From positions 1 to 64,000 of the forward strand of contig CAKZLO010000075.1 of the NCBI GenBank assembly GCA_937127125.1: a stretch of DNA of 64,000 bases, written 5' to 3'. The translations under genes were made by a program, and so were the position numbers. This DNA comes from an uncultured Ardenticatenia bacterium. Its GTDB lineage: Bacteria; Chloroflexota; Anaerolineae; 4572-78; NAK82. The notes below the pieces were generated by a model. It did not search any database. It was not told the DNA's origin and was given only the letters and a program-made list of their open reading frames with translations. Shown here in pieces: positions 1 to 64,000 of the stretch. Position 1 is the first letter of the stretch. Each line of letters opens with the position of its first letter.

Positions 1-1085
1 TGTGCATCGCTCACCGTCACGTTGCTGAGTACGACGCTCCCTGTGTTGCTCACCGTGATGGTGAAGGTGACTGTGCCGCCGCTGCGCACATACTGCTGGT
101 CGGGCTCCTTGGCAAGACCTATCTCCGGGGATGGTGGAACAAACTCGACACTCAGCAACGGTCGTTCATCAATGTCTCCATACTCGCTTGACCGGACACC
201 TACCCCATCGTCACCTGTCGGACGGAAGATCCAACCACGGTTGGCCTCGGGAGACTGAGACCACTTTGACAAACTGTCCGTAACGTCCAGAGTATGGGCA
301 CCTAAGGTCCCGAACGCAGTTCCAACTAGGTCACCGTAGTCTTCTTGCTGCACCCCAGAATCGTTACCAAACGTATTCCAGGTGACTGTCTCCAGCCAGT
401 CGACCGCCACTTCGTTAACATCGGCATTATCACCATCTTCGGCGACGTAGTAGGTGAGCGTGGCTGTCAGGATGGTGGCACCAGGTGGGATCTGGCCCGG
501 GCCATTACCAAAAATGTCGTCGAAGCGGATCAACCCAACCCACGCACCCTCATTAGCGTCTTCCGTATCCCATCCGAACCACCACCAGTCACTGTGATCG
601 GTGTCAGGCTCGCTTGCCACAATAGAGGTGTCCACAGTGCCTGAGTAACCGCCCACGCCATTGCGGAATGTCAGCTGGTTGATCCCTTGAGAGAGCACCA
701 CTACCTGCGCTGTGTCTGTGTTGGTGACGTGCATGAGACCGCCCTCGGGCATGCTCGGAGTGGTTGCCACATTGATCAGCGGTCTGGGCAGGTCCAATCT
801 CTGGACCGAATGACCTGCTGTGGTGGTCATCATCTCCCCAAGAGTCAATACTAAGCTGTCAGCCTCACTGATAGTCGTGCCCGACTTGCTGCCGTTGACT
901 ACGTCCAGGTTCGACATCTCGCCGCGAGTGCTCTCGTTCGTGTGGGTGAAGCTCCTAAAATCGATCTGCTTCGGTGGCGCCGCGTGTAGCTGGAGGGGCA
1001 TCAGACTGAGCAGCAATAGTGCTGCTATGAACAGCGTCAAAAAGAGGGAAAAGATCTTACTCAGCCTCCCATTCCGGTGAGCCAT
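1..1085 (-). CDS. Secreted DNRLRE/DUF11-type surface protein, partial (runs off left edge)
   Basis: The frame opens with ATG at 1085 after a strong AAGGAGGTG ribosome site and stays open to base 1, giving about 361 residues. Residues 1-36 form a signal peptide: basic start (MAHRNGRLSK), a long Leu/Ala/Ile stretch, then LHAAP. The middle part, rich in Trp, Asp and Thr and including DHSDWWWFGWDTED and a segment on raising a Thr-rich strand, resembles the DNRLRE (CBM96-like) beta-sandwich found in secreted proteins. The last 35 residues (GGTVTFTITVSNTGSVVLSN) match the start of a DUF11 conserved repeat, a stalk module of surface proteins. The C-terminus is missing, so total length and anchor are unknown. 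It lies on the same strand as the exopolysaccharide locus but 215 bp beyond it. Surface location is well supported; a specific ligand is not. Confidence 0.85.
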   Translation of the reverse strand, partial: MAHRNGRLSKIFSLFLTLFIAALLLLSLMPLQLHAAPPKQIDFRSFTHTNESTRGEMSNLDVVNGSKSGTTISEADSLVLTLGEMMTTTAGHSVQRLDLPRPLINVATTPSMPEGGLMHVTNTDTAQVVVLSQGINQLTFRNGVGGYSGTVDTSIVASEPDTDHSDWWWFGWDTEDANEGAWVGLIRFDDIFGNGPGQIPPGATILTATLTYYVAEDGDNADVNEVAVDWLETVTWNTFGNDSGVQQEDYGDLVGTAFGTLGAHTLDVTDSLSKWSQSPEANRGWIFRPTGDDGVGVRSSEYGDIDERPLLSVEFVPPSPEIGLAKEPDQQYVRSGGTVTFTITVSNTGSVVLSNVTVSDA

Positions 1086-1300
1086 AGGCACCTCCTTGTT
1101 GTACGTCTGCTGTATCACTCGATAGCGCTCTCTCTCATTGTATCTCTCCTTTTCCTATGTGTTGTGCTGATCGCTTCCTATCTCGCCCCTAGGATCATCA
1201 TTGGTAACAAACCACCAATATGCTTATCGGTCGAGCTCCACATCTTTCTGGCGGTGCAGGCTTTCCATCCCGTAATACTCTCCCCAACCTCAGTTGCTTG

Positions 1301-2197
1301 TCACAACAAGGCTGTGCTGAAGTATCTTTCAGCCCGGTCAGGCAGCACAGTCACAACCCTGTTTCTCCCATTGTCCATATGCAAAGCCGCAAACACGTTT
1401 GCCCCGGATGAGGTGCCCACAAGCAAACCCTCTTCGCGGGACAAGCGACGTGTGGTCTCAATCGCCTCTGCATCGGACACGGTGAAAACCATATCGATGA
1501 GTTCTATATCAAGGACGTCGGGGACGAACCCATCCCCAATGCCTTGAATTTGGTGAAGCCCTGGCTCTCTGCCAAGCAGTGATGCACTGTTCCTTGGCTC
1601 TACTGCCACAATTTTGATGTTATTGTTTTGCTCTTTCAGGAACCGGGCCACACCCTGTAGCGTTCCACCACTACCTACACCTGCAATAAAGACGTCTATC
1701 TCTCCGTTTGTGTCACGCCAGATTTCAGGGCCGGTCTCGTGGTAGTGGACTTCGGGATTATGTGGATTTGCAAACTGGTTGACCACAAAGTACTTCTCCG
1801 GCTCATTGGCAGTAATCTCTCGCATTCTTCTCAGACATCCAGCGAGACTTTCGTCAGACGGATTTAACAAGACCTCACCGCCCAGAGCCTGAATAACCTT
1901 CTTGCGCTCCTCGCTAACGTTCTCCGGCATAATGCAGACCACCCGGTAGCCCTTCTGCACCCCAACTAGGCACAAGCCAATGCCAGTGTTGCCAGAGGTA
2001 GCCTCTATGATCACCATCCCCGGTTTGAGCGTGCCAGCTTCTTCTGCCGAGGCGATAATATGTCTGGCAACCCGATCTTTGATGCTGCCACCCGGGTTGA
2101 GAAACTCGGCCTTGACAAACACGTTACCAGAGGACATCCTTGCCAGACGAATAAGGGGTGTATTTCCGATTGTGTCCAGAACGCAATTCACAAGCAT
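1301..2197 (-). CDS. Cysteine synthase family PLP-dependent lyase
   Basis: A 298-residue fold-type II PLP enzyme of the CysK/CysM family, which replaces the side group of O-acetylserine or a related serine with sulfide or another nucleophile. Seen: the PLP-lysine motif GGSIKDR (Lys about 40), the substrate loop SGNTGIGL, the phosphate-binding GVGSGGTLQG, and a C-terminal PDRAERYFSTALL typical of CysK. The ATG at 2197 is preceded by CAGGAG at good spacing. A longer reading from 2290 overlaps the upstream epimerase by ATGA but adds a 31-residue tail unlike the family. It is the last gene of the polysaccharide locus, an unusual place for cysteine synthesis. It could instead make a modified serine or diaminopropionate (SbnA-like) for the polymer. 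The family call is firm; the substrate is not. Confidence 0.88.
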   Translation of the reverse strand: MLVNCVLDTIGNTPLIRLARMSSGNVFVKAEFLNPGGSIKDRVARHIIASAEEAGTLKPGMVIIEATSGNTGIGLCLVGVQKGYRVVCIMPENVSEERKKVIQALGGEVLLNPSDESLAGCLRRMREITANEPEKYFVVNQFANPHNPEVHYHETGPEIWRDTNGEIDVFIAGVGSGGTLQGVARFLKEQNNNIKIVAVEPRNSASLLGREPGLHQIQGIGDGFVPDVLDIELIDMVFTVSDAEAIETTRRLSREEGLLVGTSSGANVFAALHMDNGRNRVVTVLPDRAERYFSTALL

Positions 2198-2286
2198 CCC
2201 TATCTCCTGTCTGGTGGTGACCTGTAAGCCTTGGGGTGCGAGCAGGTTCAAGCCGCGCTCCCCCAATCCGCGCCCCCGAACGGACA

Positions 2287-3267
2287 TCATGCCTTACCCA
2301 CTAGCATTTGCTTAGCCTTTACCTGGGCTTCAATCCAAGGATATGTATAAGAGATACCTTCCTTGAGGAAGACCTCGGCACGCCATCCCAACGAATATAT
2401 GCGCGCGTTGCTGAAATTCCGCGCATGAACACCCACTGGACCGTCCACGTACCTGATCCGTACTCTCTTGCCTGCTACCTCTGCCACTGTCCTCACCAGC
2501 TCGTCTACGGTCACGTATTGGGGACACCCGATGTTCACTGGTCCCTCGAGATCAGATTGAACCAACATACGGATGCCTTTAATCATGTCAGTGATGTAAG
2601 TGTAGGATCGAACTGCTGATCCATCCCCCCACACTTCTATGGTGTCACCGTCTTTTGCCTCGGCAACCTTGCGGCAGATTGCCGCCGGTGCTTTTTCACG
2701 GCCTCCTGTCCAGGTACCTTCCGGCCCGTAGCAGTTCTGGAAACGTGCAATTCTCACTTTTATGCCATAGCGTCGGGCGTATGTCAGCGCCACACGCTCA
2801 GCGTAGAGCTTCTCCCAGCCATACTCGTTGTCCGGGTTTGCCGGGATTGCCTCGTCTTCGCTCATTTCCGGCTCGCCCGGTTGCATATCCCGATACACAC
2901 ATACAGAGGAGGAGAAGAAGTAACGTGGGACCCCAAATTGAACCGCCTTATTTATCATGTGGAGGTTGATCAGCGTGTTGTTGTACATGATCTCGCATTC
3001 CGCTGAGTGAATGAAGCCCATTCCACCCATGTCTGCTGCCAGCTGATATACTTCATCAAACGTGCCTTGCTCGAGCGAAAGTGCAGCTTTGCAGTTCTCT
3101 GGATCTCTTAGGTCGAGAAGGAGGAATTCATCGGCCGCAGTTGGTGCGAACTCGTGCTCCTTAATGTCAACTCCGCGAACCCAATATCCTTCTGATTTCA
3201 GCTGTCTGACCAAGTGCCCTCCGATGAAGCCCCCTGCACCACAAACCAAAGCTTTTTTCACTGCCAT
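2287..3267 (-). CDS. GDP-mannose 3',5'-epimerase (GME-like)
   Basis: Extended short-chain dehydrogenase, 326 residues, closely resembling plant GDP-D-mannose 3',5'-epimerase, which makes GDP-L-galactose. Seen: NAD-binding GAGGFIGG at the N-terminus, the GME signature ADMGGMGFI followed by IMYNNT, SSSVCVY whose Cys (about 123) matches the catalytic Cys of GME, YGWEK (Tyr about 149, Lys about 153), and GPEGTWTGGREKAPAA, whose Lys (about 192) matches the second acid/base residue. A C-terminal PEGV-like motif (GPVGVHARN) is also present. The ATG at 3267 has GGAGGTG six bases upstream; a GTG nine bases earlier would sit inside that site. The likely role is supplying L-galactose, or L-gulose, for the exopolysaccharide. 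Call made by motif recall, without alignment. Confidence 0.85.
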   Translation of the reverse strand: MAVKKALVCGAGGFIGGHLVRQLKSEGYWVRGVDIKEHEFAPTAADEFLLLDLRDPENCKAALSLEQGTFDEVYQLAADMGGMGFIHSAECEIMYNNTLINLHMINKAVQFGVPRYFFSSSVCVYRDMQPGEPEMSEDEAIPANPDNEYGWEKLYAERVALTYARRYGIKVRIARFQNCYGPEGTWTGGREKAPAAICRKVAEAKDGDTIEVWGDGSAVRSYTYITDMIKGIRMLVQSDLEGPVNIGCPQYVTVDELVRTVAEVAGKRVRIRYVDGPVGVHARNFSNARIYSLGWRAEVFLKEGISYTYPWIEAQVKAKQMLVGKA

Positions 3268-3330
3268 CTGTAACACCTCCAGCTATCATGCCTTGCCTGA
3301 TTATGAGATGAACTGACCTTGGACCGAGCG

Positions 3331-4566
3331 TTAGCGGGTCTGCGATTCTAGCACGGCAAGCAACATCCTCCCATACATATCGATGCAACGTGCCCGGGAG
3401 AAGCTGGCTAAGAGCTCCGTTCGCCCGTTGTTTCCCATCTCCGTTAGCTGCTCAGGTTGAGCTTGAAGACTTATGATCGTCTCAGCGAGCAGCCGCGAGT
3501 GAGCCGGTGGCACGTTTACACCGCACCTAGCCCGTTGAACCAATTGAGCGACTTCGCTATTGGATGGAGTGATTGCCAGAATCGGACGAGCGCTTGCCAT
3601 GATGTTGAAAGTCTTACTTGGCAACGAAGAGCGTGATGAACTGGGGCTCAGGGTAACCACGCTCAGATCCGCTGCTGCCATCATCTCAGGGAAACGCTCG
3701 CGTGGCTGGAATGGCAGGAATAAAACATTCTTCAGCTGCTCTGCCTGGGCTCTCTGTTCCAAAGCGGGCTTCCTGACCCCCTCACCCACGATGACGAAAC
3801 ACACAGAAGGATTATTCTGCAGGAGCACAGCAACATCCAACACATCCTCCAGACAAGACGTAAGCCCAATATTGCCAGAATACAACACCACAAATCGCCC
3901 CTTCAGGCCATAGTGCTCGCGGAAGCCATTCTCTTTTGGCATTGGGCGCACAATGTCCGGGTCAGCCCAGACGGGTATGACTGTGATTCTCTTAGGATGC
4001 ACACCAATCTGGAGAAGGTGTTGCCGAAACGTCTCTGCAATGACTGATATATGGCTTGCCCTTCCATATAGGAAGCGTGCCATTGCCGAGAAGAAGGCGA
4101 TGGCTGTGCGACTTTTTAACACACCGGCAGCTATAGCCGCTTCAGGGTAGAGGTCCTCCAACTGGAGAATCCACGGCACGCGCCAAAGACGGCTCAAGAG
4201 CCAGGCCGATATGCCCAGCGTCAGTGGTGGTGAGAAGCTAACCAAAACCTGAGGTCTGCCAGCAAACAAGCCACCGTAGAAGGCTGTGGCACTGTACGTG
4301 GTGTAGTGTAATGCGCGACGCCAGAACGTCTTGTGAGGCGAAATGTAGCTCCACGTGCGCACTACCCGGACCCCATCCAACCACTCTACGTGGTACGCTC
4401 GATTCTGATATCCTGGAAACACTCTCCCATAAGGATAGCTTGGAGCACCGGTAACCAAGGTAACCTGATGCCCACGTTTGACCAAGTCAGTGGCCAGCTC
4501 GGTGATCAAGACGGCTGCGCTGACCTCTTCGGGTGCGTAACATTGAGCCATAAGCATGATATGCAT
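3331..4566 (-). CDS. Glycosyltransferase family 4 (WcaI-like)
   Basis: A 411-residue GT-B glycosyltransferase. The N-terminal domain starts MHIMLMAQCYAPEEVSAAVL and continues with HQVTLVTGAPSYPYG, the pattern of WcaI-like enzymes that add a sugar to a lipid-linked oligosaccharide at the inner membrane face. A hydrophobic stretch around 105-125 may hold it at the membrane. The C-terminal nucleotide-sugar domain shows VVLYSGNIGLTSCLEDVLD, VIVGEGVRKPALE and, near the end, SSLPSKTFNIMASARPILA in place of the usual E-x7-E. The ATG at 4566 follows GGAGC; a TTG-initiated extension to 4626 is less likely. Donor and acceptor sugars cannot be read from sequence. Confidence 0.88.
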   Translation of the reverse strand: MHIMLMAQCYAPEEVSAAVLITELATDLVKRGHQVTLVTGAPSYPYGRVFPGYQNRAYHVEWLDGVRVVRTWSYISPHKTFWRRALHYTTYSATAFYGGLFAGRPQVLVSFSPPLTLGISAWLLSRLWRVPWILQLEDLYPEAAIAAGVLKSRTAIAFFSAMARFLYGRASHISVIAETFRQHLLQIGVHPKRITVIPVWADPDIVRPMPKENGFREHYGLKGRFVVLYSGNIGLTSCLEDVLDVAVLLQNNPSVCFVIVGEGVRKPALEQRAQAEQLKNVLFLPFQPRERFPEMMAAADLSVVTLSPSSSRSSLPSKTFNIMASARPILAITPSNSEVAQLVQRARCGVNVPPAHSRLLAETIISLQAQPEQLTEMGNNGRTELLASFSRARCIDMYGRMLLAVLESQTR

Positions 4567-4657
4567 AGACTCAGTTGCTCCATTCACACGACCATAATGT
4601 TCGACAATTTCAAGCTCCTCCAGCAAGGATGAGGCTCACCTGGTAAATATGCCAACT

Positions 4658-5824
4658 TTATCGTGCATTTGCATCAGACAGAGACTTATATAAAGCGACC
4701 AAGCCGCTGACATAGGGCTTTACATCCAGCTCGCGTTCTGCGATTTGACGACTGCGCTTACCCATTAGACTTCGTAGGCTTGGATCGCCGCCTAGGATGG
4801 CCAGCTTGTCCACTAAAGCTTGCACGTCGCCCGGAGACACTAGAAATCCATTGTAGCCATCTCTGACGACATCAGGTATCCCGCCGACAGAAGTCGCGAC
4901 AACAGGCAACCCCGCAGCCATAGCCTCTACAAGTGCCATAGGCAAGCCTTCGCGGTACGAAGGGAGCACAAACAAAGCAGCATCGTGCAAGAGCTGAGCC
5001 TTTCTCGCACCCTGCACCATCCCAAGAATCTCGCAACTATGTTGCAAGCCCAACTCTTCCAGTCGTGCATGCGCTCTTGCAAGATCGCCTTCTTCTTCCT
5101 CGTATCCGGCAAGCCACAAGTGCATATCGCAACCGCGTGATTTCAAGTGACTCATTGCCTCCAAGAGATCAAAGATACCTTTGGTGGGTCCCACACTCCC
5201 TAGGAACAACGCACTGACCCCCTTAGCACACTCGGCTTGAGGGATGACATCCACCGCAATGCAGTTCGGAAGAGCATAAACTCGCTCAGCGGGTACTATG
5301 TGTGATAACCGCTTTTTCCACTCTGCGGACACAGCAATGACTGCATCCGCGAGGTTGAAGAGTGCACGAGTGTAATGTTGGGCCAAGCGACTGCTTCTGC
5401 CATAGAGAACGTCGAAGTTGCCACCGTGCATATGCAACACTATTCGACACCCGCAGGCCTTGCCTACCAAGATAAAGAAAGTATCCTTGAGCCAGGCTAT
5501 GCCTTGCGAGGTGTGCAGGTGAATGATTTGCGGACGAAATCGTAGCACAGCATACAGGAAACGGATGAACTGCCACAGAACCAGCACCACGTTCTGCGGT
5601 GAAATCTTTCCAGAGTTCTTGAGTGGCCTTCGTTTCACCGTGGGGATGTATGCCAGGTTAACTTGGTGCCGCAACAACGGTACAAACGCTTGCACCAGAC
5701 TCGAGATACCGCCCGGTACACCTTCTCCAGGCCCTATCATCAACACCCGGATGCTTACACAAGTATTCTGAAAGGGGTACATCGTCATAGGATCAGGCTG
5801 GCTTTGAGACACTTCCTCGAGCAT
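4658..5824 (-). CDS. Glycosyltransferase family 4
   Basis: A 388-residue GT-B enzyme. The Gly-rich N-terminal loop (IGPGEGVPGGISSLVQ) and HMHGGNFDVLYG lie in the acceptor domain. The donor domain contains ALFLGSVGPTKGIFDLLEA, PSYREGLPMALVEAMAAGLP (the E-x7-E motif of GT4) and VVATSVGGIPDVV. It should transfer one sugar from an NDP donor during repeat-unit assembly on the cytoplasmic side. The 5' end overlaps the 3' end of the acetyltransferase gene by 32 bp, so translation is probably coupled. An internal ATG at 5788 is an alternative start that avoids the overlap. Sugar specificity is unknown. Confidence 0.88.
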   Translation of the reverse strand: MLEEVSQSQPDPMTMYPFQNTCVSIRVLMIGPGEGVPGGISSLVQAFVPLLRHQVNLAYIPTVKRRPLKNSGKISPQNVVLVLWQFIRFLYAVLRFRPQIIHLHTSQGIAWLKDTFFILVGKACGCRIVLHMHGGNFDVLYGRSSRLAQHYTRALFNLADAVIAVSAEWKKRLSHIVPAERVYALPNCIAVDVIPQAECAKGVSALFLGSVGPTKGIFDLLEAMSHLKSRGCDMHLWLAGYEEEEGDLARAHARLEELGLQHSCEILGMVQGARKAQLLHDAALFVLPSYREGLPMALVEAMAAGLPVVATSVGGIPDVVRDGYNGFLVSPGDVQALVDKLAILGGDPSLRSLMGKRSRQIAERELDVKPYVSGLVALYKSLSDANAR

Positions 5825-6428
5825 CCTTCGACAAGGATTCGAAAATCACACGAATAAATTCTGGATCGAGGCGCTTTTCCGGTGGATATAGCGCTGCCTC
5901 GTGCTTGAGAATAGTGTCCACATCGTGAAAACGGGTAGATATGACCCGAGCAGGGACACCACCGACGACAGTGTAGGGCAAGACTTCTTTGTTCACGACA
6001 GCTCCAGCGGCCACAATGGAGCCTCGCCCTAACTTTACCCCTTTCAAGATAATCGCTCCAGAACCTATCCATACGTCATCTTCGATGGTTACATCTTGGT
6101 CATCCTCTAGGCGCTTCTCCTTGACATCGTACATAAAGCGCCCTGGAACTGACGTGTTATGATCTCCTCCTATGATCATAACATTCGGTCCGATCAAGAC
6201 CTTGTTCCCTATGACAATCTTACTGTCGGAAGCCAGCAACACTGCTCCCGACCCAATTGAAACATCATCGCCGACCTGTATGTTGTTGAAACTATAGTAG
6301 CCTGCCGGGTCAAAGATAAAACGTCTGCCGTAGCGCCGGAACGCCGGGCGCAAAACCACCATTCTAAGTCTGCGCCAGACGCGCGACAGCAGGACCAAAC
6401 CCTCTGCGAGCCGTCTCAAGAGAAGCAT
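5793..6428 (-). CDS. Left-handed beta-helix acyltransferase (WcaF/Maa-type)
   Basis: A 211-residue hexapeptide-repeat protein. Repeats with I/V/L every sixth residue run from about residue 50 to 165 (VGDDVSIGSGAVLLASDSKIVIG, then VTIEDDVWIGSGAIILKGV). The loop GGDHNTSV supplies the probable catalytic His, and a coil ending PYTVVGGVPARVISTRF is typical of the family. Such enzymes O-acetylate sugars with acetyl-CoA as trimers. The position between two glycosyltransferases, overlapping one and 5 bp from the other, points to acetylation of the repeat unit. The family is clear; acyl group and position are unknown. Confidence 0.88.
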   Translation of the reverse strand: MLLLRRLAEGLVLLSRVWRRLRMVVLRPAFRRYGRRFIFDPAGYYSFNNIQVGDDVSIGSGAVLLASDSKIVIGNKVLIGPNVMIIGGDHNTSVPGRFMYDVKEKRLEDDQDVTIEDDVWIGSGAIILKGVKLGRGSIVAAGAVVNKEVLPYTVVGGVPARVISTRFHDVDTILKHEAALYPPEKRLDPEFIRVIFESLSKDARGSVSKPA

Positions 6429-6433
6429 AGTTC

Positions 6434-7570
6434 TTACCGCCCTAGTACGTTCGACAATAGCTGTTCATAGTCATCAAGGAAACGATCTAGAGACAAATTT
6501 TCTTCAGCAAATCTTCGGCCGAAATGTCCCATCCGTCTTCGTTCCTCGGAGGAGAGACGTGCAAACATCTCGATCTTGTCGGCCAAATCCATAGGATCCT
6601 GCCAGTTGAACAAATATCCACTCTTGTTATGCTGAACAAGCCTGTCGTGATCGAGCGTGTTGCTGACGATGACAGGGCGCGCACACGCCAGAGCTTCGCA
6701 GACCACATTTGGCAAACCCTCACCATATGAGGGATGAACCAGGACGTGATGTTGATGCAGTTGTTCCACGATATCAACGCGTTGGTCCAGCCAGCGCCAG
6801 TGCTGCTCTAGATCATAGGCGTGTATCCTATCCTCCATCTCTCTCAAGTATCTGAGCCGTGCCCCTGCCATGACCCGTTGACCGATCCAGGTTGCGCTGA
6901 AAGGTAGGCTATTGCGCTGTTTCAGGATATTGAGCGCTTCCACTAGGCACAGTCCATTCTTGTAAGGCGATACACTGGCAATCGTGAGAATCCTCAACGT
7001 CTTACTAAATGGTTCACTAGTCGGAGGGTGAAACACCTGGAGGTCGTACCCGTTGTATATAGTGCTGATACGGTCGCGCAATGCAGGATATTTGTTGACA
7101 AGGTTGATGCGATGGTGATGGGAATTGACGACTATATGCGCCGCTAATCGATAGAGCACGCGCACCAAGCGTTCTTGAAGGTTCGCCGTGCCATGCAGAT
7201 CACAGAAGCGTTCGGACACTACTACTGGAACGCGGTGCCGCGCGAGCAATCGACCAGCCACGATGGCATAGAAATTTGGTGTTGAGAGGAAGGAGAGAAC
7301 CACGTCACACCGGGTCATTTCAATCAATTTGCTTAGTGCGAGTAAGACCCCAACAGAGTAGCGACTGCGCTTCAAGTGGCGATGCAAAGTAACACCTGCC
7401 TCGTGCAAAGGCTGGGCCAACAGGTCTCCCGCGGTGTAGCAGAACACGTCAACCAGATGCCCTCGGTGTCGCAGCCCGGCTGCTAAATTGACCATTTGTC
7501 GCTGTGCCCCGCCAGTACTGAGATTGTCAATGACACACAGTAACCTGAAATTACCTGGTCTTGGGTGCAT
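6434..7570 (-). CDS. Glycosyltransferase family 4
   Basis: A 378-residue GT-B enzyme starting with LLCVIDNLSTGGAQRQMVNLA, the glycine-rich start of GT4 proteins. The C-terminal domain has TIASVSPYKNGLCLVEAL, HPSYGEGLPNVVCEALACARPVI (E-x7-E) and SGYLFNWQDPMDLADKIE. It is separated by 18 bp from the polymerase gene upstream and 5 bp from the acetyltransferase downstream, so it belongs to the same transcription unit. Expected to add a sugar to the lipid-linked repeat unit in the cytoplasm; the linkage is unknown. Confidence 0.88.
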   Translation of the reverse strand: MHPRPGNFRLLCVIDNLSTGGAQRQMVNLAAGLRHRGHLVDVFCYTAGDLLAQPLHEAGVTLHRHLKRSRYSVGVLLALSKLIEMTRCDVVLSFLSTPNFYAIVAGRLLARHRVPVVVSERFCDLHGTANLQERLVRVLYRLAAHIVVNSHHHRINLVNKYPALRDRISTIYNGYDLQVFHPPTSEPFSKTLRILTIASVSPYKNGLCLVEALNILKQRNSLPFSATWIGQRVMAGARLRYLREMEDRIHAYDLEQHWRWLDQRVDIVEQLHQHHVLVHPSYGEGLPNVVCEALACARPVIVSNTLDHDRLVQHNKSGYLFNWQDPMDLADKIEMFARLSSEERRRMGHFGRRFAEENLSLDRFLDDYEQLLSNVLGR

Positions 7571-7588
7571 TTCACGGTATGTCCCGTA

Positions 7589-9163
7589 TCAAGCTAGCCG
7601 ATCGAGTATTGACGGCTGATAGTGTGTTCCATCGCCACCCGGCCCTGATTTCGCAGAATCGTTGTGCTCCACGAGAGATAACAACTGCTCTGAAGCAGAA
7701 GAGACATCTAACTGAGATGGGATTAACAGCAGTGCTAGCATCAGGAAATAAGTGAAGTCAGATTCCATTCCGCCCCCCTTAATCCAGGAAGCCATGAAAC
7801 CCAAGAACAGCGATATAACCAGCGCAAAGTACACTGTGGGGAGGGTTGATGCCTGGATCGCACGCCTAAGTTGGTGGACAAATGATCCGACCGCGCTTGC
7901 CAGCACCCCAAGATATAGAACAATTCCTGGCATACCCGTTTCGCTCCAAATGGTGAGAACAGGGTTGTGCACAGGCACCTGACTTAATCCCCATACGCTT
8001 CTAGTGAGCCGTGCCAGAGGTACCAGGGCAGTTGGCGCGTTGCCAATCCCCACTCCGCCCAAAGGATGCTCACTAATGAGCTGCCAAGCAGCCTCCCAAA
8101 GATCCTCGCGTCCACCCAGCGCTGTGTCGTCACGTGTAACTGCGAAGCGGTCCAGCGTGGTTGTAAACAACAACGGAGCACTAATGGCTGCCAAGATTAG
8201 AATGGAGAGTCCCAGTATCCCCCATTTGCGAGTGTGCTTGGAGAGACAGAAACAGAAAAGGACAATAACCAGCGATATGGCACTTCCCCTCGAACCACTC
8301 AAAGCAACCAAACTTATAACGGCAGCGAGAGATGCTATGCCCATCAAAACTCTCGGGGCAGAGTTTGCCCCTGATGATTGCGTTGCGTGCCAGAGGACGC
8401 CTGTGAGCGAGATCAACGCAATGATACCAATCTCGTTTTCGTTCATATCGAAGACTTTAAGCCGTGTATCAGGTGTATAGCCCTTGACAAGAACCGTCCA
8501 CGCTGCTGCCGTGACCAGTACCAACCCGATGAGCACTAGAACGCTCATTAATCCGTGCAGGTCTCGCTTGCTGCAGATAAGGTTGACGGTCACCAACAGA
8601 AACAACAGGAACCGCAGGATGTACACTTGAAGCGTGTCTAATCCAACCCTCAGGTCTTGTGCCCAGAACAGCGTTATACAACTCCAACTTAGGAAGCCTA
8701 CCATCAGCGAGGCAGTGTTTGTCCAAACAATTGGACGTCGCCGGATTGTAACGTCGAACAACCAAGCAATTAGAGCTATCATTGTCATCGAGCGGTTCAG
8801 GGCCGAGTGTATATTCTGAGGGATGAGGCCGGTGGGCAGGAACACCACAAAAAGTGCACCATATAACGCCCAGACAGGCTTCCGCAGCCAAAAAACAAGC
8901 GCCACGGTGAAAAGGATAATTCCGCCAACAAGCAAAGGTGCGTATGACGAGGGATTAACAAGCCCAGTCAGACCTGCTGCTAGTGCCGCTGTAGCTGCCA
9001 TCGTAGTGATGACTGTTTGCAGCGCACCATAGTGGATAGGTGGAGCCCACCGTGTCCAAAGATCGTGGTCACAGATCCCTAATGTTGCTCTTCCCCTTGA
9101 CAGCATACTGACGTTGACGTCCCCCTCTGATGACCTCCGAAGGTCGTTCGATGTTTGGCTCAA
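7589..9163 (-). CDS. Wzy/O-antigen ligase-like polymerase
   Basis: A 524-residue polytopic membrane protein with about 11 hydrophobic segments between residues 45 and 500. It matches the Wzy_C (O-antigen ligase) family: a large external loop, the SGSRGSAISLVIVL segment, and SEHPLGGVGIGNAPTALVPL, which fits the conserved region of these polymerases. In a Wzx/Wzy pathway it joins undecaprenyl-linked repeat units outside the membrane; a WaaL-type ligase is less likely in an organism without lipopolysaccharide. It sits between glycosyltransferase and ligase genes in one strand. The assignment rests on topology and family motifs. Confidence 0.85.
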   Translation of the reverse strand: MSQTSNDLRRSSEGDVNVSMLSRGRATLGICDHDLWTRWAPPIHYGALQTVITTMAATAALAAGLTGLVNPSSYAPLLVGGIILFTVALVFWLRKPVWALYGALFVVFLPTGLIPQNIHSALNRSMTMIALIAWLFDVTIRRRPIVWTNTASLMVGFLSWSCITLFWAQDLRVGLDTLQVYILRFLLFLLVTVNLICSKRDLHGLMSVLVLIGLVLVTAAAWTVLVKGYTPDTRLKVFDMNENEIGIIALISLTGVLWHATQSSGANSAPRVLMGIASLAAVISLVALSGSRGSAISLVIVLFCFCLSKHTRKWGILGLSILILAAISAPLLFTTTLDRFAVTRDDTALGGREDLWEAAWQLISEHPLGGVGIGNAPTALVPLARLTRSVWGLSQVPVHNPVLTIWSETGMPGIVLYLGVLASAVGSFVHQLRRAIQASTLPTVYFALVISLFLGFMASWIKGGGMESDFTYFLMLALLLIPSQLDVSSASEQLLSLVEHNDSAKSGPGGDGTHYQPSILDRLA

Positions 9164-9285
9164 CGTACACTGCGCCTTTCAATCGGGTAGGTACACGGCA
9201 TTGAACGGTGTCTTAGCGCTGTGATGCTGTCGGCTACATCAATCCACCCTGCGGAGGAAAACCTTTCCTGCACATCCACCCCCGG

Positions 9286-10671
9286 TCAACTCTGTTCCGT
9301 TTTCTCAGCCCATAATTCTAAGGTCACGTCTGACATCATGTAGCGGTATTTCCCCAAACTGTTAGCCGGTATGTCATCTGTGAACTCGAAGATGACCTCA
9401 CACTCCTGTCCCATCAGCAGCTTTGTTTTGGCTACGATTCCATCCAGTTCAGCCTGCGAGGGTGGAGGTACACCTTCATTTCTCACTATCCTGAACAAGA
9501 GGCATGAGCAGCTCTTCTGGATGATCTGAAACTTCCGAACCCACTCCTTAAAGTACAGCAATCCTTCAAAGTAACCGGACTCGACCACCATGCCCTGGCT
9601 GTTTCTGAAAATGTCGCTGGTTCTGCCGAGAAGTGAGCGCAACACCTGTCCGCGTGCAGTGCAGTTGTCCCATGAGGTGGGCGAGAGTGCTCCCCAATCG
9701 CCGATCTGGTAACGGATCAGGGGCATAGCGTAGTTGGTCAACGAAGTCACCAGGATCTCCCCTTCGACACCTGGAGGCTCTCGATCGCCACGGCTGTTCG
9801 TTATCTCGATGTAGTTGCCCCATGGAGCCACCCAAAATCCCTCAATCCCTGGGCGCTCACAGGCAATATCACCTACCTCCCGGGACCCATAACGATTGAA
9901 TATTTGACAGCGAAAGATCTGTTCGATCTTCTCACGCATGAAGGGGTGCAAAGTCTCGGCTGAGGTGATAATTGCTCCAGGTGGAGTTATCTCGAGGCGT
10001 TCACGTTCTACGAACCTGGCCAGCTCGAACATAGCATTGGCATATGCAACGATCAGTTTTGGTTGCCTGCGATTGATCACCTCGATGAAGTGGCGCATCC
10101 TATCAGGTGTCATGCGGTATGCGTTCAGGAAGACTGTGTTGGTGATCCAGTTGAGGAGTTGTGCTCTCCAACCCACGCTGCCTTCGATGATATCCCGTTC
10201 AGAACCCCACAGGCGTGCTACACATTCTCCTACTTCGTGACCTACCAGCCTAGAGAAGAGCAGAGAGATCGCTCCTGTGCGAGCAGCATGGTCCCAATCC
10301 TGGATAAAGCGGACCGGCTCACCTGTCGAACCGCTCGAAGTATTGAAGTACCACTTGCGTTGTGGAAGGTCGACTGATTTCAGGTCATCGAAGTGGGTGC
10401 GGATGATCTCCTTGGTGAGGACGGGCAACCGTTGCAGGTACTCCTCTGGATCCTTATGGTAGGTGTTCCCTGCGCGGTGCATTACCTCGGCGTAATACGG
10501 GACCGAGCGCTGACAGTGGTCGAGCAGCCGGATAAGGAGCTCCTTGGTAGTGTCAGGGGAGATGCCTTTCTGGTCTTCGCGCACAAAGCGTTCATAATAG
10601 GCGCCTAGTGGCTGTCCTCTTAGAGCCAACAGGGTGAAGTACAACCACTTTCGAAAGCTGGGTTGTTGCAT
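9286..10671 (-). CDS. PaaK/CapK-type adenylate-forming ligase, copy 1
   Basis: A 461-residue member of COG1541 (phenylacetate-CoA ligase, CapK, F390 synthetase). Seen: WYFNTSSGSTGEPVRFIQD (ATP phosphate loop), GSREVGDIACERPGIEGFW, EGEILVTSLTNYAMPLIRYQ and GDWGALSP, then LLGRTSDIF, and a C-terminal lid. CapK-type proteins are frequent in capsule loci, but their substrate is unproven; activation of an acyl or amino acid substituent is plausible. Residues 1 to about 436 are encoded by the same DNA as the copy upstream, while the last 26 residues (NSLGKYRYMMSDVTLELWAE) differ. The AAGG-containing start region is also identical. See the finding on the tandem duplication. Confidence 0.9.
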   Translation of the reverse strand: MQQPSFRKWLYFTLLALRGQPLGAYYERFVREDQKGISPDTTKELLIRLLDHCQRSVPYYAEVMHRAGNTYHKDPEEYLQRLPVLTKEIIRTHFDDLKSVDLPQRKWYFNTSSGSTGEPVRFIQDWDHAARTGAISLLFSRLVGHEVGECVARLWGSERDIIEGSVGWRAQLLNWITNTVFLNAYRMTPDRMRHFIEVINRRQPKLIVAYANAMFELARFVERERLEITPPGAIITSAETLHPFMREKIEQIFRCQIFNRYGSREVGDIACERPGIEGFWVAPWGNYIEITNSRGDREPPGVEGEILVTSLTNYAMPLIRYQIGDWGALSPTSWDNCTARGQVLRSLLGRTSDIFRNSQGMVVESGYFEGLLYFKEWVRKFQIIQKSCSCLLFRIVRNEGVPPPSQAELDGIVAKTKLLMGQECEVIFEFTDDIPANSLGKYRYMMSDVTLELWAEKTEQS

Positions 10672-10789
10672 TCTTCTACCTTTGCGTACACAGGTGAAGC
10701 ATCTTGGTCAAACGACGGATAAGCCCTCGCCATCCCATCTGCCACAGCCCGAAGTGCCACCGGTAACCCCATCGATCAAAACGGGACCG
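9363..10789. repeat. Identical tandem tract, unit 1
   Basis: By eye, bases 9363-10789 equal 10952-12378 with no difference, an offset of 1589 bp over 1427 bp. The tract covers almost the whole ligase gene plus the 3' end of the adjacent capA. Outside both borders the two copies are still recognisably related but differ at many bases (for example 9341-9362 against 10930-10951). That pattern fits an older tandem duplication recently made uniform by gene conversion, more than one new duplication. Confidence 0.9.
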
Positions 10790-10855
10790 ATCTCCTACGT
10801 CATTTAGCGTATGTGGAGAGCTCCCTCGCCACAACTCATTACTACGATCTACCAT
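10676..10855 (-). pseudogene. 3' remnant of a capA paralog between the two ligase copies
   Basis: From ATG 10855 a 59-codon frame ends with TAG at 10676. Its last part, RSRFDRWGYRWHFGLWQMGW and on to LHLCTQR, is identical to the C-terminus of the CapA protein encoded upstream, because it lies in the duplicated tract. The preceding 23 codons (including NELWRGSSPHTLNDVGD) resemble CapA only weakly. This is best read as the tail of a lost second capA, so the ancestral duplicated unit was capA plus ligase. Expression of a 59-residue peptide is possible but unsupported. Confidence 0.65.
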
Positions 10856-10904
10856 GCGTAATTCCTACCTCGGAACTATGGCGTTCCATCTTCACTGCAA
10901 ATGT

Positions 10905-12260
10905 TCAGCCGCTAACTTCTGAAATCAAGAAGCGATATTTTCCGGAATTGCTAGCCGGTATGTCATCTGTGAACTCGAAGATGACCTCACACTCCTGTCC
11001 CATCAGCAGCTTTGTTTTGGCTACGATTCCATCCAGTTCAGCCTGCGAGGGTGGAGGTACACCTTCATTTCTCACTATCCTGAACAAGAGGCATGAGCAG
11101 CTCTTCTGGATGATCTGAAACTTCCGAACCCACTCCTTAAAGTACAGCAATCCTTCAAAGTAACCGGACTCGACCACCATGCCCTGGCTGTTTCTGAAAA
11201 TGTCGCTGGTTCTGCCGAGAAGTGAGCGCAACACCTGTCCGCGTGCAGTGCAGTTGTCCCATGAGGTGGGCGAGAGTGCTCCCCAATCGCCGATCTGGTA
11301 ACGGATCAGGGGCATAGCGTAGTTGGTCAACGAAGTCACCAGGATCTCCCCTTCGACACCTGGAGGCTCTCGATCGCCACGGCTGTTCGTTATCTCGATG
11401 TAGTTGCCCCATGGAGCCACCCAAAATCCCTCAATCCCTGGGCGCTCACAGGCAATATCACCTACCTCCCGGGACCCATAACGATTGAATATTTGACAGC
11501 GAAAGATCTGTTCGATCTTCTCACGCATGAAGGGGTGCAAAGTCTCGGCTGAGGTGATAATTGCTCCAGGTGGAGTTATCTCGAGGCGTTCACGTTCTAC
11601 GAACCTGGCCAGCTCGAACATAGCATTGGCATATGCAACGATCAGTTTTGGTTGCCTGCGATTGATCACCTCGATGAAGTGGCGCATCCTATCAGGTGTC
11701 ATGCGGTATGCGTTCAGGAAGACTGTGTTGGTGATCCAGTTGAGGAGTTGTGCTCTCCAACCCACGCTGCCTTCGATGATATCCCGTTCAGAACCCCACA
11801 GGCGTGCTACACATTCTCCTACTTCGTGACCTACCAGCCTAGAGAAGAGCAGAGAGATCGCTCCTGTGCGAGCAGCATGGTCCCAATCCTGGATAAAGCG
11901 GACCGGCTCACCTGTCGAACCGCTCGAAGTATTGAAGTACCACTTGCGTTGTGGAAGGTCGACTGATTTCAGGTCATCGAAGTGGGTGCGGATGATCTCC
12001 TTGGTGAGGACGGGCAACCGTTGCAGGTACTCCTCTGGATCCTTATGGTAGGTGTTCCCTGCGCGGTGCATTACCTCGGCGTAATACGGGACCGAGCGCT
12101 GACAGTGGTCGAGCAGCCGGATAAGGAGCTCCTTGGTAGTGTCAGGGGAGATGCCTTTCTGGTCTTCGCGCACAAAGCGTTCATAATAGGCGCCTAGTGG
12201 CTGTCCTCTTAGAGCCAACAGGGTGAAGTACAACCACTTTCGAAAGCTGGGTTGTTGCAT
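10905..12260 (-). CDS. PaaK/CapK-type adenylate-forming ligase, copy 2
   Basis: A 451-residue protein, identical to the downstream copy for about the first 436 residues and with the same loops (SSGSTGEPVRF, GSREVGDIACERPG, GDWGALSP). Its C-terminus is different and shorter (SNSGKYRFLISEVSG), so the lid end that contacts the second-step substrate differs between copies. It starts 4 bp after the capA stop, suggesting coupled translation. Either two specificities share one core, or one copy is redundant. Family as above; substrate unknown. Confidence 0.9.
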   Translation of the reverse strand: MQQPSFRKWLYFTLLALRGQPLGAYYERFVREDQKGISPDTTKELLIRLLDHCQRSVPYYAEVMHRAGNTYHKDPEEYLQRLPVLTKEIIRTHFDDLKSVDLPQRKWYFNTSSGSTGEPVRFIQDWDHAARTGAISLLFSRLVGHEVGECVARLWGSERDIIEGSVGWRAQLLNWITNTVFLNAYRMTPDRMRHFIEVINRRQPKLIVAYANAMFELARFVERERLEITPPGAIITSAETLHPFMREKIEQIFRCQIFNRYGSREVGDIACERPGIEGFWVAPWGNYIEITNSRGDREPPGVEGEILVTSLTNYAMPLIRYQIGDWGALSPTSWDNCTARGQVLRSLLGRTSDIFRNSQGMVVESGYFEGLLYFKEWVRKFQIIQKSCSCLLFRIVRNEGVPPPSQAELDGIVAKTKLLMGQECEVIFEFTDDIPASNSGKYRFLISEVSG

Positions 12261-12378
12261 TCTTCTACCTTTGCGTACACAGGTGAAGCATCTTGGTCAA
12301 ACGACGGATAAGCCCTCGCCATCCCATCTGCCACAGCCCGAAGTGCCACCGGTAACCCCATCGATCAAAACGGGACCG
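10952..12378. repeat. Identical tandem tract, unit 2
   Basis: Partner of 9363-10789 (offset 1589 bp, 1427 bp, no mismatch seen). Unit 2 reaches 114 bp into the intact capA gene, whereas unit 1 carries the corresponding piece as a remnant. No inverted repeats, transposase or target duplication are visible at the borders, so an insertion element is not the cause. Confidence 0.9.
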
Positions 12379-13329
12379 CTCGCTTATGTACCATTCAGCA
12401 TATGCAGAACCCTGGAACTGCTCCAGAGGACGGCTCACATGCTCCATTCTCTTAGTGGCGCGACGCAGTGTGTCGAGTGTGACATGCCCATTCGCCTGCC
12501 AGAACGGCAACACCCGGTAGATGGGACTGTGACCACGCCGAAAGGTAATCCACACCCCCAGTCCTTCGCGGTTTCTCGGCGCACGTCGTGTGATCCAGCC
12601 GCCTTGGCCATCTGCGACGTCTGAGAAGTAGAAGTCGCCAAGGCTGTAGAATACTGGACAGGTGCCAATAGTCTCTGCTCCTCGTACTACGTGCGGATGA
12701 TGACCAATGATGAGATCAGCGCCCGCAGACACCAGCTCGTATGCTACTGTACGGTCACCAGGCCTCGGGTAAGGAAAGAGCTCGTCGCTCCAATGCACTA
12801 CGACCAGAACCCAATCAGCATGTGATCTGATCCGCTGGATTATGTGTCTTGCTTCATTAAGACTTGGCCAACAGTTGGGTCCTGGGACGTGCATCCAATC
12901 GGGATGGGTCTCTGGAAAGACCCAGTTGAGTATAGCAAGCCGCCCTTCCACTGTCTCCCAGAATAGAGGCGCGGTGATTTCCTCTTCGTTACGCCCTGCA
13001 CCAACTGTCATGAACCCGGCGTTCGAAAGCGATTCCATAGTATTGACCAGCCCTGACTCGCCTGCATCCAGAATGTGATTCGTGGCCAGTGTAGCAATCC
13101 CAGGGGACCATTTATGGACTACCTGGGGCGAATGTGGATGGGCCAACAATCTCGGCCCGCTGGACCGAGGCACAGGGTTCACCGTCTCGCCGATGGGCAA
13201 CTCCCAGTTTAGGAGGATTCTCGTATCCTCTCCGGGAAACCCCACCAAAGGGGGCTCCCATTCCCGCTTGAGTACCGATACATCTGCAATTGCAACATCT
13301 CCGACACACACTAGCTCCATCCGGGACAT
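12265..13329 (-). CDS. CapA family protein (PGA_cap metallophosphatase-like)
   Basis: About 354 residues with the CapA/PgsA fold: ELVCVGDVAI, RILLNWELPI, ATNHILDAGESGLVNTME, VVHWSDELFPYPRPGDR, GADLIIGHHPHVVRG and VFYSLGDFYFSD, the ordered Asp/Asn/His motifs of a calcineurin-like metal site. CapA proteins take part in poly-gamma-glutamate or capsule export; many homologs stand in polysaccharide loci with unknown reaction. ATG 13329 lies 7 bp after the flippase stop and follows AAAGGAG closely; ATG 13320 has better spacing. No signal peptide is seen, unlike classical membrane-anchored CapA. Its 3' 114 bp are part of the duplicated tract. Confidence 0.85.
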   Translation of the reverse strand: MSRMELVCVGDVAIADVSVLKREWEPPLVGFPGEDTRILLNWELPIGETVNPVPRSSGPRLLAHPHSPQVVHKWSPGIATLATNHILDAGESGLVNTMESLSNAGFMTVGAGRNEEEITAPLFWETVEGRLAILNWVFPETHPDWMHVPGPNCWPSLNEARHIIQRIRSHADWVLVVVHWSDELFPYPRPGDRTVAYELVSAGADLIIGHHPHVVRGAETIGTCPVFYSLGDFYFSDVADGQGGWITRRAPRNREGLGVWITFRRGHSPIYRVLPFWQANGHVTLDTLRRATKRMEHVSRPLEQFQGSAYAEWYISERSRFDRWGYRWHFGLWQMGWRGLIRRLTKMLHLCTQR

Positions 13330-13336
13330 TGCTCCT

Positions 13337-14953
13337 TTATCTGGTTGATGCAATACGGATGGATCTGAACGCACGTTCAGGGATCAAATTCCTTAGCGTT
13401 TGTCGCTCTGCGCTGCTGAGCCCAACTGTCCAGACCATCAGAACATATAGTGCTGAAACGATAGCAACAGAACTGAGCAAGTTAGGCCAGCTGTCAGGTG
13501 TTCGTGCAAGAGTGATCCCATAGGCTGCCAGAGCCACAAATAGAGTCCCAAACACGCTTGAGCTCAAACAAGGCATGAAGGTCCACCAAGAGAGCTGCAT
13601 AATCCGCGCTGTGTATATCGGCATGTAAAGCCCATTCTTTGCCGTCCAGGCAAGAGCACAAGCTGCTGCGACACCTACAGCTCCCCACTGTCCCCACGTT
13701 GCCAACGCAACTGCCAAGCCAAGGTCTGCTATTCCGCTGAGAAGTGTAACGATGCCCGGCCACCGCACTTTGTTGAATGCGTTCTGAACGTCCAACAAAG
13801 GGCGCACCGACAGATTCAGGCTTAGGTGGAAGATGACGACAACGAGCAGTAGGCTGAGGTGACTATGCGACCGTCCCAACCAGATGGTGATAAGTGGGTA
13901 GGAGAAGCCACACAAAAGACCGACAGGCAAAGCCAGAGCGAAACCAAGGAATCTGACAGCAGTGGAAGCCAGATGGCGCAAGCCGGTCAGGTCCCCCAGA
14001 GCATATTTGACAAGGATAACTGGTCGGATGACAGTGGCCGCCGAATTCACCAGGTACTCCATTAAGGGGGATAGCTGTACTACAGCGGCATAGCCGCCCA
14101 TCACTGCAGCACCGAAGTAAGCGTTCACAATTATCAAATCGACCCTGCTCAAGAGCATTGCACCGATCATATTGACTACGAGCCATCCCCCCATTCCCAT
14201 CAACGGCCGCAATCGCGCACGGTCAAACGCTCCTATATCTACGTTCAGATCGGGGGTCAACTTTCTCCATAGCAGAACTTGGCCGACTAGTGAGACCAAT
14301 GAGGCTGCCAGCATACTGACCCCGATATACCACAACCTCGGGGAGAAAGTAGAAAACAGGACGGCGATGAGACTGAGCCTCGCTAGCAAGCCGCAGAAGT
14401 ATGTTGTATTGCTGAGAACAAACTGACTGTGCACAAAAGCGGAGACGGCGAATATGCTCGTGATCACAGTGACAAAAAATGCAAGGGTCATCGCGACAAA
14501 CAACCAGCTCGCATCTACTCCCAATGTAGGCGGTACATTAAACAAGGTGGGGAAGTGCACCGCGATAACCAGAATCAGCGGACTGAGAATCGCAAAGATG
14601 CCCACTACCGCGAACAGGGCCGTGTTGAACGTGTGATTCGCGGCACGTGTGTCGCCCTTTTCCAGCTCGATCGCTAGGAATCAGCTGACAGCAGAATACA
14701 GAGCAGTGGTCAGTATCGACATGTAGGACACAATCGAGTTCGCCAACGACGTGATGCCGAACGCAGCAATACCTAGGTATCCAATGAGAAACGGGGTAAG
14801 CCATAAGGTGGTGACGGTCTGAGCCCCTATATACGCTAGATTGGAGCACACATTGACTACAAAACTCCCGCGTGCCCTTTCAGTACCTAGGCCGTCGCTG
14901 GATCTTAAGTTTGCTCCAGTCGGGTTAACGTTGTTTTCCATTAGTCTTGTCAT
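13337..14953 (-). pseudogene. Wzx-like repeat-unit flippase interrupted by an in-frame TGA
   Basis: A MATE/PST-type polytopic protein of about 538 codons read from ATG 14953 (GGAAAG upstream), with 12-14 hydrophobic segments. The frame is continuous except for one TGA at 14683-14681, codon 91, in the context TALYSAVS-stop-FLAIELEKGD. Related flippases usually have Arg here (…SRFL), so a single C-to-T change of CGA gives this stop. Downstream sequence remains open for 447 codons with normal composition, so the lesion is recent, suppressed, or an error. Both neighbours overlap or abut it, consistent with an operon gene. The role would be moving lipid-linked repeat units across the membrane. Confidence 0.85.
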
Positions 14954-14996
14954 TAGGCTTTCCAGCCGCCTCGACTCCTGCCACGTCACTGGCTGG

Positions 14997-15659
14997 TTAC
15001 TCTACATCAAAAGCGGCCAGCCACTTTGATAAGGGTGTCCAGCCTAGTCCGTATCTTATGTAGTAGTACAGTAGCTTAAGCAATTCCTCCTTCACCATCA
15101 GGCGGGACTCGTCATCTTCCCACCAATGCTGTTGATATCGGGATGTTTCGAACGGGACTGGCGCCATTTGCACCTTGATCTCATCATCCAGTACGTGTTG
15201 ATAGGTCCAGCGTACTCGGCGCATATGAAAGGGATCGCTGACCACAATCACCGAACGAATTGGGTTATGGCTCTGGGCAATATATGCTTTTAATCTGAGC
15301 GCCTCTGAGTAGGTACTGGTCACCGGGGATTCATCTACCGCGATAGCCTCTAATGGCACTCCTTGTGCTAGCGCGCGCTCCTTGGCGTGTCGCCCGTGGT
15401 AATAGTGATGGAGAGCACACCAGCCCCCAGTGAAGAAGATCACTTTACTGAAGCCCTCCTTGTACAGCTGGATGGCATAGTCTGTCCGATAGTCATCACC
15501 AGCGATGACGTGAAGCACATCGGCTGGCTGGAGGCTGTCGTGCACGACTAGGAAGCTGCCAAGGAGGCATGGCAGGATAGTTGTACGATAGAGTAACAAA
15601 GACATACTCGCCAAAATTGCAACAGTGATCAACGCGAGGAATCGCTTACTATGTATCAT
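14997..15659 (-). CDS. YdcF/DUF218 family membrane protein
   Basis: A 220-residue protein with one N-terminal membrane segment (residues 8-28) and a DUF218 domain: ADVLHVIAGDDYRTDYAIQL, ESPVTSTYSEALRLKAYIA, VIVVSDPFHMRRVRWTY. The conserved Asp-Pro-x-His-x-x-Arg element is present. DUF218 proteins (ElyC, SanA, YdcF) act in envelope and undecaprenyl-related metabolism, but their reaction is undefined. The gene overlaps the Wzc-like gene by 11 bp. A role in polymer export or lipid-carrier handling is inferred from context only. Confidence 0.85.
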   Translation of the reverse strand: MIHSKRFLALITVAILASMSLLLYRTTILPCLLGSFLVVHDSLQPADVLHVIAGDDYRTDYAIQLYKEGFSKVIFFTGGWCALHHYYHGRHAKERALAQGVPLEAIAVDESPVTSTYSEALRLKAYIAQSHNPIRSVIVVSDPFHMRRVRWTYQHVLDDEIKVQMAPVPFETSRYQQHWWEDDESRLMVKEELLKLLYYYIRYGLGWTPLSKWLAAFDVE

Positions 15660-17967
15660 CCCTGGCTATCCATCGTTCTCTATTCCGAGACCAGCGTTGT
15701 GCCATCAATTCTCGCCAGCCTAACTGCGCAGATCTCGCGCTTGGTCGCTTGCCACTGCCATAGGAGGCGCAACCATTCCCCCTTCGACCAATTACTGCGT
15801 TAAGAACCACGCCTACTAGATTCGCGCCCATGCCCTGCAATATCCTTACCGCTTCCATCATATCTTGGTTGGTAGTCTTATTTGCACGTACCACGAGCAA
15901 CACCCCGTCCACCATCGGCGATAGGACCATAGCGTCTGCCGTTGGCAATACGGAGGGGCCGTCAATCAACACTATATCCGCTTTTTGCCTTACCTCCTCA
16001 AGCAGGTCAACCATCGCCGGACGGCCCAATACGCCTCTGAGACTAGGCGACACATCTCCGCTCGTGAGTACTTCGAGTCCTGGTATCCGAGATGGCTTCA
16101 ACTCGTTGCCCGTACTGCCTGCCGTTATCCAGTCTGTAAGCCCAGGATGTTGGTCTAGGCTAAATAACTCATGTAGACGAGGGTGGTACAGGTTCGCATC
16201 GACAAGAATCACTCTCAGACCGATCCCAGCCAAAGCCACTCCTAGATTGGCGACCACGATGGATTTGCCTTCTTGGGAGCCCGGGCTCGTCACCAAGAGA
16301 GTGCGAATTGGATTAGTCGCCTCACCCGTGACCGTGGATTTAGCACTTCCTGTCGCTATATGCGAAGTGAGACCAGCATCTCCGGGAACAACGCGAAGAT
16401 GAGTGCGCATGGTTGCCCCAAGCGCGCGGAAATCTTCCGCAACAAATGAGCTAGGCTGTGTCGTGACAACCAGCCTGTCCTCTTGGCGATTTAGCTGACC
16501 AATTGTGCCAAGAAGTTTGAGCGCCGAGACGTCACTGACATCTACAGGTGTCCGAATCTTTCCAGTTAAACGTTCCAGTAGAAAAGCTGCACCCACTCCG
16601 GTGGCCAGGCCTACTGCGGTGGCGAGCAGAGTATAGAGTGTACGCACTCGTACTGGTGACCCAGGTGGATAGGCTCTCTCAGCAACAATCACAGCTTTCT
16701 CTGCTTGAGCTGCTGTTATGCTCAATTCATCATAACGTCCTTGCAGTAGCTGATAGTCGCTACGGTACCCAGCTAAGAGACTCTCAAGGCGCGCGATCTC
16801 TGCTTCCGTCTTAATCTTTAAGGCATTCAGGGTGCCGATCCTCGATTCAATCGCCTCGATTGACCTTGATAGATTGTCCATTTGTGCCTGTATACTGGCC
16901 AGGTAGCCTGTGTACGCCTCTAGTTGGAGTGCCAGCATTTGATCCACGAACTCACGCGCGATTGCGTTGGCAATCAACGTAGCCCGAGCAGGATCATCAT
17001 CCTGCACAGTCAGCTGAATCAACTGCGTATCGGGAATCAGCTCTATCTTGAGCCTCTTGGACAGCTCCTCGGGTGTCTCCGTCAGCCCTACTGTTTTAAT
17101 GGTTGTCTCCAATACGTCTCTTCCCGTAAGCAGCTTGCTGTACGTGAGCGCCTGGCGTTCACTGGCGAGGGCACTGGAATAGGCGGCAGAGTCTGTGCCT
17201 TGTGGCTGCCCAATAAGCAACATCACAGTGGCAGTGTATGGAGGCTGAGCAAGAGACTCCCCAATCTCAGCTGGTCCAACGATGGTGAGGCTGCTCGTCA
17301 CTTTGAGCATAGAAAGGCGCACTGCTTCATGGTTCTGCTGGAGTGTGCGATAGTCACTACGTCGCTCCGCAAGCAATTTCTCAAGACGTGCTAATTCCAC
17401 TTCATTCTCGGTTTTCCTCGCTCGCACACCTTCAATTCTGGTCAACGTCTCCTCCATTTTCCCCGACAACTCCCCCATACGTTCCTGCACGCTCACCATT
17501 GTTCCAGAGTACCGTGCTCCTTGTAGCAACCGAATCTGTGCGATAAAAGTCTCCGCGATTGTGTTTGCCAAGAGCGCTGCTCGATCTGGGGAAGAATCCG
17601 CTACCGTCAGCGAGATCAGTTGGGTGTCTCTGACAGGCTCCGCTGTAATCTTCTCCGCCATTTCCTGTGGCGTCTCAGCAATATGCAAGCGTGCCAGCAC
17701 TTCTCGCAATACGGATTCACCCTTCAACATTTGCCCATACGTGAGTGCCAGCCTCTCGCCTGCTGCTAGGGCGTTAAACTCGTTGGTGCTCGAACCTGAG
17801 ACAGGTTGCACTAATAGTGTAGCAGTCGCCTTATACACCGGTTGTGCCCACGTAGAGACGGCAAATGCAGCAATTGCCGACAAAGCTGTACAACCTGCAA
17901 CCAGCCATAACCAACGCTGAACTATCGCGGGCCACTGAGTGAGATCGCCAAAATCTTGTTTAGGCAT
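15649..17967 (-). CDS. Wzc-like polysaccharide co-polymerase with two Wzz domains
   Basis: A 772-residue fusion. TM1 at about 18-40; first Wzz-like domain about 43-150; a coiled coil (155-215); second Wzz-like domain about 243-350; a second coiled coil (360-425); TM2 about 441-465; cytoplasmic BY-kinase/MinD-like ATPase from 500. The two Wzz domains are plainly related (ERLALTYGQMLKGESVL against ERQALTYSKLLTGRDVL; RDTQLISLTVADSSPDRA against PDTQLIQLTVQDDDPARA). P-loop SPGSQEGKS (561-569), Walker A' ILVDANLYHP (Asn replaces the usual second Asp) and Walker B DIVLIDGPS are present. The tail has one Tyr (CASYGSGK), not the usual Tyr cluster, so classical autophosphorylation is doubtful. It should set chain length with the Wzy-like protein. 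Confidence 0.9.
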   Translation of the reverse strand: MPKQDFGDLTQWPAIVQRWLWLVAGCTALSAIAAFAVSTWAQPVYKATATLLVQPVSGSSTNEFNALAAGERLALTYGQMLKGESVLREVLARLHIAETPQEMAEKITAEPVRDTQLISLTVADSSPDRAALLANTIAETFIAQIRLLQGARYSGTMVSVQERMGELSGKMEETLTRIEGVRARKTENEVELARLEKLLAERRSDYRTLQQNHEAVRLSMLKVTSSLTIVGPAEIGESLAQPPYTATVMLLIGQPQGTDSAAYSSALASERQALTYSKLLTGRDVLETTIKTVGLTETPEELSKRLKIELIPDTQLIQLTVQDDDPARATLIANAIAREFVDQMLALQLEAYTGYLASIQAQMDNLSRSIEAIESRIGTLNALKIKTEAEIARLESLLAGYRSDYQLLQGRYDELSITAAQAEKAVIVAERAYPPGSPVRVRTLYTLLATAVGLATGVGAAFLLERLTGKIRTPVDVSDVSALKLLGTIGQLNRQEDRLVVTTQPSSFVAEDFRALGATMRTHLRVVPGDAGLTSHIATGSAKSTVTGEATNPIRTLLVTSPGSQEGKSIVVANLGVALAGIGLRVILVDANLYHPRLHELFSLDQHPGLTDWITAGSTGNELKPSRIPGLEVLTSGDVSPSLRGVLGRPAMVDLLEEVRQKADIVLIDGPSVLPTADAMVLSPMVDGVLLVVRANKTTNQDMMEAVRILQGMGANLVGVVLNAVIGRRGNGCASYGSGKRPSARSAQLGWRELMAQRWSRNRERWIARDDT

Positions 17968-18000
17968 AGAAGGTTTCCTGAAGGAACATAAGTTCCCTCC

Positions 18001-19644
18001 TCATATCGGCAGAGCAAGAGCAACGGGCGTGGGTAACCTGTCCTCTTCTGAGTGCTGGCGCAAGGGCTCGGAGGGCTGAGCACACTCAATTGCCCAGATC
18101 TCTTCCTGTAAGACCTGCTGGAGCCAACTATTCTGCCTGAGGAAGCTATAGTTATTGTACCGGGGATCTCGGTAATTGGTTATCTTTCCCGTTGTGAATG
18201 CGCCGATGACCTCGGCAATTCCGTCTTGGACAGTATATCGGGGTTGGAAACCGAGAACATTATGAATCTTGTCGAATCGAACTCGATAGTTGCGACCGTC
18301 TTCGCCTAACTGGGTGACAACTCGAGCGGTAGGCACCATTTCCTTCAGAAGTGTGCCCAAGCTGGCAATCTGATAGTTCTGTTCATTGCACCCTACGTTG
18401 AAGATCTGGCCCGACACGGCGCTGATCGGGGCCTGGAGGGCCAACACGATGGCCTCAGCAACATCTCTTACGTGTACCAGCGGACGCCACTGTGTCCCTC
18501 CGCAGATGCTCACCTCGCCGTCCTGAATGGCACGAGCAGCCAACAAGTTGACCACCAAGTCGAAGCGCGGGCGACCAGAGAGACCATATACGGTGCCAAA
18601 GCGTAGGATCACTGGAGAGAAGAAAGCAGTTGCCATACCGAGCAAAACTCTCTCAGACCCTAGCTTGGTACGTGCATATAGCGACAGAGGAGCAAGAGCT
18701 GATCGTTCATCAAGGGTCTGGTCGCTGGCACCGTAAACGCTACAAGTAGAAGCGAAAATGAATCGTCTGATGCCGAGACCTCTACTTATCTCTGCGATGG
18801 TCCGGGTTGCCATAAGGTTGATGTCGATCGTGAGGTCTTCACACACTGAACAAGCTGCGTCGCCCACGATCGCCCCAAGATGCACAACAGCTCGCACGCC
18901 ATTTGCCGCTCTAACTACAGTGTCCACGCGGCGGAAGTCTCCTACAACGAGATCGAATTCCGGGTGGCTGTAGAAAGGGATCAGGGGATCATCGCCATAA
19001 AGGAGCAGATCAAGCACCCTGACCCTATAGCCAAGTCCCAGTAGCCGCTCGACCAAAGCAGACCCGATGTAACCAGCTCCGCCGATAACCAGCACGTCGC
19101 ATTCTCTGCCGTGAGCGATGTGAGGATCTCTGGGATAGTCTTTCTTCCCAGTCTGACGACACAATAGAACTACGCACAAGCGGGCGGCAATTAGTAGTAC
19201 CGCACTGAAAAGACAGGCCAGGGCTAGTCCAAAACGTGGAAAAGGGGTGGCCGTTGGAAAAAGAAACACCAGGAACCCGAAAAGTAGGTAGCTTAGACCA
19301 ACGGACTCGGCGATCACCCGTACCTTATACCGTCCCCGATATGCACGGGTGCGGCTGTAGAAACCATTCACATAGAACACCACCAAACTAATCAGAGTCA
19401 GGAGCCAGGAATATTCTCTATACAAGGCTAGGGAACCTTCATAAATGTGCCCAGACAGAGAGGTATTAGTCGCGGTTGCCACTGACCACAAATCTGGCAG
19501 GACCAAGGCGATGGCCAGAGAAAAATTCACCATGATCATATCAGCGATCACGCGCACTGCGACGTCCAACCCTGGGTATTTGCCCAAACGCTGCATCGCT
19601 GTACTAAGAGTAAAACTTATTGCCCTATCCAGTCTGCATTTCAT
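18001..19644 (-). CDS. Membrane-anchored NAD-dependent epimerase/dehydratase (TM + extended SDR fusion)
   Basis: A 547-residue fusion. Residues 25-165 hold four membrane segments and the loop FYVNGFYSRTRAYRGRYK, like the N-terminal region of polyprenyl glycosylphosphotransferases and WbpM-type dehydratases. From 183 an extended SDR follows: VIGGAGYIGS (188-195), ASTCSVYG, a LYARTK Tyr-x3-Lys, and RPLVHVRDVAEAI near the C-terminal substrate domain. The SDR part looks like a UDP-glucose 4-epimerase relative and not a WbpM inverting dehydratase, whose active site has Met/Lys in place of Tyr. ATG 19644 has GGAG. It probably makes an NDP-sugar for the locus right at the membrane. Confidence 0.82.
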   Translation of the reverse strand: MKCRLDRAISFTLSTAMQRLGKYPGLDVAVRVIADMIMVNFSLAIALVLPDLWSVATATNTSLSGHIYEGSLALYREYSWLLTLISLVVFYVNGFYSRTRAYRGRYKVRVIAESVGLSYLLFGFLVFLFPTATPFPRFGLALACLFSAVLLIAARLCVVLLCRQTGKKDYPRDPHIAHGRECDVLVIGGAGYIGSALVERLLGLGYRVRVLDLLLYGDDPLIPFYSHPEFDLVVGDFRRVDTVVRAANGVRAVVHLGAIVGDAACSVCEDLTIDINLMATRTIAEISRGLGIRRFIFASTCSVYGASDQTLDERSALAPLSLYARTKLGSERVLLGMATAFFSPVILRFGTVYGLSGRPRFDLVVNLLAARAIQDGEVSICGGTQWRPLVHVRDVAEAIVLALQAPISAVSGQIFNVGCNEQNYQIASLGTLLKEMVPTARVVTQLGEDGRNYRVRFDKIHNVLGFQPRYTVQDGIAEVIGAFTTGKITNYRDPRYNNYSFLRQNSWLQQVLQEEIWAIECAQPSEPLRQHSEEDRLPTPVALALPI

Positions 19645-19710
19645 CAGCTGCGCTCTCCTTTAAGCTGCATCCCCAAACTCGCTATTATCCCAGCCATGCT
19701 GCTGTTCTGA

Positions 19711-20322
19711 TCACCGGTCCTTTCCAGATAGTGTTCCCTCAAGATCAGGCTCATGTGATCTCTTATCGTTTATCTTCTCCAGCCACTCTTCTCTCCAAAA
19801 ATAGAGACAAGAACGATCGCAACTGCCAAAGTCTGCGGTGCCCTTGCACATCACGCCTTCGAGTAGGACAATGCCTTTAGAGGTTTTCACACGTAGATCA
19901 CGTTCATCAACAAATCTCTCTACCCGTTTCAGCACACGCTGGGTGGTGCCACAGTAGGCAGCCATCTCGGGAATAAAGGTGCAACCGCGCAGCTGCCTCC
20001 AGTGGTTGAGCGTGGCCTCGATCTCTTCCAGGCTCCGAACCCGTACCCAGTCCCCAGCTTGGAGGTCTCTCGTGAAGGTGCTGATGGATTGGACGATCGG
20101 CTTGGGGTGCCTGCTGACCAGCCTGTATAGATTGTTTATCAGATTGTTTGACCATTTCTTGAATGCACGTTCTCGGTCAGGGCTCAGATGTCTTCTCATG
20201 ACAAGTTTCAGGCGCTTGACAAGGGACCGCGGCGGCGCCTTACCATCCCCGTTTGCCAGCAGTCGTAAAGAGGATATCTGGCATCCAGTATTGGGTTGTT
20301 CTAATCTAATCTCCATTCTCAT
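19711..20322 (-). CDS. Uncharacterised Cys-rich protein of polysaccharide loci
   Basis: A 203-residue protein without membrane segments. It has a basic N-terminal half, then GDWVRVRSLEEIEATL (possibly an SH3-like barrel), RGCTFIPEMAAYCGTTQRV, LKRVERFVDERDLRVK, VLLEGVMCKGT, SCDRSCLYFWREEWLEKI. Six Cys in this order could bind a metal. I recall similar proteins with CG-x-x-x-RVLKRV and CPR-x-C-x-x-FWRE motifs next to acyl-activating enzymes and glycosyltransferases, all without known function. It stands between the sugar-phosphate transferase and the membrane SDR. No function is assigned. Confidence 0.75.
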   Translation of the reverse strand: MRMEIRLEQPNTGCQISSLRLLANGDGKAPPRSLVKRLKLVMRRHLSPDRERAFKKWSNNLINNLYRLVSRHPKPIVQSISTFTRDLQAGDWVRVRSLEEIEATLNHWRQLRGCTFIPEMAAYCGTTQRVLKRVERFVDERDLRVKTSKGIVLLEGVMCKGTADFGSCDRSCLYFWREEWLEKINDKRSHEPDLEGTLSGKDR

Positions 20323-20413
20323 TCCTTTGCCTATGACTCAATGCTGTTTGATGCTAAGCATTGTCCTCGCGGCCCTTGTTGAGGACTGCTGCGGTACAAT
20401 GCATCTTGGCAGA

Positions 20414-21055
20414 CTATCCTGTAGGCTTGCCATTCATAATGTGCCTGCTGCTGCTCAGCTCATCGCGCTGTAAGAGCGCTGTGAACGTCTGTACTATTAT
20501 GCTCAGGTCTAAGATCAGGGACTGCCTTTCGATGTATTCCAAGTCAAGTGCCAGTTTTTGAGGCATGATTCTAGTGATGTACTCATTCTCCGGATTCGCG
20601 CACTGGCTCAGCAGATCCTCCTCATGCCGGAACCGCACTTGAGTAAGTCCTGTGATGCCTGGTCTGACTGTCAATACCTGCCTCTGCTTGGGTGTGTAGT
20701 AATCTACATAACAAGGCGATTCCGGCCTAGGTCCTACTATGCTCATTTCCCCACGCAGAACATTGATCAGCTGGGGTATCTCGTCGATCTTCCATCGACG
20801 TAGAATACGGCCGATCCGGGTGATCCTTTTGTCCCTCCCTTGTGTCAGGGCAGGCCCTAGGCGATCAGCATTGACCACCATCGTCCGCAGCTTATACATC
20901 TTGAACAACTTGCCCCCTTTGCCTATGCGGTCTGCACGGTAGAAAACAGGACCAGGCGAGTCCAGCTTGATCAGAGTTCCTGTGATTAGTAACACTGGCG
21001 CAAAAACTGCCAATCCTACTGAAGCAATTATTAGATCGAAGGCTCGTTTGATCAT
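20414..21055 (-). CDS. Initiating sugar-phosphate transferase (bacterial sugar transferase family)
   Basis: A 213-residue monotopic phosphoglycosyl transferase (PF02397). Seen: one N-terminal hydrophobic hairpin (residues 5-30), PVFYRADRIGKGGKLFKMYKLRTM, the DEIPQLINVLRGEMSIVGPRPE catalytic region, and RPGITGLTQVRFR. It moves a sugar phosphate from a UDP-sugar to undecaprenyl phosphate, the first step of repeat-unit synthesis. It is the short type without the four-helix N-terminal domain; that domain is found fused to the SDR two genes downstream. ATG 21055 has GAGGG; a GTG at 21070 overlaps the aminotransferase stop by GTGA and would be translationally coupled. Confidence 0.9.
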   Translation of the reverse strand: MIKRAFDLIIASVGLAVFAPVLLITGTLIKLDSPGPVFYRADRIGKGGKLFKMYKLRTMVVNADRLGPALTQGRDKRITRIGRILRRWKIDEIPQLINVLRGEMSIVGPRPESPCYVDYYTPKQRQVLTVRPGITGLTQVRFRHEEDLLSQCANPENEYITRIMPQKLALDLEYIERQSLILDLSIIVQTFTALLQRDELSSSRHIMNGKPTG

Positions 21056-21066
21056 GATGACAGCCC

Positions 21067-22260
21067 TCACCTTCGATGCATGGACACCACCTTTTTGACG
21101 GCAGCAATCACGCGTTTTATGTCCTCCTCGCTCATTTTGGGGTACAACGGCAGCGAGATAATACGGTCATAGATGCGCTCAGCGTTGGGATAGTCTCCTC
21201 GTTTGAACCCGAATCGTTCGCTGTAGTATGGATGGAGATGAATAGGGATAAAGTGAACACTGGTGCCAATGTGTTCGGCGTGCAGGGCTTCAATAAACTT
21301 GTTACGATCGATTGTAAGCCGCTCTGTATCTATTTGAATGGTGTACAAATGCCAGGCGTGGCGAACATCACCTTTGGTCTCCGGTGTGTGGATCTCTGGG
21401 ACATCACGGAAGGCATCGTTGTACATCGCAACGTATCGCTGGCGCACATCCAGGAAGTGCTCAAGCTTGGCCAGCTGACGGATGCCCAGAGCAGCCTGGA
21501 TGTCGGTCATATTGTATTTGTACCCGGGATACACAACTTCGTAGTACCATGAGCCTTCGCTGCCATAACGCTTCCAAGCGTCTTTGCTGATCCCGTGCAA
21601 GCTGAGCAATCGCATCTTTTCAGCCAGCGCGTCGTTGTTGGTGGTCACCATGCCGCCCTCTGCAGTCGTCATGTTCTTGATCGCGTAAAAGCTGAAGGCG
21701 GTTGCGTCGCTAAAGCTGCCTATCATCTGCCCGTGGTACTTGGCGCCAATTGCATGGGCAGCATCTTCGACAACATACACCTTGTGCTCTCGAGTGCATT
21801 CCAGGATCCGATCCATATTGCATGGTTGGCCTGCATAATGCACTGGAACGATGGCCTTAGTACGTGGAGTAATTCGTCTCCGTATCTCATCGGGATCAAC
21901 ATTGCAATCCGCGCTGACGTCGGCAAAGATAGGTGTCGCGCCTAAGTGGACAATTACATTGGCAGTAGCGCAGAATGTTAAGGGAGAGGTGATCACCTCA
22001 TCACCCGGGCCAACCCCGAGCGCTGCCAGGGCAATGTGCAGTGCCGCTGTACAAGAACTGACAGCAACCGCATGTTTCACGCCAAGATAGTCTGCGACAC
22101 GTTCCTCAAACTCCTTAGTCCTTGGGCCCGTCGTGATCCAGCCAGAGGCGAGTACTTGCACAACTTCATCGATTTCTTCCTCACCGATGTCCGGCAGCGC
22201 GAACGGGAGGAAATCATCCCTAATCATAACCATTGCTTTTTCTGTGTGCGTATTATCCAT
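21067..22260 (-). CDS. DegT/DnrJ/EryC1/StrS sugar aminotransferase
   Basis: A 397-residue PLP enzyme. Seen: GWITTGPRTKEFEERVADYL, SSCTAALHIALAALGVGPGDEVITSPLTF, PVHYAGQPCNMD, VVEDAAHAIGA, and the PLP lysine in FYAIKNMTTAEGGMV (Lys about 196). The C-terminal HFIPIHLHPYY is typical of ArnB/PseC-like enzymes. It transfers an amino group to a keto-sugar nucleotide. The SDR at 18001 or an enzyme outside the window may provide the keto sugar. It is directly coupled to the sugar-phosphate transferase, so the first sugar of the repeat unit may be an amino sugar. Confidence 0.9.
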   Translation of the reverse strand: MDNTHTEKAMVMIRDDFLPFALPDIGEEEIDEVVQVLASGWITTGPRTKEFEERVADYLGVKHAVAVSSCTAALHIALAALGVGPGDEVITSPLTFCATANVIVHLGATPIFADVSADCNVDPDEIRRRITPRTKAIVPVHYAGQPCNMDRILECTREHKVYVVEDAAHAIGAKYHGQMIGSFSDATAFSFYAIKNMTTAEGGMVTTNNDALAEKMRLLSLHGISKDAWKRYGSEGSWYYEVVYPGYKYNMTDIQAALGIRQLAKLEHFLDVRQRYVAMYNDAFRDVPEIHTPETKGDVRHAWHLYTIQIDTERLTIDRNKFIEALHAEHIGTSVHFIPIHLHPYYSERFGFKRGDYPNAERIYDRIISLPLYPKMSEEDIKRVIAAVKKVVSMHRR

Positions 22261-22270
22261 AGTTTCGTCC

Positions 22271-23284
22271 TTAGCAAGGACTATAGGGCCAAGACCGTTC
22301 CCGCCAGGCTGGGTTCGCTGCTTGCGCCGGGGTGCCGCACAACGATGCTGCGAGCAACTCGCTCTTCTGCGGAATGAGACACTCTGGCCAGTCTTGTCTA
22401 TTTAGATCACGTTTTCCTTCTAGGTAGAAGCGGAACATACCTTCAACCTTGGCCAGAGCCGAACTGTGGCGGTACATGGCTAGCATTTTCTTGACCATCA
22501 TATAGCTTGTCCGATTGACCAGTGGTGCCAGAAGAGGGTGGAAGACTACCCGTTGGCGCACCGGTTTCGCCGTGTATCCCATGCGAAACTTGAACTCATC
22601 GACGCTCGGCGGGGCGTCAAGCGACTCGAGACAAAAGAACACCTCAGAGACTCCAGGACGCCTGAGTGCTGCCTGAGTGACGCCAAAGAATATGGCATGG
22701 TTGACTCGATCCTTTAGGTGGTCTGATGCACTTTGTTCGTAAGGCAGTGTGAAACAGTCATCGCAACGGAAAGCCAGGAAGGATGCTACCAGCTCTTGTT
22801 TATGGATCGCACCCCAGGCCTCGAAGCCGGGCAGATCCTCAGCGGTTGTGCAGATACGGCGCCACATCTCTTCTGTTTCAGCGTCCACTCTTCCTTGACG
22901 CTCAAGCGTCTCCTGCCGCATCCGCCAACCTTCTAAGGCCAGCCTGGACATCGGTATCCTCTCCACACGGACGTGCTCGAGCCCTTTGCAGACATTTTGT
23001 CGCGCCTGTCGGCTCAGGCATGGCAGATCATAGGAGGGGTCTGCACAAACCACGTGGTAGCTGACCTTGCCACAGCGAGCACGTAAAGGTGTCGAGAAGC
23101 GCACCGCAATCGCCCGATGCTTCCAGAATAGCTGGTGCAGTTCTGCATCCGAAGGCTCAATAATCCAGTGGTATGGGAATGCCTGGTAAACACCAAGGTT
23201 CACCTCATACCAATAGCTACTGGATGTGCGCACCACGTGATGCCCCTGGCGACGCAACCACTCGGCAAATATCGCGGCGTTCAT
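22271..23284 (-). CDS. FemAB-like GNAT family acyltransferase
   Basis: A 337-residue protein resembling the BioF2/FemAB-like double-GNAT family (PF13480): SRQARQNVCKGLEHVRVERI, a central helix pair, AWGAIHKQELVASFLAFRCDDC with the core GNAT strands, DRVNHAIFFGVTQAALRRPGVSEVFF and a conserved Phe-Lys-Phe-Arg-Met-Gly motif near 240. Such proteins attach acyl or aminoacyl groups to sugars or lipids. It stands 10 bp before the aminotransferase, whose product amine could be its acceptor. Substrate is unproven. Confidence 0.75.
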   Translation of the reverse strand: MNAAIFAEWLRRQGHHVVRTSSSYWYEVNLGVYQAFPYHWIIEPSDAELHQLFWKHRAIAVRFSTPLRARCGKVSYHVVCADPSYDLPCLSRQARQNVCKGLEHVRVERIPMSRLALEGWRMRQETLERQGRVDAETEEMWRRICTTAEDLPGFEAWGAIHKQELVASFLAFRCDDCFTLPYEQSASDHLKDRVNHAIFFGVTQAALRRPGVSEVFFCLESLDAPPSVDEFKFRMGYTAKPVRQRVVFHPLLAPLVNRTSYMMVKKMLAMYRHSSALAKVEGMFRFYLEGKRDLNRQDWPECLIPQKSELLAASLCGTPAQAANPAWRERSWPYSPC

Positions 23285-23439
23285 AACACACCAACCACCT
23301 CAGATCACATAAGCACAGTAGAACGAATTGGACACAGCCACCACCAGTTTGGCAGGGCGAGCAAACCTCGCTCTGATCTCAATGGTCGTGGACATCCTCC
23401 CCTTGTGTCTGCTGGAAGACAGAGTGCCTGATCATCCTC

Positions 23440-23823
23440 TCAGCGCATCGCCTCACTGGCAAGCGAGTTCGCTTCTGTCTCGCGTCTCCTCGAGGAGTCC
23501 TGATAATCCCACAGATCACTGCAGCGAACACGCCATAGGTGCCCGACTCTGATCGCTGGGATGATCCCCTTTTGGCACCAGCGCCACACTGTGACGCGAG
23601 ACACGCGCAGGTAGTCTGCTACCTCTTTTACAGTTAGCAGTTCCGCTTGGTAAATGCCGGCAGCGTCCACTTGTTTTGACAAGGCTCTACCTTCCCATAA
23701 GGTGGAGTGGGCAAAACACTTTTTACACCTGGTGTTTCTGCAGGATTTACTCGTGTGTCCGACCTGTTTATCGGCAGTCAAGAGATCGGCGACACGCTGA
23801 GTGAAGCGCCCCTGGGCCGACAC
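23440..23823 (-). CDS. Small helix-turn-helix DNA-binding protein (excisionase/MerR-like)
   Basis: The C-terminal 65 residues form an HTH_17 domain: LLTVKEVADYLRVSRVTVWRWCQKGIIPAIRVGHLWRVRCSDL. The first 48 residues are Cys/Lys-rich and atypical; a TTG at about 23676 after GGAAGG could be the true start, giving a protein of about 78 residues. It begins the minus-strand locus, 155 bp before the GNAT gene. A palindrome overlapping its predicted promoter suggests self-control. It may regulate the polysaccharide locus. No integrase is near, so a phage excisionase role is unlikely. Confidence 0.72.
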   Translation of the reverse strand: MSAQGRFTQRVADLLTADKQVGHTSKSCRNTRCKKCFAHSTLWEGRALSKQVDAAGIYQAELLTVKEVADYLRVSRVTVWRWCQKGIIPAIRVGHLWRVRCSDLWDYQDSSRRRETEANSLASEAMR

Positions 23824-23877
23824 GAAGGGGTTGAATCCGGGTGCTACTTCAACACACCCAAACTAAAAATTGTTACC

Positions 23878-23889
23878 GAAGTTAACTTC
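23878..23889. promoter_or_regulatory. Perfect 12-bp palindrome, candidate operator
   Basis: GAAGTTAACTTC is a perfect inverted repeat that starts directly downstream of the -10 box on the minus strand, so it covers the expected transcription start of the HTH gene. A binding protein there would block transcription. The HTH protein itself is the obvious candidate (inference). Confidence 0.5.
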
Positions 23890-23918
23890 ATTATACGAGG
23901 TTTTTGCCTGCTTGCCTA
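23890..23918 (-). promoter_or_regulatory. Sigma-70 type promoter for the HTH gene and possibly the polysaccharide locus
   Basis: On the minus strand the boxes read TAGGCA (23918-23913), 17 bp, TATAAT (23895-23890). The -10 is perfect and the -35 matches at four of six positions. It points at the HTH gene starting at 23823. Confidence 0.5.
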
Positions 23919-23964
23919 TTGCCTGTTTCGCGTGTTATCCCCATTCACGGGATGGCGATAGGGG

Positions 23965-24000
23965 ATAGGCATATGGCATAGACGCTCTCCATATGCCTAT
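23965..24000 (-). terminator. Inverted repeat after the response-regulator gene
   Basis: ATAGGCATATGG (23965-23976) and CCATATGCCTAT (23989-24000) form a 12-bp stem with a 12-base loop, 16 bp beyond the stop of the response regulator. There is no clear T-tract, so it may be a weak terminator or a binding site. Confidence 0.45.
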
Positions 24001-24015
24001 GTCTTTCGATATAGA

Positions 24016-24684
24016 TCAGCCGATCTTTGAGGGGTCGCTGGCGTCAGCTACGTCCAAACACTGCTGCATAGCCCATACAGCAGCTTCGGTACGACTCGCC
24101 ATGTGGAGCTTGTTGAGGATGTTACTGACATGCACCTTGACTGTGCCCGGGCGAATCTTAAGGATCTCGGCAATTGCTCTGTTGCTCAGGCCACTCGCTA
24201 GCAGGCGCAAGATCTGTCGCTCTCGTGCCGTGAGCATTCCCGCATTATGAGATGCTGTGTTATGCTCCACATTCCTGAGCACGAAGGAGGCAACTTGTGG
24301 ATCGAGCGGCATACCTCCTTGTCGGACTGCCTGAATCGCCTTGATCAAGTCGCCACCATCCACATCCTTGAGAAGATAGCCATCTGCCCCGGCTCTCACT
24401 GCCTCCTCGGCCCGAGCCTTTTCACTAAAACCTGTCAGAATGATAACTTTGGTATCGGGCAAGAGGCGCTTGATCTCAAGGGTGGCTCTAGTGCCCCCAA
24501 CGCCTGGCATCACCAGGTCCATAAGCACAACATCCGGCTGGAGCTCGCTAGCCTTTTGCACCGCTTCCTCGCCGTTTATTGCTTCCCCGACGACTTGGAT
24601 GGAAGGCTCCGTGCCCAATAGCATCTGAATGCCCTTACGCACAACGGGGTGATCATCCGCTATCAAGACACGCGTCTGGGTCAC
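24016..24684 (-). CDS. NarL/FixJ-family response regulator
   Basis: About 222 residues. Receiver domain: VLIADDHPVVRKG, VVLMDLVMPGVGG (phospho-acceptor Asp), IILTGFSEK, YLLKDVDGG. Output: LuxR/NarL helix-turn-helix, LTARERQILRLLASGLSNRAIA to TVKVHVSNILNKL. The GTG at 24684 has GGGAG upstream and begins the family homology; a GTG at 24741 directly follows the kinase stop and would add 19 residues of non-family sequence. It pairs with the kinase just upstream. The location between the polysaccharide locus and the WbpA/WbpP genes makes those plausible targets. Confidence 0.92.
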   Translation of the reverse strand: MTQTRVLIADDHPVVRKGIQMLLGTEPSIQVVGEAINGEEAVQKASELQPDVVLMDLVMPGVGGTRATLEIKRLLPDTKVIILTGFSEKARAEEAVRAGADGYLLKDVDGGDLIKAIQAVRQGGMPLDPQVASFVLRNVEHNTASHNAGMLTARERQILRLLASGLSNRAIAEILKIRPGTVKVHVSNILNKLHMASRTEAAVWAMQQCLDVADASDPSKIG

Positions 24685-24741
24685 GGGAGGTCTCCCACTG
24701 GGGCACACTGCACAGACGACAACTGAGAGGCAGACACTCAC

Positions 24742-25953
24742 TTAACTCCCAGTGCATGGGTATGGCATGCGTACACTCACCACGGTCCCTCGACCAGGGG
24801 TCGACTCCAGGAGAAAAACTCCACCCAAAGCCTCTGCACACCATCGCATGTCCTTGATCCCCTGTGCTTCGTCCACATCGATATCATTGGGACGAAAACC
24901 TATGCCATTATCGGCGATACGCAGCACAAGAGCATCACCTTCTTGGCCTAGTCTGACCTCCACTGAGCTAGCGCAGGCATGTCGTACTACATTCCAGAGT
25001 GCTTCCCTGGCGACGTTGTAGAGCGTCAGCTCCTGTTCAGGCAAGAGTTCCGGTTCCGAGTCTATGGAAAGCTGAATATCCAGACAGTACAGCTTCCTCA
25101 ATATGGCACAGTGATCCCTTAACGCCGCACTGAGGTCCCGACCGGTCCAGCTTTCTGTGCTGAGATCGAAGATGCTTTCACGCAGATTGACCAGAATCTG
25201 CTGGACCAGCGTTACCACTTGTTGCAGAGGGTCCAGAACTTCTGAGCCCACATTCTTATGCTCCAGCAACACAAGCGAGGTCTTGGCCGCTAGCTGGATG
25301 CCATACAGGTCCTGCACTACCGAGTCATGCAGCTCGCGTGCCAATCGGTGGCGTTCGCGGTATACTTCTGACTGGCGCCTCAGCGCGTAGGATTGTGCGT
25401 TCTCAATCGCGATAGCCGCGGTAGATGCCAAGGCTTCCATTAGGTGCAAATCGTCACTCGTGAATTGGTTCGGCTTTGAGTCAATCGCTTCTATCACCCC
25501 GACGACGGCCTGCCTGGTCACCATTGGTACAGCTAGGATGCTGCGAGACTCTAGGCCTGTGAGCTTATCGGCTTCTTGAGCATGACGTGTATCCGCTCGA
25601 GCATCCGCAACGATTGTCCCCTGCTTGTTGGCCACGGCCCAGCCTGCGATACCCTCTCCAGGCGCCAGCCGCCACCCATGGATTGGGGTTCCCTTTGGGT
25701 CGGTGGAATGCTTGCATACTAGATCACCTGTGGAATGCTCAACCAGCCAAACAGAGCACGCTGTTGCGTCCAAGGTGCGCCGGGCTCCCTCCAGGACAGT
25801 AGCTATGATATCGTCGAGACCCAGATTGTCGCCTGGCCCTTTTTTCTCTTCACCAATGCCTTCTCGGACACTTGCCTGCACGTGGCCTGGCCATTCTATT
25901 CGTTGATCCATTCTTGGCGCTTCGTTAGCTCTCATGTTGTCATTTCCAATCAA
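24742..25953 (-). CDS. Cytoplasmic GAF-domain sensor histidine kinase (NarX/DesK type)
   Basis: A 403-residue protein without membrane segments. GAF domain about 45-190 (CSVWLVEH, LAPGEGIAGWAVANKQ, SILAVPMVTRQAVVGVIEA). HisKA_3 region RHRLARELHDSVVQDLYGIQ with the phospho-acceptor His. HATPase_c: REALWNVVRHA, LRIADNGIGF, DEAQGIKDMRW and GGVFLLESTPGRGTVV. A soluble GAF kinase of this kind senses a small ligand or redox state; the ligand is unknown. The stop codon abuts the response-regulator gene, so they are co-transcribed. Confidence 0.92.
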   Translation of the reverse strand: MIGNDNMRANEAPRMDQRIEWPGHVQASVREGIGEEKKGPGDNLGLDDIIATVLEGARRTLDATACSVWLVEHSTGDLVCKHSTDPKGTPIHGWRLAPGEGIAGWAVANKQGTIVADARADTRHAQEADKLTGLESRSILAVPMVTRQAVVGVIEAIDSKPNQFTSDDLHLMEALASTAAIAIENAQSYALRRQSEVYRERHRLARELHDSVVQDLYGIQLAAKTSLVLLEHKNVGSEVLDPLQQVVTLVQQILVNLRESIFDLSTESWTGRDLSAALRDHCAILRKLYCLDIQLSIDSEPELLPEQELTLYNVAREALWNVVRHACASSVEVRLGQEGDALVLRIADNGIGFRPNDIDVDEAQGIKDMRWCAEALGGVFLLESTPGRGTVVSVRMPYPCTGS

Positions 25954-26397
25954 AGCAGCTATCTCAGTAGAATTAGGAGGTCAAACGGAGGGCTTTTCCC
26001 CTCTGCTGTGACAACTGTACCGGACAATGAGATGTTTTGCATTTTGGGCATGCCTGACTACACTGCGAGCTCATTTGATGTCATCTCTCCTGCTTGTACA
26101 TCCTAGCTTGGAAAGATGCGGCAGATGTAACGAGCCACTTGGGCAGAGAGCATTGTTATTTCTCTATACTCTATTATACTATAACATACAACATTTTACA
26201 TTAAAGAAAACAAACAATAGAGGTATTTTTCAGTCAAGTTTGGAGCTGTGTTAAGAAGAGCAACCGTGTGATCTCACTCGGTTACGGCCACAAGCAGCCG
26301 TATGGAGGTTTGAGCCCAGTGTTCCGAAAATACTTGTGGCACCAGAGACACGATGTTGACAATCCTATCTTGAGACTCGCAAACATCTCAGAAACAG
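25954..26397. other. 444-bp divergent intergenic region with an AT-rich island
   Basis: This stretch separates the kinase gene (-) from wbpA (+) and holds no gene I can support. Bases about 26155-26235 are markedly AT-rich against their surroundings and contain repeated TATACT/TATAAT-like boxes on both strands. Confidence 0.7.
26153..26180 (+). promoter_or_regulatory. Candidate promoter for wbpA-wbpP
   Basis: TTGTTA (26153-26158), 16 bp, TATACT (26175-26180) on the plus strand inside the AT-rich island. It would leave a leader of about 220 bases before wbpA. Overlapping boxes make the exact start uncertain. Confidence 0.4.
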
Positions 26398-26406
26398 GTG
26401 ACGAAT

Positions 26407-27729
26407 ATGACCAACAGTGACGATCAAATCGCCCTTCTCAAGCGCATTGCAGAGCGAACGGCGTGTGTCACCATAATAGGTTTGGGTTACGTAGGGCTTC
26501 CTCTGGCAGTGGAATTTGCGCGTTCAGGGCTGGTGGTGGTCGGGATTGATGTGGATAAGGAGAAGGTAGAGGCCCTCAACGCCGGCCGCAGCTATATCTT
26601 GGACGTTCCTGACGAAACCGTGCAAGCACTGGTCGCTACTGGCAAATTGTCTGCCACTACGGATGCTGCTAGCTTGCAGGAGGCGGATGCCGCAATCATC
26701 TGTGTCCCAACGCCGCTCAGCAAGAGTCGCGATCCGGATATCTCCTATATCCTGGCAGCTACCGAAGAGGTCGCGCGTTATGCACACCACGACATGCTGG
26801 TGGTATTGGAGAGCACAACCTATCCAGGCACTACGGAAGAAATCTTGTTGCCACGTTTTGAGTCGGCCGGTTTCGAGATTGGTGGTAATTTTTTCCTTGC
26901 CTTTTCGCCTGAACGTATTGACCCCGCTAATCCTAGCTTCGGGGTGCGTAATACGCCCAAAGTGGTCGGCGGTATCACCCCACAGTGTACCCGCGTGGCC
27001 ACTGAGCTCTATCAATGTGCTGTCGATCAGATCGTGCCGGTTTCCTCGGCGCGCGCTGCGGAAATGGTCAAGCTGCTCGAGAACACCTTTCGCGCAGTTA
27101 ACATCGGCTTAGTGAACGAATTTGCACTTATTTGTGATCGGCTGGGATTGGACGTGTGGGAGGTCATCGAGGCCGCATCGACCAAACCATACGGGTTCAC
27201 CCCGTTCTATCCGGGACCTGGCTTGGGAGGGCACTGTCTGCCCATCGATCCACTGTACCTTTCCTGGAAGCTCAAGACGCTCAAGTACAACACCCGCTTT
27301 ATCGAACTGGCCGACCGGATAAACTCGGAAATGCCTTATCATGTGGTCGAAAAGATCACTGTTGCCCTGAACGCACGGCGCCAGGCGGTCAAAGGTTCAC
27401 GCATTCTGGTGTTGGGTGTGGCCTATAAGCGCGATGTGAGCGATGCGCGCGAGAGCCCTGCCCTCGAGATTATGAATCTGCTGGCTGAACGTGGTGCTGA
27501 GCTTTCTTATCACGATCCTTACATACCCCATTTGCGGTACGACAATTGGTCGCTCGATTCGGTTACATTGACTCCGGAAGTGCTATCGGGCGCTGATTGC
27601 ATTGTCATTGTCACTGATCACACTTGCATTGACTGGCAGCTTGTTGTGTCACACGCCCAGCTGATTATTGATACGCGCAATGTCTTGAGGAATGTACCAA
27701 CTGGCAGGGCACAGGTGGTGAAGCTATGA
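26407..27729 (+). CDS. wbpA: UDP-N-acetylglucosamine 6-dehydrogenase (WbpA-like)
   Basis: A 440-residue UDP-sugar dehydrogenase. Seen: VTIIGLGYVGLPLAVEFA (NAD-binding), ICVPTPLSKSRDPD, ESTTYPGTTEE, SPERIDPANP, EMVKLLENTFRAVNIGLVNE, the catalytic Cys in GPGLGGHCLPIDP, and VLGVAYKRDVSDARESPA. The AASTKPYGFTPFYPGPG stretch is characteristic of WbpA-type enzymes oxidising UDP-GlcNAc to UDP-GlcNAcA, as opposed to UDP-glucose dehydrogenase. ATG 26407 follows CAGGTG; an upstream GTG at 26398 lies within that site. The stop overlaps the next start by ATGA. Together they should make UDP-GalNAcA for the polysaccharide. Confidence 0.9.
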   Translation: MTNSDDQIALLKRIAERTACVTIIGLGYVGLPLAVEFARSGLVVVGIDVDKEKVEALNAGRSYILDVPDETVQALVATGKLSATTDAASLQEADAAIICVPTPLSKSRDPDISYILAATEEVARYAHHDMLVVLESTTYPGTTEEILLPRFESAGFEIGGNFFLAFSPERIDPANPSFGVRNTPKVVGGITPQCTRVATELYQCAVDQIVPVSSARAAEMVKLLENTFRAVNIGLVNEFALICDRLGLDVWEVIEAASTKPYGFTPFYPGPGLGGHCLPIDPLYLSWKLKTLKYNTRFIELADRINSEMPYHVVEKITVALNARRQAVKGSRILVLGVAYKRDVSDARESPALEIMNLLAERGAELSYHDPYIPHLRYDNWSLDSVTLTPEVLSGADCIVIVTDHTCIDWQLVVSHAQLIIDTRNVLRNVPTGRAQVVKL

Positions 27730-28718
27730 GGATTGCGGTGCCAACGGGAGTATCTCGCTATCTGGTCACCGGTGGTGCTGGATTCATCGGTTCACATCTG
27801 GTGGAGGCGCTGGTGCACTTTGGCCAACATGTGCGCGTGCTAGACAACTTCAGCAGTGGTCGGCGAGAGAACTTGGCCCATTTGGCGGGAAGCTTGGAGG
27901 TCATCGAAGGGGATATTCGTGAAATGACCACTGTTCAAAGGGCCATGGAAGGTGTGGACTATGTATTGCACCAAGCAGCGGTGGCTTCTGTACCACAATC
28001 GATTGCTGACCCGTTGACGACTGAGCAGGTCAATGTAGCGGGTACTCTCAACGTATTGCTGGCAGCGCGTGACGCTTGTGTCCGTCGGGTAGTGTTTGCT
28101 TCCTCATGCGCAGTGTATGGCAATAGCTCGGTATTGCCTAAGCACGAACAAATGCCCCCGGAACCGGTGTCGCCCTATGCAGCGTCTAAGCTGGCAGGCG
28201 AGGGGTACTGCCGCGCATTTCAGCAGGTGTATGGATTGCCTACGGTGGCGTTGCGTTATTTTAACGTGTTCGGTCCTCGCCAGGATCCCCATTCTCAGTA
28301 TGCTGCGGTCATCCCCAAATTCATCACTGCGGCACTGAGTGGTAGTGCTTTAACCGTCTTCGGCGATGGACGACAATCACGCGACTTCGTGTACGTTGCT
28401 AATGTTGTTGCAGCAAACTTATTAGCCTGCCAGGTTGATGATGCGATTGGCCAGGTCATCAATGTGGCTAGCGGAGAGTGCCATTCGCTGTTGGATCTCA
28501 TTGACCATTTGAGAAAACTCATCGGCGACAAAGAGCTACGGGTGGAGTATCTACCACCACAACCTGGCGACGTGCGACACTCTCTGGGGGACATCCAGCG
28601 CGCTGTACAGTTGCTAGGTTACGTGCCACATGTTGACTTCGCAACAGGCTTGCGTGAGACAGTGAAGTGTTTCCGGCAGCGTCTTGTGCAAGCCCAAGGT
28701 CTCACTTCCTCGTGCTAA
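27726..28718 (+). CDS. wbpP: UDP-N-acetylglucosamine(uronate) 4-epimerase (WbpP-like)
   Basis: A 330-residue extended SDR. Seen: YLVTGGAGFIGSHLVEAL, VLDNFSSGRRENL, HQAAVASVPQSIADP, ASSCAVYG, SPYAASKLAGE (Tyr-x3-Lys), RYFNVFGPRQDPHSQYAAVIPKFI, VFGDGRQSRDFVYV. The NFSSGRRENL and AVASVPQS motifs are those of WbpP/GalE group 3 enzymes acting on N-acetylated sugars. The start overlaps the wbpA stop (ATGA), so the two are coupled. The gene ends 5 bp from the convergent stop of the membrane protein at 28724. Confidence 0.9.
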   Translation: MRIAVPTGVSRYLVTGGAGFIGSHLVEALVHFGQHVRVLDNFSSGRRENLAHLAGSLEVIEGDIREMTTVQRAMEGVDYVLHQAAVASVPQSIADPLTTEQVNVAGTLNVLLAARDACVRRVVFASSCAVYGNSSVLPKHEQMPPEPVSPYAASKLAGEGYCRAFQQVYGLPTVALRYFNVFGPRQDPHSQYAAVIPKFITAALSGSALTVFGDGRQSRDFVYVANVVAANLLACQVDDAIGQVINVASGECHSLLDLIDHLRKLIGDKELRVEYLPPQPGDVRHSLGDIQRAVQLLGYVPHVDFATGLRETVKCFRQRLVQAQGLTSSC

Positions 28719-28723
28719 AGCGT

Positions 28724-30145
28724 TCATCGGGGTAGCATATTAGAGTAAATCCACGCGCCTGTGTGCAATGTGGCGGCTGTGATCAGCAGCACGGAGTGTC
28801 GTGCCAGCATGATTCTATCCTGCGGAGTACTACCCGAAGTACCCCACTGCCTGGTCCACATATAGCCCGCCAGCAGCGTGTACACAAACGCCGAGGGCGC
28901 AAACAGATCCCAATCCTTGCGTCCACCATAATCCGGATTCCATACAAATGTCAGTATTAAGTAGGCAACACTCCCAATGACCAGAAACCATATAACGCTC
29001 TTCTCGAATGCATCCCGATGAGCAGGGCTGCCGATCAGATGTTGCCTGGTAGCATTGGCCAGCGCGTAGAGGAGCAAGAAGAGCCCGAAGGGCGAAATGA
29101 GAAAATGTTCATTCGCCCAGTCGAGCAGGTGGGCAAGGGAAAACATCGTGTAGTGTTGCCAAGGGGTCTCAACGTTGTAGAGGGGCACGAAGAGGACCCC
29201 ATCGGCACCGCCTGGCCGGTCATCGGCAAGTAATGCTGTGGGTCCATGTCCTGCCAGTGTCATAAAGAACGCCAGTGCAGCGAAGACCATCAGCGGGGGT
29301 AAGATCAGCTCCAACCAGACGCGCGCCTTGACCCCTCTACCACGGCTCAGCCCCCCCTGTTTTTGCCAAGCTACATAGAGCATAGCTGGCCACATCACGA
29401 CAGAGGCGGGATGGAAGGCATTGGTGATCGCCAGGGCTGCTGACGGCAATACGAGAGCTAGATGACCACGCAGACAGCGGACGCTGAGGTATAAGGTGAT
29501 CAGTAAGCTGGCAGACATAAGTGTGTAGTTTTCGACATAGCCGAAAAACAGCTGCATAGCTCCCGTGGTCGCCATCAGACCAGAGATGATCGCCTTTTCC
29601 ATGCGGTCGCGTCCCAGCTCATCGACCAGGCATAGGAGCACATAAACGAAAGCTATGCCGGAGAGAACGCTCGTTATGGCATAAAGTGTATCGACACCGA
29701 TGCCTGGCGATGGGTTGAGCAGCAGCCACAAGCGTGCATGCAAGAAAATGGTCAGAGGTGACTGCCAATTATAAATGGTCCAAACTGGACGGTCATCACC
29801 TATGTAGCTCAGCGCTTTTACAATGAAGCTCGCGTCACCCCATTGCAGGTGCCGAATGCGCAGAGACCAGAACAAGACCCCGCTGAGCAAAGCGATCGCA
29901 ACGAACCAACGACGCGGGCGGGACTTCCCAGGCAGTATGTCCAAGAGACGTTGTCCCCAATGGCGTGCTGCATCGTTCAGAGGGGTAACTGCAAATAGCA
30001 AGACCACGATGGCGGCTCCATATGCCACTGGTTGTGGCAACAAAGTATAGGGCCACACGCTCCAAGCCAGCTCTTCGGGCAGACAACCTGCTGCTAGGTG
30101 CAGCCCCACTACTCCTGCCACTACTAGTCGTATCAACCAGCTCAT
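28724..30145 (-). CDS. Polytopic membrane protein, possibly a GT-C-like mannosyltransferase
   Basis: A 473-residue protein with about 11 hydrophobic segments. A first loop after the early segments contains the acidic sequence HLQWGDASFIVKA and NWQSPLTIFLHARLW, like the loop-1 Asp and membrane pattern of GT-C enzymes that use polyprenyl-phosphate sugars. A later loop has ENYTLMSASL and FVWNPDYGGRKDWDLFAP. Sequence motifs for a named GT family are not clear. It ends 5 bp from wbpP in convergent orientation and is not obviously co-transcribed with it. Membrane location is firm; activity is a guess. Confidence 0.75.
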   Translation of the reverse strand: MSWLIRLVVAGVVGLHLAAGCLPEELAWSVWPYTLLPQPVAYGAAIVVLLFAVTPLNDAARHWGQRLLDILPGKSRPRRWFVAIALLSGVLFWSLRIRHLQWGDASFIVKALSYIGDDRPVWTIYNWQSPLTIFLHARLWLLLNPSPGIGVDTLYAITSVLSGIAFVYVLLCLVDELGRDRMEKAIISGLMATTGAMQLFFGYVENYTLMSASLLITLYLSVRCLRGHLALVLPSAALAITNAFHPASVVMWPAMLYVAWQKQGGLSRGRGVKARVWLELILPPLMVFAALAFFMTLAGHGPTALLADDRPGGADGVLFVPLYNVETPWQHYTMFSLAHLLDWANEHFLISPFGLFLLLYALANATRQHLIGSPAHRDAFEKSVIWFLVIGSVAYLILTFVWNPDYGGRKDWDLFAPSAFVYTLLAGYMWTRQWGTSGSTPQDRIMLARHSVLLITAATLHTGAWIYSNMLPR

Positions 30146-30234
30146 CAGCTTTGGCGGGTTACCGTGCAGGATACCAGTTGGGCAATGTTAACATGTGTGG
30201 AGCCAGACTTTCATATCGTAGGCCCCCTAGTGGC

Positions 30235-31200
30235 TTACCAGTTCTTGCGCCAACGCGTGAAGCAAATTGAAGCGATCTCCCATTCCAAATCGCAGTACGC
30301 AGTGTCGGACAAGGATGGTGCCGCGGGATTCTTGGCCTCTTCATATGTATTAGCTTGTACAATCCGTACCTCCCAACGACACATGGACCGGCGGTCAAGC
30401 GGGCTACTCAGGATGATATCGAATGCACCCGGCTCATAGGGTTCGCTGGGCGCGTACAAGTTGATGCCAGATGGATTGGAAGCCAGCACGGTGCCACCAC
30501 ACTTGGCTTGCATAAACACGCCCTGCACCGGCTGTCCAGCGGCATCCACTACTTTGCCTCGAATTTGCGCCAATCCAGCATTCCATTGCCCTTCAAAGCC
30601 AGTTGGCTCAAATTGCCATTGGGGGGTGGGAGGTGCCGCAGGAGTGGGTGGCATTGTGGGTGTGGCAGGCGGCGGAGGTGGTGCCTCGACGTAGGGCACA
30701 GTCTCGGTATTCTGTGCCGTTCCGTATTCTGGGTTGGCAGAGATCCATCCTTTTCCATCCGCTGCTCCCACGTAGGCAATTTGCCACCAAGAGCTATCAC
30801 GATTTCGGCCGATAACTTCCACCGTGCTTCCAGGTGTCAGCGAACCTATTTGCGGATAGTCCACACCTGGCCCTGCTCGTACGCGCAACCCTACGCGCAC
30901 TGTCACGGAAGGGGTTGCGGGCGTAGGAGTCACAGGCACAGGCGTCGGAGTTGGAGGCACTACCGGTGTAGGCGTGGGTAACACATACTGTGTTGGAGTT
31001 GCAGTGGGTGTCGCCGAGGGAGTAGCGGTGGGTGGTCGCGTTGGTGACACACGCGCTAATACTGTGAACGTAGGCAGTGGTGTGCGTCTAGGAGTAGACA
31101 CCTTAGATCGGTGTGTGAGCACAACGGTTGCTAAGGAAGCAAATATAATGTAGTTGACAAGAACCAAAACGATGACGAGTGCCCACTGTCTACGAGTCAC
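30235..31200 (-). CDS. Membrane-anchored SH3b-domain surface protein
   Basis: A 321-residue protein: one N-terminal membrane segment (8-28) as anchor, a Thr/Pro linker about 35-97 (PTATPSATPTATPTQYVLPT), a bacterial SH3 domain about 98-160 (VGLRVRAGPGVDYPQIGSL, GSTVEVIGRNRDSSWWQIAY, GKGWISA), a second Pro linker, and a C-terminal beta-sandwich about 210-320 starting IRGKVVDAAGQPVQGVFMQ, like a carboxypeptidase-regulatory-type domain with four Cys. Likely a wall-associated protein on the outer face of the membrane. No enzyme motif is present. It is 73 bp from the LasA-like gene upstream. Confidence 0.82.
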   Translation of the reverse strand: MTRRQWALVIVLVLVNYIIFASLATVVLTHRSKVSTPRRTPLPTFTVLARVSPTRPPTATPSATPTATPTQYVLPTPTPVVPPTPTPVPVTPTPATPSVTVRVGLRVRAGPGVDYPQIGSLTPGSTVEVIGRNRDSSWWQIAYVGAADGKGWISANPEYGTAQNTETVPYVEAPPPPPATPTMPPTPAAPPTPQWQFEPTGFEGQWNAGLAQIRGKVVDAAGQPVQGVFMQAKCGGTVLASNPSGINLYAPSEPYEPGAFDIILSSPLDRRSMCRWEVRIVQANTYEEAKNPAAPSLSDTAYCDLEWEIASICFTRWRKNW

Positions 31201-31273
31201 TCTGTCTTACCTCCTGGATCACTATGTTTCATCGGCTTACTCCGATAGTTTCTTGAAAAGCAGGTCAGATATA

Positions 31274-32794
31274 TCACGAGGAGCTCAGGTTGTCCGAAAC
31301 AATCCCGTTGACCGTCGCCTCCCAGCACTCACAAGCTTGACGCACTTGTTCATCCTTCACCATCTTTCCCTCGTATTCTGCAAGGCCATTGATAGCGCGC
31401 CAGCCGGAGAGCACGAGAGGGATCGGGCCGTCTGCGGCAATCCACTCTCCATTGTAGCGACGTGCGATGTGAAGATGGCTCGACTCAGCTACTCCTCCTT
31501 CGCACGAAGGGTGGCCTATCCGATCGCCACGTGCCAGGCGTGCGCCCACCTGTACTCTGTCTTTGGAGGCGACGTGCAAATAAAACAGTATCCAGCCAGT
31601 TTGCTCGTAGCCATCTTCATCCAGATCGATCAGCACTTGGCCATCTTCGCTACGCAAGACTAATCCAGATGCCGCTGCCGTCGCCCATTCCTGTGAGACA
31701 GCGCAGTGTCCCATGACATCAGGGGGTGCGAAGTCAACCGCGGCCCATGCGCTGCCGCTAAACCAGGCGCCGTGTGGTCCTCCGCTCAGGTACCACATAC
31801 GCCCTTCTGGCCAAGGAAGGTAAAGCACAGGTTGCTCCAAATTAGCTGGGATAAGTGGCTCAACAGCACGCGTGTGGGGATCGCCAAAAAGCATCTCATA
31901 GGTGCGCAGGAACCCTGTGCGATCCACTGCCTTATGCCAGGCATCCCAATCGCGGGTGAGCGCCAACACGTTTTGAATACCTACTGTTCCAGCGTTCAGA
32001 CCTTCTGCAGCCAGCACGCGCTTGCGATCCAACAGGCGAAAGGCGAATGTGCCCTCACGCTTGTACGTGTAATAGCCCTCGTTGACACGGTTAGCAGCCC
32101 AGCTCAGCTGAAAGTGAAGCCCTGCCTGGCCACCGTTTCCAAGGCTGAGTGGAAAGTCCAGCGCCACTTGACTGTTTGGCTCGCCAGTTACCCACCCGCT
32201 CTGATACTCCAATAATGCCAGTAGTAGACGTGGGCCTACGCTGAACGTTTGTGCGATCAGCTGCACGATTTCGGCCCCCGTGCGCATACGTCCTTCGGCG
32301 CGCTCTGTATAGTGAGCCAGGTATCCACCTTGCTTGTTAACAAAGTTGGCAATATCAAAGTCTCGATAGGCTGGGCTATAGACTACCTCACTGTCGGGCA
32401 GCAGCCGCAATGGGGGACCTACATATTTTGTTTTCACAGGAATGCGCAGCCTTTGTCCTGCTTGTAAGAGTGTCGCCTCGCTGATCCGGTTAAGCGTCAT
32501 CAGTTCTTCAACCTCACAGCCGCAACGTGTATACGCGATGTCGCTCAACGTGTCGCCCGGTTGTACTATGTAAACGTCGGTAGGCGGCCCTGAGGGTGTC
32601 GGAATGGGCACGCCGGAGGCTGGCTGTGTCGACCGTGATACAGCGGAGGACAGCACTTCAATCGACCCGTCTGGTTGCGCAATGGGCGACGTAGAGGGAA
32701 CCAGAGTATATACGGACGTGGCAGGTTGCATACTCGGCAGGCAACCGCAAGCTGCCAACAGTAGCACAATGAGTGAAACCCATTCTCTCTTGAT
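31274..32794 (-). CDS. LysM lipoprotein with LasA-like M23 peptidase domain
   Basis: About 506 residues from GTG 32794. The lipoprotein signal is VSLIVLLLAACGC (lipobox LAAC). A Ser/Thr linker precedes one LysM domain (VYIVQPGDTLSDIAYTRCGC to LQAGQRLRIPV), then a helical region of about 200 residues, then an M23 domain. The zinc motifs are of LasA type: His-x12-Asp in GPHGAWFSGSAWAAVDFAPP and His-x-His in SSHLHIARRYNG, with the LasA-like CEGG shortly before. The ordinary M23 HxGxD motif is absent for that reason and not by decay. It probably cuts peptide cross-links or external proteins at the wall. A longer frame to 32875 lacks a signal at its start. Confidence 0.83.
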   Translation of the reverse strand: MKREWVSLIVLLLAACGCLPSMQPATSVYTLVPSTSPIAQPDGSIEVLSSAVSRSTQPASGVPIPTPSGPPTDVYIVQPGDTLSDIAYTRCGCEVEELMTLNRISEATLLQAGQRLRIPVKTKYVGPPLRLLPDSEVVYSPAYRDFDIANFVNKQGGYLAHYTERAEGRMRTGAEIVQLIAQTFSVGPRLLLALLEYQSGWVTGEPNSQVALDFPLSLGNGGQAGLHFQLSWAANRVNEGYYTYKREGTFAFRLLDRKRVLAAEGLNAGTVGIQNVLALTRDWDAWHKAVDRTGFLRTYEMLFGDPHTRAVEPLIPANLEQPVLYLPWPEGRMWYLSGGPHGAWFSGSAWAAVDFAPPDVMGHCAVSQEWATAAASGLVLRSEDGQVLIDLDEDGYEQTGWILFYLHVASKDRVQVGARLARGDRIGHPSCEGGVAESSHLHIARRYNGEWIAADGPIPLVLSGWRAINGLAEYEGKMVKDEQVRQACECWEATVNGIVSDNLSSS

Positions 32795-32905
32795 CACGGA
32801 TGCCCCTGCTTGGGCTCGTATCTGCCCTGCATCATTGAGCTGCGCCCATTGTAGCATCAGGCTGTAGAGTGTCAAGGATCAGGAGTAAGGGTGCGGAGTA
32901 CATTC

Positions 32906-32934
32906 TTGACTTTTTACCTAGAATACAATATCTT
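32906..32934 (+). promoter_or_regulatory. Sigma-70 promoter for cydAB
   Basis: TTGACT (32906-32911), 17 bp, TATCTT (32929-32934), about 48 bp before the cydA start. No recognised regulator site is visible beside it. Confidence 0.6.
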
Positions 32935-32981
32935 CCTCAACCTAAGATGTTATGTGAGAATGGCATACGAGGTTGAGAGCA

Positions 32982-34361
32982 ATGGACACAGTGACTCTGG
33001 CACGTTTACAATTCGGCATTACTACCGTGTACCATTTCTTCTTTGTCCCCTTGACGTTGGGGCTTCCGATCCTGGTCGCTATCATAGAAACAATCTACGC
33101 ACGTACCGGGAACGAAGTGTACAGACGTATGGCAAAATTTTGGGGCAAACTGCTCATCATCAACTTTGCAGTCGGTGTAGTGACTGGCATTGTCTTGGAA
33201 TTTCAGTTCGGTATGAACTGGTCGGAGTACTCCCGTTTTATGGGTGATATCTTCGGGGTACCTCTCGCAACGGAAGCGCTCAGTTCGTTCTTTCTCGAGT
33301 CAACTTTCCTGGGCGTCTGGATCTTTGGCTGGAACAGGTTGTCCAGGGGATTGCATGCGGCCACAATGTGGTTGGTGGCGCTGGGTTCCAATCTCTCAGG
33401 CCTGTGGATTCTGATCGCGAATTCTTTTATGCAGCAGCCGGTGGGTTATACCATTGTGGACGGGCGTGCCCAGCTAATTGACTTTGGCGCTTTGATTACC
33501 AATCCAAACATTATCTCGCAATATCCCCACGTGCTTGCCTCTGGCGTTGTAACAGCCTCTTTCTTCATGATGGGCATCAGCGCTTATCATCTTCTCAAGC
33601 GAAGCGAAGACCGGGAGGCGTTCTGGCGTTCGTTTCGGGTAGGCGCTGTTGCTGCTGTTATTGGTTGTGTGTTGGTCATCGCGGTTGGCCATGCCCAAAC
33701 GCAGCATATAGCCCAGAGCCAGCCTATGAAGCTGGCCGCATTGGAGGCACTTGTAAATAGCGAGGATCCTGCTTCTTTTTCTCTGTTCAGCATTGTGCAA
33801 CAAAGTGAAGAGAGTATATCAGAGCTTGTTTCTATCCGCATTCCGGCTGTGCTCAGCTTCCTCACCTACAACCGTTTCAGTGGGGAAGTGAGGGGCATCA
33901 AGGATATTCAGTCGGAGTACGTGGCTCGGTTCGGGCCAGACAATTATGTGCCTCCGGTTATGTTGAGCTACTTTACGTTCCGCATTATGGTAGGCGCTGG
34001 TTTTCTGTTAGCATTGCTGGCGCTCGTTGCATTAATTTTGGTGTGGCGCGAGAAGGTAGAGCGTGTTCCATTCTTCCTTAGGGTGCTTATGCCGGCCATT
34101 GGGCTGCCTTATGTCGCCAATACCGCTGGCTGGTTGCTCACCGAGATGGGGCGGCAACCGTGGATTGTCTATGGCTTGCAGAAGACCAAAGATGCCATAT
34201 CGCCTGCGGTGACGCCGGGTATGCTAATGTTCTCACTCTTGGCTTTCACCATAATCTACGGTGGGCTAATGGTTGCCGACATCTATTTGCTGCTGCACTT
34301 TGCCAAACGAGGGACAGTGGAAGAAGAGGAACAAGTAGAACATACAGCGCTGGCCTACTGA
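32982..34361 (+). CDS. cydA: Cytochrome bd ubiquinol oxidase subunit I
   Basis: A 459-residue nine-helix protein. Seen: the first helix ARLQFGITTVYHFFFVPLTLG with the heme b595 His, GVVTGIVLEFQFGMNW, SFFLESTFLGVWIFGW, NSFMQQPVGYTI, QYPHVLASGVV with the heme b558 His, and GRQPWIVYGLQKT. The segment between helices 6 and 7 is short, so this is the short Q-loop type common outside the Escherichia group. ATG 32982 follows GAGG; a TTG nine bases upstream is unlikely. Forms the high-affinity quinol oxidase with the next gene, 22 bp away, allowing respiration or oxygen removal at low oxygen. Confidence 0.95.
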   Translation: MDTVTLARLQFGITTVYHFFFVPLTLGLPILVAIIETIYARTGNEVYRRMAKFWGKLLIINFAVGVVTGIVLEFQFGMNWSEYSRFMGDIFGVPLATEALSSFFLESTFLGVWIFGWNRLSRGLHAATMWLVALGSNLSGLWILIANSFMQQPVGYTIVDGRAQLIDFGALITNPNIISQYPHVLASGVVTASFFMMGISAYHLLKRSEDREAFWRSFRVGAVAAVIGCVLVIAVGHAQTQHIAQSQPMKLAALEALVNSEDPASFSLFSIVQQSEESISELVSIRIPAVLSFLTYNRFSGEVRGIKDIQSEYVARFGPDNYVPPVMLSYFTFRIMVGAGFLLALLALVALILVWREKVERVPFFLRVLMPAIGLPYVANTAGWLLTEMGRQPWIVYGLQKTKDAISPAVTPGMLMFSLLAFTIIYGGLMVADIYLLLHFAKRGTVEEEEQVEHTALAY

Positions 34362-34383
34362 TTGTGCGAGGAGACAAGCGAAA

Positions 34384-35397
34384 ATGGATCTCAACACACT
34401 GTGGTTCATCTTGATCGGTCTACTTTTTGCTGGTTTCTTCTTCCTCGAGGGTTTTGACTATGGAGTCGGCATGTTGTTGCCTTTTCTCGGCAAGGATGAC
34501 AGGACACGCCGTGTGCTCATCAACACTATCGGGCCACACTGGGATGGCAACGAGGTGTGGTTGATTACGGCAGGGGGAGCTCTGTTCGCCGCGTTCCCGC
34601 ATTGGTACGCCACTATGTTTAGTGGGTTCTACATGGCGTTCGTGTTGGTACTGTTGTCACTAATTTTGCGCGGAGCTGCTTTTGAGTTCCGCAGCAAGTT
34701 AGGAAATCCGCGTTGGCGCGGGGCATGGGACTGGATGCTTTTCTTTGGTAGTCTGTTGCCTTCCCTCTTGCTCCCAGTAGCTCTTTTCAATCTGTTGCGT
34801 GGAGTGCCCATCGACGCCACAATGACTTACCGTGGTAGCTTAGTCACCTTGCTGAATTTGCCAGCGTTACTCTGGGGAGTTGCAGCTATATTGGGCTTCC
34901 TCTTCCATGGGGCAATTTTCCTTTCCTTGAAGACAGGAGGCGAAATTGCCAGCCAAGCACGTGCCATGGCGGAAAAGCTATGGCCCCCGACGCTGGCTAT
35001 ATTGCTCATAGGGCTGATTTCGAGTATCTTCACTACAGATGTAACGGCACGGTGGCCAGTGGCGCTTTTCTTGGTGCCGCTTTTGGCTGTTGGGACCTTG
35101 GTGGTGTCCGGCGTCTTTCTTCGGAGAGGGCGCTCTGGTCTGGCTTTTGCTGCTTTCGGGGTCACCATCGTGCTCGTGGTGAGTAGCCTGTTCCTGGCGC
35201 TGTATCCGCGAGTTATGGTCTCCAGCCTCAGCCCGGACTGGAGTCTCACGATCTATACAGCTGCCTCCAGCGCCTACACCCTCAGGATTATGAGCTACAT
35301 TGCGCTGGCTCTGGTGCCTGTTGTGTTGCTCTACCAGGCATGGTCTTACTGGGTCTTCCGTCAGAGATTGGTGCGCGAGTCGCCGCTGGAATACTAA
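34384..35397 (+). CDS. cydB: Cytochrome bd ubiquinol oxidase subunit II
   Basis: A 337-residue membrane protein with eight to nine helices. The N-terminal WFILIGLLFAGFFFLEGFDYGVGMLLPF and IGPHWDGNEVWLITAGGALFAAFP are diagnostic for CydB. GAGGAGA precedes the ATG. It stabilises the heme d site of subunit I. No cydX or cydCD genes are visible next to it; a small CydX could be encoded elsewhere. Confidence 0.95.
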   Translation: MDLNTLWFILIGLLFAGFFFLEGFDYGVGMLLPFLGKDDRTRRVLINTIGPHWDGNEVWLITAGGALFAAFPHWYATMFSGFYMAFVLVLLSLILRGAAFEFRSKLGNPRWRGAWDWMLFFGSLLPSLLLPVALFNLLRGVPIDATMTYRGSLVTLLNLPALLWGVAAILGFLFHGAIFLSLKTGGEIASQARAMAEKLWPPTLAILLIGLISSIFTTDVTARWPVALFLVPLLAVGTLVVSGVFLRRGRSGLAFAAFGVTIVLVVSSLFLALYPRVMVSSLSPDWSLTIYTAASSAYTLRIMSYIALALVPVVLLYQAWSYWVFRQRLVRESPLEY

Positions 35398-35934
35398 GAT
35401 CGGTCTTTCGGTGGACGAGGCGCTTGCATAGCTGGTATTCTAATTTGAACCAAGAGATTCGCCAGATTATGGCACAATCTTGTGGCTAATTCCCCTTCTT
35501 ATTGACCTTGCAGCTCTTGACTCTTTACATAAATTGTGTTATACTATGGGTGCTGTAGAATACCACCCATGATCTTTTTCATGACCACACAGACGAGTCT
35601 GGCGTGAATAGTGCCAGTGTAGGTGGTTGTTTCTCCGCCAGAATTACCCAGAACGTACTTTTACAGGAACAATCTAGTGAACTCGCCGGCGTGCACCTTG
35701 CTATATGAGAAATTGGGTCGCGCAATGGTTTCTCGGAGTCTCCCTCCAGAGTTAACAGGGTGTGGGTCACAGCCAAGGTGTATTCGGTGTAATGCTCTTG
35801 GTGGCTTGCATCTGGAACGAGCGGGAGAGTGATCACGTCACTAATATGTGGGTATTGGTATGTCGAAAGATAGACGCAATGGCTCTTATTTACCAAGGAG
35901 AACATGGGTATCGCAATAACATCAGGAGGTAACT
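35398..35934. other. 537-bp intergenic region with a long transcribed leader
   Basis: No gene is supported here. A near-consensus promoter at 35517-35545 would start transcription about 380 bases before the cohesin-LysM gene. I compared the leader with riboswitch cores I know and recognised none; short frames inside it have no protein-like features. Confidence 0.6.
35517..35545 (+). promoter_or_regulatory. Strong sigma-70 promoter before the cohesin-LysM gene
   Basis: TTGACT (35517-35522), 17 bp, TATACT (35540-35545): five of six matches in both boxes with ideal spacing. Confidence 0.75.
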
Positions 35935-36918
35935 ATGACAAAGTGTAATTCAAACCTATTGCATCCATTGCTGGTGGTGATCAGTGTGGTGACTGTAGCG
36001 GTCATGATCAGCAGCCTCCTCGCTGCGGTTCCGGCTGCGGCAATGCAGGCGGGTACGTTGGTGCGCATACAGCCAGTGAGCCAGCAGGTCGCTGTCGGGC
36101 AGACTGCTACGATAGAGATTCGGATTGAGAATGTATCGGGGTTGTATGCTGCTGATGTCGAGCTGCGTTTCAATCCGGCCGTCTTGCAGGTGCAGGATGC
36201 GGACCCCGGGCGTGAAGGGGTTCAGATTCAACCTGGAAACTTTCCATCCCCTGATTTTCCCGCCCAGAATTCCGCTGACAACGCGGCAGGTGTCATCCGC
36301 TATGCCCTGACACAATTACCACCAAAATCTCCAGTTACGGGCAGCGGGTTGCTCGCGACGGTGGTCTTCCGTGGTCAGGCGGCAGGCACAGCTGATCTCA
36401 CGTTCAGTATTGTTAACCTGGCAAATGCCCAGGGTCAGCAAATTCCTGCTTCGTCGCAAGGTGGTAATATCATAGTTGGCGGAGGTGGTCCGCCGCCAGT
36501 GATCCCGACTCCGACGCCGATAACGTTGACCCCACTGCCAGTGACGTTGACTCCCCCACCGCCTGTGACCCTGACGCCGCCTCCTCCTACGCCGACGCGC
36601 TATGTGGTGCAGCGTGGTGATACGCTCTATTCTATTGCCCGTCGGTTTGGAGTAAGCATCTGGCAATTAGCCTCACTCAATAACATTTACAACATCAATT
36701 TAATCTATGTAGGTCAGGTGCTTATCATACCGGCTCCTGGTCCTACTCCGCCTGGGCCTGGACCGGCACCCAACCAGTATGTTGTACAGTTCGGCGATAC
36801 TCTGTTCTCCATAGCTCGCCGCTTCGGGGTGAGTGTCTGGCAACTGGCTTCGTACAACAATATTCCCAACCCTAACTACATTCGAGCCGGCCAAGTGTTG
36901 TTGATCCCGCCCCGCTGA
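35935..36918 (+). CDS. Secreted cohesin-domain protein with two LysM repeats
   Basis: A 327-residue protein after AGGAGGTAACT, a near-ideal ribosome site. Signal peptide 1-37 ends [10 protein letters not shown]. Cohesin-type domain about 40-178: [73 protein letters not shown] Pro/Thr linker (185-222) leads to two LysM domains, [20 protein letters not shown] and [20 protein letters not shown], each ending in a VGQVLIIP-type strand. LysM would hold it on peptidoglycan so the cohesin can receive a dockerin protein. It is separated from the next cohesin genes by two hairpins. Confidence 0.87.
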
Positions 36919-36930
36919 TGGCATCACTGC

Positions 36931-36963
36931 TGAGGGACAGGGAAGGCACATCCCTGTCCCTCA
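36931..36963 (+). terminator. Perfect 13-bp hairpin after the cohesin-LysM gene
   Basis: TGAGGGACAGGGA (36931-36943), a 7-base loop, and TCCCTGTCCCTCA (36951-36963). GC-rich and placed 12 bp after the stop; it lacks a T-tract. Confidence 0.6.
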
Positions 36964-36999
36964 CCACGAATTCTGGTTAGAATCCGCCGAGCTATGCGT

Positions 37000-37035
37000 C
37001 TAAGCTCTCTCCGTGCTGTTACGGAGAGAGCTTAG
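37000..37035 (+). terminator. Perfect 15-bp hairpin, second terminator
   Basis: CTAAGCTCTCTCCGT (37000-37014), 6-base loop, ACGGAGAGAGCTTAG (37021-37035), followed by GTGCTGTTTT. Typical intrinsic terminator shape. Coming after another hairpin, it insulates the cohesin-LysM gene from the downstream cohesin-subtilase operon. Confidence 0.7.
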
Positions 37036-37204
37036 GTGCTGTTTTGGGGACTGCGCTCGGGGCTGCCATCGTTGAGATAAATACCCCTTGCTCTTACAAT
37101 CAGGGTAGCAGGGGATAGAGCCGATGTGGGTGCAGAAGCCTCAGTGCGACTGCACATAACAGTTCACGACCGTTGTTGCTCTGAGCTTTGGCCTCTGCAA
37201 CGAC

Positions 37205-37232
37205 TTTGCACATGCGTAACGTTGGCTATAAT
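37205..37232 (+). promoter_or_regulatory. Promoter for the cohesin-subtilase operon
   Basis: TTTGCA (37205-37210), 16 bp, TATAAT (37227-37232), about 48 bp before the first gene. The -10 is perfect; the -35 is moderate. Confidence 0.5.
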
Positions 37233-37279
37233 TGAGTTGAATTGTATAGCCATTCGTAACATCGTTCAGAGTCCAAACC

Positions 37280-38002
37280 ATGCACTCTCTTGGATTTGAC
37301 ATTATCACTTGGGAAAGCGCTTTGGCGCTCGTGCAATGTCGGTGTCGCCGGTGTGTGGCGACGTCCATTTTGTTCTTGTTCGCATTGGTGTTAGCTGGCT
37401 GTGGCAGCGCTGGACAGCCCGCCACCGATATGCCTGCTCCATATGGTACATCAGAAGTTGTGCCCAGCGCGTTCGGTGAAGGCGGTTTGTCGCTTAATCC
37501 CATAGCTACTGCCAAGATGGATAAAGGTGACACCAATGCTGCCTCACTCAGCCAGCAGAGCGGGGGCTCAGCTGAGCAGATCCGATCATCCAGCATTGCA
37601 ACATTGTGCCTGGTACGTGCGGGAGAAGAAAGAACACATTTTGTGCGTGTAGACAACGTGCGAGACTTGTACGCTGTGGATATGAAGATCAAGTTCGACC
37701 CCACCCAGCTGCAGGCAGCTGATGCTGATGATCAGATGAGTGGTGTTCAGATCAGGCCCGGAGAGGCGCCACGCCCTGATTTTGTCGCAGTCAACAACGT
37801 TGACAACACGAAGGGTATTGTTCACTATATTGCCACACAGTTAGGTGATGATGCACCTTTCAGCGGTGGTGGGACGATCGCGACTATATTGTGGCAAGAG
37901 CGTAGTGCCCCAGATGCCGAGGTCTCGATCGAGCAGGTAATATTGGTGGACAAGAAGGCGGGGGCAATTGAAGTAGCGGTTCGAGATCATTGTAAACCGT
38001 AA
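37280..38002 (+). CDS. Cohesin-domain lipoprotein
   Basis: A 240-residue protein. Lipoprotein signal: FLFALVLAGCGSAG (lipobox LAGC, Cys about 41), after an N-terminus longer than usual; an internal start is possible but no better one is seen. The mature part is a low-complexity stretch to about 105 and then a cohesin-like domain: HFVRVDNVRDLYAVDMKIKF, LQAADADDQMSGVQIRPGE, GGGTIATILWQERSAPDAEV. It shares the ordered strand motifs with the proteins at 35935 and 38007. Membrane-anchored dockerin receptor by inference. Next gene starts 4 bp after its stop. Confidence 0.8.
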   Translation: MHSLGFDIITWESALALVQCRCRRCVATSILFLFALVLAGCGSAGQPATDMPAPYGTSEVVPSAFGEGGLSLNPIATAKMDKGDTNAASLSQQSGGSAEQIRSSSIATLCLVRAGEERTHFVRVDNVRDLYAVDMKIKFDPTQLQAADADDQMSGVQIRPGEAPRPDFVAVNNVDNTKGIVHYIATQLGDDAPFSGGGTIATILWQERSAPDAEVSIEQVILVDKKAGAIEVAVRDHCKP

Positions 38003-38006
38003 TTAC

Positions 38007-38999
38007 TTGGCTCAAGTGTTCTACAGTGCAATGATCAACAAGACGGTTGCTTGTGTAGGGCGAAAGCTGTCAGTGACGTTGCTGGCATTGGTACTGCTTG
38101 CCGCTTTGCTCTATGCCCCGGACAGCCTTGCCCAGACAAAGGCACGCATTTACTTGCAGCTCGCTCCTCTGCAGGATGAGAAGCAGCTGGTCGTGAACCT
38201 CATCGTGACGGGTGTCGCCGACCTGTATGGTGCAGATGTGCAACTGCACTTTGATCCGAGCCAGCTGCAGGTGGAGGATGCTAATCCGCGCCTTGAGGGC
38301 ATTCAAATTGCACCTGGACCTTTGCTGGCTGCTGATGAACGTTTTGTTGTGACAAATAAGGTGGATACCTCAGCTGGGCTGATCACCTTTGTGGTGACAC
38401 TTCTGAATCCAGCACCACCTGTTGACGGGGAAGGTGTGTTAGCGACAGTTGCGTTCCGCATATTGGGTAGCGGGCCCTATTCCATAGAGGTAACGCGTGC
38501 TCAATTGGTCTCCTCGAGCTTGACCACGATACCAGTAGAAAGTGAGGACCTCTTGCTACCCGGGCCCTCGGATCGCATTGTGCCGGACAGGCATATCATT
38601 CCGCAATGGGGTTGGTGGCTTGTCGGGATTGCAGGCCTGTTATTGTTAGTCATCATTCTTTCTGTTGTGTATCAACGACGTCAAGCAGCTGCTGTGAGAG
38701 GTGCTGTTGTTGTCGGCGATGGCAGCATACCGGTCGTGGAACAGAGTGCGAGCGAAGTCGCCGCCGCCTTGACGGAACAGGGTCGCCGTGCAATGCAGCG
38801 TGGTAATCTGGAGCTCGCTCACGAGCTGTTTAGCCGTGCAGTGGAGCGTGATCCGGCCAACACCGATGCTTGGTTGGGCAAGGGTTTGGTAGCACACCAG
38901 ATCAGCGAAAAGCGCATTTGTTTCCAGCGCGTGTTGGCGCTTGATCCTGATAATCCAGTTGCCCAAACTGAACTCCAGCAGCTTGAAAGGGCCAGCTGA
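38007..38999 (+). CDS. Cohesin-domain membrane protein with cytoplasmic TPR
   Basis: A 330-residue protein: signal or first membrane segment about 20-43, cohesin-like domain about 45-180 (VNLIVTGVADLYGADVQLHF, LQVEDANPRLEGIQIAPG, GEGVLATVAFRILGSGPYSI), a membrane helix about 200-222 (GWWLVGIAGLLLLVIILSVV), and a cytoplasmic tail with TPR-like repeats (RRAMQRGNLELAHELFSRAV, DPANTDAWLGKGLVAHQI). Topology: cohesin outside, TPR inside, so it could pass the docking state to the cytoplasm or scaffold partners. The stop codon is directly followed by the ATG of the subtilase gene. Confidence 0.83.
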   Translation: MAQVFYSAMINKTVACVGRKLSVTLLALVLLAALLYAPDSLAQTKARIYLQLAPLQDEKQLVVNLIVTGVADLYGADVQLHFDPSQLQVEDANPRLEGIQIAPGPLLAADERFVVTNKVDTSAGLITFVVTLLNPAPPVDGEGVLATVAFRILGSGPYSIEVTRAQLVSSSLTTIPVESEDLLLPGPSDRIVPDRHIIPQWGWWLVGIAGLLLLVIILSVVYQRRQAAAVRGAVVVGDGSIPVVEQSASEVAAALTEQGRRAMQRGNLELAHELFSRAVERDPANTDAWLGKGLVAHQISEKRICFQRVLALDPDNPVAQTELQQLERAS

Positions 39000-40763
39000 A
39001 TGAAGTTGGTGCATCGTCTTCATCGCCGAAGCAGACGGTTCTGGTTCTGGCTGGGCTTGCTTATCCTGCTGGTCAGCACGATGTCACCCTGTCTTGCCCA
39101 GCAACCAGACAGTCCGCCACAGACTACTCGGGTGATTGTTGCGTTATGGCCACCTCCTGAGGGAGCCGACATTGCCGCACAAGCAGATGTGATAGCACAG
39201 GCACAAGATTCGCTGCTAGCCAGCATTTCCGGCGTTGATTTTCAACCGTTGTACCGTTACCGCATTGTGCCGGGTCTGGCTGGTACGGTGACATTACAAG
39301 GTTGGCAAGCTCTAGTGAGCAACCCGTTGGTTCGCGCAGTTGCATTAGACTTGCCTGTACAAGCTGCGCTGGGTGAAAGTGTTTCTGTAGTCCGAGCTGA
39401 CCGAGTGTGGGCTGAATTCAGATTGACTGGTGCTGGTGTCAACATCGCCGTGCTCGATAGCGGATACGATCCCGCTCATCCTGACATCAATGACAGTATT
39501 GTAGCGCAGCATTGTTTCAATCGTGGCACTTGTCCTCCAGCCAACACTGACGAGGGTGATAGCGCACGTGATGAGAATGGACATGGCACGCACGTTACTG
39601 GCATCATCACCGGACGCGGGAGCATTGCGCCGCGTGGCATCGCGCCGGACTCTGCCATCGTGGCCGTGCGTGTTCTTAACAGCGCTGGCAGTGGTTGGAC
39701 TTCAGATGTGGTGGCAGGCATAGATTGGGTGGTTGCCAACCAGGCGCGTCTGAACGTGCGCATTATGAATCTCAGTTTGGGCGGAGGAGCTTATGCTGGC
39801 ACGTGTGACACAGCGGATGCCAACACTATGCTGTATGCTTCCGCTGTACAAGCGGCACAGCGCGCCGGTATCGTCGTGTTTGCCGCAGCGGGCAACGGCG
39901 CTATGGCTGACAAAATGATGACACCAGCGTGTATCTCAGGCGTGGTAGCTGTCGGCAGCACTTATGACGCCAACTTGGGATCATACACGTGGGGCGGGGC
40001 CAATCCCATTTGTACCGATGCGAATACAGCGATTGATCAGATAGCTTGTACCAGCAACAGCAGCTCAGCATTGGACTTGCTGGCTCCAGGTGTGGTGATA
40101 ACCTCAGCTGGACTGGGCGGTGGTGTGAGCAATCGGTCCGGCACGTCTATGGCGACACCCCATGCATCTGCCATCGCAGCGCTATTGTTACAAGCGCAGC
40201 CGGCTCTTACCGCTGCACAAATCGAGAGTATTCTCAAGGAAACTGGGGTGCCAATTACAGATCCAAGAAACGGTCGTGTCACGCCAAGAGTGGATGCTTA
40301 TGCTGCCGTGCAGAGGGTTACAGGCGGAGGGGGATCTGGGGCATCGATCACGGGGACTGTGCTCTTGCAAGGTCGTGGTACGCACGACGGTACTGCCATT
40401 TATATAAGCAGTCAGCCGTGTACCCAGGCTCTCTCGGGCAACCAGGTTGCGACTACAAATGCCCAAGGCTACTTCCAGCTGCAGCCCGCGCAGGCGATAC
40501 AATGTTTGTCTGCTGTGCGACCCGGATTCTTGGGAGCGCAGAGGTCAACCCCATCTGGGCCGCTTGGCACGATCGTGTTGCTGGCCGGAGACATGAACGG
40601 TGATAACCTGATCGACATTTTCGATATAGCGGCCGTCGCTGGACGTTATGGCGGAAGCGACCCAGTGGCCGATTTCAATGGCGACCGCACTGTCAACATT
40701 TTCGATTTGGTTATCGCAGCGATTAACTATGGAAGGCGTGGTCCTCTGACTGACTGGCGCTAG
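39000..40763 (+). CDS. Subtilisin-like (S8) protease with C-terminal dockerin
   Basis: A 587-residue secreted protease. Signal segment about 14-33. A propeptide-like region about 42-120 precedes the S8 domain. Catalytic triad: Asp153 in NIAVLDSGYD, His195 in NGHGTHVTG, Ser383 in SGTSMATPHAS; oxyanion Asn about 299 in AAAGNG. A small beta-domain (about 443-525, SITGTVLLQGRGTHDG) follows. Residues about 530-578 form a dockerin: two 12-residue calcium loops, DMNGDNLIDIFD and DFNGDRTVNIFD, each followed by a helix. Expected to be secreted and held by the cohesin proteins encoded just upstream. Substrate unknown; it may also free itself or process other envelope proteins. Confidence 0.92.
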   Translation: MKLVHRLHRRSRRFWFWLGLLILLVSTMSPCLAQQPDSPPQTTRVIVALWPPPEGADIAAQADVIAQAQDSLLASISGVDFQPLYRYRIVPGLAGTVTLQGWQALVSNPLVRAVALDLPVQAALGESVSVVRADRVWAEFRLTGAGVNIAVLDSGYDPAHPDINDSIVAQHCFNRGTCPPANTDEGDSARDENGHGTHVTGIITGRGSIAPRGIAPDSAIVAVRVLNSAGSGWTSDVVAGIDWVVANQARLNVRIMNLSLGGGAYAGTCDTADANTMLYASAVQAAQRAGIVVFAAAGNGAMADKMMTPACISGVVAVGSTYDANLGSYTWGGANPICTDANTAIDQIACTSNSSSALDLLAPGVVITSAGLGGGVSNRSGTSMATPHASAIAALLLQAQPALTAAQIESILKETGVPITDPRNGRVTPRVDAYAAVQRVTGGGGSGASITGTVLLQGRGTHDGTAIYISSQPCTQALSGNQVATTNAQGYFQLQPAQAIQCLSAVRPGFLGAQRSTPSGPLGTIVLLAGDMNGDNLIDIFDIAAVAGRYGGSDPVADFNGDRTVNIFDLVIAAINYGRRGPLTDWR

Positions 40764-40832
40764 GCAATACGCTGTGCATTTTGCTCCGTTTGGCTTCCGG
40801 CAAAAGCTCCTCTTGGTTTGACACGCTGACAC

Positions 40833-43412
40833 TCAAGGTGCACCCACAACGACATTCGTCAAGTGCACAGCATTTGAGACCAGATTGCCGGTTGCGTCAA
40901 ATACGTCGAGCCGCTGACCATCGCTCGGCCGGTACATGCCAACTAGGACGGGATATTCGCCGGGCGGTGTGTCTACATAGATGTGCAGTGCATGGTGATC
41001 AGCAATCACCTGTCCCGGTCGCCAGAGGTAGGTGGGGTATGTCCAGCAGACGGGGCGTCCATCAGACTGAGCCCAAATTGACCCTTCTTGTTCCAAGTGC
41101 ACGAACACGTGATAGTCCTCCTCAATTTTGCTCAGCACCTGCCAGTACAGGGTTACAGTCAGCCGACCGTCAGGATAGGCACGTTGGACGTCCAGATCGT
41201 AACTCACCAGTCGGACAAGGCCGCCCAGGTCAGCTTGGACGCTGTGTCTGCCATGTTTCGGGCGCGCGAAGGCGGCTGGTGGTGTGTCAAAGTCGAAAGC
41301 GGCTGCCAGTGTGTTGTAGTCGAGCTGACCAAGCCGAGCATCTGATGGACGATTCTGGTAGACCACAAGCCCTTTGCCATTGGTCAGCTTCACCTCAGCA
41401 AAGACCTCGTATTCTGTCTGGATGCGTTGCATATCTATCGACTGTGCGTCCACTACAGTGCTGGCAATGAGATAATACTTGGGCTGAGCGTCGCACGCCC
41501 GTGCTGCATGGCGCGTGTACCAGGCTGTGATATCTGCCTCTTCATTGCTTCCATAATCGCCTTGTAACTGCCCGTTCGCATAAAGTGCCCCAATTGCTTT
41601 CCAACCTGTGCGATGTGGAAAGCCGAAGAAGCCGGTGGGAGGCGGCTGCGCATAAGGCGTCCAGTAGATTGCAGTGCGCCCAGCCGGCCAGTCTGTTCGA
41701 AACTCAACATCTTGGCGCAAGTATGCCAACCACAGGTAACCGGAAAACAATCCCAGAACCACCAATCCTATCGCCGCCAGCGGCCAAGAAAGCTGAAAGC
41801 GCCATAGAGGGGTAGTAAGCTCTTTTGGTGATACCAGATAACGAGCTGCCATAACAACCGACAGCGCGGCGAGGAGCGTCCACGCGGGGACGATGGTGTA
41901 AATGTGAGTGAGCGGCAACGCTACTCCAAAGTTGTAGCCGAGAAAAGCTGTTGCTAACCATAGCACAATGGCACGCTGACCATCGTCCAGTTCTGCTGAG
42001 GTGAACGCACCTAACAGCAGCAACAGGAAGGGGAGAAAGGCCAGATCTACCCATGGTGTGCGAAATGCCTCGGGGTAGATCATCAGAGCTAGGATAGCCA
42101 GTACCAGCATCATCGGGAACCACCACGATGCTCCCCTTAGCTGCCGCACAAGGGGTGCCTGTCGGCAAGCCCATGCCAAGAAACCGAGTACCAGAATACC
42201 AGTTAGTGCGTAATAGTAAAAGGAGGTGTAGAACACGTTGAAGTGCTGGAAGCTTGCTAGATTGTTCTTGAGCAATGTACCGCCGATACGGTCACTCAGA
42301 TAATCCCCAGTTCGTGTTGCTTGCGCGTCCAGCCCATATGGCAGATAGAACATGCCGGCCACCAGAAGCGTGGTGACAACGGCCACGAGCACGCCCCGGA
42401 GAATTGGTAGGCTATTTGCTGTCCTTCTCTCACGCCACCACGCTTTGATGATGATGTAGATTATTGGTGGCAGTATGAGCAGTGCATCGTAATGGGCAAG
42501 CAAGGCGCTTCCTATAAAAAGGCCGCACAAGGCCAGCCAGCGCGAGCTGCCTTGCCGCCGCCATTGCCAGCTGCACCACAACGCCAGTCCACTCAGCAAC
42601 ACTACTAGCACTTGGTATTGGACAATACGCGAGAAGGCCACCATGAAGCCGTTGAGCGCGAGGAGAACAGCTGCTGCCACTCCGACGCCGGTTGCCGCTC
42701 GATAACCTTTGAACAGGCTGGAGGCTAACAGGAATCCCAACAGTGGGATTAAAGTGCCTGCCAGTGCAAACGGCAGTCGTGCCATACCCTCATCGATGTT
42801 TCTGGCGAGACCCCAAACTGCTGTGGTCAACAACACTTCGGCTGGACCCTTACCCCGCAGAAGAAGCGCATCCTCGTGACCCTCAAGGGCATCGGCTGCT
42901 GCCAGCATCACCAGAGCCTCATCACCCTGAAACTCGCTATAGTCGAGCCAGGCGAAGCGAAACAGAGCGCCTAGGATGGCAATAACAAGCACCAAAAGGA
43001 GAATAGTTCGCTGAGAGCTCGCTGGCATGGATGAGTGTCCTGAGAACGAGATCGTCCTGGTGCGGTCGGTGGGCATAGTAAATAGGGGTATGAGTGCAAA
43101 CGTGTCAAGACCAACTAACTCAGCCCAACTTGGTATGTGACCAGGAAGGTAATGCAATAGCAACATGAAGCAGAAGACGTATGCATAACTCAGCCCTATG
43201 CCGACCACCCAGCGGGTAAGCTGGCTAGCATCGCGCAGCAATGCCTCCGCCCAGAGCAGGCCTGGTATACACAACAGGAGCAGCACTCCCCACGCACGCA
43301 CGGGCACATTTTCCGGCAATATGAGTGCTATGTGGCCCAACAGTAGAAGTATTATAAAAACACTTTTAGGCGGGTTAAGGAACTTTGCCACCGCAGGTTC
43401 AAACCGCATCAC
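40833..43412 (-). CDS. GT39/ArnT-like polytopic glycosyltransferase
   Basis: An 859-residue protein with about 13 membrane segments in residues 15-590 and a soluble C-terminal domain of about 260 residues. GT-C hallmarks: FRFAWLDYSEFQGDEALVML (acidic first loop), LLLRGKGPAEVLLTTAVWGL, and FMVAFSRIVQYQVLVVLLSG. These enzymes move a sugar from a polyprenyl phosphate to an outer acceptor. The C-terminal part (YWQVLSKIEEDYHVFVHL, PGQVIADHHALHIYVDTPPG) is a beta-sandwich often attached to such proteins in Chloroflexota, as far as I recall. Acceptor could be surface proteins like those encoded next to it; unproven. Confidence 0.82.
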   Translation of the reverse strand: MMRFEPAVAKFLNPPKSVFIILLLLGHIALILPENVPVRAWGVLLLLCIPGLLWAEALLRDASQLTRWVVGIGLSYAYVFCFMLLLHYLPGHIPSWAELVGLDTFALIPLFTMPTDRTRTISFSGHSSMPASSQRTILLLVLVIAILGALFRFAWLDYSEFQGDEALVMLAAADALEGHEDALLLRGKGPAEVLLTTAVWGLARNIDEGMARLPFALAGTLIPLLGFLLASSLFKGYRAATGVGVAAAVLLALNGFMVAFSRIVQYQVLVVLLSGLALWCSWQWRRQGSSRWLALCGLFIGSALLAHYDALLILPPIIYIIIKAWWRERRTANSLPILRGVLVAVVTTLLVAGMFYLPYGLDAQATRTGDYLSDRIGGTLLKNNLASFQHFNVFYTSFYYYALTGILVLGFLAWACRQAPLVRQLRGASWWFPMMLVLAILALMIYPEAFRTPWVDLAFLPFLLLLLGAFTSAELDDGQRAIVLWLATAFLGYNFGVALPLTHIYTIVPAWTLLAALSVVMAARYLVSPKELTTPLWRFQLSWPLAAIGLVVLGLFSGYLWLAYLRQDVEFRTDWPAGRTAIYWTPYAQPPPTGFFGFPHRTGWKAIGALYANGQLQGDYGSNEEADITAWYTRHAARACDAQPKYYLIASTVVDAQSIDMQRIQTEYEVFAEVKLTNGKGLVVYQNRPSDARLGQLDYNTLAAAFDFDTPPAAFARPKHGRHSVQADLGGLVRLVSYDLDVQRAYPDGRLTVTLYWQVLSKIEEDYHVFVHLEQEGSIWAQSDGRPVCWTYPTYLWRPGQVIADHHALHIYVDTPPGEYPVLVGMYRPSDGQRLDVFDATGNLVSNAVHLTNVVVGAP

Positions 43413-44067
43413 ACTAGTTGCATGAGACCTTGTGCCATGTTTAGCATTTATTCACCAGCGAACGCACATCATGGCACAGTTCATTGTCTTTGGGAAATCT
43501 CTGAACGAACGAGTCATCTGTTGGAAGCAGCCATCCATAAATTGTAACAGTACTAGTGATTATCCGCAGGCGGTTTGGGATTTGAGGAGCCCTGTCCGAT
43601 GTAGTCTGTGGGGGTATGAGCAGCCCAGCGGAGTGCTACGGAGGACGGAGCCACAGAGACGATGGGGCAAGAATGTGCCTTGGGCAGTCTACCACTTAGC
43701 GAGATGGAGTACACAGAGTACACACTGCAGCGGTTGGGGGAGCCGGTTATGAGACGCTGGCCGGGTAGGTAGTTGCGCTGAGTAGTCCAGAGAGCCGTTC
43801 AGCGGTTTGGACTGGTGAGTCGCCGGTGATCACTGAAATGGCGTACAGCGTCCCGCGGAACGGGAGGAACATCTGGTTGCAACATCGGGAGTTGTGGATG
43901 CGCTGTCTGGGGAGCGTACTGGGGTTGACTGCAGATCCGGAGGACCCTTGTACCCTGTTAGCAGGCATCCGTGTCATTTTCGTCCCTACCACCACTCTGA
44001 CATTTGCAGTCCACCATCCCTTTCCCAAGGCAGGTTGGACTTGTGGGTAATCACTAGAAAACCTATC
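43413..44067. other. Gene-poor region upstream of the ncRNA candidate
   Basis: About 650 bp with no supported gene. On the minus strand a frame of 150 codons (43747-44199) overlaps it; its C-terminal part (RGTLYAISVITGD) looks mildly protein-like, but it crosses the promoter and start of the RNA candidate and has no ribosome site, so it may be a decayed gene at best. Confidence 0.5.
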
Positions 44068-44096
44068 TTGAAATGGATAGCCATTTGTGATATAAT
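44068..44096 (+). promoter_or_regulatory. Near-perfect promoter of an apparent non-coding transcript
   Basis: TTGAAA (44068-44073), 17 bp, TATAAT (44091-44096). No coding gene follows on the plus strand before the next strong hairpin. Confidence 0.72.
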
Positions 44097-44102
44097 AAAA
44101 GT

Positions 44103-44345
44103 AAGCAGCGAAAACTCGCTCAGAGTAATGGCAGGTGTCAGACGTAGTGGGTTTATTCTTTACACGTGCAAGCCTGCCTATAGCACGAGGATGGTGCACA
44201 ACGGGTCTGAGCTAAAGAAGGCCAGCAGTGAACACCCCTATCGGTGAACGATAGTCCGCTCTGGGCGGGTTGGTTTGGTTGCTTATAAGCAATTGAATAG
44301 AGTTTTACAAGAAGAGCCACGGCTTCGGACGCCGTGGCTCAATCT
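44103..44345 (+). ncRNA. Candidate structured small RNA, about 240 nt
   Basis: Bounded by the promoter above and the hairpin at 44314-44340. Ordered helices seen: GCTCAGA (44118-44124) with TCTGAGC (44206-44212) closing a domain; inside it GGCAGG (44130-44135) with CCTGCC (44173-44178) and GCAC (44183-44186) with GTGC (44194-44197). Then CTATCG (44238-44243) with CGATAG (44249-44254), CCGC with GCGG (44256-44268), and the self-complementary TTGCTTATAAGCAA (44279-44292). I do not recognise RNase P, tmRNA, SRP or 6S cores, though 6S cannot be ruled out by eye. A 39-codon frame within it has no ribosome site. Confidence 0.5.
44314..44340. terminator. Bidirectional hairpin between ncRNA candidate and ferredoxin gene
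   Basis: GAGCCACGGC (44314-44323), 7-base loop, GCCGTGGCTC (44331-44340). On the minus strand, coming from the ferredoxin gene, the stem is followed by TTCTTGT, the better T-tract; on the plus strand by AATCTTTG. Confidence 0.65.
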
Positions 44346-44392
44346 TTGCCTGACAACTTCACAATGGACAGTGTCTCTGCTGGGCGGTAGAG

Positions 44393-44590
44393 CTATTCCT
44401 CAGTGACCGTGATCGCTTCCTCAGGACACGCTGCCACACAGGCCTCGCAGCCTATACAGTCTTCAGGGCGTATTGCCTCCGCGACATCCTTGCCGTCCTT
44501 TTGGGTGATGACCAGTACCTCACTGGGGCAGCTATCTACGCAGTCCCCGCATGCCTGGCATTTATCCCAGTCGATGATGATCTTGTACAT
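44393..44590 (-). CDS. 2[4Fe-4S] ferredoxin
   Basis: A 65-residue protein with two cluster motifs, CQACGDCVDSCP and CIGCEACVAACP, each Cys-x2-Cys-x2-Cys-x3-Cys-Pro. No extra domain. It carries electrons at low potential in the cytoplasm, possibly to the 2-hydroxyacyl-CoA dehydratase activase encoded at 47268, which depends on such a donor (inference). It follows rnhB by 30 bp in the same direction. Confidence 0.93.
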   Translation of the reverse strand: MYKIIIDWDKCQACGDCVDSCPSEVLVITQKDGKDVAEAIRPEDCIGCEACVAACPEEAITVTEE

Positions 44591-44620
44591 AGATGTCCTC
44601 CCTGGCTCTCTCTAGAGATT

Positions 44621-45343
44621 CTATTGTAAAATAGCATCCGCGCTCGCGGGCTGCATACGACGGGTACAAGTATCCTCCCTGTAGTCGGACTCGTCAAGCT
44701 GGGCAAAGTGGTCGATTTTCTCCATTACAGCGCGCACTGGCGCAAAGGAACGACGGTGGATTGCAGTAACGCCACGTTGCGCCAGCGCGTGGCGATGGGC
44801 AGACGTGCCATAACCCTTGTGGGCCGCAAACCCATAGCCAGGGTAACGATGTTCCAGCAGAATCATCTGTTGGTCACGTGTCACTTTGGCAATGATTGAA
44901 GCTGCTGCGACGCACAGATGGTGTGTGTCTGCATGCGGCGCAGCAAATTGTGGCAAATCGACTTGTGGTAGCTGCAGGTGATCTAACACCAATGCGTCGG
45001 GTTTAATGTGCAAACGTTGCAGCGCTTGCAGCATAGCACGGCGGGTCGCGGGCAAAATGCCCTCGCGGTCGATCACAGCGGGTGCGCTGATGCCCACTCC
45101 CACAGCTAGCGCGATAGAACGAATACGCTCTGCCAGCTTAATACGTGCGTCCGAAGCAAGCTGTTTGGAGTCGCACACACCCTCTAGCAGTGTGCACAGA
45201 TCACTGCGCTCTAGTGGCAATATCACTGCTGCTGCCACTACCGGACCGGCCCACGCGCCACGCCCAGCTTCGTCAAGTCCGGCAATAAAGCGGTAGCCCT
45301 GCGCGCGCAGGGCTAACTCAAGCTCAAGGGTAGCAGTGTGCAC
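44621..45343 (-). CDS. rnhB: Ribonuclease HII
   Basis: A 240-residue enzyme removing ribonucleotides from DNA and RNA-DNA hybrids. Seen: GLDEAGRGAWAGPVVAAAVI (catalytic Asp-Glu), DALVLDHL (third Asp), AAASIIAKVTRD (fourth Asp) and the HKGYGTSAHRHAL region that reads the RNA-DNA junction. The C-terminal 25 residues are extra. The rplS-rnhB order is common in bacteria; the spacing here is 26 bp. Confidence 0.95.
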   Translation of the reverse strand: MHTATLELELALRAQGYRFIAGLDEAGRGAWAGPVVAAAVILPLERSDLCTLLEGVCDSKQLASDARIKLAERIRSIALAVGVGISAPAVIDREGILPATRRAMLQALQRLHIKPDALVLDHLQLPQVDLPQFAAPHADTHHLCVAAASIIAKVTRDQQMILLEHRYPGYGFAAHKGYGTSAHRHALAQRGVTAIHRRSFAPVRAVMEKIDHFAQLDESDYREDTCTRRMQPASADAILQ

Positions 45344-45369
45344 AGCAGATGCCTCGAAACAGGAGGAGT

Positions 45370-45729
45370 TCAGGCGCGTTCGCGTTCTTCTTTCAATCGC
45401 GCGGACTTGCCGCGCCGGCCCCGTAGGAAGTAGAGTTTGGCACGACGCACTTGCGCGCGTGACACCACTTCGATCTTCTCCACGCGTGGCGAATGCAACG
45501 GAAACGTGCGCTCGACGCCTATACCATGAGAGGCAACGCGACGCACAGTGAAAGTGCGTGCGGCACCACTGCCTTGCTGGCGAATGACAATGCCTTGGAA
45601 GACCTGTAGCCGTTCACGGTCACCTTCCACGATGCGCGTGTGCACTCTTACTGTGTCACCCGTCCTCAGTCGGGGAACTTCCTCTTTTACATGCTCAATC
45701 GAACGGATCAAATCGCTTACGTTTGTCAT
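45370..45729 (-). CDS. rplS: Large-subunit ribosomal protein L19
   Basis: 119 residues from ATG 45729, the usual family length. Seen: [45 protein letters not shown] and [21 protein letters not shown], the full L19 signature. The frame is open a further 85 codons upstream, but that part is not L19-like. It lies at the 30S-50S interface. First gene of a unit with rnhB and the ferredoxin. Confidence 0.96.
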
Positions 45730-46070
45730 TGGGGACCTAGATCCTGAGAACAAGAAAGATTGCGCTAAAACACCTGTACATAGATAGCTGGTTAAATACC
45801 AACAACAGCTCATAATACCACGCATGGATTGTTTGAGCAAATCTAACGCTAGCTCACAAATGCAGCATCGAATAGTCGGGTGTCCCGAACTCATTGGCCG
45901 ATCCTTCTTAACGAAGTTTCGCCGTACTGGTTTGTCCTCTGACTTACCGTCCCCGAGACACCCTTGATAGATTTCTTGACACACGCTGCAAATGCGCGTA
46001 TTCTTGCTCTGAATGTATCAGTTCACTTGATCTCAGTCCCGCGATATCCTGGTCTTCTGGAGAGAAGTTG
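45730..46070. other. 341-bp divergent intergenic region
   Basis: Separates rplS (-) from the serine-palmitoyltransferase-like gene (+). Apart from the plus-strand promoter at 45976-46004 I see nothing definite. The upstream extension of the rplS frame is without RBS or homology. Confidence 0.6.
45976..46004 (+). promoter_or_regulatory. Consensus promoter for the SPT-like gene
   Basis: TTGACA (45976-45981), 17 bp, TATTCT (45999-46004), about 67 bp before the start codon. Confidence 0.7.
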
Positions 46071-47252
46071 ATGGATATATTTGAGAAAACCAAGGGATTC
46101 ACGCGTGCCAAGCAGGCTATGCGTGGTGGCTATTACCCTTATTTCCGTGCTCTTGATCACACCGAAGGCACTACGGTAACCGTGGAAGGCAAAACACTGA
46201 TTATGGTTGGCTCTAACAACTATGTCGGGCTGACCACCCATCCACGTGTGCGTCAGGCAGCCATTGAGGCGGTCGAGAAGTATGGCACTGGTTGTACGGG
46301 TTCACGTTTCCTGAACGGTACCCTGAAGTTGCATCAGGAGCTCGATCGCCGCTTGGCTGAGTACATTGGCAAACCGGCGGCGCTGTGCTTCAGTACTGGT
46401 TATCAGACAAATCTGGGTACTATCTCTGCTCTAGTTGGCCGCCGGGATGTCGCCGTGGTGGACAAAGAAGACCATGCAAGCATTGTGGACGGCTGCCGCT
46501 TTTCTATGGGCACCATCAAGCGCTTCCGCCACAACGATATGGATCACCTCAAGTATGTTCTGGAGAGCGTGAAAGACGCTGATGGCATTCTGGTGATTGT
46601 GGACGGAGTCTACAGCATGGAGGGCGACATCGCGCCCTTACCCCAAATCGTGGAGCTATGCAAGCGCTATGGGGCTCGGCTGATGGTGGATGATGCCCAC
46701 GCATTAGGCGTGTTGGGCGGTGGGCACGGCACGGCAGCGCACTTTGGTCTGGTGGACGAGGTGGACCTTATTATGGGTACTTTCAGCAAGTCGTTCGCCT
46801 CTATCGGTGGAGTGATCGCCGGCGACGAGGACGTGATCCACTACATTCAGCACCATGCACGGCCTATGATCTTTAGTGCGAGTATGGCGCCGCCCAATGT
46901 GGCGACAGTGTTAGCTTGCTTGGACGTATTAGAAAGTGAACCTCAGTGGATCGAACGTTTGTGGGAAAACACGCGGTATATGCATGCCGGGTTCAGGCGT
47001 CTGGGCTTCAACACGGGTAATAGCCAGACGCCTATTATCCCCATCATTATCGGCGACGATTTCCGCACGGTTGGCTTGTGGATGGGTCTATGGGAAGAAG
47101 GTGTTTATACCAACCCGGTGGTTGAGCCAGCGGTTTCTCCGGGCGGGCAGCGCCTGCGCACCAGTTACATGGCCACTCATACGCGCGAGCAGCTGGACAA
47201 AGTGCTGCATGCATTTGAGGTGGTTGGCAAGCGCACAGGAATTATCTCCTAG
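46071..47252 (+). CDS. Alpha-oxoamine synthase, serine palmitoyltransferase-like
   Basis: A 393-residue PLP enzyme that joins an acyl-CoA and an amino acid with loss of CO2. Seen: SNNYVGLTTHPRVRQAAIEA, KYGTGCTGSRFLNGTLKLH, CFSTGYQTNLGTISALVG, DKEDHASIVDGCRFS, VDDAHALGVLGGGHGT and the PLP lysine in GTFSKSFASIGG. The GTGCTGSRFLNGTLxLH pattern is closer to bacterial serine palmitoyltransferase and 2-amino-3-ketobutyrate ligase than to BioF. ATG 46071 follows GGAG. If it is an SPT, it starts sphingolipid synthesis; no other sphingolipid gene is in the window. It is alone in its orientation with its own promoter. Confidence 0.85.
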   Translation: MDIFEKTKGFTRAKQAMRGGYYPYFRALDHTEGTTVTVEGKTLIMVGSNNYVGLTTHPRVRQAAIEAVEKYGTGCTGSRFLNGTLKLHQELDRRLAEYIGKPAALCFSTGYQTNLGTISALVGRRDVAVVDKEDHASIVDGCRFSMGTIKRFRHNDMDHLKYVLESVKDADGILVIVDGVYSMEGDIAPLPQIVELCKRYGARLMVDDAHALGVLGGGHGTAAHFGLVDEVDLIMGTFSKSFASIGGVIAGDEDVIHYIQHHARPMIFSASMAPPNVATVLACLDVLESEPQWIERLWENTRYMHAGFRRLGFNTGNSQTPIIPIIIGDDFRTVGLWMGLWEEGVYTNPVVEPAVSPGGQRLRTSYMATHTREQLDKVLHAFEVVGKRTGIIS

Positions 47253-47267
47253 ACGGTGAATATGCGA

Positions 47268-48044
47268 TCAGGTGGTTGCGCCATCGCGCGCAACCAATGC
47301 TGCCCCAAGCGCACCAACAATCTGTGGTTCTTCCGGTACGATGAGGGGGTGACCCAGTGCCTCTTCCAGGGCGCGTACCACGCCACAGTTGCGCGCTACG
47401 CCACCTGCGAACATTACGGGCGGCTCTACCCCTACACGAGCGGCCATGGCAGCGACACGACGTGCGATCGAGCGGCAAATTCCTGCGACGATCTCTTCAC
47501 GGGTTGCGCCCTCTGCTACCAGTGTCACCACTTCAGATTCGGCAAAAACGGTGCATGTGCTGGAGATCTCTGCTGCCTGCTTAGCACGCAATGCCCAGTC
47601 ACCCATCTCAGGCAACGAGAGCTGCAGAGCACGTGCGATGACCTCCAGGAAACGCCCTGTGCCGGCGGCGCATTTATCGTTCATTGCGAAGTCCAGTGGT
47701 CTGCCGCCTGCCCCTACAGCTACCACCTTGGAATCTTGTCCTCCGATGTCGATCACTGTCTGAACCTGAGGGTGCAGAAAATAGGCACCGCGCGCGTAAC
47801 AGGTTATTTCAGTCACCTGTTGGTGGGCAAAATCGACCGCCACTCGCCCGTAGCCGGTCGCTACAATGCGTTGCAACTGAGTGCGCTCGATACCCGAGTG
47901 GCTTAGTGCCAGGTCTAAAGCCTCTTCAGCGGCGCGTCGACTGCTGTAGCCGGTGTCCACAATAGACCATCCTACAATGCGTTCGTCTTCCAAAATGAGC
48001 GCTTCACCTGAGGTGGAACCAATATCTATACCTGCCACATACAT
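47268..48044 (-). CDS. 2-hydroxyacyl-CoA dehydratase activase (HgdC/BadF-type ATPase)
   Basis: A 258-residue ASKHA-fold ATPase: VAGIDIGSTSGEALIL (phosphate 1), VIDIGGQDSKVV (phosphate 2), DKCAAGTGRFLEVIA and STCTVFAESEVVTL with the two Cys that share one [4Fe-4S] across the dimer, and FAGGVARNCGVVRALEE. It drives one electron into the dehydratase at the cost of ATP. Last of the long minus-strand run, 66 bp after the two HgdB-like genes, which are its expected partners. Confidence 0.92.
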   Translation of the reverse strand: MYVAGIDIGSTSGEALILEDERIVGWSIVDTGYSSRRAAEEALDLALSHSGIERTQLQRIVATGYGRVAVDFAHQQVTEITCYARGAYFLHPQVQTVIDIGGQDSKVVAVGAGGRPLDFAMNDKCAAGTGRFLEVIARALQLSLPEMGDWALRAKQAAEISSTCTVFAESEVVTLVAEGATREEIVAGICRSIARRVAAMAARVGVEPPVMFAGGVARNCGVVRALEEALGHPLIVPEEPQIVGALGAALVARDGATT

Positions 48045-48110
48045 AAAGTGATAAGACCTCCATCGCCTAGCATTAGCTTGATACTGCCAAGATGCTCAGT
48101 TAGCGAGTAT

Positions 48111-49358
48111 CTACAACAGCATCTCTATGAAAGCTTCGAGGCGCGTGTGCAACGGGCCTAGTTGTAAATTACTCGGGTCGATACAATCCCCATCCAGAAT
48201 GAGCAAAGGGACTCCTTCTTGACGCAGGCGTGCCCGCAATACATGCAAGGCGCCTGCCGATTGACGACAACCCCAATGACTGAAGTGAATAGCTCCTTGG
48301 CAATGATACCGTTGAATGAGACGTAACGCCATCTCTGCACGCCGTTGTATGGGACCATTAAAGAAAAGAGAGACCATCTTTCGCGCCAGGGAGCGTAACG
48401 GATCACGTTCATCCAGCTCGTCCCACCAGATGGTACTAACCTCCTCCCAAGCAACAACGCCACCTAAATCATCTTCCAGGTGGGACAGCAGCTCACTCTC
48501 GAAGTAGGGCATCAAGTGCATCCAATAGAGACGCACTCTTTGGAGGGTTTGCTCAGGTTGGCTGCTGGTAATGCGCTGACGTGTATAGTCACGCAACGTT
48601 TGATAATAGCGGATGCCACTCGGATGGCCAAACATCGCTGTGAGCATTCCTAGCTGGTCCCGCATGCCCGATCCACGCAGAGGGGCTGGCTGCGCTTCGC
48701 GTAACATAGCAACCTCTAACGCCAGCGTGCGTGCCTTGTTGGACAGATGTAGTGCATGGCGTAAACGATCCAGATCAAAGACAATACCCAGCGTCTCACA
48801 CCAGTGTTCGATCAACCGCTGCAGTTGAGCTGTCGAATAATCCACTGCTTCTTTGTTTTCGCGCTGAGGCACGTCGAGTAGGAAGAAAGGCTTCCCTTCA
48901 GCATGTGCGAAGTTGCTCAGCATCTGGCTGGCCAGATCGCATGTGTGGGACGTGGCGACAACAGCATCCATACGCGGAAACAGTCGGCTGACGCGCAGAC
49001 CTGCAGCGCTGCGATGCACCGTGCACAAGTCAACCGGATAGCCTAGTGCAGCTGCTTGTGACACACCCAATGCACTCAATCCCATCGAGGCAGCCAGCCC
49101 GGCCCACGTCTCGGGGAAAAAAGGCACGATCCCCAACCCCCAGAAAAGTTCACTTGGGACGAAAATATTGCTCCATACAACTGGTCGTGTGCGTGAGGCG
49201 TAAGCTGCACGTGCCATCTCCAGGAAGAAATCCGCGGAAACATGGTGATGCGGCTTCTGAGGACGCCCGGCAAGCAGAGCTTGGACAAGCCGAAGACCAA
49301 GTGGAGAACGCAGCAGCCAGCTTAGTAGTCGAATCCGCACGTCTTTCGGGTCATTCAT
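48111..49358 (-). CDS. 2-hydroxyacyl-CoA dehydratase (HgdB/FldB family) subunit 1
   Basis: A 415-residue HGD-D family protein. Three Cys lie where the family binds its [4Fe-4S] cluster: YPVDLCTVHRSA, VATSHTCDLASQML and HFSHWGCRQSAGAL. The C-terminal LLILDGDCIDPSNLQ is also typical. The start overlaps the stop of the next subunit gene by ATGA. With an activase it should remove water from an (R)-2-hydroxyacyl-CoA or reduce a related CoA ester. The substrate is unknown. Confidence 0.85.
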   Translation of the reverse strand: MNDPKDVRIRLLSWLLRSPLGLRLVQALLAGRPQKPHHHVSADFFLEMARAAYASRTRPVVWSNIFVPSELFWGLGIVPFFPETWAGLAASMGLSALGVSQAAALGYPVDLCTVHRSAAGLRVSRLFPRMDAVVATSHTCDLASQMLSNFAHAEGKPFFLLDVPQRENKEAVDYSTAQLQRLIEHWCETLGIVFDLDRLRHALHLSNKARTLALEVAMLREAQPAPLRGSGMRDQLGMLTAMFGHPSGIRYYQTLRDYTRQRITSSQPEQTLQRVRLYWMHLMPYFESELLSHLEDDLGGVVAWEEVSTIWWDELDERDPLRSLARKMVSLFFNGPIQRRAEMALRLIQRYHCQGAIHFSHWGCRQSAGALHVLRARLRQEGVPLLILDGDCIDPSNLQLGPLHTRLEAFIEMLL

Positions 49359-50440
49359 TTGTGGCGTATCATCTCCAAGAAGGCCTCGATGCGCGTGCGA
49401 TGTTGACCGCTGAGCACCTCGTCCTCTAGTTCTAACAAGAGAACTGGGATCCCAACCCGCTCCATCTCGGCCTGGAGCAGCGGATATTCTGCCAGCGGAA
49501 GATCACAGAATTTGCTATAGGCGCAGATAACAGCGTGCGCACCGCGGTCGCGTGCTAGCTGAGCGAGGTAGTCAAGCCGTCGCCGGATGGCACGGGTGCG
49601 TGGCGCAGGTGGTTTGGTAAGGTGAGCTTCAGCCAAAGAGGCAAGGAGGTCTTCGAGTGTCTCACCTTTCTCGGGGACTTGTTGTGCTACGGATAGTTCG
49701 TCTAGGTCGGAGACTTCAGTGACTACACGTGCGCCGGTAGATTCTATTTGACGCACGACACTCGTGGGAGTTGCCAGTTCCGCGATTAGCAGGAGGCGCG
49801 TTCCCGCATCAGTTGCTTTGTTCACCTGCACTTCACTGGGCATTGACGCCGACATGGCATTTACTTGGTGTTGCAGTGCCTCGTTTGCGCGCTGTGGGTG
49901 TTCGGTGAGCGCCAATCGGCGCAGATTGCGGTAAAGTAGGGTGGGCAGGTTACCACGCAACCAGCTAGCTTTAAGCGACTCTAACAGGTGGCGCTGCTCG
50001 TTATACACAGCGATCGCGGAGCGCAAGTGTCCAACGGTTAACTTATTGCCGGTATGTGATTCTATCTCTCTCGACAGGTCAGCCAGCAAGCTGGCAAAAC
50101 GCCTGATTGCCAGGCTGTCATTTGTACGTGGCACCTCCAGGTAGCCCCATATCGGCACTGGTACATATTCTGCCCAGACATCCCGTAGGCGGCGGGACGA
50201 GTCATCATCGTCCGTAAAGATCACAGCTTGTATTCTGGGTCTTTCTTCCTCCAGAAAGCTGGCCAGCAGGTTGCGAGTCAGGGCACAAAAGTTGCGCGGC
50301 AAGTACATCTCAGCTAAAGTGGGCTTGGTGGCAGTGGGGAAGACACGCACGGGCACGCAGCCCAGCGCGAAAAGGAGCTCGCGTGGCACAAAGGAGCTGA
50401 ACAGGCCAACGGTCGGCCCATTGTCGGTATATGCCTTCAT
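49355..50440 (-). CDS. 2-hydroxyacyl-CoA dehydratase (HgdB/FldB family) subunit 2
   Basis: A 361-residue HGD-D protein, paralogous to its neighbour. FVPRELLFALGCVPVRVF and YLPRNFCALTRNLL give the first cluster Cys, and AYSKFCDLPLAEYPLL the third. The middle position, usually Asn-Ser-Cys-Asp, reads FTDDDDSSRRL, so one cluster ligand is missing. The ATG at 50440 overlaps the stop of the lipoprotein gene by ATGA, which fixes this start against a longer frame from 50479. It could form the partner subunit or a modified electron-transfer site. Confidence 0.85.
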   Translation of the reverse strand: MKAYTDNGPTVGLFSSFVPRELLFALGCVPVRVFPTATKPTLAEMYLPRNFCALTRNLLASFLEEERPRIQAVIFTDDDDSSRRLRDVWAEYVPVPIWGYLEVPRTNDSLAIRRFASLLADLSREIESHTGNKLTVGHLRSAIAVYNEQRHLLESLKASWLRGNLPTLLYRNLRRLALTEHPQRANEALQHQVNAMSASMPSEVQVNKATDAGTRLLLIAELATPTSVVRQIESTGARVVTEVSDLDELSVAQQVPEKGETLEDLLASLAEAHLTKPPAPRTRAIRRRLDYLAQLARDRGAHAVICAYSKFCDLPLAEYPLLQAEMERVGIPVLLLELEDEVLSGQHRTRIEAFLEMIRHK

Positions 50441-51897
50441 GGTAGGGAGATTTTGCCCTCCTGCTGTCCTCTTGGCCAACGTCGCACCTCGTGGAGCCGT
50501 GGACGTCGCTTCAGCGTCTCCACAACTGGCTCCTGATCGCCTTCGCGATCATGATACCAGGCGTTGACCTCCCAGTTTGGCTCGTTATACTCAAGTGCAC
50601 GTTGGGCCAAGAGCCATGTCATCGTCGCGAAATAATAGTCAGGCGCTGCGTCCAACATATAGTTGGCCTGTCGCAGTGTCCATTCAGCCACCGTTTGTCC
50701 ATCGACCACAGGGTAACGCGGGTCCTCTCCCGAACCCTTGGTAGCGCCCCCTTCTGTGGAGATCAACGGGATGGTGAACCCGAACAGTTCGTAGAATTGG
50801 TCGTGCCAAGCGATAAAGTGTAGAAAGCAAGTAGAGTCGTCGGCCAGGTTGTCCCCCACGTAGTAGCCGCCAGGCTCGCGTGCTGTGGCGCGCGCGTGGT
50901 TGATCTTGGCCACTTGCTCTGGGGTCAGCTGGTGTCGTTCAATCTCAGCTTGGGTTAATGGACGACTTGTGAGGTTTACTTCGTCAAACGGGTAGTCGGG
51001 TGGATGATTAATATTGTAATTATGAATAGGTGCCCAGGAAAAGTAGAGAGTCTCGGTATTGCCCTGGTTGCGCAGGGCATCGAAGAACAGGTAGAAAAAG
51101 TCCTGTCGCCAGTTCACCCTCTTCTTGGAAGGAGCAAACATAGAAGGCAAGCTGGGATAACCGCCCGCCTGATAGATCACGCGAGCAGCCTCCGCCCATA
51201 TGTAGGCTAGATATTCTGGCTGAGGTATTCCGCCTTTTTGACACCAACCACCTGGCTTGCCTGGCAGGTTAGGCTCATTGTACAGTTCGTAGTAGTATAC
51301 CCCTTTCGCCACATAATGGCGCACCAGGGCCTCCAGCTGTGTTGCGTCAAACGGTTCATTACAGCGCTGGTAAAGGCGCAGCACAGGCATTATACCGCGG
51401 CTGACCATCTCCTCAATCGTGTGGTCGTATGCGCGGCCACGTACACCGTCGTTGAGCAGTTTTACCCAGCGAATGTTCATACGCGTTAACTCTGAGACGA
51501 AGTAGCTAGTCGCCTCGATGGATTGGGCGTGTAGGTGTGTGCTCCAGTGTATGCCCAGCCCGTTGTCCTGAGGTGGACGCGGGAAGGCACTCAGTGGTAA
51601 TGGCGCTTGAGGCAGAGGACGTCCGAGTGGCTTTGTTACCTGGGTCAACGGGGTAGAAGTAGGGGACAGATCTGGTGGAGTGAGAGTGCTATCCAGCATC
51701 ACAGGTGTCGTGCCGGCCGCTGCAATCTGAGAAAGCTTGGTGTAAGGGGTAGGTAATGATGTGGAGACGAATTGGTCTGGATGAAGAGACTCGGGTGTAA
51801 GAGCATTGCAACCCATCAAAGTAGCAACCACCAACCCGATCAGAAACATTGTTGTCTCGAGGTTGGTGCGCTGTCCTTGCCTGGGCATTGTGCGCAT
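50437..51897 (-). CDS. Lipoprotein with a glycoside-hydrolase-like (beta/alpha)8 domain
   Basis: About 486 residues from ATG 51897. Lipoprotein signal FLIGLVVATLMGCNAL (lipobox LMGC), a Thr/Pro linker to about 115, then a catalytic-type barrel. Seen: NGLGIHWSTHLHAQSIEATS, NIRWVKLLNDGVRG, PVLRLYQRCN, YYYELYNEPNLPGKPGGW whose Asn-Glu-Pro is the acid/base motif of clan GH-A, and ISTEGGATKGSGEDP with a candidate nucleophile Glu. Family not identified. It probably acts on glycans at the outer membrane face. It is translationally coupled to cytoplasmic HgdB-like genes, an odd pairing. Confidence 0.75.
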   Translation of the reverse strand: MRTMPRQGQRTNLETTMFLIGLVVATLMGCNALTPESLHPDQFVSTSLPTPYTKLSQIAAAGTTPVMLDSTLTPPDLSPTSTPLTQVTKPLGRPLPQAPLPLSAFPRPPQDNGLGIHWSTHLHAQSIEATSYFVSELTRMNIRWVKLLNDGVRGRAYDHTIEEMVSRGIMPVLRLYQRCNEPFDATQLEALVRHYVAKGVYYYELYNEPNLPGKPGGWCQKGGIPQPEYLAYIWAEAARVIYQAGGYPSLPSMFAPSKKRVNWRQDFFYLFFDALRNQGNTETLYFSWAPIHNYNINHPPDYPFDEVNLTSRPLTQAEIERHQLTPEQVAKINHARATAREPGGYYVGDNLADDSTCFLHFIAWHDQFYELFGFTIPLISTEGGATKGSGEDPRYPVVDGQTVAEWTLRQANYMLDAAPDYYFATMTWLLAQRALEYNEPNWEVNAWYHDREGDQEPVVETLKRRPRLHEVRRWPRGQQEGKISLP

Positions 51898-52049
51898 ATT
51901 GCTACCATAACCTGTGCCGTAATGCAAGCGTCTCGGTCGTTCCAGCTTGCCGATTAGCCCGATCTCACCGTGTGCAAAAGGTGTCGGGAACATGTGCCTC
52001 CGAGATACCATAGGGCTTGATCGGTCAGTTGAGGGATTGTCTCGCGTTC

Positions 52050-53945
52050 CTACCCCTGCGCTTGCAGTAGGCGATACAGCGTACGACGTGCCAGGATGTC
52101 CCCGCTGATGACACCCAGCACACGACCTTCTCGCACCACCGGCATCGCTGATATCTCATGGTATTCCAGCTTGTGCACCACATCTAGAATGCTCGCCTCC
52201 GGCGACACGCTGACCACCTCCTGCGTCATTACCTGTGCCAATGGCATGTCCTGTGGCCCTCCTGTTTCGGCAGACGCGCGTGTGATGTCCCAATCGGTCA
52301 CCACACCTACCAGTTTCCCTTGCGTCGAGATCACTGCCAGCATGTCACTCTTGGTCTCGATCAGCAGCTGGGCTGCCTCGCCCACTGTGCTTCCCTCTAC
52401 GATGGTGGGCAGCGGCTCCATGATATCCGCCACGGTGCGATAACGCTCGCTAGAAGCAATGCGTCCAATGCTAATACGTTCAGCTGCCTCACACGGCAAC
52501 ATGTCTGGGTCGCTGACGAGCAGGTCGATCATCTCTATATTACGCCGGATCACCTCATCGCGCTTTGCTTCACCGGCCAGCCGACGCTGTTCAGCTAGCG
52601 CTTGGAACTGGGCGCGGTGCTCCTCCAGCCATTGGACAACCGCTTCTTGGTCACCTAACATAGCAGGAGGAATGCGCAATGCCTCAGGCGTTCTGATGGC
52701 GTGTTCTTGCGCCGCGAAGATGACACCGCCTGAGTTGACCAAATAGTCTGTGGCAATTAGCACCCCTGCTTGCCAATAAACAGCACGCTCCATGCGTGCC
52801 CGTGCTGCCTTACGCGCTGGGTCGGGAGAGTAGGTGTTGGCACCTTCGACGATCATGCGCCACCTGCCCATCCGATCTACAGTCATACAAGGGTGTGAAG
52901 CAGCATCCACAGCCAGATAATTCGCTACCGGCGCGGCGGGGACAAAGCAGAAAGCGGACTCGCGCAGCAGGTCATCACGCGCGGTGGAAAACTTCACCGA
53001 GGATTGACAGGATTGCGCTTCTTCTAGATGCTGAAGAAAATAATGTAGCGCGACGGTGCCATATTTTGCTCGTAAGCGCAGCAGCTCCTCAACAGGGAGA
53101 CCATCTTGGCTGAACAAGTAGCCTGTCTCATCGCTCACACCCAAAATGCGTGGTATCTGAGCCGCTTCACCTGGAGGCTTTCCCGGGTACCCTGTTGCCA
53201 ACATGCGTGCTACGTGAGACCCCACTGCACCAAAACCCTGAATCAGTACCGTCAGTTCTGCACGAGAGGGTACCTGTAAGTCGGCAAATTGGGGCAGGGC
53301 TCTCAAGCGTGGCATCTCTTCTAGCAATGTGTGAATGGCAATCACTACTCCACCAGCCGCAGCACCCAGTTCATCGATGCGGTTACCGCCCATCTCGGCT
53401 GGCTTGGAAAGCACACAGTCGAGGCCGTTTTCGATGGCGATGATTTTCATATCCGCATCGTCTGTACCGACGTCCGGCCCAGGCAGGTAGAGCTCATGAT
53501 AACGGTGGATCAGACGGGCAAAGCGACGGATGATCTCCTCCCGCCTCGCTCCTTTCACTCCGGGATCGGCCACAATCCCGCTCTTGCCACCGCCGTAGGG
53601 CAGGGCAGCCGCTGCATTTTTGAGCGTCATTCCTCGTGCCAGGCTGTGAATAGCGGATGGCGTCACGTCGGGCAACATACGGATGCCACCCATCGCGGGA
53701 CGTCCCATAGCCAGGTTATCCACTACAAGATAGCCGCCGACCTCCAGGGGGCTTTCGTCATCCCACATGCACACCACCAGCCGTGGCCCAAGATGGTCTA
53801 CTTCGATACCCAGACGATGTAGACGTTCCACGTCAGTGGGGCCGAATTCCATGTAAGCGCGACCATTCTCACGTTGCAGGCGGTTACGCCAGGTGCGCTC
53901 CGGCAATACATCGTGAAGGAACTCACTCATTCTTTTAGGGATCAT
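52050..53945 (-). CDS. Glutamate dehydrogenase-like enzyme fused to tandem CBS domains
   Basis: A 631-residue fusion. Residues about 30-490 are Glu/Leu/Phe/Val dehydrogenase: PAMGGIRMLPDVTPSAIHSLARGMTLKNAAAALPYGGGKSGI (catalytic Lys), LPGPDVGTDDADM, LIQGFGAVGSHVARML (NAD-binding), VEGANTYSPDPA, YLVNSGGVIFAAQEH. Residues about 510-630 hold two CBS motifs, VADIMEPLPTIVEGSTVGEA and LAQVMTQEVVSVSPEASILD, which bind adenine nucleotides. The CBS pair would make the dehydrogenase answer to energy charge (inference). 69 bp from the upstream epimerase. Confidence 0.92.
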   Translation of the reverse strand: MIPKRMSEFLHDVLPERTWRNRLQRENGRAYMEFGPTDVERLHRLGIEVDHLGPRLVVCMWDDESPLEVGGYLVVDNLAMGRPAMGGIRMLPDVTPSAIHSLARGMTLKNAAAALPYGGGKSGIVADPGVKGARREEIIRRFARLIHRYHELYLPGPDVGTDDADMKIIAIENGLDCVLSKPAEMGGNRIDELGAAAGGVVIAIHTLLEEMPRLRALPQFADLQVPSRAELTVLIQGFGAVGSHVARMLATGYPGKPPGEAAQIPRILGVSDETGYLFSQDGLPVEELLRLRAKYGTVALHYFLQHLEEAQSCQSSVKFSTARDDLLRESAFCFVPAAPVANYLAVDAASHPCMTVDRMGRWRMIVEGANTYSPDPARKAARARMERAVYWQAGVLIATDYLVNSGGVIFAAQEHAIRTPEALRIPPAMLGDQEAVVQWLEEHRAQFQALAEQRRLAGEAKRDEVIRRNIEMIDLLVSDPDMLPCEAAERISIGRIASSERYRTVADIMEPLPTIVEGSTVGEAAQLLIETKSDMLAVISTQGKLVGVVTDWDITRASAETGGPQDMPLAQVMTQEVVSVSPEASILDVVHKLEYHEISAMPVVREGRVLGVISGDILARRTLYRLLQAQG

Positions 53946-54014
53946 GGTTCCCTCCTAACCATTTGCAGCGCCATGAGATCGTCTCACCATTCTAGGCGGA
54001 ATATCTTGCACGCC

Positions 54015-54956
54015 TTATCGTCGGCGTCGCAGTGCGACGAACTGGGGATCGTTCTCCAACAGGAGCTGCAAACCAGTAGCTAGGTCCACACGTGGAGCGT
54101 AGTTGAGCAGTTGTCGCGCACGCGTTATATCGGCAACTAGACGACTGACCCCACCGCTCTGTGCATGCACGTATAAAACCTGTACGCTGCGCCCGACGAC
54201 GCGTTCAATCGTCTCGACCAATTGGTTAACACTGGTTTCCTGCCCTGATCCCACGTTGATGATCTGACGGTTAACACCTGGCGCAGTGGCAGCTGCGATC
54301 AGAGCACGGATCACATCGTCAATGTAAACGAAGTCGCGCGTTTGCGTTCCATCGCCGTAGACAACCAACGAGCCTCCGCCTAGAGCTTGGCGCAGGAACT
54401 GAGGGATCACTGGCGCGTGTACAGGGGGTATCGCCTGTCCCGGACCGTAGACGTTAAAGATGCGCAAACAAACGCTCTCAATGCCCCACAGAGCATTAAT
54501 GATATTGACATAATGCTCACTGGCTAATTTACTGACAGCATACGGCGAAGTAGGGTTGGGGGACATGTTCTCTGTGACCGGCTGGCGCGGTTGCTCACCG
54601 TAAATGGCACCTGAAGAAGCCAGAATGACACGTTGCACCCCTGCATCACGCATCGCTTCCATCAGTGCTACGGTGCCTCCCACGTTGGTAGCATTGTACT
54701 CGCGCGGGTAGAGGATAGACTCGGGCACTGAGACGCGTGCTGCCAGATGGTAGACACAGTCCACCTGGTGTAACAAACGCCACAGCTTAGGCTTGTCGCA
54801 CACGTCCCCCCGGGTGAAATTCACCTCGGGTAGCAGGCGCCCAGGATCACCAGCGCTCAGGTCATCAATGACGCGCACGGAGTGTCCTTCACGTATTAAT
54901 TGGTTGGCAAGTGCTGAGCCAATGAAGCCGGCCCCTCCAGTGACGAGGAACTGCAT
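54015..54956 (-). CDS. NAD-dependent epimerase (GalE-like extended SDR)
   Basis: A 313-residue extended SDR. Seen: FLVTGGAGFIGSALANQL, VIDDLSAGDPGRL, YHLAARVSVPESILYP, LASSGAIYGEQP, SPYAVSKLASEHY (Tyr-x3-Lys), RIFNVYGPGQAIPPVHAPVIPQF, VYGDGTQTRDFVYIDD. UDP-glucose or UDP-GlcNAc 4-epimerase relatives look like this; substrate unproven. It stands 9 bp after the GNAT gene, away from the polysaccharide locus, so a second use of NDP-sugars is likely. Confidence 0.88.
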   Translation of the reverse strand: MQFLVTGGAGFIGSALANQLIREGHSVRVIDDLSAGDPGRLLPEVNFTRGDVCDKPKLWRLLHQVDCVYHLAARVSVPESILYPREYNATNVGGTVALMEAMRDAGVQRVILASSGAIYGEQPRQPVTENMSPNPTSPYAVSKLASEHYVNIINALWGIESVCLRIFNVYGPGQAIPPVHAPVIPQFLRQALGGGSLVVYGDGTQTRDFVYIDDVIRALIAAATAPGVNRQIINVGSGQETSVNQLVETIERVVGRSVQVLYVHAQSGGVSRLVADITRARQLLNYAPRVDLATGLQLLLENDPQFVALRRRR

Positions 54957-54965
54957 CGTGGTTCT

Positions 54966-56117
54966 CTAGACAGGCATTTGGTAGATGCGGTAGGTGCGAT
55001 ACCGACGTGCGCCGTATGGTCCACCAACTTTTAAGATGATGCGGTTCATCATCTCGTTGGTCTCTAGGATCCAGGAAAACTCGATCCTGGTATAGCCTCC
55101 CTCGATCGCCGAGCGGACTGTCTCGTACATTAGAACAGCTTCGACGCCGCGCCCACGGAAATCATCGACGACCCCCATAATCATCAAGCGTGCGCCAGTG
55201 ATTTTGCGCCCATACCAGAGCACCTTGAGCCAGCCCAAGGGGAAAAGGCGACCGTCCAGACGTTTGAGTACTTGGTTGATGTCGGGTACACACACAGAGA
55301 GGCCCACAGGCCGGTCTCCGGCCTCCACAATCACACATAAACGGGGATCAAGGATTTGTTTGAGATCTCTGGCTAGTTTGTTCACCTCGGCATCGGTCAT
55401 GGGGACAAAGCCCCAGTTGCGCACCCACGCCTGGTTATAGACCTGTTTGGCGCGCTGTAGCTCTGCGTCGAAATCTTTCATACGCGGACGACGGGTGACA
55501 ATGCCAGCTCGCTCTTTCGCCAGATTTGTCACGCGCACTAGCTTTTCCGGCAAACCACTGGGGTCGCCATGAAACTGGCTTAGATCTGCTATATAGGCAT
55601 AGACATCCATCACCTTAGTCAAACCAAAGCGCTCAAAGAACTCGTTGTAATGTGGAGGATTATACGGCATCATGACCATAGGCGGTCCGGGGTCCCCTTC
55701 GAGGAACGTGCCCACTTCATGATTCTGGGAAAAGCTGAGTGGTCCACGCAGCGCTTCCATCCCTTTGGAATGCGCCCAATCTCGCGCGGTTGCAAGTAAA
55801 GCTTCTGCTACATGGAAATCATCGACTGTCTGGAAGAAACCGAACATGCCCACTTTTTCCCCGTGCACCTGATTATGCAAGTGGTCGATGTGACTGGAGA
55901 TGGTACCCATCACCTCACCATTGTGACGTGCCAGCCAAAGAACTACCTCAGCGTGCTCGAAGAAAGGGTTGTGTTGGGCACTGAGAAACTTGCGACGATC
56001 ACTTAGGAGTGGAGGCACCCAGTGTGGATCATCGCGATACAGTCGAAACGGGAAGCGAATAAAGTCCTCGAGGTCCTTGGAAGAAATAACAGGACAAACT
56101 TCCACGGTGATGCTCAT
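54966..56117 (-). CDS. GNAT-like acyltransferase, uncharacterised
   Basis: A 383-residue protein with GNAT-fold features: an N-terminal FIRFPFRLYRDDPHWVPPLL, VVLWLARHNGEVMGTISSHI, MFGFFQTVDDFHVAEALLAT, LRGPLSFSQNHEVGTFLEG, and a second acetyltransferase-like half with IMGVVDDFRGRGVEAVLMYE, where RGRG is the acyl-CoA loop. I know this as a widespread conserved family without a proven substrate. Only 6-9 bp separate it from the genes on either side. Confidence 0.8.
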   Translation of the reverse strand: MSITVEVCPVISSKDLEDFIRFPFRLYRDDPHWVPPLLSDRRKFLSAQHNPFFEHAEVVLWLARHNGEVMGTISSHIDHLHNQVHGEKVGMFGFFQTVDDFHVAEALLATARDWAHSKGMEALRGPLSFSQNHEVGTFLEGDPGPPMVMMPYNPPHYNEFFERFGLTKVMDVYAYIADLSQFHGDPSGLPEKLVRVTNLAKERAGIVTRRPRMKDFDAELQRAKQVYNQAWVRNWGFVPMTDAEVNKLARDLKQILDPRLCVIVEAGDRPVGLSVCVPDINQVLKRLDGRLFPLGWLKVLWYGRKITGARLMIMGVVDDFRGRGVEAVLMYETVRSAIEGGYTRIEFSWILETNEMMNRIILKVGGPYGARRYRTYRIYQMPV

Positions 56118-56123
56118 AAGGGA

Positions 56124-56810
56124 TCAGACCTCAATCGTCTGTCCGGGTTGAAGCACGAACACCCGGGCGGTGGTTTCACTTTCCACACGCCTGGCCCATG
56201 CGTGGGCATCTTGCTGGATAAGGTCAAAGGTGTTGTAATGAATGGGGACGACGCCCGCTGGCTGGATTAGTTTGACTGCGCGCAAGGCGTCTTCTGGCCC
56301 CATGGTGTAATTGTCCCCGATGGGCAGCAGAGCCAAATCAATCCCCTCTTCCCCGATCAACTTCATATCGTAGAACAAACCAGTGTCACATGCATGGTAG
56401 ATCTTTCGGTTCCCCTCCAAATATAAGAGGAAGCCAACTGGGTTGCCACCATAAGAACCGTCAGGCAAAACAGAACCGTGATGAGCAATCGTGAGTTTCA
56501 AACGCCCCCATGGATATTTATGCGAGCCACCGATGTGTTGTGCATGGACGTTCTCGACCCCATTAGCCACCAACCAGTTCTGAATCTCGTAGTTGGAGAC
56601 TACCATCGCACCGGTGCGTTTAGCAATAGCGATGGTGTCGCCCAGGTGATCACCATGCCCATGAGACACTAGGATGTAGTCTGCCTCAACAGCATCTGCA
56701 TGCACAGGGCTCATAGCGTTGCCAGTGAGAAAGGGGTCAGTCAAAATGCGGAAACCCTGTGTTTCAATGAGAAAACAGGCATGTCCGTACCACGTGACCT
56801 TAACTGCCAA
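56124..56810 (-). CDS. UPF0173-type metal-dependent hydrolase
   Basis: A 228-residue metallo-beta-lactamase-fold protein. Seen: KVTWYGHACFLIETQGFRIL, ILVSHGHGDHLGDTIAIA (HxHxDH metal motif), HHGSVLPDGSYGGNPVGFLL, YHACDTGLFYDMKLIGE, LALLPIGDNYTMGPEDAL and VVPIHYNTFDLI. These match the UPF0173 (UlaG-like) group of general metal hydrolases. Its substrate is unknown. Confidence 0.92.
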   Translation of the reverse strand: MAVKVTWYGHACFLIETQGFRILTDPFLTGNAMSPVHADAVEADYILVSHGHGDHLGDTIAIAKRTGAMVVSNYEIQNWLVANGVENVHAQHIGGSHKYPWGRLKLTIAHHGSVLPDGSYGGNPVGFLLYLEGNRKIYHACDTGLFYDMKLIGEEGIDLALLPIGDNYTMGPEDALRAVKLIQPAGVVPIHYNTFDLIQQDAHAWARRVESETTARVFVLQPGQTIEV

Positions 56811-56855
56811 GGGCTCCCTCCTTAAACGGTTGCTGAGAAAGGAAAGCAGCTGCGT

Positions 56856-57197
56856 TCAGGCGGCTTTTTCTGCGATAGGTGCGTTTTCCTTCAACAGGCG
56901 CGCGATCTCCTTGCGTGCTCGCTCGTAACGCTGTAGCAGTTGCTTATCCGTTCCTTTGAAACTGATGATCGTTTGACGTGCACACAAAGCACAGCCGCGT
57001 TGTGCCCGGTAGCTGTCCATTTCGCAGGTGAGACAGCTATTCAGGCGGATCATCATCATCGAAAACGCCAACGCATCTGGGTGCGTTTCCGGTAGCGTTG
57101 AAAGATAGTCAATAAGTTTCTTCCATTCTTCACCGCGCAAGTCGCGCAGCTGACCGATCAAATGAGGTGTAAACAAGAGTTCGTATTTCTGATACAC
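56856..57197 (-). CDS. Small conserved protein with a CxxC-x11-CxxC motif
   Basis: A 113-residue soluble protein. Predominantly helical; it starts YELLFTPHLIGQLRDLRGEEW, then SCLTCEMDSYRAQRGCALCA with two CxxC pairs 11 residues apart, enough to bind zinc or an iron-sulfur cluster, and an ending rich in Lys/Arg/Glu. No family recognised. It is the first gene behind the consensus promoter at 57284-57312 and leads the nine-gene run. Confidence 0.72.
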   Translation of the reverse strand: MYQKYELLFTPHLIGQLRDLRGEEWKKLIDYLSTLPETHPDALAFSMMMIRLNSCLTCEMDSYRAQRGCALCARQTIISFKGTDKQLLQRYERARKEIARLLKENAPIAEKAA

Positions 57198-57283
57198 TTG
57201 TCACGATCCATCCATTTCTAGAGAGATATTGTAAGGTCACACCGATATTGCACTACCCAACCTCGCATATGCCAGCATTTTTT

Positions 57284-57312
57284 ATTATAATTGCCGTCGG
57301 GAGCGGTGTCAA
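57284..57312 (-). promoter_or_regulatory. Fully consensus sigma-70 promoter
   Basis: On the minus strand TTGACA (57312-57307), 17 bp, TATAAT (57289-57284): twelve of twelve matches with ideal spacing. It precedes the gene at 57197 by about 85 bp and is the only strong promoter seen for the run down to 47268. Confidence 0.85.
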
Positions 57313-57471
57313 TAGCTTTGGAGAGGTGTTCAAGAACTCCCCGTGTTAATACTGGCTTGGCCCTCTCCTGCGCAAAGCTGACTGGTTGACAGCTCTCTGT
57401 TCTGGTTGGGTGGGAGGACATTGGGGATGCCTCGAACTTGTGTCATCCGATTTTCTGCACAGGAGACTTGA

Positions 57472-58395
57472 GTGAAAAAAGCCATTTGCTCCGATAGTAT
57501 GGAGGCTACAAGATTGCTCCACGTTGACTATCTTCGTGTCCTGAACCCCTCAGTGATCGAGCGGCTGGGATATATCCGGCACGCACTCTTTGACTTCGAC
57601 GGTACCATCTCCACCCTTCGCCAAGGCTGGGAGCAAGCAATGATCCCGGTCATGTTGGAGGCAATCTGTGGTTCGCATCCTGTGACGCCCGAGATTGAGC
57701 ATGAGGTGCGTGAGTATGTTGATCGTTCTACTGGTATTCTGACCATTGAACAGATGCGCTGGTTGGTGGATGCGGTACGTCGCCATGGGTTGGTTGGTGA
57801 GCCATTGACGGCAGCCCAATACAAGCAAATCTATCTAGAACGATTGCTGGTCACTGTCAATGAGAGGGTGGAACGGGTGGCACGTGGCGAGGTGCCACCC
57901 TCTGCTGCTATGATTGCTGGGGCTGAGGAGTTTGTGCGTGCACTTTACGAGCGTGGTGTGAAGCTTTACCTGGCCAGTGGTACCGATCATCCCTATGTCC
58001 TCCGCGAAGCATCTGTGCTAGGAATAGACCATTACTTCATCGGTGGTATCTACGGCGCCTTGGATGCCACCGAGGCCAACAACAAAGAACGCATTATTCA
58101 GCGCATTCTGGACGAACATGGTCTGTCTGGCAATGAGCTGCTGGTGGTTGGCGATGGCCCGGTGGAAATCCGTGAGGCAGTGGCGCGCGGGGCCATTGCC
58201 CTTGGAATGGCAACAGATGAGGTGATACGCCATGGGTGGAATCCGCATAAGGTACGTCGGTTGACCAACGCAGGCGCTGACATGCTTGCCCCTGATTTCA
58301 GCCGTATAGACATACTAATGAGGGTGCTATTCCCCGCGTGTGGCAAGTCCAACGATTCTCTCAAGGGTGAGGTTGAAACATGCAGAGAGGGATAA
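57472..58395 (+). CDS. HAD-superfamily hydrolase (phosphoglycolate-phosphatase-like)
   Basis: A 307-residue enzyme. HAD motif I is HALFDFDGTISTL (Asp nucleophile about 42), motif II KLYLASGTDHPYV, motif III Lys near NNKERII, motif IV LLVVGDGPVEIREAVARGA. A helical cap lies between I and II. The GTG start at 57472 follows GGAG at good spacing. Function is probably a small-molecule phosphatase; substrate unknown. Its 3' end overlaps the TspO-like gene by 16 bp. Confidence 0.88.
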   Translation: MKKAICSDSMEATRLLHVDYLRVLNPSVIERLGYIRHALFDFDGTISTLRQGWEQAMIPVMLEAICGSHPVTPEIEHEVREYVDRSTGILTIEQMRWLVDAVRRHGLVGEPLTAAQYKQIYLERLLVTVNERVERVARGEVPPSAAMIAGAEEFVRALYERGVKLYLASGTDHPYVLREASVLGIDHYFIGGIYGALDATEANNKERIIQRILDEHGLSGNELLVVGDGPVEIREAVARGAIALGMATDEVIRHGWNPHKVRRLTNAGADMLAPDFSRIDILMRVLFPACGKSNDSLKGEVETCREG

Positions 58396-59156
58396 CAAGA
58401 CAAGTTCTTAATGTGTTGGCAGCAATTGCTACTATCGGCGTCAATGGATTGGCAAATGCCCTGCCCCTGAATAACCTGACGACGGGAGAGATCTCAGATC
58501 GTTTCAGGGTCTATTTCACACCAGCTGGCTACGTCTTCTCCATCTGGGGCCTGATCTATTTGGGAATCATTGCTTTTGCTTTCTATCAGGCATTGCCCTC
58601 TCAGCGCAACAACCCACGTTTGGGGCGACTGGGTTATCTCTTCGTAGTGAGCTGCTTGGCTAACATCGCTTGGCTGTTCCTGTGGCATTATGAGCAGTTT
58701 CCTTTGACGCTCGTCGCGATGTTTGGTCTGTTGGCCTCCCTGGTTGTCGCATATGTGCGCTTGGGTATTGGGAGGACACTGGTGCCCTCAGAAGAGCGTT
58801 GGTTCGTGCACGTTCCATTCAGTCTCTATTTGGGCTGGGTGAGTGTGGCTACCATTGCTAATGTAACTGTTGTATTGGATTACCTGAATTGGGACAGATG
58901 GGGCATTGCCGCTGAGTGGTGGGCGCTCGCGATGTTATTGGTCGGGGCAGGACTAGCTCTCATAATGGCACTTACACGACGAGACGTAGTGTATGTACTG
59001 GTTCTTATCTGGGCTTATATTGGTATCGCGGTCAAACAAGGCGATGTAGCCATAGTGGCACGTGGAGCATGGGTGACAACTGGGCTGCTGGTATTGATAC
59101 TGGTATCGACCTTTGCCAAGCATTGGATGCAGCAAAAACACACCGCTGTCCGTTGA
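58380..59156 (+). CDS. TspO/MBR-related tryptophan-rich membrane protein
   Basis: A 258-residue protein with seven to eight membrane segments. The region FTPAGYVFSIWGLIYLGIIA and following YQAL, LANIAWLFLWHYEQFPLT match the tryptophan-rich sensory (TspO-like) family, although TspO itself has five helices and about 160 residues; longer relatives are known. It could bind tetrapyrroles or act in stress response; unproven. The overlap with the HAD gene suggests co-expression. Confidence 0.75.
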   Translation: MQRGITRQVLNVLAAIATIGVNGLANALPLNNLTTGEISDRFRVYFTPAGYVFSIWGLIYLGIIAFAFYQALPSQRNNPRLGRLGYLFVVSCLANIAWLFLWHYEQFPLTLVAMFGLLASLVVAYVRLGIGRTLVPSEERWFVHVPFSLYLGWVSVATIANVTVVLDYLNWDRWGIAAEWWALAMLLVGAGLALIMALTRRDVVYVLVLIWAYIGIAVKQGDVAIVARGAWVTTGLLVLILVSTFAKHWMQQKHTAVR

Positions 59157-59217
59157 CACAGGTGCAGCATGTCCATTCGTGCGCGGAAGGGAGGCATCGT
59201 GACGCGCCGGGTTCACA

Positions 59218-59466
59218 TTATCGATTGAATAAACGAACAAGAATGTTTAGCAGGATGGTCAGAATGATGCTCAGCAGAATCGAGCTCACAATTGGTATCC
59301 AGCAGGAGAGGCGTCCATCTGCAGTCCGGAAGTGGATGTCGCCCGGCAGATGACCTAGCTGATTGAAAAAGGGCACCTTGCTGAATAACCAGAACAGCAC
59401 ACCCAGCGCTGCGATGCCCAATCCCAAAAGGATCAACCAGCGTCCCAGACCTTCGAGAGAAAACAT
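59218..59466 (-). CDS. DUF2905 small membrane protein
   Basis: 82 residues with two membrane helices: FSLEGLGRWLILLGLGIAAL and a C-terminal IVSSILLSIILTILLNILV. The centre LGHLPGDIHFRTADGR matches DUF2905 (GRLPGDI motif). ATG 59466 follows GGAGGTGAGTTA, a strong site, whereas a longer frame to 59592 is unsupported. Function unknown. Confidence 0.88.
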   Translation of the reverse strand: MFSLEGLGRWLILLGLGIAALGVLFWLFSKVPFFNQLGHLPGDIHFRTADGRLSCWIPIVSSILLSIILTILLNILVRLFNR

Positions 59467-59913
59467 TAACTCACCTCCTCCAGCACATATACCACGAATC
59501 AAACAGGCAGGCAAGGATTTGGCCCCTCGCAGCCAAGGCATCTGCACAGTTCTGCAAGCTCTGTCCATTTCTATCGGTCGCATCCAGCTCAAGAGGAGGT
59601 TTCCCTGATCGATCTGCGGGTAAGACCTCTTGCTTGGTGCGTGATCGAGTAGTGCTAGATCCTATAGGTTTGCGGGTTTGGAAAAAAGCCTTTCGTCTCG
59701 AGACCTTCGCATCAAGATAGGGACGGTCAGTCCATTTTTTTCCGCGGTATGTGGGGGATCTTACAGTGCGTTGACTTGCCTCCTCCTTGCTCGTATAATC
59801 GGTTTAGTAGCTTATTGTTTACAGCAATTTCTGAAAAGAGTCTCAGATAGTGGGCACCATCGCGTAATACTGGTTGCGTCTGTTCCGCCGTGTGAGGGGA
59901 GATTGGAACAAAG
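59467..59913. other. 447-bp divergent intergenic region
   Basis: No gene supported. It contains the consensus promoter of the LysM-M23 gene at 59771-59799, leaving a leader of about 107 bases. I saw no further structure. Confidence 0.6.
59771..59799 (+). promoter_or_regulatory. Promoter for the LysM-M23 peptidase gene
   Basis: TTGACT (59771-59776), 17 bp, TATAAT (59794-59799); eleven of twelve matches. Confidence 0.8.
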
Positions 59914-61212
59914 ATGGTGAAATCTAGGGCTTGGATCCTCTGCCTGATACTTGTCGTGGCTCTTCTTGTCCCAACAGCACCTATTGTTGCGGCACCACCA
60001 ACGCAGACAGAACCAGAACGTGTATATTTTGTTCAGGTTGGCGACACCCTCTATAGCATTGCGCTGCGCTTTCAGGTAACAGTTGAGGCACTTGTAGCTG
60101 TCAATCAACTTGAGAATCCAGACTTGATCCAGGTCGGGCAGAAACTTGTGATACCACCGGCGGAGGAGGACGCCGGATCGACGTCAGCGAGCGGAGGGAC
60201 AGAAGCCTCATCAGGTGAAATGACACAACTCACTTCTCCACATCAACCACAAGTGTATGTCGTCCAACCAGGAGACACGCTTTCCGGTATTGCTGCGTAT
60301 TGGGGTGCCACTGTCGAAGAACTTGTGGAAGCAAACGGGCTCAGCGACCCCAACTATCTGAGAGTAGGGCAGGAGCTGCGCATCCCAGGCGCTGACCTGC
60401 CCACTTCGTATCCCCATCCATTCTATCAGGTTCAACTTGCTCCGTTGCCTGTAGCTCAAGGAGAAACTTTGCTGGTACGTGTGAAATTACGGGAACCGGC
60501 AACGTTGTCTGGTGAGTTCGACGGACGTCCGTTTCACTTCATCAACACTCAACAAGGCGGCTGGGCACTGGTTGGTGTTCACGCATTGCAGTCGATTGGA
60601 GCGTATTCATTGATCCTGCATGCTCGGTCACGCAAAGGCGAGGAAGTAACACTGACGCTTCCTATGCGTGTCAAAGGGGGAGGATATGCTACCGAGGATA
60701 TTTTCTTGCCTCCCGACCGTAGTGCTCTCCTCGATCCAAAGCTGGTCGCCGCCGAGGAAGCACGTATGAAAGTAGTTTGGGCGGAGCTAAGCCCATTTCC
60801 TCTCTGGGAGGGATTATTCAGTCTACCTTTAAAGGAGATGCGGGTTACCTCACCCTTTGGCACGCGACGTTCCTACAATGGGGGTCCGGTCAGTGGATTC
60901 CACACTGGTATCGACTTGGGAGCTGACGAAGGCATCCCGGTGTACGCGCCAGCTAGAGGTCGCGTGACATTATCTGAGACGCTCACTGTGCGGGGCAACA
61001 CCCTCGTGATTGACCATGGCGTTGGCGTCTTCAGCGGTTTCTTTCACCTTGCGCAGTCACTCGTCCAAACTGGCCAAATGGTGCAGGCGGGTGACTTGAT
61101 CGGCTATGTCGGCAATACAGGACTGTCCAGCGGTGCCCATCTACATTGGGAGATGCGCGTCGGCGGGATCGCGGTAGATCCTATGCAATGGACCAGAATG
61201 GTTTTTCCATAG
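59914..61212 (+). CDS. Secreted M23 peptidase with two LysM domains
   Basis: A 432-residue protein: signal peptide 1-27 (ending IVAAP), LysM 1 about 37-82 ([20 protein letters not shown]), LysM 2 about 112-158 (YVVQPGDTLSGIAAYWGATV), a beta-rich middle domain about 165-255, and M23 about 305-430. Zinc ligands in SGFHTGIDLGA (His, Asp) and HLHWEMRVGG (His-x-His), so this one has the ordinary M23B motif, unlike the LasA-like protein at 31274. It is predicted to cut peptidoglycan cross-bridges during growth or division. Confidence 0.93.
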   Translation: MVKSRAWILCLILVVALLVPTAPIVAAPPTQTEPERVYFVQVGDTLYSIALRFQVTVEALVAVNQLENPDLIQVGQKLVIPPAEEDAGSTSASGGTEASSGEMTQLTSPHQPQVYVVQPGDTLSGIAAYWGATVEELVEANGLSDPNYLRVGQELRIPGADLPTSYPHPFYQVQLAPLPVAQGETLLVRVKLREPATLSGEFDGRPFHFINTQQGGWALVGVHALQSIGAYSLILHARSRKGEEVTLTLPMRVKGGGYATEDIFLPPDRSALLDPKLVAAEEARMKVVWAELSPFPLWEGLFSLPLKEMRVTSPFGTRRSYNGGPVSGFHTGIDLGADEGIPVYAPARGRVTLSETLTVRGNTLVIDHGVGVFSGFFHLAQSLVQTGQMVQAGDLIGYVGNTGLSSGAHLHWEMRVGGIAVDPMQWTRMVFP

Positions 61213-61220
61213 TTTTGCTA

Positions 61221-61249
61221 TTGCACTGGCAACGAATCCGATGTATAAT
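61221..61249 (+). promoter_or_regulatory. Promoter for the TPR-L,D-transpeptidase gene
   Basis: TTGCAC (61221-61226), 17 bp, TATAAT (61244-61249), 42 bp before the start codon. Confidence 0.7.
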
Positions 61250-61291
61250 TAGACATAAAATATTACGCCACAATCGATGGGGCCGTAGAGA

Positions 61292-62893
61292 ATGGACAAT
61301 GAGGAAGATCCGCGCGAGCTGCTAAGGCTGGCGATTCAAGCGGCCACGGCAGGCGATCGAAACCGGGCATATTTGCTGCTGCGCCGGGTAATTGCGAGTG
61401 ATCCCTCGAACGAGGTTGCTTGGCTCTGGCTGGTGGCAGTGGCCGAGCAGCCACGTGAGGCGCGCATTGCATTACGCCGGGTGGAACAACTCAATCCAAA
61501 CCATCCCAAACTTCCCGAAGCGCGCCACTGGTTGGAGGCGCGTTTGTCTGCTACACCTGCTACCTCTCCTAGTGCCGACGTCTCCCCTGAGGTTGCGGGT
61601 ATGCCTGTGGTACATCCACCTGTTGAGACCCAGCCAACGCCCCCTGTGCCCGTTTCCGAAGAGGAGATCGGCGACCTCATCCAGGAGAGGGTTGGTGAGG
61701 AACAGGTCGAGGTTCCCCGCAGTGAGGATACGGCACCTCGTGAACCACTGATAGAAGAGTCGAAACCTGTCGTGCAACGGCGTCCATGGCCAAAATGGGT
61801 TATCATTTTGCTGATCCTGGCTGTGGCAGCTGCACTTGCTCTGTTGGTGTTTTCAATCTGGCTACGATCCAATATTGCAAGGTCAGCCTCACTGTCGGTA
61901 TCTGGCCGCGATAAGCAGGTAGATGTCCTGCAGCCAGCTTTAAATGTTGCGCTCAGTGAGTCGCGCTGGGCCGATGTGGTCTCTATGTTGGAGACCTTTC
62001 ATCGAATAGACTCTTCCGACCCCAGGTGGCAGCACAGTGCGGCTAATGCTTACTTCCAGCTCAGCGTGATGCGACGTAAGGAAGGGGACTTACCGAGTGC
62101 TTTGGACGCGCTGAACAAAGCTCTTCAACTGGCGCCTGATGAGCCTCCGCTAGAGCGAGAACGTCGTTTGTTATCTCAACTGTTGGGAGGCATACAACTT
62201 TATAACGGACGCAATTGGCAATCTGCCATTGAGGCGTTTTCTCAAGTTTACGCTGAGGACCCTTCTTTTGCGGAGGTGGGTAACTGGCTCTATGGCGCCT
62301 ATTTCAATCTGGGGATCACGTTGCAGGATGCTGGTCAGCTGGTGGAGGCGCGTCAGGCTTTTCACTCTGCTTTGTCCGTGCGGCCGGAGCAGTTGGAGGC
62401 ACAGCAGAAGATACAGGAAGTCACAGAGCTGTTGCGCCCTCCTACCCCAACCGCGTCACCTACACCTACTGTGACCCCTACTCCGACAGCGACCCCGACG
62501 CCCGATCCAGAGGATCGCCTCATTCTGGTGGATATCTCTGAACAACGTATGTACGTGTACGAGAACGATCGCCTGCTGTGGAATTGGGTTGTCTCCACAG
62601 GGGAACCGGGTAAGGATACTGCTACCGGTCGCTATCGTGTGCTGGATAAGATCGAGATGGCCTATGCCAGTACATGGAATCTCGACATGCCCTATTGGCT
62701 CGGGATCTACTATTCTGGACCTCTCGAGAATGGCATCCATGCACTCCCGATTAACCGCACCACCGGCGTGAAGCTGTGGGAAGGTTTGCTGGGGCAACGT
62801 GTGTCGTATGGGTGTGTCATTCTGAGCGATGAAAATGCTCGCACACTTTTCGAGTGGGCGCAGGTTGGCACACCAGTAGTCATCCAGTGGTAA
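61292..62893 (+). CDS. TPR protein with C-terminal L,D-transpeptidase (YkuD) domain
   Basis: A 533-residue protein: cytoplasmic TPR-like part about 5-85 (AYLLLRRVIASDPSNEVAWL), acidic/Pro linker, one membrane helix about 168-192 (WVIILLILAVAAALALLVF), outer TPR region about 205-375, a Thr-Pro linker (TPTASPTPTVTPTPTATPTP), then YkuD about 407-533. The active-site pattern is present: HALPINRTTG and SYGCVILSDENA with the catalytic Cys. It should make 3-3 cross-links or attach proteins to peptidoglycan. TPRs on both sides of the membrane are unusual for the family. Confidence 0.9.
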   Translation: MDNEEDPRELLRLAIQAATAGDRNRAYLLLRRVIASDPSNEVAWLWLVAVAEQPREARIALRRVEQLNPNHPKLPEARHWLEARLSATPATSPSADVSPEVAGMPVVHPPVETQPTPPVPVSEEEIGDLIQERVGEEQVEVPRSEDTAPREPLIEESKPVVQRRPWPKWVIILLILAVAAALALLVFSIWLRSNIARSASLSVSGRDKQVDVLQPALNVALSESRWADVVSMLETFHRIDSSDPRWQHSAANAYFQLSVMRRKEGDLPSALDALNKALQLAPDEPPLERERRLLSQLLGGIQLYNGRNWQSAIEAFSQVYAEDPSFAEVGNWLYGAYFNLGITLQDAGQLVEARQAFHSALSVRPEQLEAQQKIQEVTELLRPPTPTASPTPTVTPTPTATPTPDPEDRLILVDISEQRMYVYENDRLLWNWVVSTGEPGKDTATGRYRVLDKIEMAYASTWNLDMPYWLGIYYSGPLENGIHALPINRTTGVKLWEGLLGQRVSYGCVILSDENARTLFEWAQVGTPVVIQW

Positions 62894-62920
62894 CAGAGCT
62901 ACATCAACTGTTGCCATTGA

Positions 62921-63256
62921 TCATAGATTAGATCCTCGCTGCGAGCTTCTCAGCAAGAGGGAGTAACCAGGAGCATACACGGTAGGGGCCGTGCAGGGAC
63001 TTGCTCTGGTTGAAAAATCTGCTATCGGTCGCGCAAGCCAGACATGTTTCTCGAACAGGTTTGGCATCATTGTGTACCAGCCCAAACACGGCACCACCAG
63101 ATACCAGTGTATAGCAGGTGGATCAAGACGATGAGATCCATTCTTGTCCTCTGGTGCGACTGTCCAGACCTGTTGCAGTGTCGGATGTAGCTCTCTGGCT
63201 CGGTCAGCTTCGCTGTGTGATGGTATCTGTGCTATGATCTCTTGGCTGCCTAGGGG
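62921..63256 (-). pseudogene. Open frame without a start, possible gene remnant
   Basis: The intergenic stretch 62894-63285 has no complete gene. On the minus strand 111 codons are open before TGA at 62921, with protein-like text such as SEADRARELHPTLQQVW, PPAIHWYLVVPCLGW and NLFEKHVWLARPI. There is no ATG in the first 70 codons and no ribosome site. It may be the 3' piece of a lost gene; family not recognised. Confidence 0.3.
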
Positions 63257-63285
63257 TCAGAACACTTGGAGGCAAGCCCAGCAGA

Positions 63286-63924
63286 TTACCTTCTATGCAC
63301 CGTGTTAGGAGATAACGACTGAAGATGGGCAGTATCGTTCAAAGTGTGTAGCCAGTGCCTATTGCGGGAAATCTCCAACGCACTGAGCGAAGCGGGCGCT
63401 GGCTCGAATTGCCAGAAGTGGCTTGCGTCGAGGCCGAGCAAGTGGCACAACAGCAAACGGCATACAACCAGGTGGGTGACCAGTACAATCGTCTGTTCAG
63501 GATGGCGTTCCACTGCCCAATGCAACGTCTCAGCGACGCGTCGATATACATCGTCCAAAGATTCACCATCAGGGAAGCGTATGGTGTGTGGTCGCTCATA
63601 CCAGGCAAGTGCCAGCTGGGGATAGCGAGCTCTAAATTCCACTTCGGTCAGGCCGGTGCAGGCGCCAAAATTGATATCGAGTAGACCTGGATGAGGGATC
63701 ACATCGAGGTGGCACGCCTGTCCGACAGGAGTGGCTGTCTGAAGTGTGCGCTGCAGCGGGCTAGCGTAAATAGCTGCTGGTTGCCAAGCAGCTGCGATAC
63801 GTTGCCCCAATGCAGCTGCTTGAAGCAGGCCAATCTCATCCAGCGGCACATCTGTCTGACCACGAAAGCGTTGTTCGCGGTTCCAGGCTGTCTGGCCATG
63901 GCGTATTAGCAACACTGTTGTCAT
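63286..63924 (-). CDS. Histidine phosphatase (phosphoglycerate-mutase-like)
   Basis: A 212-residue enzyme of the 2H-phosphatase superfamily. Seen: LLIRHGQTAWNREQRFRGQ with the phospho-His RHG motif, SPLQRTLQTA, LLDINFGACTGLTEVEF (Glu is replaced by Asp in the usual E-x-x-FG) and VLVTHLVVCRLLLCHLL with the second His. Resembles cobalamin/phosphoserine phosphatases and broad PhoE-like enzymes. Substrate unknown. Divergent from the rdgB-like gene with 17 bp between the starts. Confidence 0.9.
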   Translation of the reverse strand: MTTVLLIRHGQTAWNREQRFRGQTDVPLDEIGLLQAAALGQRIAAAWQPAAIYASPLQRTLQTATPVGQACHLDVIPHPGLLDINFGACTGLTEVEFRARYPQLALAWYERPHTIRFPDGESLDDVYRRVAETLHWAVERHPEQTIVLVTHLVVCRLLLCHLLGLDASHFWQFEPAPASLSALEISRNRHWLHTLNDTAHLQSLSPNTVHRR

Positions 63925-63941
63925 CTTTCTAAACCTGTTTT

Positions 63942-64000
63942 ATGTGCGCAAAATCTCTTCTAATCGCAACTAACAACTCGGGCAAACTGCGCGAGTTCCG
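63942..64000 (+). CDS. rdgB: XTP/dITP diphosphatase (RdgB/HAM1-like), 5' partial
   Basis: The last 59 bases encode MCAKSLLIATNNSGKLREF before the window ends. This N-terminus, with the nucleotide-binding TNNxGKLREF motif, is diagnostic of RdgB/HAM1 enzymes that remove non-canonical purine nucleotides. The ATG at 63942 is taken as start; the GTG at 63944 is in another frame. Only about 19 codons are visible, so the family call depends on one motif. Confidence 0.75.
   Translation, partial: MCAKSLLIATNNSGKLREF

What the first reader, a model, noticed from the sequence alone, without database searches (positions are those of the whole stretch)
44068..44345. Promoter-driven, highly structured RNA with no gene
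A TTGAAA-N17-TATAAT promoter faces about 240 bases of non-coding DNA full of complementary segments (a closing helix 44118-44124/44206-44212 enclosing two hairpins, then three more stems) and ends at a strong hairpin. I do not recognise a known RNA core. It lies between a membrane glycosyltransferase gene and the ferredoxin-rnhB-rplS unit.
Basis: partly seen in the sequence, partly recalled or inferred. Interest (0 to 1): 0.65.

Follow-up and report, generated by a model that had tools for sequence, protein, structure and literature searches.

The report
Genus-specific structured small RNA gene
This is a real, stand-alone gene for a folded non-coding RNA of about 240 bases. It is kept by all three sequenced species of one Chloroflexota genus, matches no described RNA family, and what it does is still unknown.

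Summary
The observation largely holds and the gene looks real. A TTGAAA-17-TATAAT promoter (44068-44096) precedes about 240 nt of non-coding, strongly folding RNA (z -4.5) that ends at a terminator. No Rfam family matches, even at E<=10. The genome's 6S RNA and tmRNA lie elsewhere.

Both other held genomes of the genus carry one copy with the same promoter, core and terminator, but in another neighbourhood (lysC-RNA-arsR). It is therefore a free-standing gene, not a leader or UTR. Its core is 73-82% identical, while four-fold sites of lysC are only 35-55% identical, so the RNA is under strong selection. RNAalifold beats every column shuffle (z about -5).

The conserved one is 44116-44125/44259-44268. 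It encloses four hairpins and a 28-nt block identical in all three species, which could form an H-type pseudoknot.

No homolog was found outside the genus (CM over 396 class genomes; pattern over about 85,000 genomes). I infer a lineage-specific trans-acting structured sRNA. Its target is unknown, and a seed-pairing test found no shared mRNA target.

In passing: a 505-bp inverted-repeat-bounded element sits directly upstream of this promoter and, in a second copy, upstream of the tmRNA gene.

The parts
44068..44096 (+). sigma-70 type promoter, TTGAAA-17-TATAAT with TG before the -10
   Evidence: 11/12; the TTGAA(A/G) and TATAAT boxes at the same spacing in G001 and G002
44103..44345 (+). structured non-coding RNA gene (inferred transcript, ends by inference)
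   Evidence: fold z -4.5; homologs L009:958-1164 and L010:1121-1325; covariance model hits only these three
44103..44109 (+). P1 5' strand, pairs with 44278-44284 in the window sequence (register differs in homologs; competes with P7)
   Evidence: MFE fold; AATCAG/CTGATT in homologs by reading
44116..44125 (+). P2 5' strand: conserved closing helix, partner 44259-44268
   Evidence: pair probabilities near 1 for most pairs in all three species; pairs kept with U-G/U-A and C-G/U-G changes
44259..44268 (+). P2 3' strand
44130..44178 (+). P2a variable hairpin: long in the window (about 36 nt longer), short in homologs; peripheral expansion
   Evidence: alignment A3, MFE folds
44183..44197 (+). P3 hairpin GCAC-[GAGGATG]-GTGC with conserved AGGA in the loop
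44204..44223 (+). P4 hairpin GGTCT/AGGCC, loop with largely conserved CTAAAGAA
   Evidence: U-G to U-A change in G001
44228..44255 (+). 28-nt block identical in all three species, GTGAACACCCCTATCGGTGAACGATAGT; contains P5 (44238-44243/44249-44254) and a possible pseudoknot pairing 44233-44236/44243-44246
   Evidence: permutation p 0.0001 for the run; pattern unique to the genus. Pseudoknot is by reading only: its pairs never vary
44279..44292 (+). P7, alternative small 3' hairpin TTGC/GCAA (TTAC/GTAA in G002, one pair broken in G001)
44291..44299 (+). invariant tail AATTGAATA, mostly single-stranded
44314..44340 (+). terminator hairpin GAGCCACGG-CTTCGGACG-CCGTGGCTC, convergent with and probably shared by the ferredoxin-rnhB-rplS operon
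43553..44057 (.). flanking, not part of the RNA: about 505-bp dispersed repeat bounded by 16-bp inverted repeats, MITE-like, ending 10 bp before the -35 box
   Evidence: inverted repeat; 92-93% identical copy upstream of tmRNA

Best explanation
It is an independent gene for a structured small RNA of about 205-245 nt, made from its own sigma-70 promoter and ended by an intrinsic terminator, and restricted (as far as detectable) to one genus of Chloroflexota. Shown: promoter, core fold and terminator are conserved as one unit under purifying selection, and the unit sits in different gene neighbourhoods. Inferred: it is transcribed and acts in trans. Most likely mechanism, inferred: a long-range helix (P2) folds the RNA into a compact multibranch body that presents an invariant, possibly pseudoknotted 28-nt element and two conserved loops to a partner, more likely a protein or ribonucleoprotein than a long antisense target, so that it works as a scaffold or protein-binding regulator.
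For: Homologs with promoter and terminator in both other genus members, in a different neighbourhood (lysC and arsR instead of PMT_2 and ferredoxin), so it is not a cis element of a neighbour. Core identity 73-82% against 35-55% at four-fold sites of lysC. RNAalifold energy beats all 400-500 column shuffles, z about -5 on the + strand and -3.4 on the - strand. P2 near probability 1 in all three. 96.7% of cells paired against 29-39% when slid. The 28-nt block is invariant (permutation p 0.0001), and its in-frame 8-codon frame (VNTPIGER) has no synonymous change, which argues for RNA-level rather than peptide-level constraint. No credible Rfam match. A 10-nt seed complement of the invariant block found no target shared by all three genomes, which weakly disfavours simple antisense action through that stretch.
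Against: No expression data. Only three sequences, and only 4 pairs with changes on both sides, which 25 of 500 shuffles reach, so covariation alone is weak. P1 registers differ and compete with P7. The pseudoknot is untested, because its pairs never vary. Protein binding is inferred without any partner. The four other family genomes, which lack a hit, are incomplete (63-85%).
Confidence: 0.45

Rival explanations
1. Trans-acting antisense sRNA: unpaired invariant segments (GUGAACACCC before P5, the CUAAAGAA loop, the AAUUGAAUA tail) pair with mRNA ribosome-binding sites, the rest being a stability scaffold with a terminator.
For: Typical size, own promoter and terminator, and invariant loops and tail. 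Most bacterial orphan sRNAs work this way (general knowledge).
Against: The exact 10-nt complement GGGTGTTCAC had no site shared by all three genomes. The two sites shared by two genomes lie mid-gene in alanine-racemase-like and RNase III-like reading frames (my reading of the translations). Hits on both strands together were also above the control in all three genomes (12 against 8, 9 against 4, 9 against 2), which composition could explain.
Confidence: 0.3
2. A diverged or second copy of a known housekeeping RNA (6S-2, RNase P fragment, SRP, tmRNA-like).
For: Size, strong constitutive-looking promoter, and a GAGGAAAGT string in G002 reminiscent of RNase P conserved region I (by reading and from memory).
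Against: No bacterial Rfam family matches at E<=10 with permissive filters. 6S is at G000:C44:8079-8260 with 61 bits and is the only hit. tmRNA is elsewhere in all three genomes. The multibranch fold lacks the single 6S bubble.
Confidence: 0.06
3. Leader, attenuator or 3' UTR element of a neighbouring gene.
For: In G001 and G002 an arsR-type gene follows on the same strand.
Against: A terminator intervenes in all three. In the window no gene follows on the + strand and the next operon is convergent. The neighbours differ between species.
Confidence: 0.04
4. Small protein or dual-function RNA: an 8-codon frame GTG AAC ACC CCT ATC GGT GAA CGA TAG behind AAGAAGG is conserved.
For: The frame is open in all three species with an upstream AAGAAG(G/A).
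Against: All its codons are identical although four-fold sites in lysC are 35-55% identical, so the constraint is on nucleotides. It also overlaps P5.
Confidence: 0.05
5. Guide-type RNA of a mobile or defence system (tracrRNA, omega RNA, retron) separated from its protein.
For: The gene, or its neighbourhood, has been rearranged within the genus, and a MITE-like repeat lies next to it.
Against: No such protein gene is adjacent in the loci examined, it is single copy in each genome, under long-term selection, and no Rfam family of this sort matches. The genome was not searched for Cas9, Cas12 or reverse transcriptase.
Confidence: 0.05

Closest known systems
6S RNA (RF00013)
   Same: Free-standing stable RNA gene of about 200 nt whose 5' and 3' parts pair in a long helix
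   Different: Multibranch core instead of one large bubble; no match to the model; the genome has its own 6S elsewhere
Orphan structured RNA candidates such as Chloroflexi-1 (RF01698; PMC2864571)
   Same: Lineage-restricted structured RNA of unknown function found by comparative analysis
   Different: No match to RF01698 or any of 4227 families at gathering score; this one has a conserved promoter and terminator
Bacterial trans-encoded sRNAs (general class)
   Same: Own promoter, intrinsic terminator, invariant unpaired segments, narrow phylogenetic range
   Different: A large closed multibranch fold and an invariant hairpin or pseudoknot element; no target found

Membership tests
6S RNA (RF00013) | Match to the covariance model above the gathering score | tested here: not met
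   the only hit in the genome is C44:8079-8260
6S RNA (RF00013) | Closing stem, large central bubble, terminal hairpin that mimics an open promoter | tested here: not met
   predicted multibranch loop with four hairpins
tmRNA (RF00023) | tRNA-like ends and tag frame; model match | tested here: not met
   the real tmRNA is elsewhere
RNase P RNA / SRP RNA | Model match | tested here: not met
   no match at E<=10 in 43400-44420; their positions elsewhere in the genome were not searched
Chloroflexi-1 (RF01698) | Model match | tested here: not met
   family listed in PMC2864571
trans-encoded sRNA | Own promoter and intrinsic terminator | tested here: met
   (sequence level, conserved in three species)
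trans-encoded sRNA | Locus independent of a neighbouring gene | tested here: met
   different neighbours in window and G001/G002
trans-encoded sRNA | Discrete transcript | not testable with these tools
   no RNA-seq available
trans-encoded sRNA | Conserved pairing with a target mRNA | tested here: inconclusive
   one 10-nt seed complement, no target shared by three genomes
CsrB/RsmZ-type protein sponge | Many GGA-bearing hairpin loops | tested here: not met
   only P3 has a conserved AGGA loop (by reading of A3)

The most novel reading that the evidence does not exclude
A new RNA class: a compact multibranch RNA with an invariant pseudoknot that binds a specific protein or small ligand in trans, in uncultured Chloroflexota.
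Probability: 0.15. Interest if true: 0.7.

Novelty: new member of a known kind. Interest (0 to 1): 0.45.

Why it matters
It is a well-bounded, undescribed RNA family in a phylum where my literature searches found almost nothing on small RNAs. Its conservation far exceeds that of synonymous sites, so it matters to the cell. Promoter, ends, closing helix and invariant element are now defined well enough for direct test in metatranscriptomes. It is otherwise an ordinary kind of thing: a genus-specific orphan sRNA.

Tried and rejected
6S and tmRNA were rejected by finding the real ones elsewhere. A leader role was rejected by the changed neighbourhood and intervening terminators. A CsrA sponge was rejected by loop content. 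A peptide was rejected by the lack of synonymous change. Weak covariance-model hits in G015, G019 and G023 (E 3-7) were treated as chance. The 27-34 base matches L002, L006 and L007 are, by reading, a chance promoter-like stretch and the ferredoxin terminators, not paralogs. A synteny search for a diverged copy downstream of lysC in two other family genomes found a convergent epimerase-like gene (my reading of the sequence) and no RNA. Phage, viral-contig and further Rfam searches were empty for this RNA. Paper searches for Chloroflexota small RNAs gave nothing specific.

Full report
OBSERVATION. The window carries TTGAAA-17-TATAAT at 44068-44096, 11 of 12 matches with TG before the -10. From about 44103 to 44345 there is no gene-sized frame on the + strand shared with the homologs. 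The stretch folds at -95 kcal/mol, z -4.5 against dinucleotide shuffles, 0 of 200. It ends in a 10-bp hairpin 44314-44340 followed by AATCTTT. Rfam 15 gives no match over the whole window at gathering thresholds and only three chance-level eukaryotic matches at E<=10 in 43400-44420. ARAGORN finds no tRNA or tmRNA in the window.

HOMOLOGS. Blastn over 61 genomes (own and relatives) found homologs only in the two other held genomes of the genus. A pattern scan of about 85,000 species found two contigs, titled Ardenticatenia bacterium Nak82 (QEXY01000158.1) and Anaerolineae bacterium SKYB15 (JANXAX010000356.1), whose lengths match the G002 and G001 contigs. In both, the promoter, the start point, the core, the 3' tail and the terminator hairpin align with the window. 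A covariance model from the three finds exactly one copy in each and nothing else in 396 genomes of the class. Permissive scoring of 25 genomes of the order gives only hits at E 3 or worse outside the genus. Its invariant 27-mer, with up to 3 mismatches, is absent from 295 other class genomes.

NEIGHBOURHOOD. In the window the RNA lies between a PMT_2 glycosyltransferase and the convergent ferredoxin-RNase HII-L19 operon. In G001 and G002 it lies between lysC (aspartate kinase, named by my reading; ACT domains by Pfam) and an ArsR-family gene. The RNA therefore does not belong to a neighbour. Two family relatives have an epimerase-like gene (by my reading) directly after lysC and no RNA there.

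SELECTION. Core identity is 0.73, 0.75 and 0.82 for the three pairs, whereas four-fold degenerate sites of lysC in the same pairs are 0.35, 0.37 and 0.55 identical. The RNA is thus conserved far beyond near-neutral sites. The longest invariant run is 28 columns (44228-44255), permutation p 0.0001.

FOLD. RNAalifold on the core gives -41.6 kcal/mol against -22.7 +/- 3.6 for column shuffles (z -5.25, 0 of 400); without the window-only expansion z is -4.9; the reverse complement is weaker (z -3.4). The conserved fold is: P2 closing helix 44116-44125/44259-44268; variable hairpin P2a; P3 (GCAC/GTGC, AGGA in the loop); P4 (GGTCT/AGGCC); P5 (CTATCG/CGATAG). On the alignment 96.7% of cells pair, against 29-39% when slid by 1 to 3 columns, but only 4 pairs change on both sides, which 25 of 500 shuffles reach. 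Structure is therefore supported mainly by energy and selection, less by covariation. In the 28-nt block CACC (44233-44236) can pair with GGUG (44243-44246) across P5, an H-type pseudoknot of standard geometry; this is my reading, and since these bases never vary it is untested.

WHAT IT IS NOT. The genome's 6S RNA is at C44:8079-8260 (61 bits) and its tmRNA at C35:39169-39592. A peptide is unlikely, because the 8-codon frame in the invariant block shows no synonymous change. A CsrA sponge is unlikely with one conserved GGA loop.

MECHANISM. Shown: a promoter-RNA-terminator unit, conserved as a unit, location independent, structured, single copy. Inferred: transcription, action in trans. A test of the most obvious antisense seed (complement of GUGAACACCC) found 9 to 12 sites per genome counting both strands and the RNA itself, against 2 to 8 for the reversed control. 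None was shared by all three apart from the RNA's own; two shared by G001 and G002 lie mid-gene in alanine-racemase-like and RNase III-like frames. I therefore lean towards a folded scaffold or protein-binding RNA (0.45) over antisense action (0.3), with low certainty.

REARRANGEMENT (in passing). The 505 bp upstream of the promoter (43553-44057) is a dispersed repeat bounded by 16-bp inverted repeats, with a 92-93% identical copy between lysC and the tmRNA promoter in the same genome. The terminator hairpin occurs once in the window genome, shared by RNA and ferredoxin operon, but twice in G001 and G002, after the RNA and after the ferredoxin gene. In G001 and G002 the tmRNA gene has no such repeat upstream in the sequence held. 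The RNA gene and its surroundings have been rearranged within the genus, perhaps through these repeats.

VERDICT. A real-looking, undescribed, genus-specific structured sRNA gene; new as a family, ordinary as a kind.

Noticed in passing
window 43553-44057; L041 1132-1625 (G000:C35), L042 1812-2015, L043 1-44: A roughly 505-bp non-coding, inverted-repeat-bounded (MITE-like) repeat inserted directly upstream of this RNA's promoter and, 92-93% identical, upstream of the tmRNA promoter; further partial copies, one at a contig end.
   Followed up: partly
window 44314-44340; L006 1501-1528; L007 1501-1527; L009 about 1131-1157; L010 about 1292-1318: The hairpin GAGCCACGG..CCGTGGCTC occurs exactly once in the window genome (between RNA and ferredoxin operon) and exactly twice in G001 and G002 (after the RNA, after the ferredoxin gene), suggesting relocation of the RNA gene with its terminator.
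   Followed up: partly
G000:C35:39169-40740 (L041); L009; L010: lysC is followed by repeat plus tmRNA in the window genome but by this RNA plus arsR in the two congeners, a rearrangement involving two stable RNA genes.
   Followed up: partly
window 44130-44178: The window copy has a long hairpin expansion of about 36 nt where the homologs have a 3-4 bp hairpin.
   Followed up: no
window 44228-44254: The invariant block also reads as GTG AAC ACC CCT ATC GGT GAA CGA TAG behind AAGAAGG, an 8-codon frame present in all three species.
   Followed up: partly
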